Shown here: positions 1 through 64,000 of the stretch, one piece after another | How the letters are laid out: each line of letters starts with the position of its first letter | How positions within the stretch are numbered: the first letter of the stretch is position 1 | From: Puniceibacterium sp. IMCC21224 | Lineage (GTDB): Bacteria; Pseudomonadota; Alphaproteobacteria; Rhodobacterales; Rhodobacteraceae | Reading direction: 5' to 3' | Assembly: GCF_001038505.1 (NCBI RefSeq) | Contig: NZ_LDPY01000001.1 | Coordinates: 2,356,001-2,420,000 of the forward strand | DNA length: 64,000 bases | The notes under the pieces: model-generated | What the model saw: the letters and a program-made list of their open reading frames with translations, nothing else | Database searches by the model: none | What the model was told of the DNA's origin: nothing | Made by a program: the position numbers and the translations under genes

Positions 1-179
1 TGGGGCTCGCCAAAGGGGATCGGATGCCGGTATTGCTGAGCGATCATGAAGCCATCGCAGCAGCGGTCGAAAGAGGTGATGCCGACGCAGCTGTCGAGGC
101 CGGGATGCTGCATCTGTCGCGGCTGGATGGCACTATTGAAACCGTTTCCAAGATCAATGCCCGGTATTTCGATCCGTAA
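1..179 (+). CDS. GntR-family regulator, FCD domain, C-terminal end (partial)
   Basis: Only the last 58 or so codons are in the window; the frame is open from the left edge to TAA at 177-179. The tail has the FCD-domain C-terminal pattern of FadR/GntR regulators: a His-Glu-Ala-Ile helix, then an Ala-rich helix with Gly-Asp-Ala-Asp-Ala-Ala-Val-Glu-Ala and a final helix with His-Leu-Ser-Arg. FCD domains bind a small carboxylate, usually with a metal, and control an adjacent metabolic gene set, which lies outside the window. The assignment rests on a short tail, so the subfamily and ligand cannot be named. The 200 bp that follow hold no gene I can support. Confidence 0.6.
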   Translation, partial: GLAKGDRMPVLLSDHEAIAAAVERGDADAAVEAGMLHLSRLDGTIETVSKINARYFDP

Positions 180-380
180 ACCGTGCCGCTCCTGCCGTCA
201 TCGCCGCGGCCCTAAATCAGACATCTGACGCTTGTGACTTATGCCACAGGCGATGGCCGCGACCACCTTGGGATTCGCGCCCCTGTTGTCATGCAATCCT
301 TGCCACTGCGATCACGCAGACCAGCGCCGGGCCTCTGACAGTCGAATATCCGTTTCAATCCTCAAACCAAGACAGATCCT

Positions 381-1742
381 ATGCTTCAGAACACGGCTAC
401 ACCTGTCGCCACCCCGTCGACCAATGCCATTTTTCAACTGGCGTGGCCCCTGACGCTCAAGACGATCATGCTGCATGGGATTATCGTCATTGATGCCTAT
501 CTCGTTGCCGGTCTTGGCGAAGAGGCGCTGGCCGCGATGGGTCTGGCCGGTTCGATCGGTGGCCTGTTACTGGGTATTCTGGTTGCCTTTTCGACGGCGA
601 CCCAGATCCGCGTCGCCCAGGCCTTTGGCTCGGGCCAGCCCGCCGCGTTAAAATCTGGTGCCTACTGTGGCTTGGTTATCAATCTTGGCGTCAGTTTGCT
701 CGGGATGCTGGCGGTCGCACTGGCGGGGGGGACAATCATCGATCGATTTGCACATACACCCGAGATCGCGCACCAGGCCCAACTTTACCTAAATGTGTTC
801 ATGATTGTGATCCTAGGCGAAGCGGTCGGTCAGGCCCTGTCGAGCCACTTTAACGGTTGCGGTGAAACCAAAACCTCGTTTTACAGCTATGTCATCGCGT
901 TACCGGTCAACGTCGGGCTCAGCATTGCTCTCATCCACGGCATGTTCGGGTTTCCAGAACTCGGTCTTGTGGGGGCCGCAGTCGGAAGCGCGGTGGCATC
1001 GCTGGTGAGGACCGTCTATCTGGCTGAGCGGTTTTTCCGGTCGACCCAGGGGTTCCCGGATGCACCTGGATGGCTGTACGCGACGTTTCGTCATACGCTG
1101 ATCAGACACCTGATCTTTGCCCTGCCTATCGCCGCAACTTTTATCAGTGCAACTCTCGCCAATACCGTAGCCATGCTGATCTATGCCAAACTTAGCGTGA
1201 ATCAGTTTGCCGCGCTGACGCTGATTATGCCTTGGGTCATGGTCGCGGGCACGCTGGGGATCACCTGGGCGCAGGCGACAGGAATCCTCGTTGCGCAATT
1301 GTTGGGCCGGAACCCGACCAGTGGCGCGCTCGATGAATTTCTGATGCGCGCTTGGCGGGGTGCGTTTGTCGCCGCCGCGCTGGTGTCGGCAACCTACCTG
1401 GTCGTCGGCCTGTCCTCGGGTCTGATCTACAGCGAACTGCAATCTGAAACCCGCGCCGCCCTGCTTAGCTTTGTGCCGATTCTGCTGGTGCTACCGTTTC
1501 CCAAAGGGTCCAACGCAATTTGCGGAAACACCCTGCGGGCGGGCGGAGAGACCGTTTATGTGATGAATATTTTTGTCGGCTCGCAATGGTTTGTCCGCAT
1601 CCCACTGACCGCGATCATGGTGCTGTACCTTGATCTTTCAGTCGCATGGGTGTTTTCACTCTTGCTGGTTGAGGAGCTGGTCAAGTTTCCGCCGTTCCAT
1701 TTGCGCCTGTTCAAAGGCGAGTGGAAACACGGACTGTCGTGA
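381..1742 (+). CDS. MATE-family multidrug efflux protein
   Basis: 453 residues, almost entirely hydrophobic, with about twelve membrane segments in two similar halves, the usual size and layout of MATE (multi antimicrobial extrusion) transporters. The N-terminal half begins with a Trp-Pro-Leu-Thr-Leu-Lys stretch leading into the first helix, a frequent MATE feature. Such proteins export cationic drugs or metabolites with Na+ or H+ antiport across the inner membrane. It stands alone: the GntR-type gene to the left is in the same direction but 200 bp away, and the ribosomal operon to the right is convergent. The ATG at 381 is taken as start; no strong ribosome site distinguishes it. Substrate unknown. 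Confidence 0.85.
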   Translation: MLQNTATPVATPSTNAIFQLAWPLTLKTIMLHGIIVIDAYLVAGLGEEALAAMGLAGSIGGLLLGILVAFSTATQIRVAQAFGSGQPAALKSGAYCGLVINLGVSLLGMLAVALAGGTIIDRFAHTPEIAHQAQLYLNVFMIVILGEAVGQALSSHFNGCGETKTSFYSYVIALPVNVGLSIALIHGMFGFPELGLVGAAVGSAVASLVRTVYLAERFFRSTQGFPDAPGWLYATFRHTLIRHLIFALPIAATFISATLANTVAMLIYAKLSVNQFAALTLIMPWVMVAGTLGITWAQATGILVAQLLGRNPTSGALDEFLMRAWRGAFVAAALVSATYLVVGLSSGLIYSELQSETRAALLSFVPILLVLPFPKGSNAICGNTLRAGGETVYVMNIFVGSQWFVRIPLTAIMVLYLDLSVAWVFSLLLVEELVKFPPFHLRLFKGEWKHGLS

Positions 1743-1815
1743 CATCACTCAGGCCAGTACGGGGCCAGTACGGGCGTCACAAACCTGATCGCGCCGCAAA
1801 ACACACCGCGATAGG

Positions 1816-1852
1816 CAAAAAATATGGCCGCGATGGTCCCACGCGGCCATAT
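1816..1852 (-). terminator. Rho-independent terminator of the rplM-rpsI operon
   Basis: An 11-bp perfect stem (1822-1832 with 1842-1852) around a 9-base loop is followed, on the minus strand, by a run of six T (plus-strand A run 1817-1822). It lies about 95 bp past the rpsI stop. Confidence 0.85.
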
Positions 1853-1944
1853 CATCATTTATTCTGCATGCAGAACCCTGTCCACGGGATTGATCCACCG
1901 ACCAACACCAACGAACAGAGCAGTCCGCGCGACCAGAACTCCAA

Positions 1945-2430
1945 TCAACGCTTGGAGAACTGGAAGCTCTTGCGGGCCTTTGCCCGGCCAAACTTTTTCC
2001 GTTCAACAACACGGCTGTCACGGGTCAGGAAGCCTGCCGCTTTCAGCGATGCGCGCAGGCTGGGATCGTACAGCTGCAGTGCCTTCGAGATACCGTGCTT
2101 GACCGCGCCGGCCTGACCCGACAGACCGCCGCCCTTGACGGTGGCCATCACGTCGAACTGATCTTCGGTGCCGGACACCGAAAATGCCTGACGCAGGATC
2201 ATCTGCAACACGGGACGCGCGAAATAATCGTTCAGCGGCTTGCCGTTGACGATAACCTTGCCGGAACCCGGCTTGATCCAGACGCGGGCAACCGCATCCT
2301 TACGCTTGCCTGTCGCATAGGCACGGCCCAGAGCATCGCGAACCGGCTCACGCGGCGCTTCGATCTCGACAACAGTCTCGACAACGGCAGCGTTGCCCAG
2401 CTCTTCGAGGGAATTGATTTGCTCAGCCAT
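1945..2430 (-). CDS. rpsI: 30S ribosomal protein S9
   Basis: 161 residues. The S9 core is clear: [18 protein letters not shown] near residues 36-53 and the basic C-terminal tail ending FQFSKR, which reaches the P-site tRNA in the small subunit. The N-terminal extension of about 30 acidic residues is usual in alphaproteobacterial S9. Its ATG overlaps the stop of rplM by one base (TAATG), so the two genes are translationally coupled in the conserved rplM-rpsI operon. A strong terminator follows. Confidence 0.97.
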
Positions 2431-2894
2431 TATAGTGCCACCCGCGTATTCTTGGGATTCATCGCTTTAACGTCCAGCACTTCGGGGCTCTGCGCCTCGT
2501 GCGGATGCTCACCGCCTGCATAGACGCGCAGGTTGGTCATCACGGAGCGGCTCAGACGGTTGCCCGGCAGCATACGCTTGATTGCCTGCACGACAACACG
2601 CTCAGGATGTGCGCCGTCAAGGATCTGCTGCTTTGTGCGGCTCTTGATCCCGCCGGGATGGCCGGTGTGCCAGTAGAAGTTTTCCTGACGCTTGTTGCCG
2701 GTCATCTGCACTTTTTCAGCATTGATGATGATAACATTGTCGCCCATGTCCATGTGCGGCGTAAAGGACGGCTTGTGCTTGCCACGCAGGCGCATCGCCA
2801 CGATCGAGGCAAGACGGCCCAGAACAACGCCCTCAGCGTCGATCAGGATCCATTTCTTCTCGATATCTGCAGGTGTTGCAGAAAAGGTTTTCAT
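2430..2894 (-). CDS. rplM: 50S ribosomal protein L13
   Basis: 154 residues, matching L13: N-terminal [18 protein letters not shown] motif, central [16 protein letters not shown] and the TGHPGG segment, all characteristic of this 23S rRNA-binding protein. First gene of the rplM-rpsI operon. A sigma70-type promoter lies about 65-90 bp upstream of the ATG and nothing else intervenes. Confidence 0.97.
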
Positions 2895-2957
2895 ATGAGG
2901 TTTCCTCAGGGTTGCTGTTCAGACGGGCTCGCGCCCTCCCGAAAATCCGATTGCCGG

Positions 2958-2985
2958 GTTATACGCGGCCAAAATCCTGCGTCAA
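2958..2985 (-). promoter_or_regulatory. Candidate sigma70 promoter for rplM-rpsI
   Basis: On the minus strand TTGACG (2985-2980) and TATAAC (2963-2958) are separated by 16 bases, close to the consensus -35 and -10 boxes. It predicts a leader of roughly 55-60 bases before the rplM ATG. Confidence 0.6.
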
Positions 2986-3181
2986 GCGCCGGAAACTTAA
3001 ATTAATCAAGCAAAATCAGATTGTTGCAAATACGGTATTAATATACCCCAAAATTTCCGGCTCTACGAACACCGATAGCACGCAAAACCACCACCCAAAG
3101 CCCTGGGGCTCGCCTCTCAACCCCGCACCAGAAACCTGTGCGTGCAGAATGCACGCGCCGCCGGATCAAAGTCGGTCAGCT

Positions 3182-4594
3182 TCATACGGAAATCCGTTCC
3201 GGCGGATTGTCCAGCAAACCACGCAACCGCTCCAGCGCCGCCAGGAAACTCTCCAGCGTCACCTGCGCGTTCACTGCGATCCGCACCGCATGGGGGGCAA
3301 ATCCGTCGCGCAAAACAAACTCGTCAGATGAGCGAATCTGAACCCCCTGCGCCTCGGCCGCCTGGCAAAATGATCCCGCCCGCCACCCAGTCGGCAACCG
3401 CAGCCAGAGAAACGGCATGTCCGGCCGCCAGACAAGGTCATAGGCCCCAAGTACATTGACCGCCGTCTGAATGTACCGCTCCAGCTCATCACGCACCCGC
3501 GTCATCACCTCTTGTATACTCTCATGCCCCAACAGACCCTCGGTCAGATCCGCAAGCGGCTTGGCCAGACCAAAGAACCCATGCTCGGCAACACGTCGCA
3601 GATCAGCCCTGCGCCCTTGAGGCGCAACAGCAAACCCGATCCGCAGCGCCGGGGTGATGGTCTTGGAAATTGACGAAACGTACCAACTTTGCTCGGGCAG
3701 CAGCGCCCTGTAGCTCAGCTCGTGGGACCGTCCGACCCGATAACAATCATCCTCAAGGATCTGCAACCCAGTGCGCTGCGCCACCTCGGCAATCTCTTGT
3801 CGCCGGTGTAGCGGTGTAAACAGACCGGTCGGATTGTGCATCTCGGGTGAGGTGCAAAGGATCTGAGCGTCGTGCTGACGTACCAAAGATTCAAGCGCCT
3901 CAGGCACAATGCCAAACTCGTCCATCGGCACCGATACCACCTCGGCGCGCAGCAGTTCCGCCGCGCGGCGGAAACCGACATATGTCAGCTCTTCCAGCAA
4001 CACCACCGGACGCGGACCGCGCAAAACCGCCTGCATCACCAGTGAAATGCCGTTCTGACCGCCATGACTCAGCACCATATCTTCGGGGTCGAGTGGCCCA
4101 AGCGGCGTACCCTCAAGCCATCGAACCACTGCCTGACGCGCAGGCAGGAACCCGGCGCGCGATGGATAGTTCAGCAGATCAGCGGCAGGCCGCTCGGACA
4201 GGCACGTCAACGCCTCTCGGATCATCTGCACCTGCCCCATATCGGGCAATTTCGGTGAAAACAGCGACACCTGGTCGGTCACTTCGGGAACAGAGCATTG
4301 CTGCCAGCGGATCTGGCGGGGCGGTTCTAGCGGTTCTATCCGCGCCGCAGGATCCGCCACAAAGGTGCCGCGCCCGACCTCGGCATTCAAAGCACCTTCT
4401 TCGGTCAGGATAGTGTAGGCCCGCGCCACGGTGCCCGGCGTGATACCCAGCGTCCACGCCAACTCCCGCACGGGCGGCACCTTGTCGCCCGGTGCCATCT
4501 CCTCCGCAGCGATCGCCCCCCGGATCGCCCCCGCCACGGCACGGTATTTAGGGCCCTCCCCTTCATCACCGAACCGCTGCAAAATTGTATCCAT
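3182..4594 (-). CDS. MocR-type regulator: winged helix-turn-helix fused to aminotransferase-like domain
   Basis: 470 residues from the chosen ATG at 4594. Residues 1-80 are a GntR-type winged helix (VPPVRELAWTLGITPGTVARAY) and the remainder is a fold-type I PLP aminotransferase-like domain, with HNPTG near 253-257 and the PLP lysine in SISKTITPALRIGF near residue 311. MocR proteins use PLP or an amine as effector and usually control a divergent gene. A longer reading frame begins at 4636, but 4594 fits the MocR N-terminus and has GAGGGA upstream. An inverted repeat ATTGTA-TCCAT-TACAAT covers its start codon (4584-4600). It is divergent from a DUF1127 peptide, a pairing I recall as common in Rhodobacterales. 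Confidence 0.9.
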   Translation of the reverse strand: MDTILQRFGDEGEGPKYRAVAGAIRGAIAAEEMAPGDKVPPVRELAWTLGITPGTVARAYTILTEEGALNAEVGRGTFVADPAARIEPLEPPRQIRWQQCSVPEVTDQVSLFSPKLPDMGQVQMIREALTCLSERPAADLLNYPSRAGFLPARQAVVRWLEGTPLGPLDPEDMVLSHGGQNGISLVMQAVLRGPRPVVLLEELTYVGFRRAAELLRAEVVSVPMDEFGIVPEALESLVRQHDAQILCTSPEMHNPTGLFTPLHRRQEIAEVAQRTGLQILEDDCYRVGRSHELSYRALLPEQSWYVSSISKTITPALRIGFAVAPQGRRADLRRVAEHGFFGLAKPLADLTEGLLGHESIQEVMTRVRDELERYIQTAVNVLGAYDLVWRPDMPFLWLRLPTGWRAGSFCQAAEAQGVQIRSSDEFVLRDGFAPHAVRIAVNAQVTLESFLAALERLRGLLDNPPERISV

Positions 4595-4671
4595 TACAAT
4601 CTTTCCCTCGACGCGCCATATCTGACATTGTATCAATATATCGTAGCAATATCGCTACATTGTGTCAATAC
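4584..4671. promoter_or_regulatory. Operator-like repeats between the MocR gene and the DUF1127 gene
   Basis: Three elements are visible: the inverted repeat ATTGTA-N5-TACAAT at 4584-4600 over the MocR start codon, a near-palindrome GTAGCAATATCGCTAC at 4643-4658, and two direct copies of ATTGTRTCAATAY at 4627-4639 and 4659-4671, 32 bp apart, or three helical turns. MocR dimers typically bind direct repeats placed on one DNA face, so these are likely its binding sites for autoregulation and control of the divergent gene. The binding itself is inference. Confidence 0.55.
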
Positions 4672-4690
4672 AATTTTCAGGAGATCCTCG

Positions 4691-4918
4691 ATGACACAGA
4701 CAGCCCACGCCGCGCATATCGACTTTCTTGGCAGCCAGACCCGTCTCGCTCCGGTGCCCGCCTTCGCGCTTTATCTGGCTGTCGTGGTCACGAAATGGTC
4801 AATGCTGCGCCGCAGTCGCCGCGCGCTGAGCCATCTTGAGCAGCACCTGCTGGATGACATCGGATTGAATCGGCAGGCCGCGCAAGACGAGGCCCGCCGT
4901 ATGTTCTGGATCGGCTGA
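4691..4918 (+). CDS. DUF1127-family small protein
   Basis: 75 residues. The C-terminal half carries the DUF1127 signature: a basic Arg-rich helix (RRSRRALSHLEQHLLDDIGL) followed by a short Ala/Arg helix. The N-terminal part contains a hydrophobic stretch (ALYLAVVV) around residues 26-35. DUF1127 proteins are short Arg-rich proteins; some relatives bind RNA or influence small-RNA turnover and phosphate or carbon metabolism, but this one has no assigned role. AGGAG at 4679-4683 lies 7 bases before the ATG. It is transcribed away from the MocR gene through the shared operator region and is followed by a strong terminator, so it is monocistronic. Confidence 0.85.
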   Translation: MTQTAHAAHIDFLGSQTRLAPVPAFALYLAVVVTKWSMLRRSRRALSHLEQHLLDDIGLNRQAAQDEARRMFWIG

Positions 4919-4945
4919 TCCCTGGCCTTTCCAGACCTCTTCCCT

Positions 4946-4973
4946 GGGCGCAGGTCTACCTGCGCCCTTTTTT
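4946..4973 (+). terminator. Rho-independent terminator after the DUF1127 gene
   Basis: Perfect 9-bp stem GGGCGCAGG / CCTGCGCCC with a TCTA loop followed by six T (4968-4973). Confidence 0.9.
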
Positions 4974-4990
4974 AAATCCTGGCCTTCAGG

Positions 4991-5416
4991 CTAAGGCCGC
5001 TGGGGCGGTAGCGAATACGTAAGCGACGCCCTTGCAACCGGGGCCTCGATTCCCTCGGAAAAGATCAGCACGTCACAAACCGACAACGCCCGACCCAGTT
5101 TGAGCACGCGTGTATGCGCCAAAAGATCGCGCCCTGACTCAGGCTTGCGCATGAAATCAATCGAACAATTGGTGGTCACGGCCAGCGCCTGTTTGCCGAT
5201 ACGGGCCATCGTGGCGACATAGGCCGACACATCCGCCAGGCCGAACATGGACGGCCCCGACACCGTTCCGCCCGGACGCAGGTGTTCGTCACGCACGAAC
5301 ATCCGCATCACCAGACGATCTTCGTCCAACACGTCAATCCCAAACATGCCCGTTACCTGTGGAAACACTTCATCCAGAAACGCCCCCATCTCTTCGGCAT
5401 TCACTACCAAGCTCAT
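4991..5416 (-). CDS. PaaI-like hotdog-fold thioesterase
   Basis: 141 residues from the ATG at 5416, chosen because GGAGG lies 5 bases before it; the frame extends six codons further to 5434 without such a site. The pattern RPGGTVSGPSMFGLADVSAYVA in the middle is that of the PaaI/4HBT hotdog thioesterases, and the following TTNCSIDFMRKPESG segment is typical. These enzymes hydrolyse acyl-CoA thioesters in the cytoplasm. It is divergent, by 56 bp, from an enoyl-CoA hydratase, so a linked acyl-CoA function is plausible. The substrate cannot be read from sequence. Confidence 0.85.
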   Translation of the reverse strand: MSLVVNAEEMGAFLDEVFPQVTGMFGIDVLDEDRLVMRMFVRDEHLRPGGTVSGPSMFGLADVSAYVATMARIGKQALAVTTNCSIDFMRKPESGRDLLAHTRVLKLGRALSVCDVLIFSEGIEAPVARASLTYSLPPQRP

Positions 5417-5472
5417 ACTTTCCTCCCCGCTCATCCACCGCTAAGCTGACGCCGCAGATCACGGAGGACAAG

Positions 5473-6261
5473 ATGCCATATCTCGAACGCCATGACAGCG
5501 GGCCGATTGCACATCTGACCTTGTCGTCGCCAGAGCGCCTGAATGCGCTGTCAGAAGGGATGCTCAACGCGCTTCAGACCCAGATCGACGCGCTGCGGAA
5601 TGACAAAAGCATACGCTCCGTAATTTTGTCCGGCGCGGGCAAGGCATTTTGCGCCGGCCATGATTTGCGAGAGATGTCCGACGGACGTCAGTCGCCAGAC
5701 GGCGGCGCGGCGTATTTCAAGGATCTGTTCGCCCGTTGCACACGCGTCATGATGGGCCTGCAATCCCTGCCCCAGCCGGTCATCGCCCAGGTTCACGGCA
5801 TCGCAACTGCAGCGGGCTGTCAGCTGGTTGCCACATGCGATTTGGCAGTCGCGGCTGAAGGCACCCGTTTTGGCGTCAACGGGGTAAACATCGGTTTGTT
5901 CTGCTCGACTCCGATGGTTGCGCTCAGCCGGAACATACCGCGCAAGCAGGTGTTCGAGATGCTGACCACAGGCAGTTTTATCGATGCTGAGCGCGCGCAA
6001 TCCATTGGACTGGTGAACTGCGTCGTGCCCGAGGCTGACCTGCCCACCGCCACAATCGAACTGGCCACAACCATCGCATCCAAGCTGGGCTCAGCCGTGA
6101 CAGTCGGCAAACGCGCGTTTTACGAACAGCTCCAGATGCCGCTGGGCCAAGCTTATGCCTTCACCGGCGACGTGATGGTGCAGAACATGCTAAACCGCGA
6201 TACAGAGGAAGGGATCGCCGCCTTTCTTGAAAAACGCGATCCCGAATGGTCTCAGCCCTGA
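5473..6261 (+). CDS. Enoyl-CoA hydratase/isomerase family protein
   Basis: 262 residues from the ATG at 5473, which has GGAGG 5 bases upstream; the longer frame from 5359 overlaps the divergent thioesterase and is rejected. Crotonase features are present: SPERLNALS near residue 17, the oxyanion-hole stretch GAGKAFCAGHDLREM near 56-70, and a second oxyanion segment around VHGIATAAGCQLVATCDLAVA. The position that is Glu in classical hydratases lies in a GVNIGLFCSTPMVALSR stretch lacking the usual Glu pair, as in the ECHDC3-like subgroup, so hydratase activity on ordinary enoyl-CoA is uncertain. It shares a short divergent promoter region with the thioesterase. Confidence 0.88.
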   Translation: MPYLERHDSGPIAHLTLSSPERLNALSEGMLNALQTQIDALRNDKSIRSVILSGAGKAFCAGHDLREMSDGRQSPDGGAAYFKDLFARCTRVMMGLQSLPQPVIAQVHGIATAAGCQLVATCDLAVAAEGTRFGVNGVNIGLFCSTPMVALSRNIPRKQVFEMLTTGSFIDAERAQSIGLVNCVVPEADLPTATIELATTIASKLGSAVTVGKRAFYEQLQMPLGQAYAFTGDVMVQNMLNRDTEEGIAAFLEKRDPEWSQP

Positions 6262-6315
6262 TCGTCAGAATACCCACGCGTCAGACCCCGTGACAAGCGT
6301 GTGGAAAAGCCCTAA

Positions 6316-7701
6316 ATGCTGCGCATGACACAGACACTTCACATCGTCGGCGGCGGCATGGCCGGTTCCGAGGCCGCTTGGCAGGCCGCAAATCTGGGTA
6401 TTCCCGTGGTTATTCACGAGATGAGGCCAAAGGTGCAAACCTTTGCGCATAAAACGGAAAACCTAGGCGAGATGGTTTGTTCCAACTCATTCCGTTCAGA
6501 TGATTCCGAACAGAACGCTGTGGGCCTGTTGCATTGGGAAATGCGCGAGGCCGACGGCCTGATCATCACCACAGCACACAAGCACCGCCTGCCCGCGGGC
6601 GGCGCATTGGCCGTCGACCGTGATCCATTCGCCCAAAGCGTCACTGATGCGCTAAAGTCGCACCCTAACATACAGATTTCATACGAAGAAATATCTTCTC
6701 TTCCCGAAGATGGCCAATGGATCATTGCCACCGGTCCACTGACCTCTTCTGCCTTGGGTGCGGCGCTACAAGCTGAAACCGGGGCCGAGGCGCTGGCGTT
6801 TTTTGATGCCATCGCCCCGATCCTGCATGCCGACAGCATCGACATGTCCAAGGCATGGATGCAGTCGCGCTATGACAAGGGCGAGACCGAGGCAGAGCAA
6901 AAAGCCTATCTGAATTGTCCAATGGACAAAGTCACTTACGAGGCGTTCATCGACGCCCTTCTGGCGGCAGAGAAGGCTGAATTTCATGAGGGTGAAACCG
7001 CAGGCTATTTCGATGGCTGCCTACCGATTGAGGTCATGGCCGAACGCGGCCGCGAAACCTTGCGGTTTGGTCCGATGAAGCCGGTTGGCCTGACCAATCC
7101 GCATCAGCCCGAGGTCAAGGCATATGCGGTGGTTCAGCTGCGCCGGGACAATGCGCTGGGGACGCTCTTTAATATCGTCGGATTCCAGACAAAAATGAAA
7201 TACGGCGCGCAGACCGACGTACTGCGGATGATTCCAGGACTTGAGAATGCCCGCTTTGCCCGCCTTGGTGGAATTCATCGCAACACTTTCCTCAACTCAC
7301 CGACCTTGCTTGATGCGCAGATGCGGCTGAAAACACGCCCGAATATACGTTTCGCCGGACAGATCACCGGCGTTGAAGGATACGTTGAATCCGCCGCGAT
7401 GGGGCTTTTGGCCGGGCGGCTCGCCGCTGCTGAAATTCTGGGACGTACGATCCCGCAACTTCCGCAGGACAGCGCCCATGGTGCGCTGGTGCACCACATC
7501 ACAGGCGGGGCCGAGGCCAAGACATTTCAACCGATGAACGTAAACTTTGGCCTGTTCCGCCCACTAGAGGGCGTCAAGGGAGGGCGCCGGGGTCGCAAGG
7601 ATCGCTACAAGGGGTATACAGACCGGGCCAAGGCTGCATGGAGCGACTGGCTGGGCGCGCAGCGGCTGGACGTCGCGTCGACCGAGTGCGAGGATGACTG
7701 A
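6316..7701 (+). CDS. trmFO: Methylenetetrahydrofolate-tRNA-(uracil-5-)-methyltransferase TrmFO
   Basis: 461 residues. TrmFO makes 5-methyluridine at position 54 of tRNA using methylenetetrahydrofolate and FAD. The N-terminal [14 protein letters not shown] motif, the [21 protein letters not shown] segment with its conserved Cys, and the late GGIHRNTF and [16 protein letters not shown] stretches are diagnostic of TrmFO rather than MnmG. A GGAAAAG element 8 bases before 6316 supports that ATG; another ATG is three codons in. It is followed 25 bp later by gluQRS, another tRNA-modification gene, suggesting co-transcription. Confidence 0.96.
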
Positions 7702-7726
7702 AGGCCGACAGATACCGCATTGAAAT

Positions 7727-8596
7727 ATGGTGACATTTACCACTAGATTCGCACCGTCTCCAACCGGCCCGCTGCATCTGGGTCACGCGTATTCGGCGTT
7801 GCTGGCGCACGACATGTCTCGTGCTGCCGGGGGCCAGTTCCTATTGCGGATCGAGGATATTGATCAGACCCGCTGCAAGCCAGAATGGGAGCAGAAAATC
7901 ATTGACGATCTGAGCTGGCTTGGCGTTCGGTGGGACGCGCCGCCTCTGCGGCAATTCGATAGACTGACAGCGTATCAGGCGGCTCTGGATCAACTCTGGT
8001 CGCGTGGCCTGCTCTATCCCTGCGCCTGCACTCGCCGCGACATCACTGCCGCAGCAAGCGCGCCGCAAGAGGGCGCAGAACCGCTGATCGGCCCAGACGG
8101 GCTGGTCTATCCCGGCACCTGCCGCCCCGAGAACGGGCCGATCCAAGGACCGCGCCCTGACAATATCGCGCTGCGCCTGAATATGGCGCGGGCTATGGAA
8201 GCAATACCAGAGATCACTTTCGTTGAAACCGGCCAATGCACCATGGGGCATTCCGACAAGATCACTGTCGCGGCGCAAGAGATGATCCAGACTGTCGGGG
8301 ATGTCGTTTTGTCGCGGCGCGACTTTCCCGGGTCGTACCATCTTTCTGTGGTACTGGATGACGCCGCGCAAGGTGTCACCGAGGTGATCCGGGGCAAGGA
8401 CCTATTTGAGGCGACGAAGATTCATATTTTATTGCAGATACTTATGCGAATTCCTTCACCTGTATACCATCACCACCGCCTAATCCGTGACAGCAATGGC
8501 AAAAGGCTGGCCAAACGCGATGATGCCCGTGCAATCGCCACCTTTCGTGCTGAGGGCAAGGGCCCCGACGACATTCGCGCTATGGTCGGTCTCTAA
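7727..8596 (+). CDS. gluQRS: Glutamyl-Q tRNA(Asp) synthetase
   Basis: 289 residues, the short length of GluQ-RS enzymes that lack the anticodon-binding half of GluRS. The HIGH-type motif is [18 protein letters not shown] at residues 7-24, and the KMSKS equivalent is KRLAKRDDA near 260. A zinc-binding cluster is suggested by YPCACTRRD and YPGTCR. It attaches glutamate to queuosine at position 34 of tRNA-Asp. It follows trmFO in the same direction and its stop overlaps the convergent hisI stop by four bases. Confidence 0.95.
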
Positions 8597-8955
8597 CCGA
8601 TCATAGGTGTCATCAGTTCAACTTCTTCACCGTCCCGCACGGACGTATAGAAACAACTGCGCCGGTTAGTGTGGCAGGCCGGGCCGGTCTGCTTGACTTG
8701 CACCAGTAGACAATCGCGATCACAGTCCAAGCGCAGGTCCAAAAGTGCCTGCACATGGCCCGAACTTTCACCCTTGACCCAAAACGCTTGCCGCGACCGC
8801 GACCAGTAGGTCACCCGCCCTGTGTCAAGCGTGCGTGCGACCGATTCAGCGTTCATCCAAGCCATCATCAGCACCTCGCCAGTCTGGGCATCTTGGGCGA
8901 TTGCAGGGATCAGCCCGCGTTCATCATAGACCAAAGTCGCAACATCAAAGCCCAT
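8593..8955 (-). CDS. hisI: Phosphoribosyl-AMP cyclohydrolase
   Basis: 120 residues from the ATG at 8955. The frame can be extended to 9048, but that would overlap the divergent Fe-S scaffold gene, and the family begins near [19 protein letters not shown]. Hallmarks are [10 protein letters not shown] near the N-terminus, the [18 protein letters not shown] active-site segment, the metal-binding DCDRD, and the two later Cys in [13 protein letters not shown]. The enzyme opens the adenine ring of phosphoribosyl-AMP in histidine synthesis. It is isolated from other his genes here, as often in Rhodobacterales. Confidence 0.95.
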
Positions 8956-9022
8956 TGGCAAAAACCCTTTTGCAATCCGCAATTGATGCCTATTTAGGGA
9001 ACACGTCGCTAAAGGAAAAGCC

Positions 9023-9475
9023 ATGTCCGGCAACAATGACCTGATCAAGCTCTACTCGACCCGCATCCTCGCGCTTGCGGCGGATATCCCGAACACCACC
9101 CGGTTGGACGCACCGGATGCGAGTATCAAGAAACGCTCACCACTCTGCGGCTCGACCGTGACTGTGGATCTGGCTATGCAGGACGGTCGCGTTGCGGCGT
9201 TCGGACAAGAGGTCAAAGCCTGCGCGCTGGGTCAGGCGGCGGCATCGGTGGTTGGTTCGGTAATCGTAGGGTGTACGCCCGAGCAGATCACGCAAGCCCG
9301 CGACGCGCTACAGGCGATGCTGAAATCCGACGGCCCCACCCCGGTTGCACCCTTTGACGGACTTGAGGTGTTGCGCCCCGCAGCAGCCTACAAGAACCGC
9401 CATGCGTCGATCATGCTGGCATTGGACGCCGCAGCCGAAGCTGCGGAAAAGGCACAATCGGCTGATTGTGCATAG
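9023..9475 (+). CDS. Iron-sulfur cluster assembly scaffold (IscU/NifU N-terminal type)
   Basis: 150 residues. The [12 protein letters not shown] segment holds the first conserved Cys of the NifU/IscU scaffold family and [15 protein letters not shown] holds the second. The third, usually late, Cys is not obvious: the last Cys is at the C-terminus (SADCA). This is the divergent IscU-like form common near hisI in alphaproteobacteria, and its exact role in Fe-S assembly is not established. It diverges from hisI with 67 bp between starts. Confidence 0.8.
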
Positions 9476-9747
9476 TTTTGGATAGGTTCTGATATTGCGG
9501 GCGGGCGCTGAATAGATACGGCGTGGCCCGAAGATTCGGGATACCTGACGTTAAAAAAACCTCGATTAGTGTGGAAATGATGCCTCGTCCGACCGGCTCT
9601 GCCGCGTCCTCGGTCAGCGGTCCTTTCAAATAGACTGCGTTAGACAGTGTCGGCTCCAGTTAATGGCGTCGAATGACTGTGCCATCCCAGCCAGAACTAT
9701 GGCCACCCGACAGTGAGGATGCTGGTGTTTGATCTACCAGATCTTGC
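9476..9747. other. Intergenic stretch with no supported gene
   Basis: Together with the terminator and the 3' untranslated part to 9935 this makes a 460-bp gap. Short frames on both strands lack ribosome sites and family signatures. I see no tRNA fold, no known riboswitch core and no long repeat. It could be degenerate sequence or carry an unrecognised small RNA. Confidence 0.5.
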
Positions 9748-9782
9748 AAAAAACCGCCGCGCTTCCATCAGGAAGGCGGCGG
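9748..9782 (-). terminator. Rho-independent terminator on the minus strand
   Basis: A 12-bp G+C-rich stem with one bulged base (9754-9766 with 9771-9782) and ATCA loop is followed on the minus strand by six T (A run 9748-9753). It ends transcripts coming from the small SOS-box gene at 9936-10058, leaving an unusually long 3' part of about 150 bases. Confidence 0.75.
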
Positions 9783-9935
9783 CAAGTAGCGTTGCTTGTG
9801 GGGACTCCGGGTCACTCTGAATTCGGGGGAAGACACCCCGGAACGAGACGGAACAGGCAGTTTCAGTCGCAGCGCATCAAATTGGGACAGGATGCACGAG
9901 CTCCCGGCGCAAGCACGCAGGCAGAAAACAGAAAA

Positions 9936-10058
9936 TTACGCAAAAGCAGGCAGATGCAGCGCAAATAAGAGCAGAGCAACTAGCGATACCGCCCCGATTG
10001 CGTCCGCAAACAACGTTTTTTCCGAGCGGTGAATGGCATTACGGATCTGGCTCAGCAT
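9936..10058 (-). CDS. Small membrane protein behind a LexA-type box (possible SOS-induced peptide)
   Basis: 40 residues from the ATG at 10058, which has GGAG 8 bases upstream; the frame runs to 10151 but the extra codons overlap the LexA-type box. The N-terminal half is polar and basic (SQIRNAIHRSEKTLFAD) and the C-terminal half is one hydrophobic helix (AIGAVSLVALLLFALHLPAF), so an inner-membrane protein with its N-terminus in the cytoplasm is expected. I recall similar short ORFs in other roseobacters but know no assigned function. A perfect GAAC-N7-GAAC box lies 67 bp upstream, the spacing also seen at uvrA in this window. Size and likely SOS control recall the Caulobacter division inhibitor SidA, without sequence similarity that I can show. 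Confidence 0.65.
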   Translation of the reverse strand: MLSQIRNAIHRSEKTLFADAIGAVSLVALLLFALHLPAFA

Positions 10059-10124
10059 GGCGGTCACTCCGGTTCTGGTTAAATGTGTTGCCACTTTGTT
10101 CCCATATTGCCAGCCACCTGTAAA

Positions 10125-10139
10125 GAACTTTTTAAGAAC
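10125..10139 (-). promoter_or_regulatory. LexA-type SOS box (GTTC-N7-GTTC)
   Basis: GAAC at 10125-10128 and 10136-10139 separated by seven bases is the exact form of the alphaproteobacterial LexA operator. Two more GAAC words follow at 10146 and 10156, each ten bases on. It sits upstream of the 40-residue membrane protein, and also just downstream of the recG stop region, which belongs to a gene read in the same direction. Confidence 0.65.
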
Positions 10140-10178
10140 ATTTGAGAACAAATCGGAACGAAACGGTATCAGAGATGG

Positions 10179-14458
<4,280 letters not shown>

Positions 14459-14503
14459 TTAGCAACGCCAGAATTGATTGTCTCAGGCCTGTCAGGTCAA
14501 TTA

Positions 14504-15220
14504 TCAAGCACCAATGGCGAGTGGCGGAACCAGATCTTTGTTGGGTTCCGGATCCCGCAGGACATAGCCACGCCCCCAGACCGTCTCGATATAGCTGTCT
14601 TCGCAAGTGGCTTCGCTCAGCTTCTTGCGCAACTTGCAGATGAAAACGTCGATAATCTTAAGCTCTGGTTCATCCATACCGCCATACAGGTGATTCAGGA
14701 ACATTTCCTTGGTCAGGGTGGTCCCCTTGCGTAGGCTCAGCAGCTCGAGCATCTGATATTCCTTGCCGGTCAGATGCACCGATTTGCCGCCAACATCCAC
14801 AGTCTTTGCGTCCAAATTGACAGCGATCTTGCCAGTTTTGATAACCGACTGCGAATGGCCTTTTGACCGGCGGATGATTGCATGAATCCGCGCGATCAGT
14901 TCATCCCTGTGAAAGGGTTTGGTCAGATAGTCATCCGCACCGAATCCGAACCCTTTGATTTTGCTCTCGGTATCATCCGCCCCTGACAGAATCAGGATCG
15001 GCGTCTCGATTCGGGCAAGCCGCAACTGCCGCAATACTTCGTGCCCATTCATGTCCGGCAAATTGAGATCAAGAAGAATCAAATCGTAGTCATAAAGCTT
15101 GGCCAGATCGATCCCTTCTTCCCCAAGATCAGTCGCATACACGTTCAGGTTTGCATGGGTCAGCATCAACTCGATACTTTTCGACGTAGTCGGATCGTCT
15201 TCAACAAGTAAAACACGCAT
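14504..15220 (-). CDS. ctrA: Cell-cycle response regulator CtrA
   Basis: 238 residues. Receiver domain with acidic pocket EDD at 7-9, phospho-acceptor Asp51 in [10 protein letters not shown] and Lys in LTKPFH; C-terminal OmpR/PhoB winged helix with the very conserved CtrA stretch [20 protein letters not shown]. CtrA binds TTAA-N7-TTAA sites; in Rhodobacterales it controls motility, gene-transfer-agent genes and differentiation rather than being essential. The tail ends in Ala-Ile-Gly-Ala, and hydrophobic C-termini are used for ClpXP degradation in Caulobacter. It lies downstream of sciP with a CtrA-like box between them. Confidence 0.96.
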
Positions 15221-15273
15221 AGGCTGTCTCCATATCTCACCACGAGTACGATGAGGAAACTGAACAAAATAAG

Positions 15274-15288
15274 TTAACTACTCATTAC
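15274..15288. promoter_or_regulatory. Candidate CtrA binding box
   Basis: TTAA (15274-15277), seven bases, then TTAC (15285-15288): one mismatch from the TTAA-N7-TTAA consensus. It lies 54 bp upstream of ctrA in the sciP-ctrA gap, consistent with autoregulation. Confidence 0.5.
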
Positions 15289-15315
15289 CATACGCATGGA
15301 GAAATGAATTGCAAC

Positions 15316-15594
15316 TTACGGTTGTCTATATTTCTGGATTGCTGTGGTTTTAAGTGCCTCTTCCCCATGCGACGCGACTGCGCGGATCCATTCATTTAAT
15401 TCCTCCTCCGTCAGCCGATAGCGTTCTTCGGCTTGTTCACGGGTCAAAAGCCCGTAAAGAACCCCTTTGACGACCGATGCCTTGCGCGACGCAACCCAGC
15501 GTTTTGTGTCCTCGGAGGGTAGGTCCGCCCGCGTCATGATCCTCCCGTCCGGAAGCGTCACGGCGCGCGGTCCATCTATTTTCTTCAGATACAT
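15316..15594 (-). CDS. sciP: CtrA inhibitor SciP (DUF1153)
   Basis: 92 residues, a DUF1153 protein. The helix-turn-helix core is visible in DTKRWVASRKASVVKGVLYG and LLTREQAEERYRLTEEEL, with the LPDGRIMTRADLP hairpin before it. In Caulobacter SciP binds CtrA and blocks its recruitment of RNA polymerase; in Rhodobacter relatives it modulates CtrA-controlled motility and gene transfer. Here it lies directly upstream of ctrA in the same direction, 95 bp apart, so the regulator and its antagonist may share transcription as well as the CtrA-like box in the gap. Confidence 0.88.
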   Translation of the reverse strand: MYLKKIDGPRAVTLPDGRIMTRADLPSEDTKRWVASRKASVVKGVLYGLLTREQAEERYRLTEEELNEWIRAVASHGEEALKTTAIQKYRQP

Positions 15595-15661
15595 TTCGGT
15601 CCCTCGTTCGTCTGTGAACCCATTTGGCGGGAACGCACTTAACGACGTGTGAAACGGCCCC

Positions 15662-15689
15662 TTGAGAATACTTCGGATTTTCCTATATT
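15662..15689 (+). promoter_or_regulatory. Candidate sigma70 promoter for mnmA
   Basis: TTGAGA (15662-15667) and TATATT (15684-15689) with a 16-base spacer, about 25 bp before the mnmA ATG. AGGAG follows at 15702-15706. Confidence 0.55.
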
Positions 15690-15713
15690 CCCTTCGATTA
15701 TCAGGAGAGACCG

Positions 15714-16856
15714 ATGCCCCTAGACGCGCACAAGCTCAATTCGCTTGGCCTGCCCAAACCGCCGTCGCAGACCCGTGTGGTCGTCGCGATGTCCGGCGGC
15801 GTGGACAGTTCCGTTGTGGCGGCCATGCTGGCCGAAGAGGGATACGATGTCATCGGCGTGACGTTGCAGTTGTACGATCACGGCGCAGCGCTGGCCAAAA
15901 AAGGCGCCTGTTGCGCCGGGCTAGATATTCACGACGCGCGCCGCGTCGCCGAGACAATGGGATTTCCGCACTACGTGCTTGATTACGAAAACGTTTTTCG
16001 AGACGCGGTGATTGATGAATTCGCCGACAGCTACCTTGGGGGCGCCACGCCCGTGCCCTGCATCCGCTGCAATGAAAGGGTCAAGTTCAAGGACTTGCTG
16101 GAAACCGCACGCGATCTCGAGGCGGACTGTATGGCGACCGGCCACTACATCCAGCGCAAGATGGGCGCCCACGGGGCTGAGTTGCACAGCGCGGCTGATG
16201 CCGCCCGTGACCAAAGCTACTTCTTGTTCTCGACAACTGCCGAACAGCTTGACTACCTGCGATTTCCGTTGGGTCACCTGCCATCCAAAGCCGAAACTCG
16301 TGCGCTTGCGGCGAAATACGGTCTGAGCGTCGCCGACAAACCCGACAGTCAGGACATCTGCTTTGTCCCTGACGGCAACTACGCCGCTGTGATCGAAAAG
16401 CTGCGGCCAGGCTCTGCCGAGCCGGGCGAAATTGTCGATGTGGCGGGCAACGTGCTCGGTACTCACAACGGCGTGTTGCGCTATACAGTGGGCCAGCGCC
16501 GGGGGCTGGGCATCGGCGGGCTGGTGGATCCGCTTTATGTGGTGCGGCTTGATGTGGATAAAAAACAGGTCATCGTTGGACCAAAGGACATGCTGTCGAC
16601 CAGAACGGTGCCGGTGCGCGAGATTAACTGGCTCGGAGACGAGCCACTGGACAGCCGGTCGGAATGGATGGTGTCGGTCAAGGTCCGCTCGACCCGGCCC
16701 CCGCGCGAAGCAATCCTGCGGCCCCTGTCGGCAACCACGGCCGAAGTCGAATTGCTGACGCCCGAAGACGGCGTGTCACCCGGTCAGGCCTGCGTGTTCT
16801 ATCAGACCGAAGGCAGCCGGATTTTGGGCGGCGGCTGGATCTGGCGCGGAATCTGA
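15714..16856 (+). CDS. mnmA: tRNA 2-thiouridylase MnmA
   Basis: 380 residues. PP-loop [14 protein letters not shown] binds ATP; the catalytic Cys pair is in [14 protein letters not shown] and [10 protein letters not shown]. It inserts sulfur into U34 of Lys, Glu and Gln tRNAs. An N-terminal extension of about 20 residues precedes the PP-loop, common in alphaproteobacteria. It appears monocistronic, divergent from sciP, with its own promoter. Confidence 0.96.
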
Positions 16857-17266
16857 TTGGCGGACCGACGTAGTTCGGTCTGCACACACCTTCTCCGAAG
16901 AGGCTAGAAACCTGAGGGCTGGCTTTGCTGCCTAACGACGCCGCCGAATACAGTCACGAGCAGGCAGTGCAACGCCCTGAGAAGGACGAGGATTCTGCAG
17001 GTGTTATCGTCGCCACCGTCAGCCTGGCCAAGACGGCGTTAATAGCCGCTTCGGCGGGCAATGCTCCAGGTGTCTGTCGTTCCAGATCCGGGGCGCAATT
17101 TCCGCGTTGCAGGTGAGGATTAACCAGCACCAAGATCCGCGCTGCGTCGAGAAGGCTCGCGGAACTAGTGTTTGGCTCGGGTGTGTCAGAATGCTGATGT
17201 TATGTCTCTCGGCTCGACGAATGGCTGATATCCCGCCTGTCATGTGCGCCGTTACAACAACGACGG
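16857..17266. other. 410-bp gap with no supported gene
   Basis: Frames here are short and lack family signatures. A small hairpin (GACCGA / TCGGTC) at about 16864-16881 follows mnmA but has no T run. The gap lies just downstream of olsB, where a PlsC-type olsA gene could be expected; none is encoded. Confidence 0.5.
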
Positions 17267-18025
17267 CTACCCGGCCACAGCGCGCAAAAGCCGCTTGCGG
17301 GCTGCGGGAATCGCTGCAATCTCGACCCCAGTAAAGACATGTAGCGTGTTCATCGACCGGTCTACCACGGCGTGATCGCTTACCCAGCCTCCCATCATCA
17401 GATAGGTCCGCAGCAGCGGTGGCATTCGCGACATCGCCTTGCGCACGTCGGGTTTGCGTCGCAACCGCGCAGCAAACCGGAACACATCCGGCGCCTTGAC
17501 CCGGGGCAGCCAGCGTTTCGGCGCAAGATGCCGCGCCTTGAGCATGGCAAAGGCATCAAGATATTCTGCCGCCTCGGTCCCGGCAAAAGACGCGCAGCCA
17601 AACAGAAGCTCGACCCCGGTGGCATCGACATAGGCCGTCATCGCCCCCCACGCGACGCGCAGAACATCGGGATCCCGCACATCGGGATGGACGCAGAACC
17701 GCCCCAGCTCGACCATCGGGCCGACATAGATTTCGAGGGCAGACAGTTCGTAATATTGCGCCGCATAGCTGCGTCCGATCTCGGACCCGTCGGCCAGCGG
17801 CAAAAATCGAAAGCAGCAAACCAGTCGGCCACTGGTACGCTCTTCGATCAGAACATGCAGGCAGGCGTCGTCGAAGCTGTCGCAATCAAGCCCGGGCTGG
17901 CCATGAAACGCCAGATGGCGCAGCGCCTGCGCCGCCTCGACGTCGTTGGGCGTCGCAGCCAGTCGCGCCAAATAGCGCCCTCGTCTGAGATCAGTCAGTA
18001 CCACGTCCGCCACCCTTGCCTGCAT
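17267..18025 (-). CDS. olsB: Ornithine-ACP N-acyltransferase OlsB-like
   Basis: 252 residues. The start of the acyltransferase domain (EAAQALRHLAFHGQPGLDCDSFDDACLHVLIEE) and the later GPMVELGRFCVHPDVRDPDV segment match the OlsB branch of the GNAT superfamily. OlsB transfers a 3-hydroxy fatty acid from ACP to ornithine, giving lyso-ornithine lipid, a phosphate-free membrane lipid. The second enzyme, OlsA, is often adjacent in this order but is absent here. Regulation by phosphate (PhoB) is known in relatives; I see no clear Pho box. The gene lies 51 bp downstream of bamE on the same strand. Confidence 0.8.
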   Translation of the reverse strand: MQARVADVVLTDLRRGRYLARLAATPNDVEAAQALRHLAFHGQPGLDCDSFDDACLHVLIEERTSGRLVCCFRFLPLADGSEIGRSYAAQYYELSALEIYVGPMVELGRFCVHPDVRDPDVLRVAWGAMTAYVDATGVELLFGCASFAGTEAAEYLDAFAMLKARHLAPKRWLPRVKAPDVFRFAARLRRKPDVRKAMSRMPPLLRTYLMMGGWVSDHAVVDRSMNTLHVFTGVEIAAIPAARKRLLRAVAG

Positions 18026-18076
18026 CCGCTGCTGTGCTGATGTCAGGCTAGCGCAACAGAGCTGTGACAGCCAAGA

Positions 18077-18532
18077 TCAGTTCAGCAGATCCGCCGCGGA
18101 AATCCGACCGATGTTGCCAAAGAGCTTGCGGATAAAGCTGATGTCGCCAGTGTCGGTCCGCGTGATCCGCCGGGTCAGCGGTACGACAGCACCGTCCTGA
18201 AGCCCGTAACGTTCGATATTGGTTACCACACCCGCCGTATCGAACGAGATCGCCAACACTTCGCGGCTGATCACCTCTGGACGGCGATAGGCAAAATGGC
18301 GCACGTCGCTCTGGATGTAATAGAACCCGCTGTCATTGAGGACACCGGATGTGGTGGGCACGCCCACCAGATCCTCGACGGAGGCCCGGGTATCCACGCC
18401 CACGACAATCTGCTGCAGGTCTTCTTCGTTCGGCGTATAGCCATGACTGCGGATCTGTTCTGTACACGCCGCGAGCGTGCCAAGGACAACCGCGAAAACC
18501 GCGATCCTCAGCGTCTTTGCAATGCCGGTCAT
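18077..18532 (-). CDS. bamE: Outer membrane assembly lipoprotein BamE (SmpA/OmlA)
   Basis: 151 residues. A lipoprotein signal peptide ends at LAAC with Cys23 as the lipid-modified residue. The mature part has the SmpA/OmlA pattern: HGYTPNEEDLQQIVVGVDTRASVEDLVGVPTT, then SGFYYIQSDVRHFAYRRPEV. BamE is an accessory subunit of the BAM complex that inserts beta-barrel proteins in the outer membrane. It is divergent from yceD and located in the same neighbourhood as fatty-acid and phospholipid genes. Confidence 0.93.
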   Translation of the reverse strand: MTGIAKTLRIAVFAVVLGTLAACTEQIRSHGYTPNEEDLQQIVVGVDTRASVEDLVGVPTTSGVLNDSGFYYIQSDVRHFAYRRPEVISREVLAISFDTAGVVTNIERYGLQDGAVVPLTRRITRTDTGDISFIRKLFGNIGRISAADLLN

Positions 18533-18618
18533 GCCGCCCCTCTTGCCATGGTCGTGTCTGCCTTCTATCCCGCTTACATAAGGAATGCCCAGCGTTCAAG
18601 TAAAGGAGATCGTGTTCC

Positions 18619-19188
18619 ATGGCCAACACCGCCCCCAATAGCCCCAATGCCGCCGGGGTGTTCCGCGTGGCCGACCTGGCGACACGGCACCCAACCCGGT
18701 TTGATTTGCAACCCGACGCCGACACACGTGCGGCACTGGCCGGTCATCTGGATTTGCTCGGTCTGCGCAAACTGCGCTTTACCGGTGAGATCATACCGCT
18801 GGGCAAGCGCGGCTGGCGCCTGACGGCGATGCTGGGCGCGACGGTGGTACAGCCCTGTGTCGTTACGCTCAGACCTGTGACAACCCGAATCGACGATGCT
18901 GTTACCCGCCACTATGTCCCAGCAGCCGATCTGGAACCACAGGAACCGGGGACCGAGGTCGAGATGCCCGAAGACGACACCACTGAAGCCCTGGCCGAGA
19001 CGATTTCGGCCCACGACGCGATGGCCGAGGCCCTGGCCCTGGCACTGCCGCTTTACCCGCGTGCAACAGATGCGGAACTGGGCGAAGCGGTCTATGCCGA
19101 GGATGGCACAGTGCCGCTACGCGACGGCGATCTCAAACCTTTTGCCGGGCTGGCAAGCCTGCGCGACAAGCTGGACGGGACAGAGTGA
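18619..19188 (+). CDS. YceD family protein (DUF177)
   Basis: 189 residues. DUF177 proteins sit upstream of rpmF in most bacteria; relatives are called 23S rRNA accumulation protein YceD. The conserved segment is TAMLGATVVQPCVVTLRPVTTRIDD in the middle, and the acidic C-terminal half ends with the usual FAGLASLRDKL. AAAGGAG lies 9 bases before the ATG. Here it leads the yceD-rpmF-plsX-fabH series. Confidence 0.9.
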   Translation: MANTAPNSPNAAGVFRVADLATRHPTRFDLQPDADTRAALAGHLDLLGLRKLRFTGEIIPLGKRGWRLTAMLGATVVQPCVVTLRPVTTRIDDAVTRHYVPAADLEPQEPGTEVEMPEDDTTEALAETISAHDAMAEALALALPLYPRATDAELGEAVYAEDGTVPLRDGDLKPFAGLASLRDKLDGTE

Positions 19189-19364
19189 GCCAAGAACTCG
19201 GGTTTAGGGCAACTATTCGCTTGCGTCCTGAAATTTTCTCCCTATTTTCCGGCCTTCACAAGGATTCCGGGTTGTGTCTCAGACGGTCTTGCGACTATGA
19301 GGCCCAACACTCCCGACAACCGGGCATGCCTCATGCCCTCTCAATTATAGATCGAGGTTGAGAC

Positions 19365-19571
19365 ATGGCCGTCCAACAGAACAAAGTATCCAAATCGCGC
19401 CGCAACAATCGTCGCGCACATGACGCACTCGTTGCGGGCAACCCCAACGAATGCGACAACTGCGGCGAACTCAAGCGTCCGCATCACGTCTGCCCGTCCT
19501 GCGGTCACTACGCGACCCGCGAAGTCATCGCAGCGGTTGACGAGATCGACCTCGACGAAGACGCAGCATAA
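19365..19571 (+). CDS. rpmF: 50S ribosomal protein L32
   Basis: 68 residues. Starts [19 protein letters not shown] and carries the four-Cys zinc ribbon CDNCGE and CPSCGHY. The acidic tail is typical of alphaproteobacterial L32. The 176-bp gap before it could hold a promoter; TTGCGT and TATTTT with a 16-base spacer near 19220-19250 is one weak candidate. plsX begins 21 bp after its stop. Confidence 0.97.
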
Positions 19572-19592
19572 ACGACAGGCTCTGGCCCCCGT

Positions 19593-20699
19593 ATGACCTC
19601 TCTGCAGGATCAAACCAAGGTGGGCCAGCGGCCGGTGGTGCTGTCCATCGACGCGATGGGTGGAGATCGGGGTCCGGGGGCTGTTGTCGCCGGCATCGCC
19701 TTGTCCGCCAAGGTAAATCCTGACATCCGGTTTATCCTTCACGGTCCTGCCGAGGAATTGCGGCGGTTGGTGTCAAAGCAGCGCGCGCTTGAGGGATGTT
19801 GCGAGATTCGCGACGCCACTGGCGTTGTGAGTATGGATGACAAACCCAGCCACGTAATGCGCAACGGCAAGGACACCTCGATGTGGTCCACGCTTGAGGC
19901 GGTCCGCAATGGCGAAGCGACCGTGGCGGTCAGCTGCGGCAACACCGGCGCGCTAATGGCATTGTCGATGGTCCGTCTGCGCAAGCTGCCGGGTGTCAAT
20001 CGTCCGGCCATTGCCGTGCTCTGGCCGTCGCGCACCCCGCAAGGGTTCAACGTGATGCTGGACGTGGGCGCCGACATTCGCGCCGATGCGCGTGATCTCA
20101 TGCAATATGCGTTGATGGGCGCGTCTTATGCCCGCAACGGTCTGGATGTTGCTCGTCCGCGTGTTGGCTTACTCAACGTCGGCACCGAAGAACACAAGGG
20201 GCGCGCCGAACTCAAGGAAGCGCATGACCTGATCAGCGCCCAGGCGCAGGCGGCAAGCTATGATTTTGTCGGCTTTGTCGAAGGCGGCGATATCCCCGGA
20301 AAACGCGCTGATGTCATCGTCACCGATGGCTTTACCGGCAATGTCGCGCTCAAGACCGGCGAGGGCACGGCGAGCCTGATCGGCGACCTGCTGCGTCAGG
20401 CCTTTGCCTATTCGCCGCTGTCGCGCCTTGCCTCATTGCTGGCTCTGACGTCTCTGAAGCGACTGCAAAAACGGATTGACCCGCGTCGGGTCAATGGCGG
20501 CGTATTTCTGGGGCTGAACGGCACAGTTGTAAAATCGCACGGCTCGGCAGATTCGACCGGCGTATCGGCAGCTGTCAAACTGGCGTTTCAGTTGGCTCAG
20601 AGCGGCTTTGGCGACAAGATCGCCGCCCGTGTCGCATCTGCCGCGGCGCTTGAAAACGACGCAACCCTCTTAGGACCGAAGGACGGAACACATTCATGA
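19593..20699 (+). CDS. plsX: Phosphate acyltransferase PlsX
   Basis: 368 residues. SIDAMGGDRGP near the N-terminus, SCGNTGALMALSMVRL, and GFVEGGDIPGKRADVIVTDGFTGNVALKTGEG are PlsX signatures. It converts acyl-ACP to acyl-phosphate for glycerolipid synthesis. Its TGA overlaps the fabH ATG (ATGA), so lipid chain initiation and acyl transfer are coupled. Confidence 0.96.
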   Translation: MTSLQDQTKVGQRPVVLSIDAMGGDRGPGAVVAGIALSAKVNPDIRFILHGPAEELRRLVSKQRALEGCCEIRDATGVVSMDDKPSHVMRNGKDTSMWSTLEAVRNGEATVAVSCGNTGALMALSMVRLRKLPGVNRPAIAVLWPSRTPQGFNVMLDVGADIRADARDLMQYALMGASYARNGLDVARPRVGLLNVGTEEHKGRAELKEAHDLISAQAQAASYDFVGFVEGGDIPGKRADVIVTDGFTGNVALKTGEGTASLIGDLLRQAFAYSPLSRLASLLALTSLKRLQKRIDPRRVNGGVFLGLNGTVVKSHGSADSTGVSAAVKLAFQLAQSGFGDKIAARVASAAALENDATLLGPKDGTHS

Positions 20700-21667
20700 C
20701 GCGACGCGCCGTAGTAGCCGGGGTCGGTCATTACCTGCCCGAACGTATTGTACCGAATAGCGAATTCGAAGCGACGCTGGACACGTCCGATCAATGGATT
20801 CGCTCGCGTTCGGGGATCGAGCGACGCCATATTGCCGCTGAGGGGCAAACCACATCCGATATGGCCACCCGCGCTGCACGCAACGCGCTGGCCGATGCCG
20901 GGCTTGAGCCTGACGATCTGGATGCCATAATACTGGCCACCTCAACTGCCGATCTGACCTTTCCCTCGGCCGCAACCATGGTGCAGGCTGAACTGGGCAT
21001 GACACGCGGCTTTGCCTTTGACGTTCAGGCCGTCTGCGCTGGGTTCATCTATGCCCTCTCGACCGCCAACGCGATGATTTTGGCCGGACAGGCCAATCGC
21101 GTCATGATCATCGGCGCCGAGACCTTTAGCCGGATCATGGACTGGACCGACCGCAGCACTTGCGTGTTGTTCGGCGACGGCGCCGGCGCGCTGATCCTTG
21201 AGGCGGCGAAAGGCAAAGGCACCAACACCGATCGCGGTGTTCTGTCAACCGACCTGCACTCTGACGGGCGTCACAAGGACATCCTGTATGTCGATGGCGG
21301 TGTCTCGACCCAAACAACCGGCCATCTGCGGATGGAAGGCAAAGAGGTCTTTCGCCACGCTGTGGAAAAGCTGGCCGAAACTGCAACCACCGCCCTCGAA
21401 AAGATCGGAATGACCGGCCAGGACGTCGACTGGGTTGTACCACATCAGGCCAACATCCGCATCATCACCGGCACCGCCAAAAAGCTCGGCCTGCCGATGG
21501 ACAAGGTGGTGGTGACGGTGCAGGATCACGGCAACACCTCGGCCGCGTCGATTCCTCTGGCGCTGTCTGTCGGCAAGGAACGCGGCCAGATCAAACGCGG
21601 TGATCTGCTTGTGACCGAGGCGATTGGTGGCGGTCTGGCGTGGGGCGCGGTCGTTCTGCGCTGGTAA
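20696..21667 (+). CDS. fabH: 3-oxoacyl-ACP synthase III
   Basis: 323 residues. Catalytic triad visible as Cys in VQAVCAGFIYAL (near residue 113), His in PHQANIRI and Asn in DHGNTSAASIP. FabH condenses acetyl-CoA with malonyl-ACP to start fatty-acid synthesis. Start overlaps the plsX stop. Confidence 0.97.
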   Translation: MTRRAVVAGVGHYLPERIVPNSEFEATLDTSDQWIRSRSGIERRHIAAEGQTTSDMATRAARNALADAGLEPDDLDAIILATSTADLTFPSAATMVQAELGMTRGFAFDVQAVCAGFIYALSTANAMILAGQANRVMIIGAETFSRIMDWTDRSTCVLFGDGAGALILEAAKGKGTNTDRGVLSTDLHSDGRHKDILYVDGGVSTQTTGHLRMEGKEVFRHAVEKLAETATTALEKIGMTGQDVDWVVPHQANIRIITGTAKKLGLPMDKVVVTVQDHGNTSAASIPLALSVGKERGQIKRGDLLVTEAIGGGLAWGAVVLRW

Positions 21668-21710
21668 TGGCCTCTTTTTGCGCGAAATTGCGCGTTGCAA
21701 GCCATTGATA

Positions 21711-21740
21711 TTGACTCGGAAAATCGCCTGCGCCTATGCT
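21711..21740 (+). promoter_or_regulatory. Candidate sigma70 promoter for ihfA
   Basis: TTGACT (21711-21716) and TATGCT (21735-21740) with an 18-base spacer, 24 bp before the ihfA ATG. Confidence 0.5.
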
Positions 21741-21763
21741 GCCGAAAAGCAGGAGGGATGGCG

Positions 21764-22066
21764 ATGGGTGAAAAGACCCTGACGCGAATGGATTTAAGCG
21801 AAGCGGTGTTCCGAGAGGTGGGCCTGTCGCGCAACGAAAGCGCAGAACTTGTCGAGACCGTGCTTAGCCACATGTCCGACGCCTTGGTCGAAGGTGAACA
21901 GGTCAAGATTTCGTCGTTTGGCACGTTCTCGGTGCGGGAAAAGGCGGCCCGCGTGGGGCGCAATCCCAAGACCGGAGAAGAGGTGCCGATCCAGCCGCGC
22001 CGCGTTCTGACCTTTCGACCGTCGCACCTGATGAAAGATCGTGTTGCCGTCGGTAACAAACGCTGA
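21764..22066 (+). CDS. ihfA: Integration host factor subunit alpha
   Basis: 100 residues from the ATG at 21764, chosen over two in-frame upstream starts because AGGAGGG sits 6 bases before it and the length matches the family. The DNA-minor-groove arm appears in [25 protein letters not shown] bends DNA in replication, recombination and transcription. It is followed, 10 bp later, by a MerR-type gene, a pairing found in many proteobacteria. Confidence 0.95.
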
Positions 22067-22076
22067 GGCCTGTCAC

Positions 22077-23246
22077 ATGAGCAAATCGCCGGATGCCTTC
22101 CGCACCATCAGTGAGGTGGCGGAGTGGCTGGATACGCCTGCTCATGTTCTGCGATTCTGGGAGAGTAAGTTCACCCAGGTCAAACCGGTGAAACGCGCAG
22201 GCGGCCGCCGTTACTACCGTCCCGCGGACATGGATTTACTTAGCGGTATCAAACGCTTGCTGCACGATGATGGGATGACTATCAAAGGCGTGCAAAAGAT
22301 CTTGCGTGAACAGGGTGTGCGATACGTCGCAACCCTGGCCGAGTATCCCGACGGAGAAGACGCGCCGGATCATATCGAAGAGGCCCCGTTTGCCGAGATG
22401 GCGGAACCCGCCGATGTGGTCGTGCCGTTCAACATGCATCAGACCGAATCGGGTCCGATACCCGCCGCCCCGCCAGTGTCACAGCCCGAACTGCCCCCCC
22501 TGACATCGGACCCCATGGCCGACACCCCGGAGACTGAGCCCGAGCGTCTGCCTGCCGAACCGACATTGTGGGAAAATATGCCGCCACAAGACGCCCCCCC
22601 AGATGAAGAGACCGAAACCGCAGACCCACTGACACCGGATGAAATGGAAGAATCAGACGATATGTCCGAAATGGCGCCACCCTCGCCTTCGGGTCCGAAT
22701 GTGGCGACTCCTGCAGCCGAGGAACTGACCGAACCAGAGCCGCCAGAAACTGAGTTGTCCCAGACTGAAACCTTGGAGAATGAAGCGGAAGATGCACCAA
22801 TAGAAGCCGCCGAGCTGCCGCATTCGGCAGAGCCTGAGCGAGAGTCCGCAGTCGCGCCCGATGACGCACCAGACGCCCTCGAGCCAGAGGCGTCTGCGGA
22901 CAGCGACACCATAGACGCCACCGCAGCGGACCTTCCCCTGCCCGCGTTCCTGCAAAATCCGCTTGGCTCTCCACCCAAAGAATCGATCACCGCGCCGTCA
23001 GAACCCGAACAAGTGCCCGAGGTGGCTGAGCATGTGCCCGAGGTGGTCGAACATGTGGACGAATCTGCTCTGCAAAAGCCGCTGCCCGATATGCCCGACC
23101 TGGACGCGATTGAGCCGACCGAAGGTGTACTGAGCCTTCTTGCACGGATCACAGCCCTCGATCCCGAACAGGCGCAAGCGCTAGAACCGCAATACGAACG
23201 GTTGCGCGCCTTGCAGACACGGCTTTGCGCACCGCGTGGCAACTGA
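22077..23246 (+). CDS. MerR-family transcriptional regulator with long acidic tail
   Basis: 389 residues from the ATG at 22077. Residues 8-80 are a MerR winged helix ([20 protein letters not shown], then [15 protein letters not shown]). From about residue 100 to 350 the chain is dominated by Pro, Glu, Asp and Ala with no visible fold, and it ends with a short helical part ([21 protein letters not shown]). The head is the form found next to ihfA across proteobacteria; the tail is far longer than the usual 110-190 residues but I recall similar extended forms in Rhodobacterales. Target genes and ligand are unknown; there is no metal-binding Cys set. Confidence 0.88.
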
Positions 23247-23320
23247 TCCTGCCGATATGCCCGACGGGGATGCATTTCGGGGTTGCTCACCGGCGTAAAA
23301 CCATTATGACACGCATCAGT

Positions 23321-23397
23321 CGGGCTATAGCGCAGCCTGGTAGCGCGTCCGTCTGGGGGACGGAAGGTCGCAGGTTCGAGTCCTGCTAGCCCGACCA
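23321..23397 (+). tRNA. tRNA-Pro (anticodon GGG)
   Basis: 77 bases including an encoded CCA. The acceptor stem CGGGCTA pairs with TAGCCCG, the anticodon arm has stem TCCGT/ACGGA around loop CTGGGGG (GGG at positions 34-36), and the T arm contains GGTTCGAGTCC. Confidence 0.95.
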
Positions 23398-23523
23398 GCT
23401 ACCGCCTCTTTTGCGCAGCTTTTCCGGGCTTTGCCCGCGAGAAACGCCGCTTTCCCCTTCCCCCTTGATGAGCTGAATTGTAAAGCAGGGACACTCTGGA
23501 CCGGAGCCCCGAAGGAGAGGCAA

Positions 23524-24609
23524 ATGACAGGCGTTCTGGCCAGCCAGCAGATTCGCGACATGATCACCAACGGTACGTTGCACGCGACCACGGCGATCGA
23601 CGACGCACAGGTTCAACCCGCGAGCCTGGATTTGCGGCTGGGCACTGTGGCGTACCGTGTGCGGGCGTCGTTCCTTGCCGGTCAGAGCAATCGGGTTGCG
23701 GACCGCCTAAATGAATTCGAGATGCACCGCGTAGACCTGACTCAGGGCGCGGTCCTCGAAAAAGGCTGCGTCTATGTCGTGCCGCTGATGGAGCATCTGG
23801 CCCTGCCATATGATGTGCACGCCATTGCCAATGCCAAAAGCTCAACCGGGCGACTCGACCTTTTGACACGCACGATCACCGATGGTGGGGTCGAATTCGA
23901 CAGGATTCCGGCAGGCTACACCGGCCCGCTCTATGCCGAGATTTGCCCCCGGTCGTTTTCGGTTCTGGTGCGTCCGGGCATGCGTCTAAACCAGATTCGG
24001 TTTCGTCAGGGGCGTTCGGTCCTCAGCGATGCCGAGCTTGAGGTGCTGCATGTCAGTGATACCCTGGTGACGGGTGGGCCCCCGGTCATCAGTGACGGTC
24101 TCGGCTTTTCGGTCGATCTGCGCCCGGCCAATGACAGATTGGTGGGCTATAGGGCCAAACCGCATACCGGGGTGATTGACTTGGACCTTATCGGGCATTA
24201 CCCGCCCGACGCCTTCTGGGAACAGGTCCACAGCAGTGATGGCCGGATCATCCTTGATCCCGGCGCATTCTACATCCTTGTCAGTCGCGAGGCGGTGCAT
24301 ATTCCTCCGCAATATGCGGCTGAAATGGCGCCTTATCTGGCAATGGTTGGCGAATTCCGGGTGCATTACGCAGGTTTCTTTGACCCTGGATTCGGCCATT
24401 CCGGGGCGGGCGGCACCGGATCGCGCGGTGTGCTTGAGGTGCGCTGTCACGAAGCCCCCTTTGTCCTGGAGCACGGACAGATCGTTGGTCGGCTCGTATA
24501 CGAGCGGATGGCCGCAGTGCCGGATCAGCTATACGGGGCTGGAATCGCGTCGAATTATCAGGGTCAGGGTCTGAAGCTGAGCAAGCATTTTCGCGGGCCG
24601 GAACTCTAG
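23524..24609 (+). CDS. 2'-deoxycytidine 5'-triphosphate deaminase, double-domain form
   Basis: 361 residues from the ATG at 23524 with GGAGAGG upstream; the frame could open at 23431. About twice the length of E. coli Dcd, it belongs to the long alphaproteobacterial dCTP deaminase family with two dUTPase-like halves. Features include QPASLDLRLGTVAYRVRASFL in the first half, ANAKSSTGRLDLLTRTITDGG with the nucleotide-binding Ser and Arg, and FDPGFGHSG plus LEVRCHEAPF in the second half. It makes dUTP from dCTP as a source of thymidylate. It stands alone after the tRNA gene. Confidence 0.9.
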   Translation: MTGVLASQQIRDMITNGTLHATTAIDDAQVQPASLDLRLGTVAYRVRASFLAGQSNRVADRLNEFEMHRVDLTQGAVLEKGCVYVVPLMEHLALPYDVHAIANAKSSTGRLDLLTRTITDGGVEFDRIPAGYTGPLYAEICPRSFSVLVRPGMRLNQIRFRQGRSVLSDAELEVLHVSDTLVTGGPPVISDGLGFSVDLRPANDRLVGYRAKPHTGVIDLDLIGHYPPDAFWEQVHSSDGRIILDPGAFYILVSREAVHIPPQYAAEMAPYLAMVGEFRVHYAGFFDPGFGHSGAGGTGSRGVLEVRCHEAPFVLEHGQIVGRLVYERMAAVPDQLYGAGIASNYQGQGLKLSKHFRGPEL

Positions 24610-24655
24610 ACCGGACAGGATTGTTCACCTGAATTGCCTTGTCGCCAGACGCCGC

Positions 24656-25321
24656 TCAATCTTCGAACAATTCGCTTTGGCCTTGGTTGGTGGCCTCTTC
24701 TGCGTCGATATCGCCCTCGCCCGGAATGGGTGTCGTACCCAGTGGCAGACGGTTTTCCAGCAGACCGGCAGCACGCAATTCCTTGAGCCCCGGCAGATCG
24801 CGCGCCGATTCCAGACCGAAATGGTTTAGGAATTCCTGGGTCACCACAAAGGTCACGGGGCGTCCGGGTGTCATCTTGCGACGCCCAAAGCGAATCCACT
24901 CCATTTCCAGCAATTGATCAACCGTACCGCGCGACACGGAAACGCCGCGAATCTCTTCGATCTCGGCGCGGGTAATGGGCTGATGGTAGGCGATAATTGC
25001 CAGAGTTTCGATTGCGGCACGGCTCAGCTTGCGGGTCTCGACCGTCTCTTTCTGCATGAGAAAGGCAAGGTCGGGCGCGGTACGCATGGCCCAGGCGTCG
25101 CCGACACGAACGACATGCACGCCGCGCCCCTCATAGCGTTTGCGCAGACGAACCAGCGCCTCGGCGGCATCGCAGCCATGGGGCATGCGGTCGTTCAACT
25201 CTTTGACGGTCACGGGATCGGCGGCGGCAAATAGCACCGCCTCGACCATGCGTTCCTGTTCGGCCATGACCGGTGCCTGAAACAGGCTCTCGGTGGTGAT
25301 GGGGGCGGTATCGTCGGACAT
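24656..25321 (-). CDS. scpB: Segregation and condensation protein B
   Basis: 221 residues from the ATG at 25321; a GTG at 25369 is an alternative with no better ribosome site. Two winged-helix domains are suggested by EQERMVEAVLFAAADPVTVKEL and the conserved AIIAYHQPITRAEIEEIRGVS. ScpB joins ScpA and Smc in the condensin that organises the chromosome. Last gene of the argS-to-scpB leftward cluster. Confidence 0.94.
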   Translation of the reverse strand: MSDDTAPITTESLFQAPVMAEQERMVEAVLFAAADPVTVKELNDRMPHGCDAAEALVRLRKRYEGRGVHVVRVGDAWAMRTAPDLAFLMQKETVETRKLSRAAIETLAIIAYHQPITRAEIEEIRGVSVSRGTVDQLLEMEWIRFGRRKMTPGRPVTFVVTQEFLNHFGLESARDLPGLKELRAAGLLENRLPLGTTPIPGEGDIDAEEATNQGQSELFED

Positions 25322-25384
25322 CAGCGGGCAGAATCCAGCGGTGGACAAGAATGTATGCGATTTGGGCACGATTGCGGTTGACGA

Positions 25385-26182
25385 TCAGTCATCGCGACCC
25401 TCGCGGCGGCGCAACTGGATTGGGGCAAACAACTCGGACTGGCGCAATTCGGCTTTGCCCTCTTTGACCAGTTCCAGCGACGCCGCAAAGGTCGCCGCGG
25501 TGGCTGAACGCCATTTGACCGGATCAACGTGCCAACCATCGGGCAGATAGGCGGAAATGTCGGTCCAGGTGCCGGCAAAGCCAATCATGCCGCGCATCCG
25601 CTCCAGCGCCTGCTCCATGGTGAAAACCCGATCACGGTCCATCACAAACGGGCGAAATTCGTCGCGGGTGCGGATGCGGGCATAGCCCTGCATCAGGTCA
25701 AGCAGAGTCGCCGTATACCGCACGGCGCGCACCCGCTCGATCTGCTGGGTGTGTCCGCGGGCAAAAAAGTCACGCCCCAGCCGGTCGCGCGCCATCAGCC
25801 GTGCGGCGACGTCGCGCATCGCCTGCAACCGTTCGAGCTGAAACGCCAGATGCGCGGCCAGATCCTCGCCTGTGGGGCCGTCTTCGGTTGGATCGGGCGG
25901 CAACAGCAAGCGCGACTTTAGAAAGGCGAGCCAGGCGGCCATCACAAGATAGTCAGCCGCCAGTTCAAGCCGCAGCGCCGTAGCCTGTTCGACAAAAGCC
26001 AGATATTGCCGCGCAAGTTGCAGCACCGAAATCTTGCGCAGATCGACCTTTTGGGTCCGCGACAGCGACAACAGCAGATCGAGCGGCCCTTCATAACCGT
26101 CCACATCAACGATCAGCGCCTCGGCGGCCAGCCGGTCGGCGACGCTTTGCGGATCCTGAACAAAGGGCTCTTGCTCAGTCAT
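25385..26182 (-). CDS. scpA: Segregation and condensation protein A
   Basis: 265 residues from the ATG at 26182, which overlaps the end of nagZ by eight bases; the longer frame from 26308 runs far into nagZ and is rejected. The kleisin N-terminal motif VDGYEGPLDLLLSLSRTQKVDL is clear, and the C-terminal winged helix that contacts the Smc head follows. It bridges the Smc dimer together with ScpB. Confidence 0.95.
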   Translation of the reverse strand: MTEQEPFVQDPQSVADRLAAEALIVDVDGYEGPLDLLLSLSRTQKVDLRKISVLQLARQYLAFVEQATALRLELAADYLVMAAWLAFLKSRLLLPPDPTEDGPTGEDLAAHLAFQLERLQAMRDVAARLMARDRLGRDFFARGHTQQIERVRAVRYTATLLDLMQGYARIRTRDEFRPFVMDRDRVFTMEQALERMRGMIGFAGTWTDISAYLPDGWHVDPVKWRSATAATFAASLELVKEGKAELRQSELFAPIQLRRREGRDD

Positions 26183-27182
26183 TAGGGCGTTCGTGTGCAA
26201 TCGTCTCAAGCTGGGCTGACAGGGCAGCGATATCAACCGCCGGGGCGGGTTGACGCGCGGCCAGTGCGGCGTCCACCCGGATTTCTCCGACGTCCGACAA
26301 GGTGCCAATCCGTCGCATCAGCGGAACCATCTCGTCCATATTGCCGTTGCAATGCAACACGACATCGCATCCCGCGGCGCGCGCCGCTGCGCCACGCTCC
26401 GGCACCGTTCCCGACAGCGCCTGCATCGAAATGTCGTCGGTCATAATCAGCCCGCCAAAGCCCAAATCCTCGCGGATCATTGTCATCATGCGGGCCGAGA
26501 TGGTCGCGGGCAGGCCATCAAACACCTCGTAAACCAGATGCGCCGTCATCCCCATCGGCAGATCCGAGAACGCCCGGAATGCGGCAAAATCTGTGGCATT
26601 CAGCGTCGCGGCATCCGCGCTGATACGCGGCAGATCCAAATGGCTGTCCAACTGAGCAAGCCCATGACCGGGGATATGTTTGATCACCGGCAAAACACCG
26701 CCATCCAGATGCCCCTGTGCCACGGCCCGTCCCATTTCCACAACCTGCGCCAGCGTGGTGCCATAGCAACGGTTGCGTAAAAAGGCATGTGTTTCGGGGC
26801 GGGCAACGTCCAGCATAGGGGCGCAATTCGCGTCGATCCCCAGCGCCAAAAGCTCGGCTGCGATGATCCGATAGCGCAGGTACATTGCCCGTCCGGCATC
26901 GCCGCCGTACTGCGCTACATAGTCCAGTGGCGCCAACCAGTCGCGCGCCATCGGCGGGCGCAGGCGCTGGACGCGCCCCCCCTCTTGGTCGATAAAAATC
27001 GGCGCGTTCCAGCCAACCGTATCGCGCAGATCGGCCGTCAGCGCACGGATCTGATCCGCCGTCTCGATATTGCGGCCGAACAGGATAAAGCCAAAGGGAT
27101 TGGATTCGGCAAAAAACCGACGCTCGTCACCGCTGAGTTTCAGCCCGGCGCACCCGAGAATCGCAGCGCCATACTGGGTCAC
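26175..27182 (-). CDS. nagZ: Beta-N-acetylhexosaminidase NagZ
   Basis: 335 residues, glycoside hydrolase family 3 single-domain form. Signatures are QEGGRVQRLRPP near residue 66, KHIPGHGLAQLDSHLDLP with the catalytic His-Asp loop, and the nucleophile region IMTDDISMQAL. It removes GlcNAc from anhydro-muropeptides in cytoplasmic cell-wall recycling. GTG start at 27182 overlaps the SPOR-gene TGA (GTGA). Confidence 0.95.
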   Translation of the reverse strand: MTQYGAAILGCAGLKLSGDERRFFAESNPFGFILFGRNIETADQIRALTADLRDTVGWNAPIFIDQEGGRVQRLRPPMARDWLAPLDYVAQYGGDAGRAMYLRYRIIAAELLALGIDANCAPMLDVARPETHAFLRNRCYGTTLAQVVEMGRAVAQGHLDGGVLPVIKHIPGHGLAQLDSHLDLPRISADAATLNATDFAAFRAFSDLPMGMTAHLVYEVFDGLPATISARMMTMIREDLGFGGLIMTDDISMQALSGTVPERGAAARAAGCDVVLHCNGNMDEMVPLMRRIGTLSDVGEIRVDAALAARQPAPAVDIAALSAQLETIAHERPND

Positions 27183-28234
27183 CGGGTGACCACGGGAATG
27201 CAGTCGGCCTTTTCCGCAACAAAGGCGGCACAGAACCGGCGCGCGTCCGAGATGTCCTCGAATCCGTGGGCGCGCAGACGATAGAATGTGCGCCCACCCG
27301 AAGAGGCGCGTTCAATCACCCGCGATTTGCCGTCCATATAATCGCCGAACCGTTTGTCGAGGCGATCCCATTCAATTCGCGCGGTTTCGGGGCTGTCGTA
27401 AGCACCAAGCTGCACAACCCGTGTCCCTGCGGGCAGTGTGGCGGGGTCCAACTCGGGGGTGGTTGCAACTGCGCTGGGGGCAAGCGGCGCAAGCGTGGCG
27501 GTCTGGCGAAGCCCCGTTGGGCGCACCTGTGGCCGCAGCGATCGTGCAACGCCGGGCGTGTGCAGCCGCACAGCGAGTTCGCCTTCGTCCGCGTTTTCAG
27601 CAAATGAGGCGGGCTCGTCTTCGCCGAACGCCTCGTCCGCTACAGCGTTCAGCGCCGTGGTCACAGGCGGCGTGTCAGCCAATCCGGCATCCGACAGCGG
27701 GTCGATTCCGGCGGCGATCTGGTCAGCCAAAGCCTGAATCGACTCCTGTGTCAGCTCGGTCCTGGTTGTCACCCGCGGGATGGCATTGGTGTCCGGCTTG
27801 GGGGTCGTATCATCGGACGACACCGAAGCCAGCGACAATGTGTTGTCTGAGCCTGTGCGCGGACGCTGCGATTCCCCGGCGCGCACTGCATCAGACGCAA
27901 TATCCTCGTCCGCGAGATCAAGTGCACGGGGCGCGAGGGTCACCCGGTCAGGCGGCGCAGCCGCAGTGCCGAAACCCGCAATAGCGTTTACCGCCAGTCC
28001 CTGATGGTCCGCTGAGGTGCCGCCGGGATCTTCGGGGGCAATCCGCATCGGTCCCTCGGCAGCCTGCACCACTGGAATACCGCTGACGTCACGGATCAAA
28101 AGCTTGTATCCCCAGATCCCAACCCCAGCGATCAGCGCCAGCGACACCGCGGCGCCCGCCCAATTGGTGACTGTTGCCATATTGCGGATGGGTTGGCCCC
28201 CGGAAACAGGAGCCTCGTAATGCGTTGCTGCCAT
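27179..28234 (-). CDS. SPOR-domain membrane protein
   Basis: 351 residues. One membrane helix at about residues 22-44, a long Pro/Thr/Asp-rich linker, and a C-terminal SPOR domain (VVQLGAYDSPETARIEWDRL to the end). SPOR domains bind glycan strands stripped of stem peptides at the division septum, so the protein is expected in the inner membrane with the SPOR domain in the periplasm. The argS-SPOR-nagZ-scpA-scpB order is conserved in alphaproteobacteria. Its stop overlaps the nagZ start. Confidence 0.92.
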   Translation of the reverse strand: MAATHYEAPVSGGQPIRNMATVTNWAGAAVSLALIAGVGIWGYKLLIRDVSGIPVVQAAEGPMRIAPEDPGGTSADHQGLAVNAIAGFGTAAAPPDRVTLAPRALDLADEDIASDAVRAGESQRPRTGSDNTLSLASVSSDDTTPKPDTNAIPRVTTRTELTQESIQALADQIAAGIDPLSDAGLADTPPVTTALNAVADEAFGEDEPASFAENADEGELAVRLHTPGVARSLRPQVRPTGLRQTATLAPLAPSAVATTPELDPATLPAGTRVVQLGAYDSPETARIEWDRLDKRFGDYMDGKSRVIERASSGGRTFYRLRAHGFEDISDARRFCAAFVAEKADCIPVVTR

Positions 28235-28311
28235 GTCTGCCTCTCTGGCCCGTGCGGGACGCCTTCCCGCGCGGGTGTCTGAACTGCCTCGACCGGCCGC
28301 GACGCTGTTGG

Positions 28312-30057
28312 TCAGCGCATCTCTTGGGCCGGAGTCACACCAAGGATACCAAGACCGGCAGAAATAACAACCGAGACAGCCCGCGCAAGGGCGATTTTCG
28401 CCTGCGATGTCGCGGCATCGCCGTCTTGCAGGAACCGAAGGCCGGGGTCGTCATTGCCGCGGTTCCACAACCCGTGCAGATCGGACGCCAGTTCATAAAG
28501 ATAAAAGGCCACCCGATGCGGTTCGTGGGTACGGGCGGCAATCTCGATCAGGCGCGGCCATTCGGCCAGTTTTTTCGCCACGGCGAGTTCGGACTCATGG
28601 GTCATGCCGGACAGATCCGCCTGTACCAGCGTAGCGTCAGACACGTCAATCCCGGCCTCAACCGCCTTGCGCATAACCGAATTCACCCGCGCATTGGCGT
28701 ATTGCACATAGAACACCGGGTTTTCGCGGCTCTGTTCCAGCACCTTGGCAAAGTCAAAATCCAGGGTGGCGTCATTCTTGCGTGTCAGCATGACAAAGCG
28801 TGTCACATCCGGCCCCACCTGTTCGACCACATCGCGCAGCGTGACAAAGGTGCCCGCGCGTTTTGACATCTTGAACGGCTCACCGTTTTTGTACAGCTTG
28901 ACCAGCTGCGTCAGCTTGATGTCCAGCGGGACAGCGCCGTCTGACAGCGCCGAAACGGCGGCTTTCATCCGTTTGACATAGCCACCGTGATCCGCTCCGA
29001 ACACATCAATAAGCTGGTTGAACCCTCTGGAAACCTTGTCAAAATGATAGGCGATATCGGGTGCGAAATAAGTCCAGGAACCATCAGATTTCTTGATCGG
29101 GCGGTCGACGTCATCGCCATGCGCAGTCGAGCGGAAAAGGGTCTGCTCGCGCGGCTCCCAATCCTCGGGCGTCTTGCCCTTTGGCGGCTCAAGCACGCCA
29201 CGATAGATCAGCCCCTTGGCATCCAGGTCAGCAATCGCCGCCTCGATCCGGCCCGTGCCATATAGTGACTTCTCGGAAAAGAAATGGTCCATCTCAACGC
29301 CGAGCATTTTCAGATCTGCCCGGATCAGGTCCATCATCGCATCGGTCGAATAGCTGCGTACGTCCTGTAACCAAACCTCTTCGGGCTGATCAACATAGGC
29401 ATCGCCGACTTTGGATTTCAGCGCCTCGCCCACCTCGATCAGGTATTCGCCGGGATAGGTGCCATCAACAAAGGCAACGGTCTGGCCGTGCGCCTCAAGA
29501 TAGCGCAGATAGACTGACCGGGCGAGGACATCAACCTGGCCGCCACCATCATTGATGTAATATTCGCGCGTCACGTCATAGCCGGAATAAGCCAGCAAAC
29601 CGGCCAGCGCATCGCCAAACACAGCGCCACGCGTGTGGCCCACGTGCAACGGGCCGGTGGGGTTCGCACTGACATATTCAACATTGACCCGACTGCCCTG
29701 CCCCATGTCCGAGCGGCCGTAAGCTGTACCCTGCTCTAACACGGCTGTGGCAAGCGTCTGCCACACCACTGGCGCAAGGCGCAGATTGATGAATCCGGGG
29801 CCCGCCACCTCGGCGGCGGTCACGCGCGGATCGGCGGCCAGAATCGACACCAGCGCTTCGGCGATGTCACGCGGCTTCATCCGCGACGGTTTGGCCAGCA
29901 CCATCGCGGCATTGGTGGCCATGTCGCCATGCAGCGGATCGCGCGGCGGTTCGACCGTGACCGGACCAAGGTCAAGATCCTGCGGCAGGATTCCGTCCGA
30001 TTGCAGCCTGGCGATGGCCGAAACGACGAGGGTTCCAATGTCGGAAAAGAGGTTCAT
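28312..30057 (-). CDS. argS: Arginyl-tRNA synthetase
   Basis: 581 residues. Class I synthetase: [14 protein letters not shown] contains the HIGH-type motif, and the KMSKS equivalent is [13 protein letters not shown]. The N-terminal tRNA-D-loop binding domain and C-terminal anticodon-binding helices are at full length. First gene of the leftward cluster, 77 bp before the SPOR gene. Confidence 0.96.
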
Positions 30058-30180
30058 GGGGTGGCTCCTGATCTGGAGCGTCCTCTATCACGCTGGCAGG
30101 TGGCGTCAAATGGCAGGTTTATGCCCTGCGGGTCAGAATCGCATCGGCATGCGCTGCGGCTTTGCCCCACAATGCGGGGT

Positions 30181-31997
30181 TCAGGCGCCCGTCCGGTCGG
30201 CCCTGCCCGGAACCAGCGCCAGCAGGCGTATTCCATCCCCATCGCGCGGTTCATCCTGAGGCGAGAGAAACCGCAGCGCGCCATTGCCGTTCAGGTCAGC
30301 AAAAGCAATGCCTTTGGGATGGGTGTTGCGCCAGTCCTCAAGCGTGAATTCTTCGCTCAGACGGGTGACGCGGAACTCCCAACCTTCGGACAACCGCGCA
30401 TTTGCTTCGTCCACCGTATCGCCCGGCCCGATGGCGCGGCCCCCAGGGTGGTCGGCAAGGCGTGGCGCGAATGATGCCCAGCCGCCCGGCGCAACTGGAA
30501 CACGTTGGCACGCCCGAACTCAGGCGCTAGGTCGGTGGCCACCAGGGTGTTGTAGGCGTCGTTGTCGGTGGCTGCGATGATCGTCTCGTAACGCATGAGA
30601 TCCAGCCGATCCTCGGCCGCTTCGGACAGGATATCGCCATAGAACGTGTCGATCCCGGTATCCCGCGCCGCCCGCAGATGACTGCGGTTCGGGTCCGAGA
30701 TGATCACCGGCAGCTCCATCTTTTGCAATGCCTTGGCCAACGCCACGGTCCAGGGCGATCCGCCCACCAACAGTACGCCGGGTGTGGTCGCCGCCGTTAA
30801 ACCCAGCATCCGTGCAAAAGGTGTCAGGGTGAACCCATGCAGCAAAACCGACGCCGCCACCAGCGCAAAGGCCAGCGACGGAATGCGCGCGCCATCCTCA
30901 ACCCCAAGCGACGCAAGCCGTTCACCAAACAGCCCCGCCACCGCCACCAGAACAACCCCGCGCGGGCCGGTAAAGGCCACCAAGACTCGTTCACGCCAAG
31001 GCACGTCGCTGAACGCCAATGCGGTCAGGACGGACAGCGGCCGCGCGATCAGGATCACCACAACTACAAACGCCAATGTGCTAAAATCCAGAGAAAATAG
31101 CGTTTCTCGCGTCATGTCGGCGGCAAGCAGGATAAACACGCCCGACACCAGCAGCACCGTGGCCTGTTCTTTGAATCGGCGCAGACCCGCATAGCTGGGC
31201 AGGTCAGCATTGGCGATGAACAGGCCCATCAGAGTCACAGCCAGCAGGCCGCTCTCGTGCAAGGCGGTGTCAGATACTGCAAAAACCGCAAGCACGGCCA
31301 CAAACAGCACCGGCACCTTCATGTATTCAGGCACATAGCCATGCGCAAAGGCCCGCGCGACGCCCCATCCGGCAGCCAGTCCAAGGAGCGAGGCGAACAC
31401 AATGCCCAGAACCATATCTACCACAGCAGACCCTGCGCCGGTCGCGGTCTGCAACACGATCACCACCTCAAAGGCCAGCACAGCAGCCAGAGCGCCAATC
31501 GGGTCGTTCACGATCGCCTCCCATTGCAGCAAGGCAGCGGGACGGCGGCGCAAACGCGCCTGACGCAGCAGCGGCGCTATCACCGTGGGGCCGGTGACAA
31601 TCATAATACCGCCAAAAACCGCAGAGCTTTGCCAACCCAGCCCCGCGACATAATGCAGGGCAAGTGCCGAGGTGATCCACCCCAGGGGCGCCCCGACCAA
31701 CACCAGGCGGCGGACGCCAACTGTCGCATCGCGCAGCGACTTAAGGTTAAGCGTCAGACCGCCTTCGAACAGGATGATTGCCACGGCGATGGCGATGATC
31801 GGCGACATCAAAGTGCCAAAGTCACGTGACGGATTGAGCAATCCAAACACCGGCCCGGCCAGCAGGCCCGCAAGCAGCATCAACACGATGGCCGGCAGCC
31901 GCAGTCGCCATGCCAGCCATTGCGACCCAACACCGAGGCTGCCCACCAAGGCAAACCCCAGAACCGGGTCGATCCCCGCAAAATCCTGTGTCGTCAT
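30181..31997 (-). pseudogene. Na+/H+ antiporter, CPA1 type, split by a one-base frameshift
   Basis: The main frame from the ATG at 31997 gives about ten to twelve membrane helices of a CPA1 monovalent cation/proton antiporter (VNDPIGALAAVLAFEVV holds the Asn-Asp pair) followed by a TrkA-N-like nucleotide-binding domain (VLLVGGSPWTVALAKAL). That frame ends at 30357 with an arginine-rich tail that looks out of frame. From about 30491 the alternate frame continues sensibly to a stop at 30181: GGWASFAPRLADHPGGRAIGP, then DEANARLSEGWEFRVTRLSE, like the C-terminal domain of relatives. Adding one G after TTG at 30492 would restore a single protein of about 605 residues. Either a real mutation or a base-calling error. 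Confidence 0.75.
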
Positions 31998-32149
31998 GCC
32001 GTCCCGATCCTGTCCTGACGCCACCCGGCGTATCGCGCGTTTGAATTATAGGCTGTTGCAGGCGATTTTCCCAAGTCTGTCCCGAACGCGTCGTGGCGTC
32101 ACGATCCACTTTCGTCCCGGGCAACCCAGTTATGCGACTGTGACGACTA

Positions 32150-33334
32150 TCAGGTCGCGTCGCGCAGGATATCAGCGCCCGTTAAACGAGCGTGTTCCTG
32201 GAAGGCAAATCGGTCGGTCATGCCTGCAATGTAATCCGCCACCAGCCGCACCAATTCGGTCTCGTCCTCCGCAGTATCGATTTCCCGGTGCCAACGCTGC
32301 GGCAGCAGGTCTCGACGCGACAGGTAGAGCGGAAAAAGCTCGTTAACCACAATTGTCACCCGTTCGCGCTGCACCATCACTGGTGGCGCGCGGTACATGT
32401 GCTCAAACAGAAAGTCGCGGATCTGTCGCAGCTTTGCCCAGAGTGACGTCGAAAAAGCAATCACCGGGCGCCCCAGGTTGCGCACTGCCTGGGCGTCACC
32501 GCAGTTGGCGGCCAAAAGGTTGGCGCGCGAGGTATCAATCACATCGCTGACCATTGCGCCAAACACCCGGCGTAGCGCCTCGTGCCGCCGCCGATAGGGA
32601 TCAAGTCCTGGATAGAGCAAGTCCACCTCGGCGTAGGCCGGACCGATGATCGGTAGCTCGGCAATCCGGTCTTCGGTGAACAAACCAGCGCGCAGACCAT
32701 CGTGCAAATCGTGATTGTTATAGGCAATGTCGTCAGACAACGCGGCAACCTGGGCCTCGGCGCTCGCGTGGGTCGACAGCTCCAGATCGTGGCGTGCGTT
32801 GTATTCGGCCAGCGCATACGGCAGAGCACCGGTGACCGGGCCGTTGTGTTTGGCCAATCCTTCGAGGGTTTCCCATGTCAGATTCAGCCCGTCGAATTCA
32901 GCATAGTGCCGCTCAAGAGACGTGACGATGCGCAGTGCCTGAGCGTTGTGATCAAACCCGCCATAAGGTTTCATCAGCGCGTCCAGCGCGTCCTCACCGG
33001 TATGACCAAATGGGGTGTGACCCAGGTCATGCGCTAGGGCCACCGCTTCGGTCAGGTCAGTGTTGAGGCCAAGTGCGCCAGCGATCGTGCGCGCCACCTG
33101 CGCGACTTCAATCGAATGAGTCAGTCTGGTGCGGTAAAAATCGCCCTCGTGTTCGACAAACACCTGGGTCTTGTGTTTCAGGCGCCGAAAGGCCGAGGAA
33201 TGGATGATCCGGTCACGGTCGCGCTGAAAGGGCGAGCGAAAGGCGCTCTCGTCCTCTGAGACCAGCCGCCCCCGAAGGTCGGCGGCGTCGCAGGCCGCTG
33301 CGCTGCGTTGCGTCGGCTGAAAACTTGCGTGCAT
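32150..33334 (-). CDS. dGTP triphosphohydrolase-like HD-domain protein
   Basis: 394 residues from the ATG at 33334; in-frame starts at 33370 and 33433 overlap the divergent erpA-like gene. The family pattern FQRDRDRIIHSSAFRRLKHKTQVF precedes the HD-domain metal sites: THSIEVAQVARTIA and HDLGHTPFGHTGE, with a later SDDIAYNNHDLHD. Members cleave dNTP to nucleoside and triphosphate and are annotated as dGTPase-like; the true nucleotide preference is not predictable. Confidence 0.92.
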   Translation of the reverse strand: MHASFQPTQRSAAACDAADLRGRLVSEDESAFRSPFQRDRDRIIHSSAFRRLKHKTQVFVEHEGDFYRTRLTHSIEVAQVARTIAGALGLNTDLTEAVALAHDLGHTPFGHTGEDALDALMKPYGGFDHNAQALRIVTSLERHYAEFDGLNLTWETLEGLAKHNGPVTGALPYALAEYNARHDLELSTHASAEAQVAALSDDIAYNNHDLHDGLRAGLFTEDRIAELPIIGPAYAEVDLLYPGLDPYRRRHEALRRVFGAMVSDVIDTSRANLLAANCGDAQAVRNLGRPVIAFSTSLWAKLRQIRDFLFEHMYRAPPVMVQRERVTIVVNELFPLYLSRRDLLPQRWHREIDTAEDETELVRLVADYIAGMTDRFAFQEHARLTGADILRDAT

Positions 33335-33410
33335 CTGGTCCCGTCCTTGTCGCCCGGCCCGTGCCTGCATATATTGCCCCTGTAGGAAAAGATAAACCCG
33401 TGAGGATGCC

Positions 33411-33734
33411 ATGCAAATTCCGCCCCGAGTCACCCCCCGTGCCTTTACCCGGCTGGCCGAGATCGGCGCCGGTGATCAGGGCCAGGCGCTGCGCGTCGCA
33501 GTCGAAGGCGGCGGCTGTTCTGGTTTTCAATACGACATCACGCTCGGCGCACCGGAAGACGGCGATCTGGTGCTCGAAGGTCAGGGCCAGAAGGTTGTTG
33601 TCGATTCGGTATCGCTGCCGTTCCTGTCCGATGCCGTGATCGACTTTAGCGACGAGCTGATCGGCGCGCGGTTCGTGATCGAAAACCCGAATGCCACATC
33701 GTCCTGCGGCTGCGGTACATCGTTTTCGATGTAA
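33411..33734 (+). CDS. erpA: A-type iron-sulfur carrier (ErpA/IscA family)
   Basis: 107 residues. The three ligand Cys are present: VEGGGCSGFQYDI and, at the C-terminus, SSCGCGTSFS. A-type carriers deliver Fe-S clusters to target enzymes. GGATG near the ATG serves as a weak ribosome site. It is divergent from the dGTPase-like gene and followed by a strong hairpin. ErpA versus IscA cannot be decided firmly. Confidence 0.88.
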   Translation: MQIPPRVTPRAFTRLAEIGAGDQGQALRVAVEGGGCSGFQYDITLGAPEDGDLVLEGQGQKVVVDSVSLPFLSDAVIDFSDELIGARFVIENPNATSSCGCGTSFSM

Positions 33735-33750
33735 GGGAATGTTCGGTGTG

Positions 33751-33784
33751 GCTTGCCGGGTATATCTAGCGATACCCGGCAAGC
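33751..33784. terminator. Perfect 13-bp hairpin without T run
   Basis: GCTTGCCGGGTAT at 33751-33763 pairs perfectly with 33772-33784 around an 8-base loop, 16 bp past the erpA stop. Neither strand has a T tract, so it may act as an mRNA 3' end stabiliser or a Rho-assisted terminator. Confidence 0.5.
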
Positions 33785-33899
33785 GGCTTGATCTGTGCGC
33801 AACCAGGATCTGCTAGCGCAGAGAAGTGCGTATTTAGAAAGAGAAGAAGTTCGGCAGGTCGGCCGACACTGATGTCCGGTCGCCCTGCTGTCGCGTCGG

Positions 33900-34817
33900 T
33901 CAGACCGCGAGAGACTCGCGACGGCGTGGGACAAGTTCGTCCGCGATCAGCCAGAGGCCAGAGGCAATCACCAGCGCGACACCTATCATCGTGCCCGATC
34001 CCGGCACCTCACCAAATGCCACGAACCCGATTGCCACCATCCAGACGAACTGAAGATTCATCAGTGGTGTTGCCACATAGGCCGGCAACAGGCGGAGGGC
34101 CACGACCACAACCCAACGGGCAAAGAACAGGAACGTCGCATAGGCTGCGATCCAGCCCAGATCGGCCAGCGCCATCGGCTGCCAGACAAACGGAAGCGCC
34201 ACGCCCATCACCACGAGAATCGCCAGGTTGGGGTAAAAAACCTGCGCCAGCGCGTTGGTTTCGACCCGACCGATATAGCGCGACGCCACCATAGATCCGG
34301 TTCCGGTCAGAGCCGCCAGAAGCGCCCAGAAATGTCCGGGCTGCAAACCCGACAGGCCCCCCGGCATCAGACAAATCACCCCCAGAGTCCCAAGTCCAAG
34401 CGCGGCCCAGGCCTGCGGACGGATCGGTTCGTCCAGAACCGGACCGCTGAGAAGTGCAGCGATCACCGGCATCAAGCCAATAAACAGAAAGACATCCGCG
34501 AACGGCAGCAGCCGAAAGGCCTGAAAAAAGCCGACGCAGGCCAGCACTGTCAGCAGCGAGCGCACGGCCATCGCACGTGGGCACCGGGTGGTGAGCCGCC
34601 CCGCCCCGGTCACGCCGTCTGCCCCCCCCGGCAGTCCGAACGGCGTCCGGCTGACTCCATAGGCCAGCGCCAGCACGATCCCGGCCGAGAGACAGAAAAG
34701 CTGCGGTGCTGCAAAGCTGCCAGAGATATGTTTGGTGATCCCGTCAGCGGCGGAAATCATCAGCGTGTAGAGCGCCACCAGCACGGCGCCCATGACAGCG
34801 GGACGTAAGCCACTCAC
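33900..34817 (-). CDS. EamA-family (DMT superfamily) transporter
   Basis: 305 residues with ten predicted membrane helices in two EamA repeats; the first half has PFADVFLFIGLMPVIAALLSG and the second AYVATPLMNLQFVWMVAIGF. DMT proteins of this kind usually export small metabolites or amino acids. The GTG start at 34817 overlaps the TGA of the preceding 368-residue protein (GTGA), so the two are translationally coupled, which places this transporter in the repeat-peptide operon and makes it a candidate exporter. EamA proteins are not known peptide exporters, so a substrate link is inference. Confidence 0.85.
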   Translation of the reverse strand: MSGLRPAVMGAVLVALYTLMISAADGITKHISGSFAAPQLFCLSAGIVLALAYGVSRTPFGLPGGADGVTGAGRLTTRCPRAMAVRSLLTVLACVGFFQAFRLLPFADVFLFIGLMPVIAALLSGPVLDEPIRPQAWAALGLGTLGVICLMPGGLSGLQPGHFWALLAALTGTGSMVASRYIGRVETNALAQVFYPNLAILVVMGVALPFVWQPMALADLGWIAAYATFLFFARWVVVVALRLLPAYVATPLMNLQFVWMVAIGFVAFGEVPGSGTMIGVALVIASGLWLIADELVPRRRESLAV

Positions 34818-35920
34818 GCGCTTTGTTCCATCATGCTGCCGTGACGCAGCGAATCCAGACGCGGGGCGTCCGGGCGGGCGAAGCCGTGAAAGAACGCCTC
34901 AAAATGGTCCGACTTCTCGGCTGAGGCCAGAACATCTAACGCGCCAGGCGACAGGTTGTCCGCGATCCGGTCCCGCATGTGCAGCCAGTCACCAGAGCGC
35001 GCGCCATCCATACTGAACATGAATTCGGACATTTCGCGCAGTGGCGCACTGTCCTGTGTGGCGCGATCAAAGCGCATCCGTCCGGACAGGATTGTCCCTG
35101 AAAAGATCGGAGCACCAGTGGTGGCCTGATGCCAATTGCACACCAGATAATCGTGGTAGGCGTCGTGAATGTCGATATCGGGATCACCGGTCACGGTGAA
35201 ACCATAGGTTTCGCGCGCCAGCCAATCCGACCAGAGCGGTGGTGGAACCTCTCCCGCGTAGATCAGTGCCACACAAATTTCGGCCAGCAGATCGGCATTC
35301 TGATCGAGATAGGCCAGCAGGCCGGAGAAATGCAGCGAAGTCACCGCCGATGCATCTAGCTGCGGATCGAACCGGCCATATTCGCTGAGATAGAATACCG
35401 CGTGCGTCAGTTCATATGCCGCCTTTTTGTTCGGCAATGCAAAGGTTTGCGAGCGGCTAATAAAGCTTCTCATCCGCCCCTCGAGCCCGGCATCAGTCGG
35501 CAGGGGGTCACGACCCCGACGGGTCATCAGGCGGCGGGCTTCCATCCGTTGCAGGTCGGACATTTCCGCATGAGCCAGATCCTGAGACACCGCCCAGTCG
35601 ACCAGCTGCTCGGCTTTGTTGCCCTTCATCCCCAAGGCTTCGAGATCGAGCGTGATCGACAGCAAGAAGCGATAGTATTGCGGAAAGAAGCTCATTCGCT
35701 GTTCCACGGTGTCGTAGAAGGCCTGATGCGACGCCAGAGCGCCATCCGGCAATTCGGTGCCGGTGCTTTCAAGGACGTTCAGGATCTCGGCGTTTTCCTT
35801 GAGCCAGAATACATCGTCGCCGGTGCGGCGCTCGGCCGCAAAGCTGTGCAGAAGCGCGCCAAAGCGCGCCTCTTGCCGCTGGACCCGGGACGGAACACGC
35901 AGTTGGATGACATTACTCAT
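34814..35920 (-). CDS. Uncharacterised protein with His motifs, middle gene of the repeat-peptide operon
   Basis: 368 residues from the ATG at 35920, preferred over one two codons upstream because the AGGGAG element is then 7-8 bases away. No signal peptide or membrane helix; it appears largely helical. Two notable motifs are YELTHAVFYLSEYG at about 169-182 and HDAYHDYLVCNWH at about 252-264, the latter spacing His residues (H-x3-H-x7-H) in a way that could bind metal. I recall roseobacter relatives filed as a domain of unknown function (DUF6902), but cannot verify this. It lies between the repeat peptide and an EamA transporter, so a modifying or maturation role is possible. No function should be assigned. 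Confidence 0.75.
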   Translation of the reverse strand: MSNVIQLRVPSRVQRQEARFGALLHSFAAERRTGDDVFWLKENAEILNVLESTGTELPDGALASHQAFYDTVEQRMSFFPQYYRFLLSITLDLEALGMKGNKAEQLVDWAVSQDLAHAEMSDLQRMEARRLMTRRGRDPLPTDAGLEGRMRSFISRSQTFALPNKKAAYELTHAVFYLSEYGRFDPQLDASAVTSLHFSGLLAYLDQNADLLAEICVALIYAGEVPPPLWSDWLARETYGFTVTGDPDIDIHDAYHDYLVCNWHQATTGAPIFSGTILSGRMRFDRATQDSAPLREMSEFMFSMDGARSGDWLHMRDRIADNLSPGALDVLASAEKSDHFEAFFHGFARPDAPRLDSLRHGSMMEQSA

Positions 35921-35944
35921 GGTCATTCTCCCTTTGGGTTTCGT

Positions 35945-35967
35945 GGGAGGGGCTGTTGCCCCGTCCC
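35945..35967 (-). promoter_or_regulatory. Hairpin between repeat-peptide gene and the next gene
   Basis: GGGGC (35949-35953), TGTT loop and GCCCC, extended by GGGA/TCCC with one bulged base, makes a 9-bp stem in the 61-bp gap. There is no T run, so it would attenuate or protect the first cistron rather than end all transcription. Confidence 0.5.
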
Positions 35968-35981
35968 GATCCGTTCAAAGC

Positions 35982-36521
35982 TCAGGAGCCCGAAGTGAAG
36001 AGCGCGCAGCCGTCGCCAGCAGCGGTCATTGTGGTCTTCGGTGCGGAGCCCGAGGTGAACATCTCAACCGCGTCGCCGGTGGTTGCCTTGGTGCCAGCCG
36101 GTGCGGAGCCCGAAGTGAACATCTCAACCGCGTCGCCGGTGGTTGCCTTGGTGCCAGCCGGTGCGGAGCCCGAGGTGAACATCTCAACCGCGTCGCCGGT
36201 GGTTGCCTTGGTTCCAGCCGGTGCGGAGCCCGAAGTGAACATCTCAACCGCGTCGCCGGTGGTTGCCTTGGTGCCAGCCGGTGCGGAGCCCGAGGTGAAC
36301 ATCTCAACCGCGTCGCCGGTGGTTGCCTTGGTGCCAGCCGGTGCGGAGCCCGAGGTGAACATTTCGACCGCGTCGCCCATCAGCGCATTGCCGAGGGTCT
36401 GGGGCGAAGAGCCGGAAGTGAAGAGCGAGCAGCCGTCACCACCGTGAAGATCGGTTGTCATGCGTCCTTTCGTCACATGAGAAGAAACGTTCGAAAAAAC
36501 TGTTTTGCGTTGAGCGGTCAT
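35982..36521 (-). CDS. Tandem-repeat FTSGS peptide (possible multi-core precursor)
   Basis: 179 residues from the ATG at 36521 (GGAG 8 bases upstream). A second ATG at 36461, with AAGGA 5 bases upstream, would give 159 residues; both are plausible. Residues 1-30 form a leader-like N-terminus. Then come eight FTSGS motifs, at 34-38, 55-59 and every 20 residues to 175-179. Six lie in GDAVEMFTSGSAP units, five of which continue AGTKATT; the first and last are GDGC(S/A)LFTSGS, each with one Cys. The protein ends exactly on FTSGS. No signal peptide or membrane helix. I recall FTSGS-type proteins in roseobacters as a domain of unknown function, not verified. It opens an operon with an uncharacterised protein and a transporter, so a modified-peptide precursor is one reading; a structural or adhesive repeat protein is another. 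Confidence 0.75.
   Translation of the reverse strand: MTAQRKTVFSNVSSHVTKGRMTTDLHGGDGCSLFTSGSSPQTLGNALMGDAVEMFTSGSAPAGTKATTGDAVEMFTSGSAPAGTKATTGDAVEMFTSGSAPAGTKATTGDAVEMFTSGSAPAGTKATTGDAVEMFTSGSAPAGTKATTGDAVEMFTSGSAPKTTMTAAGDGCALFTSGS
36041..36375. repeat. 60-bp tandem repeat inside the FTSGS gene
   Basis: Exact 60-bp period with five complete copies (36061-36360) and partial copies on each side. Copies differ only at a few positions, mainly CGAGG versus CGAAG and one G-to-T at 36213. The alternation GAG, GAA, GAG, GAA, GAG, GAG across units suggests duplication in blocks of two. There are no spacers, so it is not a CRISPR array. Confidence 0.95.
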
Positions 36522-36603
36522 TGTCGTCTCCAGGGTTAAATTCCACTCCCTGACGCTTGCACGTGTTAATTGTTTCTCAAAATGTTTTTCTCTTAATGCG
36601 TGT

Positions 36604-36700
36604 TTATCCAAATACTTATCCACGTGAGTTCACGCGTACAGTTATATGGTGGAGGTTTGCTTCGTTAAGTTATCCACAGGCAAAAGAAAATTTATCCCAA
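36604..36700 (+). promoter_or_regulatory. Cluster of DnaA-box-like sequences
   Basis: One exact TTATCCACA (36670-36678), one TTATCCACG (36616-36624) and two weaker versions (TTATCCAAA at 36604, TTATCCCAA at 36692), all on the plus strand, in a locally A+T-rich gap of 367 bp between the repeat-peptide gene and xthA. No gene is supported in this gap. Two CACGTG palindromes (36560 and 36621) are also present. Confidence 0.4.
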
Positions 36701-36888
36701 GGCGGTAAACCGCTGGGTTCCTGACGAATCACTTACTCTTGCAGTCGACCCACGCGTCACGCAAAGGTGGAATCAGTTCGGTCTCTGACACAGAGTGTAT
36801 CACACCTGACACAGATTTAGACAGTCTTGACGCTTGTTCGCGTCGGGCATTTGGGCAATAGATCAGCCACATCACGAGGGGAACGCAC

Positions 36889-37671
36889 ATGCGGATTGCC
36901 AGCTTCAACATCAACGGAATCAAGGCACGGGTCGGCGCACTGACCGACTGGCTCGATGAGTCACAGCCTGACGTCGTGCTGTTGCAGGAAATCAAGTCGG
37001 TCGACGACGGGTTTCCGTCCGAGTTGTTCGAAGATCGCGGCTACAACGTTGCCACTCATGGTCAAAAAGGTTTCAACGGCGTGGCGATCCTGTCCAAGCT
37101 GCCGCTCGAGGATGTGACCCGCGGCCTGCCCGGCGACGACAGCGACGAACAGGCCCGCTGGATCGAAGCGACTGTGGTCGGCGATCATTCGGCGGTTCGG
37201 CTCTGTGGGTTGTATTTGCCGAACGGCAATCCGGTGCCGGGGCCAAAATATGACTATAAACTGGCGTGGATGCAGCGGCTTGAAGCCCGCGCAAAGGCAT
37301 TACTGGAGGCAGAGATGCCCGCGCTGATGGCTGGCGATTATAACGTCATCCCCCAGCCAGAGGACGCGGCCAAGCCCGAGTCCTGGACCGAGGACGCGCT
37401 ATACCTGCCGCAGACGCGGGCGGCGTTCCGGCGGATCCTGAACCTTGGCTTTACCGAGGCATTTCGCGCGCGGACCAACGGTCCGGGGCATTATTCGTTT
37501 TGGGATTACCAGGCCGGAGCCTGGAACCGGAACAACGGAATCCGCATCGACCACTTCCTGCTCAGCCCCGCCTGCGCTGACATGATGACTGATTGTCAGA
37601 TCGACCGCGACGTTCGGGGGCGCGAAAAACCGTCGGACCATGTGCCGGTCTGGGTCGAGCTGGTCGCCTAG
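36889..37671 (+). CDS. xthA: Exodeoxyribonuclease III
   Basis: 260 residues. Endonuclease/exonuclease/phosphatase fold with the family order: ASFNINGIKAR at the start, VVLLQEIK with the metal-binding Glu, the GDYNVIPQPED centre, and the C-terminal SDHVPVW with the catalytic Asp-His. It cuts at abasic sites and trims 3' blocks in base-excision repair. GAGGGGAACGCAC precedes the ATG. Monocistronic as far as I can see. Confidence 0.95.
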   Translation: MRIASFNINGIKARVGALTDWLDESQPDVVLLQEIKSVDDGFPSELFEDRGYNVATHGQKGFNGVAILSKLPLEDVTRGLPGDDSDEQARWIEATVVGDHSAVRLCGLYLPNGNPVPGPKYDYKLAWMQRLEARAKALLEAEMPALMAGDYNVIPQPEDAAKPESWTEDALYLPQTRAAFRRILNLGFTEAFRARTNGPGHYSFWDYQAGAWNRNNGIRIDHFLLSPACADMMTDCQIDRDVRGREKPSDHVPVWVELVA

Positions 37672-37847
37672 CTGTATCGGGGCTGCGCACTGTGACTGTG
37701 TTACAGTCTGGCAGCGAACCGCAGGCGACGTCTCTGACGCCGGTTTTTTCCGCATCGGCATCGCAGCTGGGCGCACATATGTGCCCGGACTTGCGCCCGG
37801 AGGCGGGCCGTCCTACATCTGTGGAACACCAGTAAAGGGAGCCGACA

Positions 37848-38090
37848 ATGGCGATGCAGGCCAACGAAATCGAGGATTTGATCCGGGCTGAATTTCCGCA
37901 GGCGCGGATTACGATCACCGACCTCGCCGGCGATGGCAACCATTACGCGGCCGAAGTGATCGACGATTCATTTCGCGGCAAAAACCGGGTACAGCAACAG
38001 CGCGCGGTCTATGCCGCACTCAAGGGCAAGATGGACGGAGCGGCAGGTGAATTGCATGCGCTGGCGCTGACCACCAAAGTGCCGGAATGA
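37848..38090 (+). CDS. BolA-family protein
   Basis: 80 residues. GDGNHYAAEVIDDSFRGKNRVQQQRAVYAAL is the BolA helix-turn-helix-like core with the His used for cluster binding. AAGGGAG lies 8 bases before the ATG. BolA proteins pair with monothiol glutaredoxins to sense or deliver Fe-S clusters, and such a glutaredoxin gene starts 100 bp downstream, so the two probably work together. Confidence 0.92.
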   Translation: MAMQANEIEDLIRAEFPQARITITDLAGDGNHYAAEVIDDSFRGKNRVQQQRAVYAALKGKMDGAAGELHALALTTKVPE

Positions 38091-38190
38091 TCGGAGACAT
38101 CTGCGCCGAGGCGGTTCAGGGCGCAGGTGCATGGATAGAAGATTGGTGTCGGGCGTGTTGAGCGGCGGCACAACGGAAAAGGATAGACAG

Positions 38191-38553
38191 ATGAGCGACG
38201 CAAAGACCCGGATTGGCGATACGGTCAAATCCAACGATGTGGTGCTGTTCATGAAAGGCACCAAAAGCATGCCGCAATGCGGTTTTTCCAGCCGCGTGGC
38301 CGGTGTTCTGAACTACATGGGCGTGGAATTTGCCGATGTGAACGTGCTTGAGGATGCAGACATCCGCCAAGGCATCAAGGATTACTCGGACTGGCCGACG
38401 ATCCCGCAGCTTTATGTCAAAGGCGAATTCGTCGGTGGTTGTGACATCATCACCGAGATGACCCTGTCGGGGGAACTCGATCAGCTGTTCACCACCAATG
38501 GCGTAACCTTTGACAAGGACGCCGCTGACAAGATCCGCGAAGCCAACGGCTGA
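38191..38553 (+). CDS. grxD: Monothiol glutaredoxin Grx4/GrxD
   Basis: 120 residues from the ATG at 38191; the frame opens 20 codons earlier without a ribosome site. The CGFS active site appears in KSMPQCGFSSRVAG, and the glutathione-binding segments WPTIPQLYVKGEFVGGCDI follow. Monothiol glutaredoxins carry a glutathione-ligated [2Fe-2S] cluster, typically with BolA, which is encoded just upstream. A strong terminator follows. Confidence 0.95.
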   Translation: MSDAKTRIGDTVKSNDVVLFMKGTKSMPQCGFSSRVAGVLNYMGVEFADVNVLEDADIRQGIKDYSDWPTIPQLYVKGEFVGGCDIITEMTLSGELDQLFTTNGVTFDKDAADKIREANG

Positions 38554-38581
38554 GGCAATGCCCTGACACCAGAAACCACGA

Positions 38582-38607
38582 ACGCCGCCCGACCGGGGCG
38601 GCGTTTT
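38582..38607 (+). terminator. Rho-independent terminator after grxD
   Basis: ACGCCGCCC pairs with GGGCGGCGT around a five-base loop, followed by TTTT at 38604-38607. Confidence 0.8.
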
Positions 38608-38677
38608 GCGTTCCAGTGGCAGGCCCTTTTCTATTGGCCCTGCGTGGCGCGAGAGAACCTCCGGACCACCCCGAATG

Positions 38678-39073
38678 TCAGAGAGCGGACTTTTGTTCCA
38701 TCTCGTCGGCCAGGGATTCCACACGCGCGGCAATCTCAGCCAGGGTATCAGTCACCTTCGCCGGGATCACCGGCACCTCGACCCGTTCGGGCGCAGGCGC
38801 AGGCGTGGCGCGCAGCGTCTGCAGTTCGCCAAGATATCCGGCGGCGCGATCTTCGCTTTCGCGCAACTTGTCCTCGAGTCCGGCAGTCTTGTCCGCCAGC
38901 ATCAGCCCCGCCATCAACAGCATCCGCGTTTCGGGCACCCGCCCGATCTGATCAACCAGCACCGAGGCTTCGGCATCAAGCATCGCGGCAGCGGCAAGAA
39001 GGTACTGCTCTTCTCCGACCTGGCAGGCAACCTCGAAAGTGCGGGTGCCGATGGTGATCTGAACTTCGGGCAT
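38678..39073 (-). CDS. zapA: Cell division protein ZapA
   Basis: 131 residues. N-terminal ZapA head VQITIGTRTFEVACQVGEEQYL and the helix LVDQIGRVPETRMLLMAGLMLADK, followed by a coiled-coil tail. ZapA cross-links FtsZ protofilaments at the septum. Its ATG overlaps the preceding gene's TGA (TGATG), whose final codons contain the GAGGAGGA ribosome site. Convergent with grxD. Confidence 0.92.
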   Translation of the reverse strand: MPEVQITIGTRTFEVACQVGEEQYLLAAAAMLDAEASVLVDQIGRVPETRMLLMAGLMLADKTAGLEDKLRESEDRAAGYLGELQTLRATPAPAPERVEVPVIPAKVTDTLAEIAARVESLADEMEQKSAL

Positions 39074-39603
39074 CAGATATCCTCCTCTGAGGGGGCATAG
39101 CCGGTGGCGGCGGTCAGCAGTGGCTCCATTGCCTGAAGCACCGCGCGGTTTTCCGCCACATCGGCCGCCTGAGCGGCGCGCAGCCCCTCTAACTCGGCCA
39201 GCATCGCCTTGTTGATCAGATGCGGTTCGCCCACGTTCTCTTCTAGAGCGGCGCGCATTTCCTGGTTGGTATCGCGCAGCATGTCATTGGCACGGCGCAA
39301 CCGCTGAAGCTCAGTGTCGATCCGGTTCAGCGCCTCGCGCTGCGATCCGACCTGTTCGTGCAGCTCGGCGACAGTGTTTTCCTGCTTCTCGCGGATCGCC
39401 CGCACCCGCTCTTCGAGCTGGGCATTGGCCAGCCGCTCTTCTTGCAGCGCATCGCGCAGCGCGGCCATCTCCTCAGGATCTGCCTGTGGGGCGACCTCTG
39501 GCTCGGGTGTCGGGACCGGAGCGGGATCCAGCGTCTCCACACCATACGCGATGCGGTCAAGCGCTGCGGTGATGCGCCGTTCCAATTCGTCAATCTGGGT
39601 CAT
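39073..39603 (-). CDS. Coiled-coil protein upstream of zapA
   Basis: 176 residues from the ATG at 39603 with AAAGGG 7 bases upstream. Residues 45-135 form a long heptad-rich coiled coil (LRDALQEERLANAQLEERVR and onward); there is no signal peptide or membrane helix. It is translationally coupled to zapA, so a role as a FtsZ-ring-associated partner similar to ZapB is likely by position. I do not recognise a named family with confidence. Confidence 0.82.
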   Translation of the reverse strand: MTQIDELERRITAALDRIAYGVETLDPAPVPTPEPEVAPQADPEEMAALRDALQEERLANAQLEERVRAIREKQENTVAELHEQVGSQREALNRIDTELQRLRRANDMLRDTNQEMRAALEENVGEPHLINKAMLAELEGLRAAQAADVAENRAVLQAMEPLLTAATGYAPSEEDI

Positions 39604-39807
39604 GTTTTGCCCTTTGCACTGCCTTCGGAGCCTATAGCGCGGCATTCCTTGCGAATCGCCGCCGCTCCGTTGCCATCAATTCTAGCAACGCTGAATGGAA
39701 AATGCGCCCCCCTTATGTGTCAAGACCTTATGGGCCGTGCTTGAACTTCGCCGCCACGCTGCTATTGGAGGGGCCGACATACCCCCTTTGCACAAGGATT
39801 GCCGCCC

Positions 39808-41853
39808 GTGGATATTGCAGCATTGCGCACCAAGAACCCCGATCACTGGATGAAGGCGACCGCAATCCGTGCGCTCGCTCTGGACGCGGTCGCCGCCGCC
39901 AAGTCGGGCCATTCCGGCATGCCCATCGGTATGGCTGATGTCGCGACCGTGCTGTTTGGCAAACATCTGAAATTCGACGCCGCCAACCCGACCTGGCCCG
40001 ACCGCGACCGGTTTATCCTGTCGGCCGGCCACGGATCAATGTTGCTGTATGCGCTGCTGTATCTGACGGGGGATGCTGAATTCCCGCTCGAAGAGATCAA
40101 GAATTTCCGCCAGTGGGGCGCCAAAACGGCTGGCCACCCCGAGAATTTTCTGGCGCAGGCGATTGAGACCACAACCGGTCCGCTGGGTCAGGGCCTCGCC
40201 AATTCGGTCGGTTTCGCCATGGCAGAAGAGATCCTGCGCGCCCGCTTTGGCCAAAAGATGATGGATCACCACACCTATGTCATCGCCGGTGACGGTTGCC
40301 TGATGGAAGGTATCAGCCACGAGGCCATCGGCATCGCCGGCCGTCACAAGCTGTCAAAGCTGATCGTATTCTGGGACAACAACAACATCACCATCGACGG
40401 CACGGTTGAACTGTCGGACCGTACCGACCAGCCCGCCCGTTTCCGCGCCGCCGGTTGGGATGTGCAGGAAATCGACGGCCACGACCCCGAGGCGATTGAC
40501 GCCGCCATCACCGCCGCGAAACAGACCGACACCCCGTCGATGATCGCCTGCAAGACGCATATCGCACTGGGCCACGCGGCGCAGGACACCTCAAAGGGTC
40601 ACGGCGCACTGACGGATGCAGGTCAGATGGCGGATGCCAAGGCTGCCTGGGGCTGGACCACCGGCCCGTTCGAAGTGCCCGGCGATATCAAGTCGGCTTG
40701 GGAAACCATTGGCCAAAAGGGTTCGTCAGACCGCACCGCATGGGAGGCTCGGCTCGAGTCTCTGTCGGCCAACCGTCAGGCCGAATTTGCCCGCACCATG
40801 GCCGGCGAAGCCCCGAAAAAGCTGAGCGCCACCATCAAGGCACTAAAAAAGCAGATGAGCGAGAGCGCGCCGTCAGTCGCCACGCGAAAATCGTCGGAAA
40901 TGGTGCTCGAGGTGATCAACCCGATCCTGCCCGAAACCGTCGGCGGTTCGGCTGACCTGACAGGTTCCAACAACACGCTGACCAAGGATCTGGGCGTCTT
41001 TGACGTGGATAATCGTGGCGGGCGCTATGTCTACTGGGGTATCCGCGAACACGGCATGGCCTCGGCGATGAACGGCATGGCACTACACGGCGGTCTGCGC
41101 CCCTATGGTGGCACGTTCATGTGTTTCACCGACTACGCACGCCCTGCGATGCGCCTTGCCGCCCTGATGAAGATGCCGACCGTCTTTGTCATGACACATG
41201 ACAGCATCGGTCTGGGCGAAGATGGCCCGACTCACCAGCCGGTCGAACATCTGGCGATTTCCCGCGCCACGCCCAACACCTATGTCTTCCGCCCTGCCGA
41301 CACGATCGAGACGGCCGAAGCGTGGGAAATCGCGCTGACCTCGACCACCACGCCATCGGTGCTGGCGCTAAGCCGTCAGAACCTGCCGACCGTGCGGACC
41401 GAGCACAAGGTCAAGAACATGACCGCGCAGGGCGCCTATGTGCTGGCCGACGCTGACGGAAAACGTCAGGCGATTCTGATGGCCACCGGATCAGAAATCC
41501 AGGTCGCCATGGAGGCCCGCGATCTGCTGCAAGCCGAAGGCATCGGCACACGGGTTGTGTCCATGCCCTGCTGGGAGCTGTTCGAGCAGCAGGACGAGGC
41601 CTATCGCCGTCGCATTCTGCCCGGCGGGCCGGTACGTGTCGCGATTGAGGCAGGCGTGCGCTTTGGCTGGGATCAGTGGCTGCTGGGCGAACGCGGCAAG
41701 CGCGAAAAAGCAGGTTTTATCGGGATGCACGGCTTTGGTGCGTCTGCCCCGGCGGACGAGCTGTATTCGCAGTTTGGCATCACTGCCGAAGCGACCGCAC
41801 AAAAGGTCCGCGATCTGATAGACGGCAAGTGGCAGGACGCCGCCGCAGAATAA
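39808..41853 (+). CDS. tkt: Transketolase
   Basis: 681 residues from the GTG at 39808, which has AAGGA 9 bases upstream; a TTG at 39799 abuts that site and is rejected. Thiamine-diphosphate motif [20 protein letters not shown] to DNNNI, the transketolase signature near [21 protein letters not shown], and the pyrimidine-domain [18 protein letters not shown]. It moves two-carbon units in the pentose phosphate pathway. In related genomes it neighbours GAPDH; here four other genes intervene. Confidence 0.95.
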
Positions 41854-42052
41854 GACAACAGGCGGGGGCTTTGGTCCCCGTCCTCCCCCTTTTCGGCTGG
41901 GATCAGAGGCCGCTGTCCCGCCACGATTGCGAACTCTGTCAACGCACAGGACGACGAAACGCACCGGCAGGAAAATGTCGCCGCAGGCAGAAACTGGCCG
42001 CGCGCTGCGTTGGACGCTTTGCACCCTGATGACACCGGTTTAGACCCTCGTC

Positions 42053-43168
42053 ATGCGCATGCCTCATCTCACGTCCTTTGTAACCGCGTCGACCCTGCTA
42101 TTGGCTGTACCGGCCGAGGCGCAGGACAATCGCGGCGCGGAACTTGCACGCGTCCTGCTGCAACGCTCGGGTGCGCCCGGCGTAGCGGTGGCGTGGATCG
42201 ACGAGGGTCGGCGCGGCATTGCCGTCGCCGGTGTTCGGGCGCGCGGCACTGATGTTGCGATCTCGCCGCAGGATCAGTGGCATATCGGATCAAACGCCAA
42301 GTCGATGACGGCAACGCTGGTCGCACGGCTGGTCGAGGCGGATGTGATCCATTGGGACGACACTATCGCACAGCATTTGCAGGGGTTTCCCATCGACCCC
42401 GGCTACCGTGATGTGACGCTGGCGCAATTGCTGGCCCATCGCGGCGGGCTGCCAACCAATCCGGGCCGCTGGTTTCTGCATCGGCTGACCGGGCATGATG
42501 TGATGGCGGACCGGCGCGCTTATGCTGCGCAAATTTTGGGGCACACACCGCAACCCCAACCGGGGCGCAGCTTTCATTACTCCAATGCCGGGTATGTCGT
42601 CGTCGGCGCCATGCTTGAGGCTGCCACTGGCCAAAGCTGGGAAGTGCTGATGCAGGACTGGCTGTTCGAGCCGCTGGATATGGAAAGCGCCGGTTTTGGC
42701 GCGCCGGGAACGGCGCAGACCCTTAGTCAGCCACGCGGCCATGGCGGACATTTCCCCTGGTCGCGGGCGGTGATCACACCGGGGCCAGAGGCCGACAACG
42801 TCGCCGCCATGGGCCCCGCCGGAACCGTGCATCTTAGCCTGAACGATCATCTGCGGTATCTGCGCGCCCACATGACCCGCCCCAAAAGCTTTCTTTCCGA
42901 CGCGAATTGGAACAGGTTGCAGAGCGATGTGGCTGGTCAGGGCTATGCTATGGGTTGGGTCGTGCGGAGTGATAGGATACTGGCGCATACCGGCTCGAAT
43001 ACCTTTTGGTACAATATGGTGTTTGTCGACCGGGCGGGCCGTCGCGTGCTGACGCTGGCGATGAACGAGGCAGCACTTGCGCGCGTCGAACCAGCGGCAG
43101 CCGGAGTGGCGCAGCTGTTCTTTGCTCAGGACGGCGCAACCGCCACGGAAACACCCGACACTCAGTGA
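42053..43168 (+). CDS. Serine hydrolase of the beta-lactamase (class C) / PBP family
   Basis: 371 residues with a Sec signal peptide ending near VPAEAQ. The catalytic SxxK is SNAK in HIGSNAKSMTATL, the YxN is in FHYSNAGYVVVG, and HTGSN replaces KTG near the C-terminus. This is the wide beta-lactamase-related family including carboxypeptidases and esterases; the HTG triad suggests an esterase or peptidase more than a resistance enzyme. It overlaps the end of the convergent DUF808 gene by seven bases. Confidence 0.85.
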   Translation: MRMPHLTSFVTASTLLLAVPAEAQDNRGAELARVLLQRSGAPGVAVAWIDEGRRGIAVAGVRARGTDVAISPQDQWHIGSNAKSMTATLVARLVEADVIHWDDTIAQHLQGFPIDPGYRDVTLAQLLAHRGGLPTNPGRWFLHRLTGHDVMADRRAYAAQILGHTPQPQPGRSFHYSNAGYVVVGAMLEAATGQSWEVLMQDWLFEPLDMESAGFGAPGTAQTLSQPRGHGGHFPWSRAVITPGPEADNVAAMGPAGTVHLSLNDHLRYLRAHMTRPKSFLSDANWNRLQSDVAGQGYAMGWVVRSDRILAHTGSNTFWYNMVFVDRAGRRVLTLAMNEAALARVEPAAAGVAQLFFAQDGATATETPDTQ

Positions 43169-44145
43169 GCCGACGGTTTTTCCCCGCCAAAGACCGCGCC
43201 CCAGAGCGGTGCGATCATCCGCGTCCCGACGGGAATGAGGATCAGCCCCAATGCCACCCCCAACACACCATCCATCGCCGCCGTTGCAACCCATTCGGCA
43301 GCAGCATGAAACGTCTCTGGCACGACATCCGCCACGGCGACAGCGATGCGATGGATGAACTCCTCTGGCAGATGCCAGCCCAATTCACCCACCCCGTGCA
43401 CCACAATCGACCCACCGACCCAAAGCATAGCCGCCGTGCCAACCGTGCTGAGGACACGCATCAGGACCGGCATCATCTTGACGATCCCACGTCCCAGCGA
43501 ACGCGTCAGCCCCATCTGTCCTGTCTGCGCCAGCCAGAGGCCGATATCGTCCATTTTGACAATCAGCGCGACCGATCCATAGACCAGCAGCGTAATCATC
43601 ACCGCAACAGTGGCCAGCGTCGCCGCCTCCATCCAGAACGTGCTGGGCGGGATCGCAGCCAGAGCGATGGTCATGATCTCGGCTGACAGGATAAAGTCGG
43701 TCTTGATCGCGCCCTGGACCTTTTCCTCTTCGAGATGTGTGGGATCACCGACGGCATGACTGCCATCCGGCCCGCCCGATTGATCGTCATGCGGCATGAT
43801 CGCATGGGCGATCTTTTCCGCGCCTTCAAAGCACAGATATAGCCCGCCCACCATCAGCAGCGGCGCAATCAACCACGGCGCAAAACTGGTCAGCAACAGG
43901 CCCGCAGGCAACAGATAGACCAGCTTGTTTGTCAGCGACCCGCGTGCGATCCGCCAGATGATTGGCAATTCGCGCGCGGCCGCAAACCCGTGAACGTATT
44001 TCGGCGTCACGGCGGCATCGTCAATCAGCGCGCCTGCCGCCTTGGACCCCGCCTTGACCGCCTGCCCCATCACATCATCGACCGAAGCCGCAGCAATCTT
44101 GGCAATACCCGCCACATCGTCAAGAAGCGCCAGCAATCCGCTCAT
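43162..44145 (-). CDS. DUF808 membrane protein (YedI-like)
   Basis: 327 residues. Starts MSGLLALLDDVAGIAKIAAASVDDV, the DUF808 signature, followed by DDAAVTPKYVHGF and about eight membrane helices. A glycine-rich loop with GGLYLCFEGAEK is well conserved. The function of the family is unknown. It runs downstream of the DoxX gene, 47 bp apart, probably one operon. Confidence 0.9.
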   Translation of the reverse strand: MSGLLALLDDVAGIAKIAAASVDDVMGQAVKAGSKAAGALIDDAAVTPKYVHGFAAARELPIIWRIARGSLTNKLVYLLPAGLLLTSFAPWLIAPLLMVGGLYLCFEGAEKIAHAIMPHDDQSGGPDGSHAVGDPTHLEEEKVQGAIKTDFILSAEIMTIALAAIPPSTFWMEAATLATVAVMITLLVYGSVALIVKMDDIGLWLAQTGQMGLTRSLGRGIVKMMPVLMRVLSTVGTAAMLWVGGSIVVHGVGELGWHLPEEFIHRIAVAVADVVPETFHAAAEWVATAAMDGVLGVALGLILIPVGTRMIAPLWGAVFGGEKPSAH

Positions 44146-44192
44146 TTGTTATCCTCTATTCAGCCGTTCCGACAACCTAATGTAATGTGACC

Positions 44193-44591
44193 TCAGCGCA
44201 ACCAGCGCCACACATATCGCCCCGGTCCATGCGCAGCCAAGACAAGACATCCACCGGCAATGGCCCAGTTCTTGACCAGTATGCTCATTTGCCAGGGATC
44301 CTCGGGTAAATAGTGAAACACCGACGTCGCCAGACAATACAGCGCAAGCGCAAGCGCGACACCCCGCACCCAGACACCGGCAATCAGGGCCATAGCGGCA
44401 GCCGCATTGAACACCAGTGCCGGCCAGACCAGAAGCCAGGGCAACCCGCGCCCGACCAGCAATTGTCCCGCGGCATCCGGGTCAATTGCCTTTTGCACCG
44501 CACCGGCAACAAAGAGCAGCGCGATCAGTATCCGACCCACACAAACGAGCAGATCAGCGTAGCGGTCGGGGGTGGGGGTGTAATCAGGCAT
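44193..44591 (-). CDS. DoxX-family membrane protein
   Basis: 132 residues with four membrane helices. DoxX pattern: VGRILIALLFVAGAVQKAIDP in the first helix, VFNAAAAMALIAGVWVRG in the middle, and NWAIAGGCLVLAAHGPG at the end. Members occur in membrane redox or quinone-linked complexes, but no substrate can be named. Probably co-transcribed with the DUF808 gene. Confidence 0.85.
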   Translation of the reverse strand: MPDYTPTPDRYADLLVCVGRILIALLFVAGAVQKAIDPDAAGQLLVGRGLPWLLVWPALVFNAAAAMALIAGVWVRGVALALALYCLATSVFHYLPEDPWQMSILVKNWAIAGGCLVLAAHGPGRYVWRWLR

Positions 44592-44788
44592 AGGCTCCTC
44601 AGGTCCAGCACGGGCGACATGCCCGGATCGTCACATAGCGCGGCACCGACCCGCGCACAGATTGGGCCACCGGTGACCAAACGGCACAATGCCGCGCAGC
44701 CCGCCCCGGCATGATTTCAGGCGTGACAGCGCAGCGCCGCTCTGGCATCACCAACCGCGTGACGCAAGCAAACGGGACAGCCGCCACC

Positions 44789-44932
44789 ATGACGAATTTC
44801 CTCGCCATTGCGCTCGGGCTTGTGATCATTGCGGGGATCGGGGCAGATTACATGCTCTATGGCACCGAGCATCTGTTGTTTCTTGGCAAGAAGTTCCTGA
44901 CCTTGCTGGGCTGGGTTGCATTCTGGCGCTGA
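44789..44932 (+). CDS. Small membrane protein upstream of gap
   Basis: 47 residues from the ATG at 44789; the frame extends to 44711 with no support. A single hydrophobic helix (LAIALGLVIIAGIGADYMLYG) precedes a conserved-looking LFLGKKFLTLLGWVAFWR tail ending in Phe-Trp-Arg. I recall short ORFs of this pattern in other roseobacters, where it is unannotated. GGACAGCCGCC before the ATG is a weak ribosome site. It lies 92 bp before gap and may share its transcript. Confidence 0.7.
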   Translation: MTNFLAIALGLVIIAGIGADYMLYGTEHLLFLGKKFLTLLGWVAFWR

Positions 44933-45024
44933 TGCCACCGCAGCCGGGACCACACCTTGACTTACCCAGAGGCATTTGGTTCTTGGCAACAGAAATTGAC
45001 AGGACCTAACGGGAAGGACGTCTT

Positions 45025-46026
45025 ATGACCACCAAAGTTGCCATCAACGGGTTTGGCCGCATCGGCCGCAACGTGCTGCGCGCGATCATCGAATCCGGCC
45101 GCACGGATATCGAGGTTGTGGCCATCAACGATCTGGGTCCGGTCGAAACCAACGCACACCTGCTGCGCTACGATTCCGTGCATGGCCGGTTCCCGGTCGA
45201 AGTCACCACTACCGCCGACTCGATCGACGTGGGTCGCGGGCCGATCGCAGTGACTGCGCTGCGCAACCCCGCCGAATTGCCGTGGTCCGGCGTAGATATC
45301 GTGCTGGAATGCACCGGCATCTTTACCTCAAAAGAAAAATGCCAGGCGCATCTCGAGAATGGCTCAAAACGTGTTCTGATCTCGGCTCCCGGCGCCAATG
45401 CGGACAAGACCATCGTTTACGGCGTGAACGACAGCACGCTGACCGCTGATGACATCATCGTTTCGAACGCATCCTGCACAACCAACTGCCTGTCGCCGGT
45501 CGCCAAGGTGCTGAATGACACCATCGGCATCAAACGCGGCTTTATGACCACGATCCATTCCTATACCGGCGACCAGCCGACGCTGGACACCATGCATTCG
45601 GATCTCTACCGCGGCCGTGCTGCGGCGCTGAACATGATCCCGACCTCGACCGGCGCAGCCAAGGCCGTGGGCCTGGTTCTGCCGGAACTGGCGGGCAAGC
45701 TCGACGGCGTTGCGATCCGCGTGCCGACACCCAACGTGTCGGTTGTGGATCTGACCTTTGAAGCGGCGCGCGAAACCTCGGTGGACGAGATCAACGCGGC
45801 GATCCGCTCCGCTGCTGACGGCGCGCTCAAGGGGATCCTAGGCTACACGGATCGTCCGCTGGTGAGCATGGATTTCAATCATGACCCGCATTCGTCAATT
45901 TTTCACACCGATCAGACCAAGGTGATGGAGGGCACATTGTGCCGCATTCTAAGCTGGTACGACAACGAATGGGGTTTTTCAAACCGCATGGCAGATACCG
46001 CCGTGGCAATGGGCAAGCTGATCTGA
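45025..46026 (+). CDS. gap: Glyceraldehyde-3-phosphate dehydrogenase, type I
   Basis: 333 residues. NAD-binding start [16 protein letters not shown], catalytic Cys in [13 protein letters not shown], and His in the THQ-equivalent region around [10 protein letters not shown]. The downstream substrate loop [21 protein letters not shown] is standard. Central step of glycolysis and gluconeogenesis. CGGGAAGGACG precedes the ATG, and an excellent terminator follows. Confidence 0.97.
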
Positions 46027-46052
46027 GCCAGCGCCACTGACGTCAGGACGTT

Positions 46053-46085
46053 AAACCGGCAGGGCACGCTCCTGCCGGTTTTTTT
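46053..46085 (+). terminator. Rho-independent terminator of gap
   Basis: Perfect 11-bp stem AAACCGGCAGG / CCTGCCGGTTT around a 7-base loop, with the T run continuing to 46085. Confidence 0.95.
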
Positions 46086-46105
46086 GTTCCTGAAAGGTAC
46101 CCTGA

Positions 46106-46378
46106 CTAGGGCGTGGAACTGTCCATGGCAGCGCAGGCCGCGCGATACCCGGACACTGCCAGAGGAAGCGCGCTCTGCGATACAATCGGTGGAGCGGAAA
46201 ATCGCTCCAACGGGATCAGTCCGGCATGGGCAGCTGCGTCGAACTTTGGGCTGGTTAAACCGGTCGCTGCACCGATTGGGTCGGCGGCCTTGAATGGTGT
46301 GGTCTGCCTGACCGGCCCTAACCTGGGACGCATCTGCCCCACCGTACCAGCCATCTGAACCTGTTTGATATCGTCCAT
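46106..46378 (-). CDS. Hypothetical protein of 90 residues
   Basis: Frame from an ATG at 46378 with AGGAG 7 bases upstream to TAG at 46106-46108. The product is Ala/Pro/Gly-rich, begins MDDIKQVQMAGTVGQMRPRL and has no signal peptide or membrane helix. Codon third positions are G+C-rich like the neighbours. No known family. The longer version of this frame, to 46663, would overlap the small ORF at 46557 and is rejected. It is convergent with gap. Confidence 0.45.
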   Translation of the reverse strand: MDDIKQVQMAGTVGQMRPRLGPVRQTTPFKAADPIGAATGLTSPKFDAAAHAGLIPLERFSAPPIVSQSALPLAVSGYRAACAAMDSSTP

Positions 46379-46556
46379 CGGGACGCTCCTGCTGCTTGGT
46401 AAACGAATGGATAGCCGCATCCTGGTTACCAACCCGTAAATCCAAGCCCTGCGTTTTCTGCATGGCGGCAATAGAGCCGTGTCCGTTGTGCTGCAGCGCA
46501 GCAAGCCTATGTTAGCGGCAACAGAAACGCTGAAATGAAACAGAAGACACACACCG

Positions 46557-46715
46557 ATGATATTCTCGACGCTGCGCGAAAACATGAAGAAACGCGCCGA
46601 ATGTAACCGGATCGCCCGCGAAATCCGCGAAATGCCAGCCGATGTGGCGCGCGATCTGAACATCTATCCCGGCGACGCCGACCAGATCGCCTTTACCGCC
46701 GTATACGGCAAATAA
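46557..46715 (+). CDS. 52-residue DUF1127-like protein, first of a pair
   Basis: Begins MIFSTLRENMKKRAECNRIA and ends IAFTAVYGK. A basic amphipathic N-terminal helix followed by a DL-I-P-D pattern resembles DUF1127-like short proteins. No strong ribosome site; GACACACACCG precedes the ATG. The next ORF is a paralogue of the same length 45 bp downstream. The frame is G+C-rich at third positions, which supports coding. Confidence 0.6.
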   Translation: MIFSTLRENMKKRAECNRIAREIREMPADVARDLNIYPGDADQIAFTAVYGK

Positions 46716-46760
46716 CATATCCGGTGGCCCGAGGGTCACATTCAGAACAGGACGATACCA

Positions 46761-46919
46761 ATGACACACATGATCCAAACCCTGCGTGACCGCATGAACC
46801 GCCAGATCGCTTATCGCCGCACCGTCAACGAACTGCTAGCGCTGTCGCTGAACAGCCGACTTGACCTGGATATTGCCGGGATCGAGGACAAGGTGGCAGC
46901 GCGCGCGGTCTGGGGCTGA
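46761..46919 (+). CDS. 52-residue DUF1127-like protein, second of a pair
   Basis: Begins MTHMIQTLRDRMNRQIAYRR and ends AARAVWG. It aligns by eye with the preceding ORF: TLR, a basic helix, an Arg at residue 20, a DL-I segment, then I-(A/D)-AVxG at the end. AGGAC lies 7-8 bases upstream. The convergent coaD stop is only 9 bp away. Probable tandem duplication of a tiny basic protein; function unknown. Confidence 0.6.
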   Translation: MTHMIQTLRDRMNRQIAYRRTVNELLALSLNSRLDLDIAGIEDKVAARAVWG

Positions 46920-46928
46920 ATTTTCGCC

Positions 46929-47420
46929 TTAGCTAAATTTGGCGCGCAGCGCGGCGTGAACGGGCGGTGTCACAAACTTGCTGACATCGCCGCCCAACCG
47001 GGCGATTTCTTTGACCAGCTTGGACGCGATAGCCTGATGCCGGGCTTCGGCCATCAGGAACACCGTCTCGATCTGATCATTCAGCGCCCGGTTCATACCA
47101 ACCATCTGAAATTCATATTCGAAATCAGCGACGGCCCGCAGGCCGCGCACGATGATCTTGGCGCCGACATCCTGGGCGCAGTCGATCAACAGATTCTCGA
47201 ACGGATGCACGACAATATCGACGCCTGTTTGCTCGGACAGGGTTCGACATTCGTCGGTCAGCATCGCCACCCGCTCATCCAGCGAAAACAATGGACCCTT
47301 GTCGCGATTGATCGCAACCCCGATCACCAGACGGTCGACCATCACACTGGCGCGCCGGATGATGTCGATATGTCCGTGTGTGATGGGATCAAAAGTTCCC
47401 GGATATAGGCCGATGCGCAT
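46929..47420 (-). CDS. coaD: Phosphopantetheine adenylyltransferase
   Basis: 163 residues. Nucleotidyltransferase start MRIGLYPGTFDPITHGHIDII with the TxGH-type motif, and the later IIVRGLRAVADFEYEFQM segment. The C-terminal ASKLVKEIARLGGDVSKFVTP fits the family. It makes dephospho-CoA from phosphopantetheine. The next gene in this direction (CBS) is 82 bp upstream and may be separate. Confidence 0.95.
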   Translation of the reverse strand: MRIGLYPGTFDPITHGHIDIIRRASVMVDRLVIGVAINRDKGPLFSLDERVAMLTDECRTLSEQTGVDIVVHPFENLLIDCAQDVGAKIIVRGLRAVADFEYEFQMVGMNRALNDQIETVFLMAEARHQAIASKLVKEIARLGGDVSKFVTPPVHAALRAKFS

Positions 47421-47502
47421 GCGGTGCCCCCTGTCTTGAGCGTCGGCACACGCAACAATATTGCGCGACGGTTTGCAAGCCCCGAAACGGCTTGCCGCCG
47501 GA

Positions 47503-47937
47503 TCAATGCCCCATGATCATACCTTCAAGCGCCATTTTTTCCATCGCAAGCTCGCTCAGCCGCGCCTTGACCACGTCACCGATGGTGATGAGGCCGATCA
47601 ATTTACCGTCCTCGACCACAGGCATATGGCGGAACCGGCCTTCGGTCATCCGGCTCAGGATCCCGTCAGCCTCGTCCGCGCGGGTGCATGTTTGTAGCTT
47701 GGCCGTCATGTAATCCCTGACCGAGGCGGACAGGCAGCGTTCGCCATGGCGGGCCAGTTCACGAACAATGTCACGTTCTGACAGGATACCATCAGCCGTG
47801 GTGCCATCCGCCGAGATCACCACCGTGCCGATTCTCTTTTCGGCCAGGATCTTGGCGGCGTCCGACACGAGCGAATCCGGGGTGACGGTCACGACGCCGT
47901 CATCCGCCTTGCTTTTAAGGATGTGGTGGACCTGCAT
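47503..47937 (-). CDS. CBS-pair domain protein
   Basis: 144 residues made of two CBS motifs: DSLVSDAAKILAEKRIGTVVIS and, later, DEADGILSRMTEGRFRHMPVVEDGKLIGLITIGDVVK. CBS pairs bind adenine nucleotides and act as energy or metabolite sensors. Stand-alone CBS proteins of this kind are common in alphaproteobacteria; the partner is unknown. A short GGAGA-type site precedes the ATG. Confidence 0.88.
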   Translation of the reverse strand: MQVHHILKSKADDGVVTVTPDSLVSDAAKILAEKRIGTVVISADGTTADGILSERDIVRELARHGERCLSASVRDYMTAKLQTCTRADEADGILSRMTEGRFRHMPVVEDGKLIGLITIGDVVKARLSELAMEKMALEGMIMGH

Positions 47938-47999
47938 AATGTCGTCTCCCCGTCACATAAAGTTGCTGGATCAAGCGTCCACCCTATCGCCCCGGTCTG

Positions 48000-48896
48000 T
48001 CAAGTCAGACCTTCCAGTCGGGCCACTTCACGGCGCAACCCATCCACCAGCGCTGCGGCAAAGCGATTCATCCGGTCAAGTCGGCGATCATCCGCGTGCC
48101 GGACCAGGTAAAAACTGCGCCGCAGGGCAATCCGGTCGCGCAGCACCAGCGTCATGTCGGGGGCCGCAGGCAAGGCAAAGTCATGCACGATGCCGATCCC
48201 TGCCCCATCCCGTAACCAGTGAAACTGCACCGCGACTGAATTCGACGCCAGCCCGACACGCGACAGGCCAATATCCGCCAGATAGTCGAGTTCCTTGTCA
48301 AATATCATATCGGGGATATAGCCAACAATCCGGTGATCGCGCAGATCCTCAGGCGCGTGGATCGGGGCATGACGGGACAGATAGGCCCGGCTCGCAGCAA
48401 GGTGTAGCTGATAATCGGTGATTTTCTGCACCGTGAGCCGACCAGCGGTGGGGGCAGACACCGCGATGGCCATGTCCGCTTCGCGCTTGGACAAATTCAC
48501 CACGCGCGGCAGCGCAACGATCTGAAGATCAAGGTCAGGATTGTCATCAGCAATGGCAGCGCAGACCTGCGGCAGCAGGAAATTGGCGCATCCATCCGGC
48601 GCGCCGATTCGGATTTGCCCCGATAGCCCGCCGGTGCCGCCGCCCACGGCCTGTGTTGCGGCCTGCATCGCCTGTTCGGCCTCTTCCGCGTGGGACATCA
48701 ACCGCCCGCCCCCGTCCGTCAGGGCATACCCCTGCGGCGATTTTACAAATAGCGGCGCGCCAAGGCTTTGTTCCAGCCGCGCAATGCGGCGCCCGACAGT
48801 GGCCGGGTCCATGCGCAGCGTGCGACCCGCCGCCGACAGGCTCTCGCCCCGCGCTACGGCAAGGAAAATCCGCATGTCGTCCCAGCTGTCCCGCAT
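48000..48896 (-). CDS. LysR-family regulator, divergent from mmsA
   Basis: 298 residues. N-terminal LysR winged helix (DDMRIFLAVARGESLSAAGRTL, then VGRRIARLEQSLGAPLF) and a periplasmic-binding-like effector domain. It diverges from mmsA with 100 bp between the starts, so it likely regulates the valine-catabolism genes. An inverted repeat (CTGCAAAAC at 48911-48919 with GTTTTTGCAAG at 48949-48959) in the gap is a candidate operator. The effector is unknown; a branched-chain intermediate is inference. Confidence 0.85.
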   Translation of the reverse strand: MRDSWDDMRIFLAVARGESLSAAGRTLRMDPATVGRRIARLEQSLGAPLFVKSPQGYALTDGGGRLMSHAEEAEQAMQAATQAVGGGTGGLSGQIRIGAPDGCANFLLPQVCAAIADDNPDLDLQIVALPRVVNLSKREADMAIAVSAPTAGRLTVQKITDYQLHLAASRAYLSRHAPIHAPEDLRDHRIVGYIPDMIFDKELDYLADIGLSRVGLASNSVAVQFHWLRDGAGIGIVHDFALPAAPDMTLVLRDRIALRRSFYLVRHADDRRLDRMNRFAAALVDGLRREVARLEGLT

Positions 48897-48996
48897 TTCA
48901 TACCCCTATTTCTGCAAAACCTCTTTGGCAGATTGCCCCTGTGCAGCGCGTTTTTGCAAGACTAAGGTTAGGCCAAATCTCAGGAGGACCGAAACG

Positions 48997-50496
48997 ATGC
49001 AAGAACTCAGCCATTACATGAACGGCGCCCACGTCAAGGGCACGTCGGGCCGCTTTGCCGATGTCTACAACCCCGCGACCGGCGAAGTGCAGGCACAATG
49101 CCCGCTCGCCTCGGTCGAAGAGATGGCGCAGGCGGTGGAATATGCCGCAGCCGCACAGCCGAAATGGGCCTCGGTCAATCCGCAGCGCCGGGCGCGCGTG
49201 ATGATGAAATTCGTCGATCTGCTGAACCGCGACATGGACAAGCTGGCCGAGGCGCTGAGCCGCGAACATGGAAAGACATTCCCGGATGCCAAGGGCGACG
49301 TGCAGCGCGGTCTGGAAGTTGTCGAATACTGCATCGGCGCGCCGGAACTGCTCAAGGGCGCGTATACAGACAGCGCTGGTCCGGGCATCGACATGTACTC
49401 CATGCGTCAGGCGCTGGGTGTGACGGCCGGCATCACGCCGTTCAACTTTCCCGCGATGATCCCGATGTGGATGTTTGCACCCGCCATCGTCTGCGGCAAC
49501 GCCTTTATCCTCAAGCCGTCCGAACGCGATCCTTCAGTGCCGCTGATGCTGGCCGAACTGCTCGAAGAGGCCGGCCTGCCCAAGGGCATCATTCAGGTCG
49601 TCAACGGTGACAAAGTGGCAGTGGATGCGATCATCGACCATCCAGTGATCCAGTCGATCGGCTTTGTCGGATCGACCCCGATCGCGGAATACATCTATGG
49701 TCGCGGCTGTTCCAACGGCAAGCGGGTGCAGTGTTTTGGCGGTGCCAAGAACCACATGATCATCATGCCCGACGCCGATATGGATCAGGCGGCAGACGCG
49801 CTGATTGGCGCGGGCTATGGCGCTGCCGGCGAACGTTGCATGGCGATTTCGGTCGCGGTTCCCGTCGGCGATGAAACCGCCGACCGTCTGATCGCAAAGC
49901 TGGTCCCGCGGATCGAAAAGCTGAAGGTCGGGCCCTATACCTCTGGAAACGATGTCGATTATGGTCCGGTGGTCACGGCCGCCGCCAAGGAAAAGATCCT
50001 CGGGTTGGTGCAGTCCGGTGTCGATCAGGGTGCCGAGCTGGTGGTGGACGGACGTGGTTTCAACCTGCAAGGCTACGAGGACGGCTTTTTTGTCGGGCCG
50101 CATCTGTTTGACCGGGTGACCAAGGACATGGACATCTACAAGCAGGAAATCTTTGGCCCCGTGCTATCCTGCGTCCGCGCCCAGAACTACGAAGAGGCGC
50201 TGGGTCTGGCGATGGATCACGAGATGGGCAACGGCACCGCGATCTACACCCGTGACGGCGACGCTGCCCGCGATTTCGCCAACCGTGTGAACGTCGGCAT
50301 GATCGGCATCAACGTTCCGATCCCGGTGCCGCTGGCCTATCACACCTTTGGCGGCTGGAAGAAGTCAGTCTTTGGCGACCTGAACCAGCACGGTCCGGAC
50401 GCGTTCAAGTTCTACACCCGGACCAAGACCGTCACTTCGCGCTGGCCCTCGGGCATCAAAGACGGCGGGGAATTCAACTTCAAGCCGATGGAGTAA
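48997..50496 (+). CDS. mmsA: Methylmalonate-semialdehyde dehydrogenase (CoA-acylating)
   Basis: 499 residues from the ATG at 48997, with CAGGAGG about 8 bases upstream; a longer frame runs back over the LysR gene and is rejected. Aldehyde-dehydrogenase features: GITPFNFPAMIPMWMFAPAI, GFVGSTPIAEYIY for NAD, and the catalytic Cys in GAAGERCMAISVAVP. It converts methylmalonate semialdehyde to propionyl-CoA in valine and thymine catabolism. Hairpin after the stop. Confidence 0.95.
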   Translation: MQELSHYMNGAHVKGTSGRFADVYNPATGEVQAQCPLASVEEMAQAVEYAAAAQPKWASVNPQRRARVMMKFVDLLNRDMDKLAEALSREHGKTFPDAKGDVQRGLEVVEYCIGAPELLKGAYTDSAGPGIDMYSMRQALGVTAGITPFNFPAMIPMWMFAPAIVCGNAFILKPSERDPSVPLMLAELLEEAGLPKGIIQVVNGDKVAVDAIIDHPVIQSIGFVGSTPIAEYIYGRGCSNGKRVQCFGGAKNHMIIMPDADMDQAADALIGAGYGAAGERCMAISVAVPVGDETADRLIAKLVPRIEKLKVGPYTSGNDVDYGPVVTAAAKEKILGLVQSGVDQGAELVVDGRGFNLQGYEDGFFVGPHLFDRVTKDMDIYKQEIFGPVLSCVRAQNYEEALGLAMDHEMGNGTAIYTRDGDAARDFANRVNVGMIGINVPIPVPLAYHTFGGWKKSVFGDLNQHGPDAFKFYTRTKTVTSRWPSGIKDGGEFNFKPME

Positions 50497-50501
50497 ACGG
50501 T

Positions 50502-50530
50502 TTGCCCGGCTGGTGCTGCCAGCCGGGCAA
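50502..50530 (+). terminator. Terminator-like hairpin after mmsA
   Basis: A 12-bp perfect stem (50502-50513 with 50519-50530) and five-base loop directly after the mmsA stop, but without a T run, so termination may be partial. Confidence 0.5.
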
Positions 50531-50601
50531 CGTCTCGCGCCTACTGACCCTTGTCAGCCGACGCGCGGTCTGGTGAGGTGGCATGAACCGGGGAGGGTTG
50601 C

Positions 50602-51729
50602 ATGGCAGAACCTGCGTTCAGCATCGGCATCGAAGAGGAATATCTGCTGGTGCATCAGGACAGCCTGGCACTGGCAGAGGCGCCTGAGGGGCTGATTGAT
50701 GCTTGTGCAGCTGCATTGGGCGATCAGGTTAGTCCGGAATTCCTGCAATGCCAGATCGAAGTCGGCACCAAGGTCTGCGCTGGGGTATCCGGGGCACGCG
50801 GCGACCTGAAACGTCTGCGCAGTACCGTCGCCCGCGAGGCTGCGCGCTATGGTCTTGCCCCGATTGCCGCCTCTTGCCACCCACTGGCCGACTGGAAAAA
50901 CCAAAGCCACACCAACAAGGCGCGCTATAATTCGCTCAGCCGCGATCTGGGCGGTGTCGCGCGGCGTATGCTGATCTGCGGCATGCACGTTCATGTGGGG
51001 CTGGATGACGATGCCCTACGCGCCGACCTCATGCGGCAAATGCCCTATTTCCTGCCGCATCTGCTGGCACTTTCGACCTCTTCGCCATTCTGGCAGGGCG
51101 AAGATACCGGCATGGCATCCTACCGCATTTCGGTTTTTGACAATCTGCCCCGCACCGGATTGCCGCCACAGTTCGAGACGTGGCAGGAATTCACCCGGTC
51201 GGTGAATATTCTGGTGGATCTCGGCGTGATCGAAGATGCTTCCAAGATCTGGTGGGATCTGCGCCCGTCCGCCCAGTATCCAACGCTTGAGACCCGGATC
51301 ATGGATGTGCAGCCCCGGATCGAAGACACGCTGATGCTGGCGGCGCTGAACCAGTGTATCCTGCGGATGCTGTGGCGGTTGCGGGTCCGCAATCAGCGCT
51401 GGCGGATCTACGATGCATTCCTGATCTCGGAAAACCGCTGGCGGGCGCAACGCTATGGCGTGACCGAGGGGCTGATCGACTTTGGCGCCGGGGCCATTGT
51501 GCCGTTCAGCGACCTGGCACACGAGTTGATCGCCTTGGTCGAGGAGGACGCGGGCATCCTGCGCTGCAACCGTGAATTGGAGCGGATGCAGGGGGTTGTG
51601 GCCCAAGGCACATCGTCCAGCCGTCAACGCGCGGTGCAAACCGTCGCGACCGAGGCTGGTCAGGACCGCGAAGGCCAGATGCGCGCCGTCGTGGCGCATC
51701 TGGTGGAGGAGTTTCATGCGGACCTGTAG
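50602..51729 (+). CDS. Carboxylate-amine ligase, YbdK type (glutamate-cysteine ligase family 2)
   Basis: 375 residues. Starts with [15 protein letters not shown], the YbdK/GCS2 hallmark, and has [12 protein letters not shown] and [19 protein letters not shown] in order. Family members ligate glutamate to amines or cysteine with weak gamma-glutamyl activity; the true substrate is unknown. It sits between mmsA and the acyl-CoA dehydrogenase of the valine cluster but in no obvious operon with them, so it may be an unrelated insertion. Confidence 0.9.
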
Positions 51730-51735
51730 ATTAGG

Positions 51736-52011
51736 CTATTCGATGTCCGGGGTTGCGGTGTCTTCCGGAAGCGGAGCGGAGGCCGCGTCTTCGCGGTCGT
51801 CCTCTTTTTCCTTGTTCTTGTCCGGTGTGACCTCGCAGCCATTCAAGAAGTTAGCGCAGAAGGTTTCCGTGACATGATCTGTGTACAGCACGCCTTCGTT
51901 GCCAGCGCCCTTTGGCGCCCTGTCGAGAAAGGTACCGTCGTTCTGGGCTTTAGCGGGCAATGGGGCGCAGAACGCGACGATGAGCAAGGGTATGGAAATG
52001 TGTTTGGTCAT
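51736..52011 (-). CDS. Small secreted protein of unknown function
   Basis: 91 residues. N-terminal signal peptide KHISIPLLIVAFCAPLPAKA with a likely cut after AKA, then a mature part with two Cys (ETFCANFLNGCEV) that could form a disulfide and an acidic charged tail (DKNKEKEDDREDAASAPLP). Exported to the periplasm or medium. Its stop is 6 bp from the ybdK-type stop, convergent. No known family. Confidence 0.65.
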   Translation of the reverse strand: MTKHISIPLLIVAFCAPLPAKAQNDGTFLDRAPKGAGNEGVLYTDHVTETFCANFLNGCEVTPDKNKEKEDDREDAASAPLPEDTATPDIE

Positions 52012-52186
52012 GAATAAAATCCTTAAAGTACAGCTTAGAATGTAATGACTCTACCATAAAGTGAGCGACGCTTCAATCGCTCTCGCCAAGATTGCCCTGA
52101 CGCGGCTTGGCCGGGGCGTTTGCAAAACTGCTGAAACACTCGCGATCCAAACGATCGTTCCGTTCGCACCAACCAACGAGGGCCAC

Positions 52187-53326
52187 ATGGATTTCGCATT
52201 ATCCGAAGAACAGACCGCCATTTTCGACATGGCTCACGGCTTTGGCCAGGACCAGATCGCCCCCCATGCCCGCAAGTGGGAGGCCGAAGGCGAGATCCCG
52301 AAAACTCTCTGGCCCGAGGTCGCGGCTCTCGGCCTTGGCGGTATCTATGTCAGTGAGGACAGCGGCGGATCCGGCCTGACCCGGCTGGACGCGACGCTGG
52401 TGTTCGAGGCGCTGTCGATGGCCTGCCCGTCGGTCGCGGCCTTTCTGTCGATTCACAACATGTGCGCCAAGATGATCGACGAATTCGGATCTGAGGAACT
52501 CAAGGCACGGGTGCTGCCGGGCGTTCTGAACATGCAATATGTCCTCAGCTATTGCTTGACCGAACCCGGCTCAGGCTCGGACGCAGCAGCGCTTAAAACC
52601 CGCGCCACGCGCACCAACGAAGGCTACACACTGACCGGGACCAAGGCGTTCATCTCGGGCGGTGGCTATTCGGATGGCTATGTCACCATGGTGCGCACGG
52701 GCGAGGACGGCGCGCGCGGGATCTCTGCCATGCTGGTCGAGGATGGCGCACCCGGGCTTAGCTTTGGCGGTCTTGAGGACAAGATGGGCTGGCGTTCGCA
52801 GCCGACTCGTCAGGTGCAGTTTGACGACTGCCCGGTACCCGCCGACAACCTGATCGGCGATGAGGGACAGGGTTTCAAATACGCCATGAATGGGCTAGAT
52901 GGCGGACGGCTGAACATCTCGGCCTGTTCACTGGGCGCGGCGCAATCCGGGCTGGACATGACGCTGGCCTACATGCGCGAGCGCAAGGCCTTTGGCCAGA
53001 GCATTGACCAGTTTCAGGCGCTGCAATTCCGGTTGGCGGATATGGAAATCGAGTTGCAGGCGGCGCGGGTCTTTCTGCGCCAAGCAGCATGGAAGCTGGA
53101 CACCGGCGCGCCAGACGCGACCAAATACTGTGCCATGGCCAAAAAGTTTGTCACCGAGGCCGGATCGAGGATTGTTGATCAATGCCTGCAACTGCATGGC
53201 GGCTATGGTTATCTGGCAGACTACGGCATCGAAAAACTTGTGCGCGACTTGCGGGTGCATCAAATCCTTGAAGGGACCAATGAAATCATGCGCCTGATCG
53301 TCGCGCGGCAGATGCTGGCTGCATGA
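52187..53326 (+). CDS. Acyl-CoA dehydrogenase (isobutyryl-CoA type, by context)
   Basis: 379 residues from the ATG at 52187 with GAGGG 6 bases upstream; a frame back to 52061 lacks support. Acyl-CoA dehydrogenase signatures: YCLTEPGSGSDAAALKTRA, KAFISGGGYSDGYVTM, and the C-terminal QILEGTNEIMRLIVARQML. It overlaps the following hydrolase-dehydrogenase by four bases (ATGA). Valine catabolism context makes isobutyryl-CoA the likely substrate. Confidence 0.9.
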   Translation: MDFALSEEQTAIFDMAHGFGQDQIAPHARKWEAEGEIPKTLWPEVAALGLGGIYVSEDSGGSGLTRLDATLVFEALSMACPSVAAFLSIHNMCAKMIDEFGSEELKARVLPGVLNMQYVLSYCLTEPGSGSDAAALKTRATRTNEGYTLTGTKAFISGGGYSDGYVTMVRTGEDGARGISAMLVEDGAPGLSFGGLEDKMGWRSQPTRQVQFDDCPVPADNLIGDEGQGFKYAMNGLDGGRLNISACSLGAAQSGLDMTLAYMRERKAFGQSIDQFQALQFRLADMEIELQAARVFLRQAAWKLDTGAPDATKYCAMAKKFVTEAGSRIVDQCLQLHGGYGYLADYGIEKLVRDLRVHQILEGTNEIMRLIVARQMLAA

Positions 53327-55245
53327 TGTCTGAAATCTCAATCCGCACAATCGGTCGTGCCGGTCGCATTACCCTCACCCGCCCCAAGGTGATGAACGCA
53401 CTGAGCTATGATATGTGCCTGCAAATTGATGCAGCGCTGCGATGCTGGCAGCACGACGACGCGGTTGCGCTGGTGGTGATCGACGCAATTGGCGACAAGG
53501 CGTTCTGCGCCGGTGGCGACATCGCCAAGATGTACGCCACCGGCAAGGCAGGCGATTTTGGCTTTGGCCGTACGTTCTGGCGCGACGAATACCGCATGAA
53601 CGCATTGATCGCCGAATACCCAAAACCGGTAGTCAGCCTGATGCAGGGGTTTACCATGGGCGGCGGCGTCGGCATCGGTTGCCACGGGTCGCACCGCGTG
53701 GTCTGCGAAAGCAGCAGCATCGCCATGCCGGAATGCGGAATCGGTCTGATCCCTGATGTTGGCGGCACCTATCTGCTGGCCCGTGCGCCGGGGCGGCTGG
53801 GGGAATACCTCGGACTGACGGCGGCACGTATGGGGGCGGATGATGCGATTTTTGCCGGTTTTGCAGACTTTTATGTGCCGCAAGCCACCTGGCCCGCGCT
53901 GATCGATCACCTCGAAAAAAGCGGCGACATTCGCGGTCTGCCCGACAAATGCACGACGCCGCCACCGGGCAAATTGCACGACCTTGCGCAACAGATCGAC
54001 GCAAATTTTGGCGGCGAACGCTTACGCGATGTGGTGAATCTGCTGCGCGCGTCCGACACAGAGTTTGCCGTCGGGGCGCTGAAAACACTCGGGCGAAATG
54101 CCCCCCTGTCGATGGCCTGCACGCTGGAAATGCTGCACCGGATGCGGGCCGGAACGCCGAATATCCGCAAGGCGCTGGAACTCGAATATCGCTATACCCA
54201 CCGTGCCATGGAGCACAGCGATTTCCTCGAGGGCATCCGCGCTGCGATCATCGACAAGGATCGGACCCCAAAGTGGCGGCATTCCGTCGACACTGTCCCG
54301 CTGACCGATGTGTCGCGGATGCTGCGACCGCTGGGGGCAGACAAACTGAACTTTGAACAACAGGAGACAGGCATGATCATCGGTTTTATCGGTCTGGGGA
54401 ACATGGGTGGTCCGATGGCCGCCAATCTCGCACGTGCAGGACACCGGGTGCAGGGGTACGACACCGCACCACAAGCCATCGACGGTGTTCAAAGCACAGC
54501 ATCAGCCGGCCAGGCCGCTCAGGGCGCGGATGTGGTCATCACCATGCTGCCCAATGGTGCCATCCTGCGTGCGGTGGCAAGCGAGGTGATCCCCGCAATG
54601 TCGCCCGGCGCCGTGTTCCTCGACTGCTCGACCGTCGATGTGGAAAGCGCCCGTGCGGTGGCAGCAGACGCGGCAGAGGCTGGTCTGCTTGCCCTGGATG
54701 CGCCAGTGTCCGGTGGCATCGGCGGTGCCAGCGCAGGCACCCTTACCTTCATGATCGGCGGACCAGCCGATGGCGTAAAAAAGGCGCAGGATCTCTTTGA
54801 TATCATGGGACAAAAGTCTGTTCACTGCGGCCCCTCGGGCAACGGTCAGGCTGCCAAGATCTGCAACAACATGATCCTTGGCGTTACCATGATCGCCACC
54901 TGCGAAGCCTTTGCTTTGGCGGACAAACTTGGCCTCGACAGGCAAGCGATGTTTGATGTGGTTTCGACCTCGTCGGGGTATTCATGGTCAATGAACGCCT
55001 ACTGCCCTGCGCCTGGAATCGGGCCGATGTCACCTGCTGACAACGGATATGCCCCCGGATTTGCTGCCGAGCTGATGCTCAAGGATCTGCGACTGGCACA
55101 GCAGGCAGCAGAAACGGTTAACGCAGACACCCCGATGGGCACATCGGCGGCCCAGCTTTACGGTCAGTTTGTCGAGGATGAGAACGGCAAGGGTCTGGAT
55201 TTCAGCGCAATGCTCCCGCGGTTCGAAACACGCAAACGAAGCTGA
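53323..55245 (+). CDS. Fusion: 3-hydroxyisobutyryl-CoA hydrolase plus 3-hydroxyisobutyrate dehydrogenase
   Basis: 640 residues. Residues 1-345 are a crotonase-fold 3-hydroxyisobutyryl-CoA hydrolase (GDKAFCAGGDIAKMYATGK, then PECGIGLIPDVGGTYLLAR). Residues 351-640 are a complete 3-hydroxyisobutyrate dehydrogenase (IGFIGLGNMGGPMAANLARAG and the later GNGQAAKICNNMILG catalytic Lys region). The join reads ...NFEQQETGM, where CAA at 54358 replaces what was probably TAA. The internal ATG and its AGGAG site remain, so both a fusion and a separate dehydrogenase may be made. The order hydrolase then dehydrogenase is the normal operon order of valine degradation. Confidence 0.9.
   Translation: MMSEISIRTIGRAGRITLTRPKVMNALSYDMCLQIDAALRCWQHDDAVALVVIDAIGDKAFCAGGDIAKMYATGKAGDFGFGRTFWRDEYRMNALIAEYPKPVVSLMQGFTMGGGVGIGCHGSHRVVCESSSIAMPECGIGLIPDVGGTYLLARAPGRLGEYLGLTAARMGADDAIFAGFADFYVPQATWPALIDHLEKSGDIRGLPDKCTTPPPGKLHDLAQQIDANFGGERLRDVVNLLRASDTEFAVGALKTLGRNAPLSMACTLEMLHRMRAGTPNIRKALELEYRYTHRAMEHSDFLEGIRAAIIDKDRTPKWRHSVDTVPLTDVSRMLRPLGADKLNFEQQETGMIIGFIGLGNMGGPMAANLARAGHRVQGYDTAPQAIDGVQSTASAGQAAQGADVVITMLPNGAILRAVASEVIPAMSPGAVFLDCSTVDVESARAVAADAAEAGLLALDAPVSGGIGGASAGTLTFMIGGPADGVKKAQDLFDIMGQKSVHCGPSGNGQAAKICNNMILGVTMIATCEAFALADKLGLDRQAMFDVVSTSSGYSWSMNAYCPAPGIGPMSPADNGYAPGFAAELMLKDLRLAQQAAETVNADTPMGTSAAQLYGQFVEDENGKGLDFSAMLPRFETRKRS
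54373..55245 (+). CDS. mmsB: 3-hydroxyisobutyrate dehydrogenase moiety with retained internal start
   Basis: 290 residues if translated from the internal ATG at 54373, the expected length of free MmsB. AGGAG lies 6 bases upstream (54362-54366), an intact ribosome site. Rossmann motif GLGNMGGPMAANLA, substrate motif DAPVSGGIGGASAGTLTFM, and catalytic Lys in GQAAKICNN. It oxidises 3-hydroxyisobutyrate to methylmalonate semialdehyde, the substrate of mmsA. Confidence 0.7.
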   Translation: MIIGFIGLGNMGGPMAANLARAGHRVQGYDTAPQAIDGVQSTASAGQAAQGADVVITMLPNGAILRAVASEVIPAMSPGAVFLDCSTVDVESARAVAADAAEAGLLALDAPVSGGIGGASAGTLTFMIGGPADGVKKAQDLFDIMGQKSVHCGPSGNGQAAKICNNMILGVTMIATCEAFALADKLGLDRQAMFDVVSTSSGYSWSMNAYCPAPGIGPMSPADNGYAPGFAAELMLKDLRLAQQAAETVNADTPMGTSAAQLYGQFVEDENGKGLDFSAMLPRFETRKRS

Positions 55246-55266
55246 CACAAATCACCAGCCGACCCA

Positions 55267-55346
55267 CCATGCGCCAAAATCTTACTCAAGATTTTTTCAA
55301 TTTTCTTTTCAATTTTCTTTTCAAGAAAATTTTCAACGGCGCATGG
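55267..55346. terminator. A+T-rich multi-hairpin terminator between mmsB and uvrA
   Basis: Three nested or adjacent hairpins: AAAATCTT/AAGATTTT with ACTC loop (55276-55295) followed by T, AATTTTCTT/AAGAAAATT with TTC loop (55311-55331), and an outer CCATGCGCC/GGCGCATGG pair (55267-55275 with 55338-55346). It serves convergent transcription from mmsB and uvrA. A short direct repeat of TCAATTTTCTT is also present. Confidence 0.65.
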
Positions 55347-55368
55347 CGGCTCGGATAAACAGCGTTAC

Positions 55369-58239
55369 CTATTCAGCGGCAACCTTGCGCCCTTCAAGCA
55401 TCGGTTTGAGGTAGCGCCCGGTATGGCTGTCCTTCGCGGTGGCGACTTGTTCCGGTGTGCCCACCGCAACGATCCGCCCACCGCCGTCACCGCCCTCTGG
55501 CCCGATATCGATGATCCAGTCGGCGGTCTTAATCACATCCAGATTGTGTTCGATCACCACCACCGTATTGCCCTGTTCGACCAGTTCATGCAGCACTTCC
55601 AGCAGCTTGCGCACATCTTCGAAATGCAGGCCGGTCGTCGGTTCGTCCAGAATATAGAGCGTGCGACCAGTGGATCGGCGCGCCAGCTCCTTGGACAGCT
55701 TGACCCGCTGCGCCTCTCCGCCTGAAAGGGTTGTGGCCTGCTGACCGACCTTGATGTAGCCTAACCCGACCTGCACCAGCGCATCCATCTTTTCCCGGAC
55801 CGACGGCACAGCCTGGAAAAAGCTTTGCGCATCCTCAACCGTCATATCGAGAACATCGGCTATACTCTTGCCTTTAAAGCGAACTTCCAATGTCTCTCGG
55901 TTGTAGCGCGCACCTTTGCAGGTTTCACAGGTGACGTAAACATCGGGCAGAAAATGCATCTCGATCTTGATCACGCCGTCGCCCTGGCATGCCTCACACC
56001 GCCCGCCTTTGACGTTGAAACTAAACCGGCCGGGTTTATAGCCCCGGGCCTTGGCCTCTGGCAGTCCTGCAAACCAGTCGCGTATCGGGGTGAACGCCCC
56101 GGTGTAGGTCGCCGGGTTCGACCGTGGCGTGCGTCCGATGGCGCGCTGGTCGATATCGATCACCTTGTCGAGATGTTCAAATCCCTTGATCGTCTCGCAG
56201 GGGGCTGGTGTCTCGCGCGCACCGTTCAGCTTCATCGCGGCATTCTTGTAGAGAGTCTCAATGGTCAAGGTGGATTTCCCGCCACCGGACACACCGGTCA
56301 CACAGACAAATTTCCCCAATGGAAACTCTGCAGTTACAGAATGAAGGTTATTACCTGTCGCCTTGACAACTTTGAGTTTTTTTCCATTTCCCTTGCGCCG
56401 TATCGCTGGCACAGGAACCTCTCGCGTGCCTGACAAATACTGACCCGTCACGCTGTTCGGATCGGCTGCAATCTCTTGCGGCGTGCCATGGCTGACCACC
56501 TGTCCACCATGCACACCGGCCCCCGGACCGATGTCAAAGACGTAGTCCGCCGCGCGGATCGCCTCTTCGTCATGCTCGACAACCAGCACGGAATTGCCCT
56601 GATCGCGCAGATTTTTGAGCGTCAGCAACAGCCGATCGTTGTCGCGTTGATGCAACCCAATCGAGGGTTCGTCGAGCACGTAAAGCACCCCTGTCAGACC
56701 CGAGCCGATCTGCGATGCAAGCCGGATCCGCTGGGATTCCCCGCCCGACAATGTGCCCGCGCTGCGCGAAAGGGTCAGGTATTCCAAACCGACATTGTTC
56801 AGGAATCCAACGCGTTCGCGGATTTCCTTAAGAATGGCGCGGGCGATTTCGTTCTTCTGCTTGGTCAGGTCGCCGGGAACAGTTTCGCACCAGTCAAATG
56901 CCTCGCGGATGGATTTTTCCACCACTTGGCCGATGTGCAGCCCGCCGATCTTGATCGCCAGTGTTTCGGGCCGCAGGCGATAGCCCTCGCAGGTACCGCA
57001 GCGGCGGTTGTTCTGGTACCGCTCAAACTCTTCGCGTACCCAGGCGCTGTCGGTTTCGCGGTAGCGACGTTCCATGTTGGGAATGACGCCTTCGAACACC
57101 CGTTCAACCTGATAGACCCGGCCGCCTTCATCATAGCGGAACTTGATCTCTTCGTCGCCTGAACCGCGCAGAAACACCTCCTGTACTTTGTCGGGCAGAT
57201 CTTTCCACTTGGTCTTCGGGTCGAACTGATAGTGTTTGGCGATGGCCTGAATCGTTTGGGTAAAATAGGGTGACTTGCCCTTGCGCCACGGCGCCAACGC
57301 GCCGTCACCGATGCGCAGATCCGCATCCGGCACCACCAGCCGTTCGTCAAAAAACAGCTCGACCCCCAGACCGTCACAGGACGGACAAGCCCCATGCGGC
57401 GCGTTGAACGAAAACATCCTCGGCTCGATCTCGGGGATGGTGAAACCACTGACCGGGCAGGCAAAATTCTCGGAAAAAGTGATACGCTCAGGCTCGGCAT
57501 CCGCATCATCGGTGCTGGGCGCAGTTTCCAGAATGGCGATCCCTGATGTGAGATCGAGCGCGGTGCGGAACGAGTCAGCTAGCCGCGTCTCGAGCCCTTC
57601 GCGAACCACCAGACGGTCGACCACAACGTCGATATCATGGCGGAACTTCTTGTCCAACGTGGGCGGTTCATCCAGCTCGTAGAACTGCCCATCAACCTTG
57701 ACCCGTTGGAACCCCTGCTTGCGCAACTCCAGGAATTCCTTGCGATATTCACCTTTGCGGTCACGCACGATGGGGGCCAGAAGATAGGCGCGGGTCCCCT
57801 CCTCCATTGCCATGACGCGGTCGACCATATCCTGCACCTGCTGCGCCTCAATCGGCAGACCAGTGGCAGGGCTGTAGGGCGTCCCGACGCGGGCAAAAAG
57901 CAGCCGCATATAGTCGTAGATTTCCGTAACGGTCCCGACGGTCGAGCGCGGGTTTTTCGACGTGGTCTTTTGTTCGATGGAAATGGCCGGGCTAAGCCCC
58001 GAGATGTGATCCACATCAGGTTTTTCCATCATGTCGAGGAACTGCCGCGCATAAGCCGACAGCGATTCGACATAGCGGCGCTGCCCCTCGGCATAGATCG
58101 TATCGAACGCCAGCGAGGATTTTCCCGAGCCGGAAAGTCCCGTAATCACAACCAGTTGGTCGCGCGGGATATCCACGTCGATGTTCTTGAGGTTGTGTTC
58201 GCGCGCGCCGCGCACCTCGATAAACTTCATCTCAGCCAT
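55369..58239 (-). CDS. uvrA: Excinuclease ABC subunit A
   Basis: 956 residues. Two ABC ATPase modules: Walker [20 protein letters not shown] and [16 protein letters not shown], both signature motifs ([12 protein letters not shown] and [12 protein letters not shown]), and zinc-finger Cys clusters. It recognises bulky DNA damage in nucleotide excision repair. A LexA-type box lies 66-80 bp upstream, indicating SOS control. Confidence 0.97.
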
Positions 58240-58304
58240 GAGAGCTCCCGGAATTTTCGGTTAAGACATAGTTGACGACCCGGGTTTCGCCAACTCAAAA
58301 GAGC

Positions 58305-58319
58305 GAACAAATGTGGAAC
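58305..58319 (-). promoter_or_regulatory. LexA-type SOS box upstream of uvrA
   Basis: GAAC-N7-GAAC on the plus strand reads GTTC-N7-GTTC toward uvrA, the alphaproteobacterial LexA operator. It lies 66 bp before the uvrA ATG, almost the same distance as the box before the 40-residue membrane protein. Confidence 0.75.
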
Positions 58320-58425
58320 ATTTTCGCGATTTGACCAGATCGTGTGCCGCGCGCACCCAATGCTTGGGTGATCCAGCCCTCAAGTACACTTGGGACACTG
58401 GCGACGATGCTTTGGCCTTGTCAAT

Positions 58426-59520
58426 TCAGCGATACAGCAGCGAAATGCCCTTGTGGAACAGATGCACCTTTTCCGGCACCGCGCCCAGTTTCACGCTGGT
58501 CCCGCGTAACCCGGAGTGGATGCCCGGCAGCTTGCCGATGATCGCGTCACCGCCGTCCTGCTTTTCGAAATACAGCAGCGTGACTTCGCCCAGTGCCTCA
58601 GTGATGGCGACCTTGCCGTCAAAGATGTAGTCAGCGCCCGGCTGCACCTCTAGAAAATCCTCGGGCCGCACGCCGACGTTGACCTTGATCCCCATATCAA
58701 CCGCATGGGAAGGATATAGCGATACCGCCGTGCCGCCACCGTTCATGCGAATTGTAGTTCGCTCGCCGGTGCCGACCACCTCACCCGGCATCAGATTCAT
58801 CGCGGGTGAGCCAATGAACTGCGCCACAAATTCGCCGTTGGGCCGTTCGTACAATTCAAGCGGCGTTCCGACTTGCGCGATCCCCTTATTCGCCAGCACG
58901 ACGATACGTGTGGCCAGCGTCATCGCCTCGACCTGATCATGGGTGACATAGATCATCGTCGAATTCGGCATCGATTCCTTGAGCTGCGCAATCTCGATCC
59001 GGGTGGCGACACGCAGGGCAGCGTCGAGGTTCGACAGAGGTTCGTCAAACAGATAGACCTTGGGATCGCGCACGATGGAGCGACCGATGGCAACCCGCTG
59101 GCGTTGCCCACCCGACAGCGCCTTGGGCAAACGGTCGAGATAGGGTTCAAGTTGCAGAATTTTCGCCGCCTTGTTCACGGCGGCATCAATTTCGGTCTTG
59201 GATTTTTTGGCAATTTTCAGCGCAAAGCTCATGTTGTCGCGCACCGTCATATGTGGATAAAGTGCGTAACTTTGGAACACCATGGCAATGCCGCGCTGCG
59301 CCGGGGGCACATCGTTGACCCGCTGACCGTCGATTTCCAGCGTCCCGTCGGTGATTTTTTCCAATCCGGCAATCATCCGCAGCAAGGTGGATTTACCGCA
59401 GCCCGACGGCCCGACAAAGACGATCAGTTCGCCCTGCTGGATGTCCAGGTTGATGTCCTTCAACACATTGACGGCACCCCCATAGGTTTTGGCGACGTCC
59501 GTCAGCTTGAGGTTGGCCAT
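58426..59520 (-). CDS. aglK: Alpha-glucoside ABC transporter ATP-binding protein
   Basis: 364 residues. GPSGCGKST Walker A, LSGGQRQRVAIGRS signature, DEPLSNLDAALR Walker B and a C-terminal TOBE region. UgpC/MalK family. It closes the agl cluster, 13 bp after aglA on the same strand. The name agl rests on the gene order aglE-F-G-A-K. Confidence 0.88.
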   Translation of the reverse strand: MANLKLTDVAKTYGGAVNVLKDINLDIQQGELIVFVGPSGCGKSTLLRMIAGLEKITDGTLEIDGQRVNDVPPAQRGIAMVFQSYALYPHMTVRDNMSFALKIAKKSKTEIDAAVNKAAKILQLEPYLDRLPKALSGGQRQRVAIGRSIVRDPKVYLFDEPLSNLDAALRVATRIEIAQLKESMPNSTMIYVTHDQVEAMTLATRIVVLANKGIAQVGTPLELYERPNGEFVAQFIGSPAMNLMPGEVVGTGERTTIRMNGGGTAVSLYPSHAVDMGIKVNVGVRPEDFLEVQPGADYIFDGKVAITEALGEVTLLYFEKQDGGDAIIGKLPGIHSGLRGTSVKLGAVPEKVHLFHKGISLLYR

Positions 59521-59532
59521 GCTGTTCCCTCC

Positions 59533-61200
59533 CTAAGAACGTGATGGTTGGGGCGCCAGCACAGCCAGAGAAGGCTGCCAGGGGCCAAGATGCAGTCGCC
59601 CGTCAGGCGCCGACGCGGCAGAGCCGAGTTCGGCGCCAACCTGATGCCAGGCACCTGCAGGCATGTCGATGCTGCTGGGATCGCCGCTCAGATTAAACGC
59701 GCAAAAGAGGGTTTGATTATCGTCCGTGCGGATAAAATGCAGCACATTTCCGGTGGCCTGCATGTCCGACATGCTGCCTTTGGCCAACGCCGGATGGTTG
59801 CGGCGGAACGCCAATGCACGACGATAATGGTGCAGCATCGCCGCCGGGTCCTGCTCTTGCGTGGTCACCGCATGGTTCAGGTGTTCATGACTGACCGGCA
59901 GCCAGGGATGACCCTGTGAAAAGCCGCCATTCTGGTTCGACGGTTCCCACACCATCGGCGTGCGGCACCCATCCCGCCCTTTGAACGCGGGCCAGAACCG
60001 TTTGCCATACGGGTCCTGAAGATCCTCGAATGCGACATCCGCCTCGGGCAGCGCCAGCTCTTCGCCCTGATACAGGCAAACCGACCCGCGCAGGCACATC
60101 ATCAGCGTGGTAAAGGCGCGTGTGGCGGCGTCGGTCAATTTCCAGCGCGACACATGGCGCGGCACATCATGGTTGGAAAACGCCCAGCAGGCCCAGCCAT
60201 CGGGGGCAGCCCGCGCGAGGTGCTCCATCACCTCGGCAACATATGGCGCGTCTGGGACGTGGTTCGACAGCAATTCGAACGCATAGCTCATGTGGATCAA
60301 ATCATCACCAGCAGTATATTGCCCCAATATCTCGAGTCCGCGCTGGTCATCACCGACTTCTCCCACAGCGGTGGCGTTGTATTCATTTAGCAACGACCTG
60401 AATTTGCGCAGAAAATCTAGGTTTTCGGGCTGGGTCTTGTCATAGAGATGGTTTTGCCAAGTATAGGGATTCACCGCCGGCGCGGTGATCGGGTTACGCT
60501 CGGATTCGGGGAGTGGCGGGTTGTCGCGCAGCTGTGCGTCGTGAACGTAAAAGTTTATAGTGTCGAGCCGGAAGCCGTCGACACCCCGGTTAAGCCAGAA
60601 CCGCGCGGCATCCAGCAATGCGCCCTGCACCGATGGTTCATGAAAGTTAAGGTCCGGCTGCTCGGCAAGAAAGTTGTGCAGGTAGTACTGGCAGCGCGTC
60701 GGCTCCCATTGCCAGGCCGATCCGCCAAAGATCGACAGCCAGTTATTGGGCGGCGTGCCGTCCGGCTTGGCCTCGGCCCAGACGTACCAGTTGGCGCGGG
60801 GATTGTCGCGGCTGGCGCGGGATTCGACAAACCACGGGTGATCCTGCGACGAATGCGACAGCACCAGGTCGATCAGGACCTTCAGCCCCAGCCGATGCGC
60901 CGTGGTGATCAGGATGTCGAAATCCGCGATGCTGCCGAACATCGGATCAACATCGCAATAATCCGACACGTCATAGCCGAAATCCTTCATCGGCGACTTG
61001 AAGAAGGGCGAGATCCAGATCGCATCGACACCCAGAGACGCCACGTGCGGCAACCGTTGCGCGATACCCAGCAAATCGCCAATACCGTCACCGTTGCTGT
61101 CCTGAAAGCTGCGGGGGTAGATCTGATAGATCACCGCGCCACGCCACCAATCCCGATCGGTGGCGTCAGCGGGCGCAGATTGGGTCGCCAATACGTTCAT
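59533..61200 (-). CDS. aglA: Alpha-glucosidase, GH13
   Basis: 555 residues from the ATG at 61200; the frame runs to 61332 across the permease end and is rejected. GH13 pattern: WWRGAVIYQIYPRSFQDSNG, VLSHSSQDHPWF, catalytic Asp in FRLDTINFYVHD, Glu in AVGEVGDDQ and the later Asp in FSNHDVPRHVSR. It hydrolyses imported alpha-glucosides in the cytoplasm. No signal peptide, consistent with that. Confidence 0.92.
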   Translation of the reverse strand: MNVLATQSAPADATDRDWWRGAVIYQIYPRSFQDSNGDGIGDLLGIAQRLPHVASLGVDAIWISPFFKSPMKDFGYDVSDYCDVDPMFGSIADFDILITTAHRLGLKVLIDLVLSHSSQDHPWFVESRASRDNPRANWYVWAEAKPDGTPPNNWLSIFGGSAWQWEPTRCQYYLHNFLAEQPDLNFHEPSVQGALLDAARFWLNRGVDGFRLDTINFYVHDAQLRDNPPLPESERNPITAPAVNPYTWQNHLYDKTQPENLDFLRKFRSLLNEYNATAVGEVGDDQRGLEILGQYTAGDDLIHMSYAFELLSNHVPDAPYVAEVMEHLARAAPDGWACWAFSNHDVPRHVSRWKLTDAATRAFTTLMMCLRGSVCLYQGEELALPEADVAFEDLQDPYGKRFWPAFKGRDGCRTPMVWEPSNQNGGFSQGHPWLPVSHEHLNHAVTTQEQDPAAMLHHYRRALAFRRNHPALAKGSMSDMQATGNVLHFIRTDDNQTLFCAFNLSGDPSSIDMPAGAWHQVGAELGSAASAPDGRLHLGPWQPSLAVLAPQPSRS

Positions 61201-61216
61201 AAAGGGAAACTTTCGT

Positions 61217-62467
61217 TTATTTGACAGAGCCGGCCAGCAGGCCCCGGACGAGGTATTTCTGCATGGCAAAGAACACAAAGAGCGGCACCGCGATCGACAC
61301 AAATGCCGCCGCAGCCAGGATCCCCCAGTCACCGCCGCGCGACCCCAGCAGGTCGTCGGCGATCTTGACCGTCATCACCCAGGATTCGCTGTTCGAGGGC
61401 AGGAACACCTTTGCCACCAGCAGGTCGTTCCAGGTCCACAGGAACTGAAAGATTGCGAACGACGCGAGCGCCGGAAACGACAGCGGCAGCACGATCTTGG
61501 TGAAGACCTGGAAATCGGTGGCACCGTCGACCTTGGCGCTTTCGATGATGTCGCGCGGCAGGCCGACCATGTAATTGCGCAAGAGGTAGATGGCCAGGGG
61601 CAGGCCGAACCCGGTATGCGCCAGCCAGATCCCCAGAAAGGATTGCCCGATGCCGATCTTGTTGTGCAGTTGCAGCAGCGGCACCAGTGCCAGTTGCAGC
61701 GGCACCACGAGCAGGCCGACCACCATGGCGATCAGGAATCCGCGCCCGGCAAAATCCATCCAGGCCAGCGCATAAGCGGCAAAAGCGGCGATCAGGATCG
61801 GGATGATCGTCGCCGGGATTGTCACCGTCAGCGTGTTGATGAACGCGCGGTCCATGTTGTCCGAGGTCAGGATCTGGCGGTAATTGTCCAGCCCGAACTC
61901 TGGCGGCTGTTCGGCGGTGATATATAGCGTCGGCGCGCGGCTGATCTCGCTGTCCTGCGCCCAGATGAAATCGCCATTGGCCTGCACCGTCAGCGCGCGG
62001 TCGATGTAGAAATCGGTGACCGGGCGGCCATCCTCATCGGTCTCGGGCACCTCGGGCTGGCCATCCGCGGGCCAGGCGGTTTCGTAATTCTCCTCATCGG
62101 TGGAGCCGTCAGTTTCCGTCACCACCAGCTTGAGCCGACCGTAGGTCATGCCCGGCTCTGCCGCCCCCGGATCGCGCCCGGTGATGCCAAAGCCCGAAAC
62201 AGAACCTTTGCCATCAACAAAGAGGTTGCCCGAGAAGGTGTAGAGCGCGCCGTCGCGGCTGACGCCCTGTGGGTCCGGCGACAGCCGGAACGCCTGCTCC
62301 ACCGGGAACATCGACGCCCACCACCCGGTTTCCGAGATCTGCTCGCGGTCCCGGAACGACGACACCAGCAGCCCCACGGTCGGAATCAGCCAGATCAGCA
62401 CCAGCGCCACCACGCAAATGTTGGTCACGATGGAGAGCGAGGTCTTCTGTCCGGCGATATTGTCCAT
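61217..62467 (-). CDS. aglG: Alpha-glucoside ABC permease, AglG type
   Basis: 416 residues. The C-terminal part has the MalG-type permease helices and the EAA loop (LPRDIIESAKVDGATDFQVF). Between the first membrane helix (about residues 14-34) and the second lies an unusually long periplasmic region of about 170 residues, a known trait of AglG-like permeases. Pairs with aglF; 10 bp separate the genes. Confidence 0.88.
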   Translation of the reverse strand: MDNIAGQKTSLSIVTNICVVALVLIWLIPTVGLLVSSFRDREQISETGWWASMFPVEQAFRLSPDPQGVSRDGALYTFSGNLFVDGKGSVSGFGITGRDPGAAEPGMTYGRLKLVVTETDGSTDEENYETAWPADGQPEVPETDEDGRPVTDFYIDRALTVQANGDFIWAQDSEISRAPTLYITAEQPPEFGLDNYRQILTSDNMDRAFINTLTVTIPATIIPILIAAFAAYALAWMDFAGRGFLIAMVVGLLVVPLQLALVPLLQLHNKIGIGQSFLGIWLAHTGFGLPLAIYLLRNYMVGLPRDIIESAKVDGATDFQVFTKIVLPLSFPALASFAIFQFLWTWNDLLVAKVFLPSNSESWVMTVKIADDLLGSRGGDWGILAAAAFVSIAVPLFVFFAMQKYLVRGLLAGSVK

Positions 62468-62477
62468 GATGCTCTCC

Positions 62478-63455
62478 TCAGCGCAGTTCTTTGCGGGCCT
62501 GGCGGATGTTCTGGATCATCACCGGCAGCACGATGATCATGATGACAAAGGCCACTGCGGTCGCCCGCCCGTCATCGCGGAACATGTAATCCATCATGTA
62601 GCTTGGCAGGATCTCGGTATCGAAATTACCGCCGGTCATGGCATAGACGATGTCGAACACCTTGAGCACAAGGATGGTGATCGTTGTCCAGACAACCACG
62701 ATGGTGCCCATGATCTGCGGCACCTTGATCTTAAAGAAGATCTGGAACGGGTTGGCACCGTCGATGATCGCCGCCTCGATGGTTTCCTCGGGGATGCCAC
62801 GCAGGGCGGCGGACAGGATCACCATGGCGAAACCGGTCTGTATCCAGATCAGGATCACCATCAGGAAGAAGTTGTTCCAGAACGGGATCTGCAGCACGTC
62901 GACCGGACCCAGACCGATGAAATCCCGCACCGCGTTGATGATGCCGATGTCAGCATCATTGGCATAGACGAATTTCCAGATCAGCGAGGCGCCGACAAAA
63001 GAAATCGCCATCGGCATGAAGATCAGCGATTTCGCGATGTTGCCCCAGCGCAGCCGGTCGGTCAGTTGTGCCACCAGCAGACCCAGGAATGTCGCCCCGG
63101 CAGGCACCACCAGCGCCCAGAGGATGTTGTTCAACAGCGCGGTACGAAACCCCTCTTCGGCGAACATCGACGCGTAGTTGCCAAAGCCAATGAACTCCTC
63201 GCCCGAACGATTGTAGAGCGACCGGACGAAGCTGCCGATGACCGGATAAACCAGATACAGCCCCAGCGCGAACATCGCCGGGAACAGAAACAACCATGGC
63301 CGCACCAGCGTGGCGCGGTTGATGTTGCGGCCCTGATCGTCATTGCGCTGCGGAAAGATAACTTTGTCGAGGATCAGGTTGGACAGGTAGAAATAGCCGA
63401 CACATCCGCCAACGCCGACGATGATCGTGATGAAACCCTGAAGCATTGGCGACAT
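62478..63455 (-). CDS. aglF: Alpha-glucoside ABC permease, AglF type
   Basis: 325 residues from the ATG at 63455 with AGGAG 7 bases upstream; a frame back to 63563 is rejected. Six to seven membrane helices with the EAA motif GIPEETIEAAIIDGANPFQIFF. Works with AglG, AglK and the binding protein AglE. A hairpin separates it from aglE. Confidence 0.9.
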   Translation of the reverse strand: MSPMLQGFITIIVGVGGCVGYFYLSNLILDKVIFPQRNDDQGRNINRATLVRPWLFLFPAMFALGLYLVYPVIGSFVRSLYNRSGEEFIGFGNYASMFAEEGFRTALLNNILWALVVPAGATFLGLLVAQLTDRLRWGNIAKSLIFMPMAISFVGASLIWKFVYANDADIGIINAVRDFIGLGPVDVLQIPFWNNFFLMVILIWIQTGFAMVILSAALRGIPEETIEAAIIDGANPFQIFFKIKVPQIMGTIVVVWTTITILVLKVFDIVYAMTGGNFDTEILPSYMMDYMFRDDGRATAVAFVIMIIVLPVMIQNIRQARKELR

Positions 63456-63549
63456 GTGGATCTCCTGTCCTGATCGCGGCAGACCGATACGTGCTTGATC
63501 TGGTTGCAGACTGACCCGTCGCGCGGATCGCGCCAGTGCACAGTAGAAA

Positions 63550-63581
63550 CCGCCCCCGGTCAAACGTATCGGCGGGGGCGG
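63550..63581 (-). promoter_or_regulatory. Hairpin between aglE and aglF
   Basis: CCGCCCCCG (63550-63558) pairs with CGGGGGCGG (63573-63581) across a 14-base loop. Such G+C-rich stems between binding-protein and permease genes usually lower expression of the downstream genes by attenuation or mRNA processing. Confidence 0.55.
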
Positions 63582-63602
63582 ATCGTATCTGAAGGGTCCG
63601 CC

Positions 63603-64000
63603 TTAGCGGATCGCGTCCCAGCGGGACTGGATCTCGGTTGCGACATCTGCCGCGTCACTTCCCGTGGTGTAATCCACCATACCAGACCAGAACGCCCCGG
63701 CACCAATCTCGGACGGCATCAGGTCGGATGCGTCAAAGCGGAACGTGGTCGCATTGCCCAGAATCGCGCCCTGCGCGCGTTGGCTGTCATCGGCATAGGC
63801 ATCCGGATTGACACCTGCATGAGCGGTCAGGAAACCGCCCTGCGCCATCCACAATTCATGTGCAATCGGGGTTTTGAGGAATTCGATCATCGCAGTCGTG
63901 GCCTCGGACGGCTTGGTAATGGCGAACAGCGTGCCAGCCCCCAGAACCGGCTTGCCCAGATCTTTTTCCGCGTAGGCCGGGAAGTAAAAGAAATCCACGT
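63603..64000 (-). CDS. aglE: Alpha-glucoside ABC substrate-binding protein, C-terminal end (partial)
   Basis: The last 132 or so residues; the frame is open to the right edge. The C-terminal pattern FLKTPIAHELWMAQGGFLTAH and ALGNATTFRFD-type segment fit the AglE/extracellular solute-binding family 1. It captures alpha-glucosides in the periplasm. The rest of the gene and probably a LacI-type regulator lie beyond the window. Confidence 0.8.
   Translation of the reverse strand, partial: VDFFYFPAYAEKDLGKPVLGAGTLFAITKPSEATTAMIEFLKTPIAHELWMAQGGFLTAHAGVNPDAYADDSQRAQGAILGNATTFRFDASDLMPSEIGAGAFWSGMVDYTTGSDAADVATEIQSRWDAIR

Follow-up and report, generated by a model that had tools for sequence, protein, structure and literature searches.

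A gene for a repeat protein and the adjoining gene for a DUF6902 protein form a conserved system, analysed here in the window, a stretch of 64,000 nucleotides from Puniceibacterium sp. IMCC21224. On balance, sequence comparison favours reading this system as an operon for a ribosomal peptide of the RiPP type with multiple cores, which DUF6902 would modify, most likely through epimerisation; the operon probably represents a new multi-core RiPP class. As in RiPP systems, a gene-encoded leader and a conserved core lie beside the gene of a putative modifying enzyme. The preliminary description of this DNA had proposed the same combination of cores, leader and tailoring enzyme, and that reading gains support from the co-occurrence of the two genes, the evolution of cores and linkers, a case of joint loss and the homology of DUF6902 to DUF6895.

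Organisation of the operon

The operon and its surroundings comprise the following features, in window coordinates:

33411 to 33734, plus strand: flanking convergent gene, 107 aa, one border of the conserved site; from its reading, presumably HesB/ErpA-like
33900 to 34817, minus strand: EamA/DMT transporter gene (Pfam), GTG start, an optional part
34814 to 35920, minus strand (35920 to 34817 without stop): DUF6902 gene (Pfam profile PF21843), 368 aa
35153 to 35155, minus strand: codon of H256, kept in 149 of 149 DUF6902 rows
35279 to 35293, minus strand: codons of D210 and E214, invariant in 14 superfamily rows
35402 to 35416, minus strand: codons of Y169 and H173 (YELTH), invariant in 14 superfamily rows
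35921 to 35981, minus strand: intergenic stretch of 61 bp with a GGGGC/GCCCC hairpin and no T-run
35982 to 36521, minus strand (ORF 36521 to 35985 without stop): repeat gene, putative precursor, 179 aa, MTAQRK leader and repeat units
35985 to 36422, minus strand: core region with eight FTSGS copies
36604 to 36612 (TTATCCAAA) and 36616 to 36624 (TTATCCACG), plus strand: two DnaA-box-like 9-mers, one mismatch each
36670 to 36678, plus strand: perfect DnaA box TTATCCACA, upstream of the repeat gene
36889 to 37671, plus strand: flanking divergent gene, the other border of the conserved site, which from its reading we take to be xthA-like

The repeat protein consists of the MTAQRK leader followed by eight GD(A/G)xxxFTSGS units, with FTSGS at residues 34, 55, 75, 95, 115, 135, 155 and 175, the last copy forming the C-terminus. 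Its length, the eight copies and the C-terminal FTSGS had been described correctly, and the period of 20 residues holds for all spacings save the first, which is 21. The precise ending on a core, true in the window, extends to only 98 of 137 repeat proteins; core counts range from about 2 to 20, and part of the proteins carry mixed cores or a tail beyond the last core. TRF reports a period of 60 with 5.7 copies and a 97% match, the central copies being nearly identical at the DNA level. Crude hydropathy revealed no signal-peptide-like stretch in any of 132 repeat proteins. NCBIfam gave no match for the window precursor, Pfam matches to Herpes_UL35 and DUF4245 were rejected as lying below cut-off, and the titles among the matches listed in literature searches for FTSGS, FSSGS and FTSWS look unrelated.

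DUF6902 starts 61 bp past the stop of the repeat gene, and its TGA overlaps the GTG of the EamA gene as GTGA, in agreement with the overlap noted earlier. The hairpin reported together with the 61 bp gap is present but folds weakly (z only -1.6), and an intrinsic terminator in this gap was rejected, as a scan found no terminator-like site there. Pfam matches above cut-off within the operon are confined to DUF6902, DUF6895 and EamA, and the scan detected no peptidase gene in it. The EamA protein, previously put forward as the exporter, does adjoin DUF6902 in the window but is present in only 99 of 148 loci and was not found in the other 49, so it is not essential; literature searches on RiPPs with EamA, Roseobacter or multi-core precursors returned nothing relevant among the matches listed.

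Comparison of neighbours across loci places the operon at a fixed chromosomal site. Plasmid spread was rejected (tblastn against the plasmid collection yielded nothing at 0.001), as were a defence origin (PADLOC matched neither the repeat protein nor DUF6902, and EamA at 14.1 bits) and a phage origin (no PHROGs match to DUF6902). PHROGs gave two matches to the repeat stretch, with function unknown, at 25.5 and 18.4 bits.

Pairing and distribution of the two genes

Non-redundant loci numbered 151 out of 160, and 146 remained once five without upstream sequence were set aside. Collecting genomes with both genes, as had been advised, showed DUF6902 preceded by a repeat gene at 145 of these 146 loci, the opposite of a middle protein always occurring without its repeat gene, the outcome named earlier as speaking against the system. 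A four-residue word occurs at least three times in the upstream ORF at 136 of 146 loci, versus 19 of 510 control ORFs, and just twice at 8 loci; two unlike cores were judged by eye at locus L063. The gap between the two genes has a median of 65 nt among the 136 loci, with 343 as the largest.

A search at E <= 0.001 found 1466 DUF6902 proteins, and the family occurs in 81 of 292 genomes of Rhodobacterales. A repeat profile built from 20 repeat proteins of DUF6902 loci matches 74 of the 292 genomes, every one among those 81, and none of the 211 without DUF6902 (Fisher p 1e-61, kinship ignored), in a scan that scores at most 13 candidates per genome and that a very unlike repeat gene may escape. 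At L222, from another class, three consecutive genes run from a repeat gene through DUF6902 (343 bits) to EamA (48 bits).

Evolution of cores and spacers

Core statistics were drawn from 136 of the 146 proteins, each with at least three pattern matches, giving 974 repeats. Within proteins, core positions 2, 4 and 5 show identities of 0.97, 0.95 and 0.94, versus 0.48, 0.38 and 0.39 between proteins, where conservation at positions 1-4 is partly built in because the core pattern fixes residue classes there; spacer positions 8-10 show 0.26-0.36 within proteins. The comparison of core with linker conservation, suggested at the outset, thus finds cores identical within a protein and spacers that drift. 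Third codon positions differ by 43% in identical cores, close to the 57% of the linker (112 proteins); amino-acid selection, rather than recent DNA copying, therefore keeps the copies equal, while the near-identical DNA of the central copies in the window gene indicates that recent duplication also contributes.

Among the 136 proteins there are 37 different dominant cores, mostly without Cys, and cores departing from F-x-S, such as FTTSM, FTCGL and MPTSN, exist. Across a FastTree built from 135 enzymes, the core switches no fewer than 50 times. This pattern of evolution suggests that each core copy may be excised as a small peptide product.

DUF6902 and its DUF6895 relatives

The 368-residue protein, first described as having no recognised function, belongs to a known but uncharacterised Pfam family, DUF6902 (E 2.6e-173, 576.3 bits versus a cut-off of 27). 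It also matches DUF6895 (PF21836; E 3.8e-23, 82.7 bits versus a cut-off of 23.8), and by profile comparison the two families are homologous, with 14-20% identity between the rows compared. Y169, H173, G182, A203, D210 and E214 are invariant in 14 DUF6902 and DUF6895 rows. The H-x3-H-x7-H motif pointed out earlier fared less well: of its three histidines only the middle one, H256, persists (in 149 of 149 rows of an alignment that excludes L079 and L081 as short), H252 and H264 vary, and the motif was rejected as a metal motif. At L057, the sole locus without a repeat gene, DUF6902 carries Y169R, H173R, D210S, E45A and Y82H, five positions kept in all 148 other rows; gene and residues are lost jointly. 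None of the papers searched mentions DUF6902 by name.

A lasso-peptide epimerase of the DUF6895 family is reported, going by the title, in Shi et al. (ACS Catal. 2026, doi 10.1021/acscatal.5c08590; cited in PMC13352647). Ten DUF6895 matches over cut-off lie outside DUF6902 operons, the loci followed excluding the sub-cut-off L203, L204, L217 and L219-L221 as well as L209 and L210, which were fetched around L203 and L204. A clear leader-type peptide gene lies upstream in four of the ten (L205, L206, L207, L228); it is doubtful at L208 and was not found beside five (L223-L227). That DUF6902 modifies the core appears quite likely. Epimerisation as the modification, a reading based on the homology to DUF6895 and the epimerase reported by title, is a tentative assignment.

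Comparison with known systems and alternative explanations

The DUF6895 lasso epimerase belongs to the same superfamily by profile, has the Y/H/D/E invariants in common with DUF6902 and, by its title, acts on a ribosomal peptide; however, it represents a separate Pfam family, and the window precursor, with multiple pentapeptide cores, is of another type. No lasso leader peptidase or cyclase was found by Pfam over cut-off in the operon or recognised by eye among conserved neighbours, and on this evidence the operon does not classify as a lasso-peptide system. MslH, a lasso epimerase co-encoded with its precursor and targeting a C-terminal residue, is Ca(II)-dependent with a calcineurin-like fold (PMC10406935), in contrast to the predicted DUF6902 model, which is mostly alpha and toroid-like. 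The best structural matches of this model are the alpha/alpha-toroid enzymes, namely class II terpene cyclases and protein prenyltransferase beta subunits, but Foldseek on the model gave nothing significant, PDB sequence searches gave nothing useful and no sequence relation to toroid enzymes, and a common fold gives no evidence of function. Cyanobactins and fungal dikaritins are multi-core RiPPs with several cores between spacers in each precursor, as in the window, but they employ other enzymes, with in-cluster proteases or oxidases, in unrelated hosts.

A multi-core peptide on which DUF6902 performs another chemistry, such as dehydration, cyclisation, acyl or prenyl transfer, or another Ser/Thr/Cys modification, is rather unlikely given the homology to DUF6895, by title an epimerase; because dominant cores mostly lack Cys, neither lanthionine formation nor farnesylation can serve as the general reaction. 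Identical motifs amid drifting spacers would also suit an uncut multivalent scaffold whose motifs dock DUF6902 or another partner and co-evolve with it, and the absence of a peptidase gene from the operon, the fixed chromosomal locus and the cell-cycle role suggested by DnaA boxes fit this idea as well. It is nonetheless improbable, since the putative active-site residues of DUF6902 are conserved, part of its DUF6895 relatives adjoin leader/core peptides, and most repeat proteins finish flush on a core.

That the repeat protein has a structural role, for instance as a beta-solenoid, and that DUF6902 is an accessory factor to it, is very improbable. AlphaFold models the precursor as a repetitive beta-strand solenoid with two strands per repeat, which leans weakly towards a structural protein, but this model, from 10 sequences, is of low confidence (mean pLDDT 60.6, pTM 0.58, 47 of 179 residues at 70-90, residues 1-24 under 50), and tandem repeats may be modelled as solenoids without being solenoids; the lack of a signal-peptide-like N-terminus, the occurrence of the repeat profile only alongside DUF6902 and the variable core number also argue against it. 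FxSxx-COOH/FxsB cyclophane peptides, which we take to be NCBIfam TIGR04269, resemble the window precursor in its C-terminal F-x-S-x-x; those peptides, however, bear a single C-terminal motif instead of many and require a radical SAM enzyme, which this operon lacks. That such a system acts in trans on F-x-S is scarcely conceivable: FTSGS-COOH suits the F-x-S-x-x-COOH pattern, and an FxsB-like radical SAM match occurs elsewhere in the genome, but at 124 bits it falls under the cut-off of 370 and lies ~210 kb from the operon, and the same model also gives sub-cut-off matches in 11 of 14 control genomes. The genome offers no over-cut-off radical SAM FxsB, the precursor matches no NCBIfam family, and cores such as those named above are not F-x-S.

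Proposed mechanism

Under the multi-core peptide reading, the repeat protein would be a cytosolic precursor with a leader of ~30 residues and several pentapeptide cores, here FTSGS, separated by spacers of the GD(A/G)xxx and AP types. DUF6902 would bind the precursor and modify every core, most likely through epimerisation at an alpha-carbon; Ser, Thr or Cys at core position 3 is a guess at the target, and Y169, H173, D210, E214 and H256 within the toroid-like cavity are the likely site. A peptidase encoded elsewhere would free many copies of one short peptide, to be exported by EamA where present, as a DMT transporter would fit a small product; such cleavage and export seem somewhat probable. 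The DnaA-box promoter would couple expression to the replication cycle.

It is possible, though unlikely, that the stand-alone toroid-like epimerase DUF6902 produces a new class of short D-amino-acid peptides, each in many identical copies, that serve marine Rhodobacterales as a replication-coupled, lineage-private signal or effector, with a core word that switches repeatedly between species and an operon read from a DnaA-box promoter. If the peptide reading of the operon holds, roughly one in four genomes sampled from the order (81 of 292) would produce an unrecognised peptide, an uncharacterised Pfam family would gain a substrate, and the precursors, with their 37 dominant cores among 136 proteins, would offer a natural library for direct tests of enzyme tolerance and product function; the promoter boxes would link synthesis of the peptide to the replication cycle.

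DnaA boxes in the promoter

DnaA boxes are enriched across the promoters of the family, a perfect box being present in 90 of 131 and not found in 41; the operon-less comparison loci came from 24 genomes with 25 xthA stretches, 24 of them with usable upstream sequence. Upstream of repeat genes, GANTC occurs 344 times in 131 loci, with 44.7 expected from the locus background and 180 from shuffles, and as this enrichment depends on the background it was weighted below the DnaA boxes. Because the promoter often carries these boxes, control of the operon by DnaA, and so a tie to the replication cycle, is reasonably likely. A chromosomal origin as the explanation of the boxes was rejected: in this genome dnaA shares the contig with the operon but lies ~1.7 Mb off, and in the six other genomes with both on one contig it is at least 1.3 Mb along the contig from the operon.

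Operon organization

The operon encodes a repeat protein, a DUF6902 protein and an EamA protein (Pfam), and the three genes lie where the preliminary description had placed them. The repeat gene and its promoter are as follows.

36521-35985, minus strand, repeat protein gene (179 residues, eight FTSGS motifs)
36522-36888, promoter, with one perfect and two one-mismatch DnaA boxes

The core FTSGS starts at residues 34, 55, 75, 95, 115, 135, 155 and 175, the last forming the exact C-terminus, which bears out the motif count and ending previously described; TRF reports a 60-base period (5.7 copies, 97% match). Also as described, a GC hairpin (folding z -1.6) lies in the 61-bp gap before the DUF6902 gene, where a terminator scan found no terminator-like site, and DUF6902 ends in a GTGA overlap with the EamA start codon (GTG). 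The middle protein had been considered to lack a recognized function; its function is indeed unassigned, but it belongs to a known Pfam family, DUF6902 (576.3 bits, cut-off 27), and also exceeds the DUF6895 cut-off (82.7 bits vs 23.8). The nearest named DUF6902 loci, at 68-72% identity, are from Puniceibacterium.

Pairing of the repeat gene with DUF6902

DUF6902 is present in 81 of 292 Rhodobacterales genomes (80 over cut-off). A profile built from 20 repeat proteins and run on the same genomes matched 74, all within those 81 and none among the other 211 (Fisher p 1e-61, kinship ignored). Five of the seven genomes missed carry a divergent repeat gene, recognized by eye, with cores MTSVA, MPTSN, SSTC (twice) and QSFSAP; G177 has only a weak DUF6902 match, and G117 has DUF6902 without a repeat gene.

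DUF6902 loci number 160, comprising 151 non-redundant loci, 146 of which have upstream sequence. A repeat gene lies upstream at 145 of the 146. At 136 loci the upstream ORF contains a four-residue word at least three times, a test passed by 19 of 510 control ORFs (90-400 aa) from the same loci; at eight more the word occurs twice in a family-like ORF, and at L063 two unlike cores were seen by eye. The single locus without an upstream repeat gene, L057 of G117, has also lost DUF6902 residues. Across the 136 loci, the gap between the two genes has a median of 65 nt and a maximum of 343.

Evolution of cores and spacers

Cores and linkers were compared across genomes, a check proposed in the preliminary description, using 136 proteins in which the pattern matched three or more times (974 repeats). 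Identity at core positions 2, 4 and 5 is 0.97, 0.95 and 0.94 within proteins, against 0.26-0.36 at spacer positions 8-10; between proteins the core values are 0.48, 0.38 and 0.39, conservation that is partly built in at positions 1-4, since the search pattern sets residue classes there. For glycine at -6 the values are 0.94 within and 0.92 between proteins, and for proline at 7 they are 0.71 and 0.60. Pairs of cores are identical at a rate of 0.86 within proteins and 0.08 between them. Third codon positions differ by 0.43 among same-core copies and by 0.57 in linkers (112 proteins), a divergence which indicates, at the level of sequence comparison, that the copies are old and kept equal as peptides.

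The 136 proteins display 37 dominant cores, each containing at least two S/T/C residues, and a FastTree phylogeny of 135 DUF6902 proteins requires no fewer than 50 changes of core type. The majority of cores fit F-[TS]-[ST]-x-x, with FTCGL, FVSAS, FITSM, IMSAS, MPTSN and MTSVA as exceptions, and some proteins mix two cores, such as FSSGS and FTTSV. The C-terminus is flush with a core in 98 of 137 repeat proteins, while FTSWS-type proteins have a short tail beyond the last core.

Relatives outside the family and order

Ten DUF6895 matches over the family cut-off lie outside DUF6902 operons. At four of these loci (L205, L206, L207 and L228, the last at 42.6 bits) the gene immediately upstream is short and clearly encodes a leader-type peptide, in which one or two core-like aromatic stretches occur; the leaders of the DUF6895-associated peptides share a ...G(I/A)(I/V)(D/N)... 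stretch and a tryptophan. At L208, in a genome of the window's family without DUF6902, a 97-aa ORF (L208:8112-8405) immediately upstream of a short match may be another peptide gene. No upstream peptide gene was seen at the other five, L223-L227, four of which match just 86-91 profile positions. L205, whose protein has a match in a record of Rhizobium sp. CF122, is a candidate for a separate peptide cluster; L205:6771-8700 contains DUF6895, a C70/C39-type peptidase gene, two paralogous leader peptides, an MFS gene and an O-methyltransferase.

The full gene set also occurs outside the order, in another class of the phylum (L222, G710), with a 76-aa repeat protein carrying three (F/L/Y)GCYT copies, DUF6902 at 343 bits and EamA at 48 bits, 36% identical to the window EamA.

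Proposed function and alternatives

The best reading is that the repeat protein is a multi-core precursor whose cores DUF6902 would modify, probably through epimerisation, after which a peptidase encoded elsewhere would cut it and the peptide would be exported. Sequence comparison shows the gene pairing, the evolution of the cores, the homology to DUF6895, the joint loss at L057 and the promoter boxes; the modification and its type, the cutting, the export and control by DnaA are inferred. An EamA gene comes directly after DUF6902 at 99 of 148 loci, its start lying at a median of -3 relative to the stop of DUF6902; at 8 of 13 inspected loci lacking it, an ErpA-like ORF is plainly next. Epimerases of ribosomal peptides (RiPPs) described in the portion of PMC10406935 consulted comprise radical SAM, alpha/beta-hydrolase and calcineurin-like MslH enzymes. 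In the literature searched, one paper names DUF6895 and none names DUF6902; a lasso-peptide epimerase is reported for the DUF6895 family. Membership of the lasso and FxSxx-COOH families was considered and rejected, because the enzymes that define those systems are missing from the operon, which is filed as a RiPP class new in outline.

Alternatively, DUF6902 could perform a different chemistry on the same cores, or radical-SAM cyclophane formation could act on them in trans. Two further explanations leave the protein whole, either as an uncut docking scaffold or as a structural solenoid. A model built from 10 sequences predicts two short strands per repeat in a solenoid-like pattern (mean pLDDT 60.6, pTM 0.58, residues 1-24 below 50), which weakly favors the solenoid and counts against a multi-core peptide. 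The window's genome encodes a radical SAM/SPASM protein with an FxsB match below cut-off about 210 kb from the operon (G000:C1:2602417-2603472).

Chromosomal site and promoter

The operon occupies a conserved chromosomal site, flanked on one side by an xthA-like gene transcribed divergently and on the other by a HesB/ErpA-like gene in convergent orientation; in genomes lacking the operon, 16 of 25 stretches have an ErpA-like gene within the 1.5 kb covered upstream of xthA. The perfect DnaA box TTATCCACA occurs upstream of the repeat gene at 90 of 131 loci (41 lack it), with 142 boxes observed against 0.36 expected from the loci and 0.25 from shuffles; the 24 usable xthA promoters of genomes lacking the operon contain none. 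The distance from the repeat start to the nearest box is fixed, at 107-116 nt (interquartile range, 85 loci), vs 203-252 nt from xthA. DnaA probably controls the operon; dnaA itself is about 1.7 Mb away in the window's genome. According to the part of PMC4285127 consulted, TTATCCACA is the E. coli high-affinity box and TGATCCACA its Caulobacter counterpart. Other perfect TTATCCACA 9-mers in the window lie at 16553-16561 and 59252-59260. In a zone some 225-300 nt ahead of the repeat gene, CcrM-type GANTC sites are enriched (344 in 131 loci vs 180 in shuffles), and they are close to background in the 24 operon-less xthA loci.
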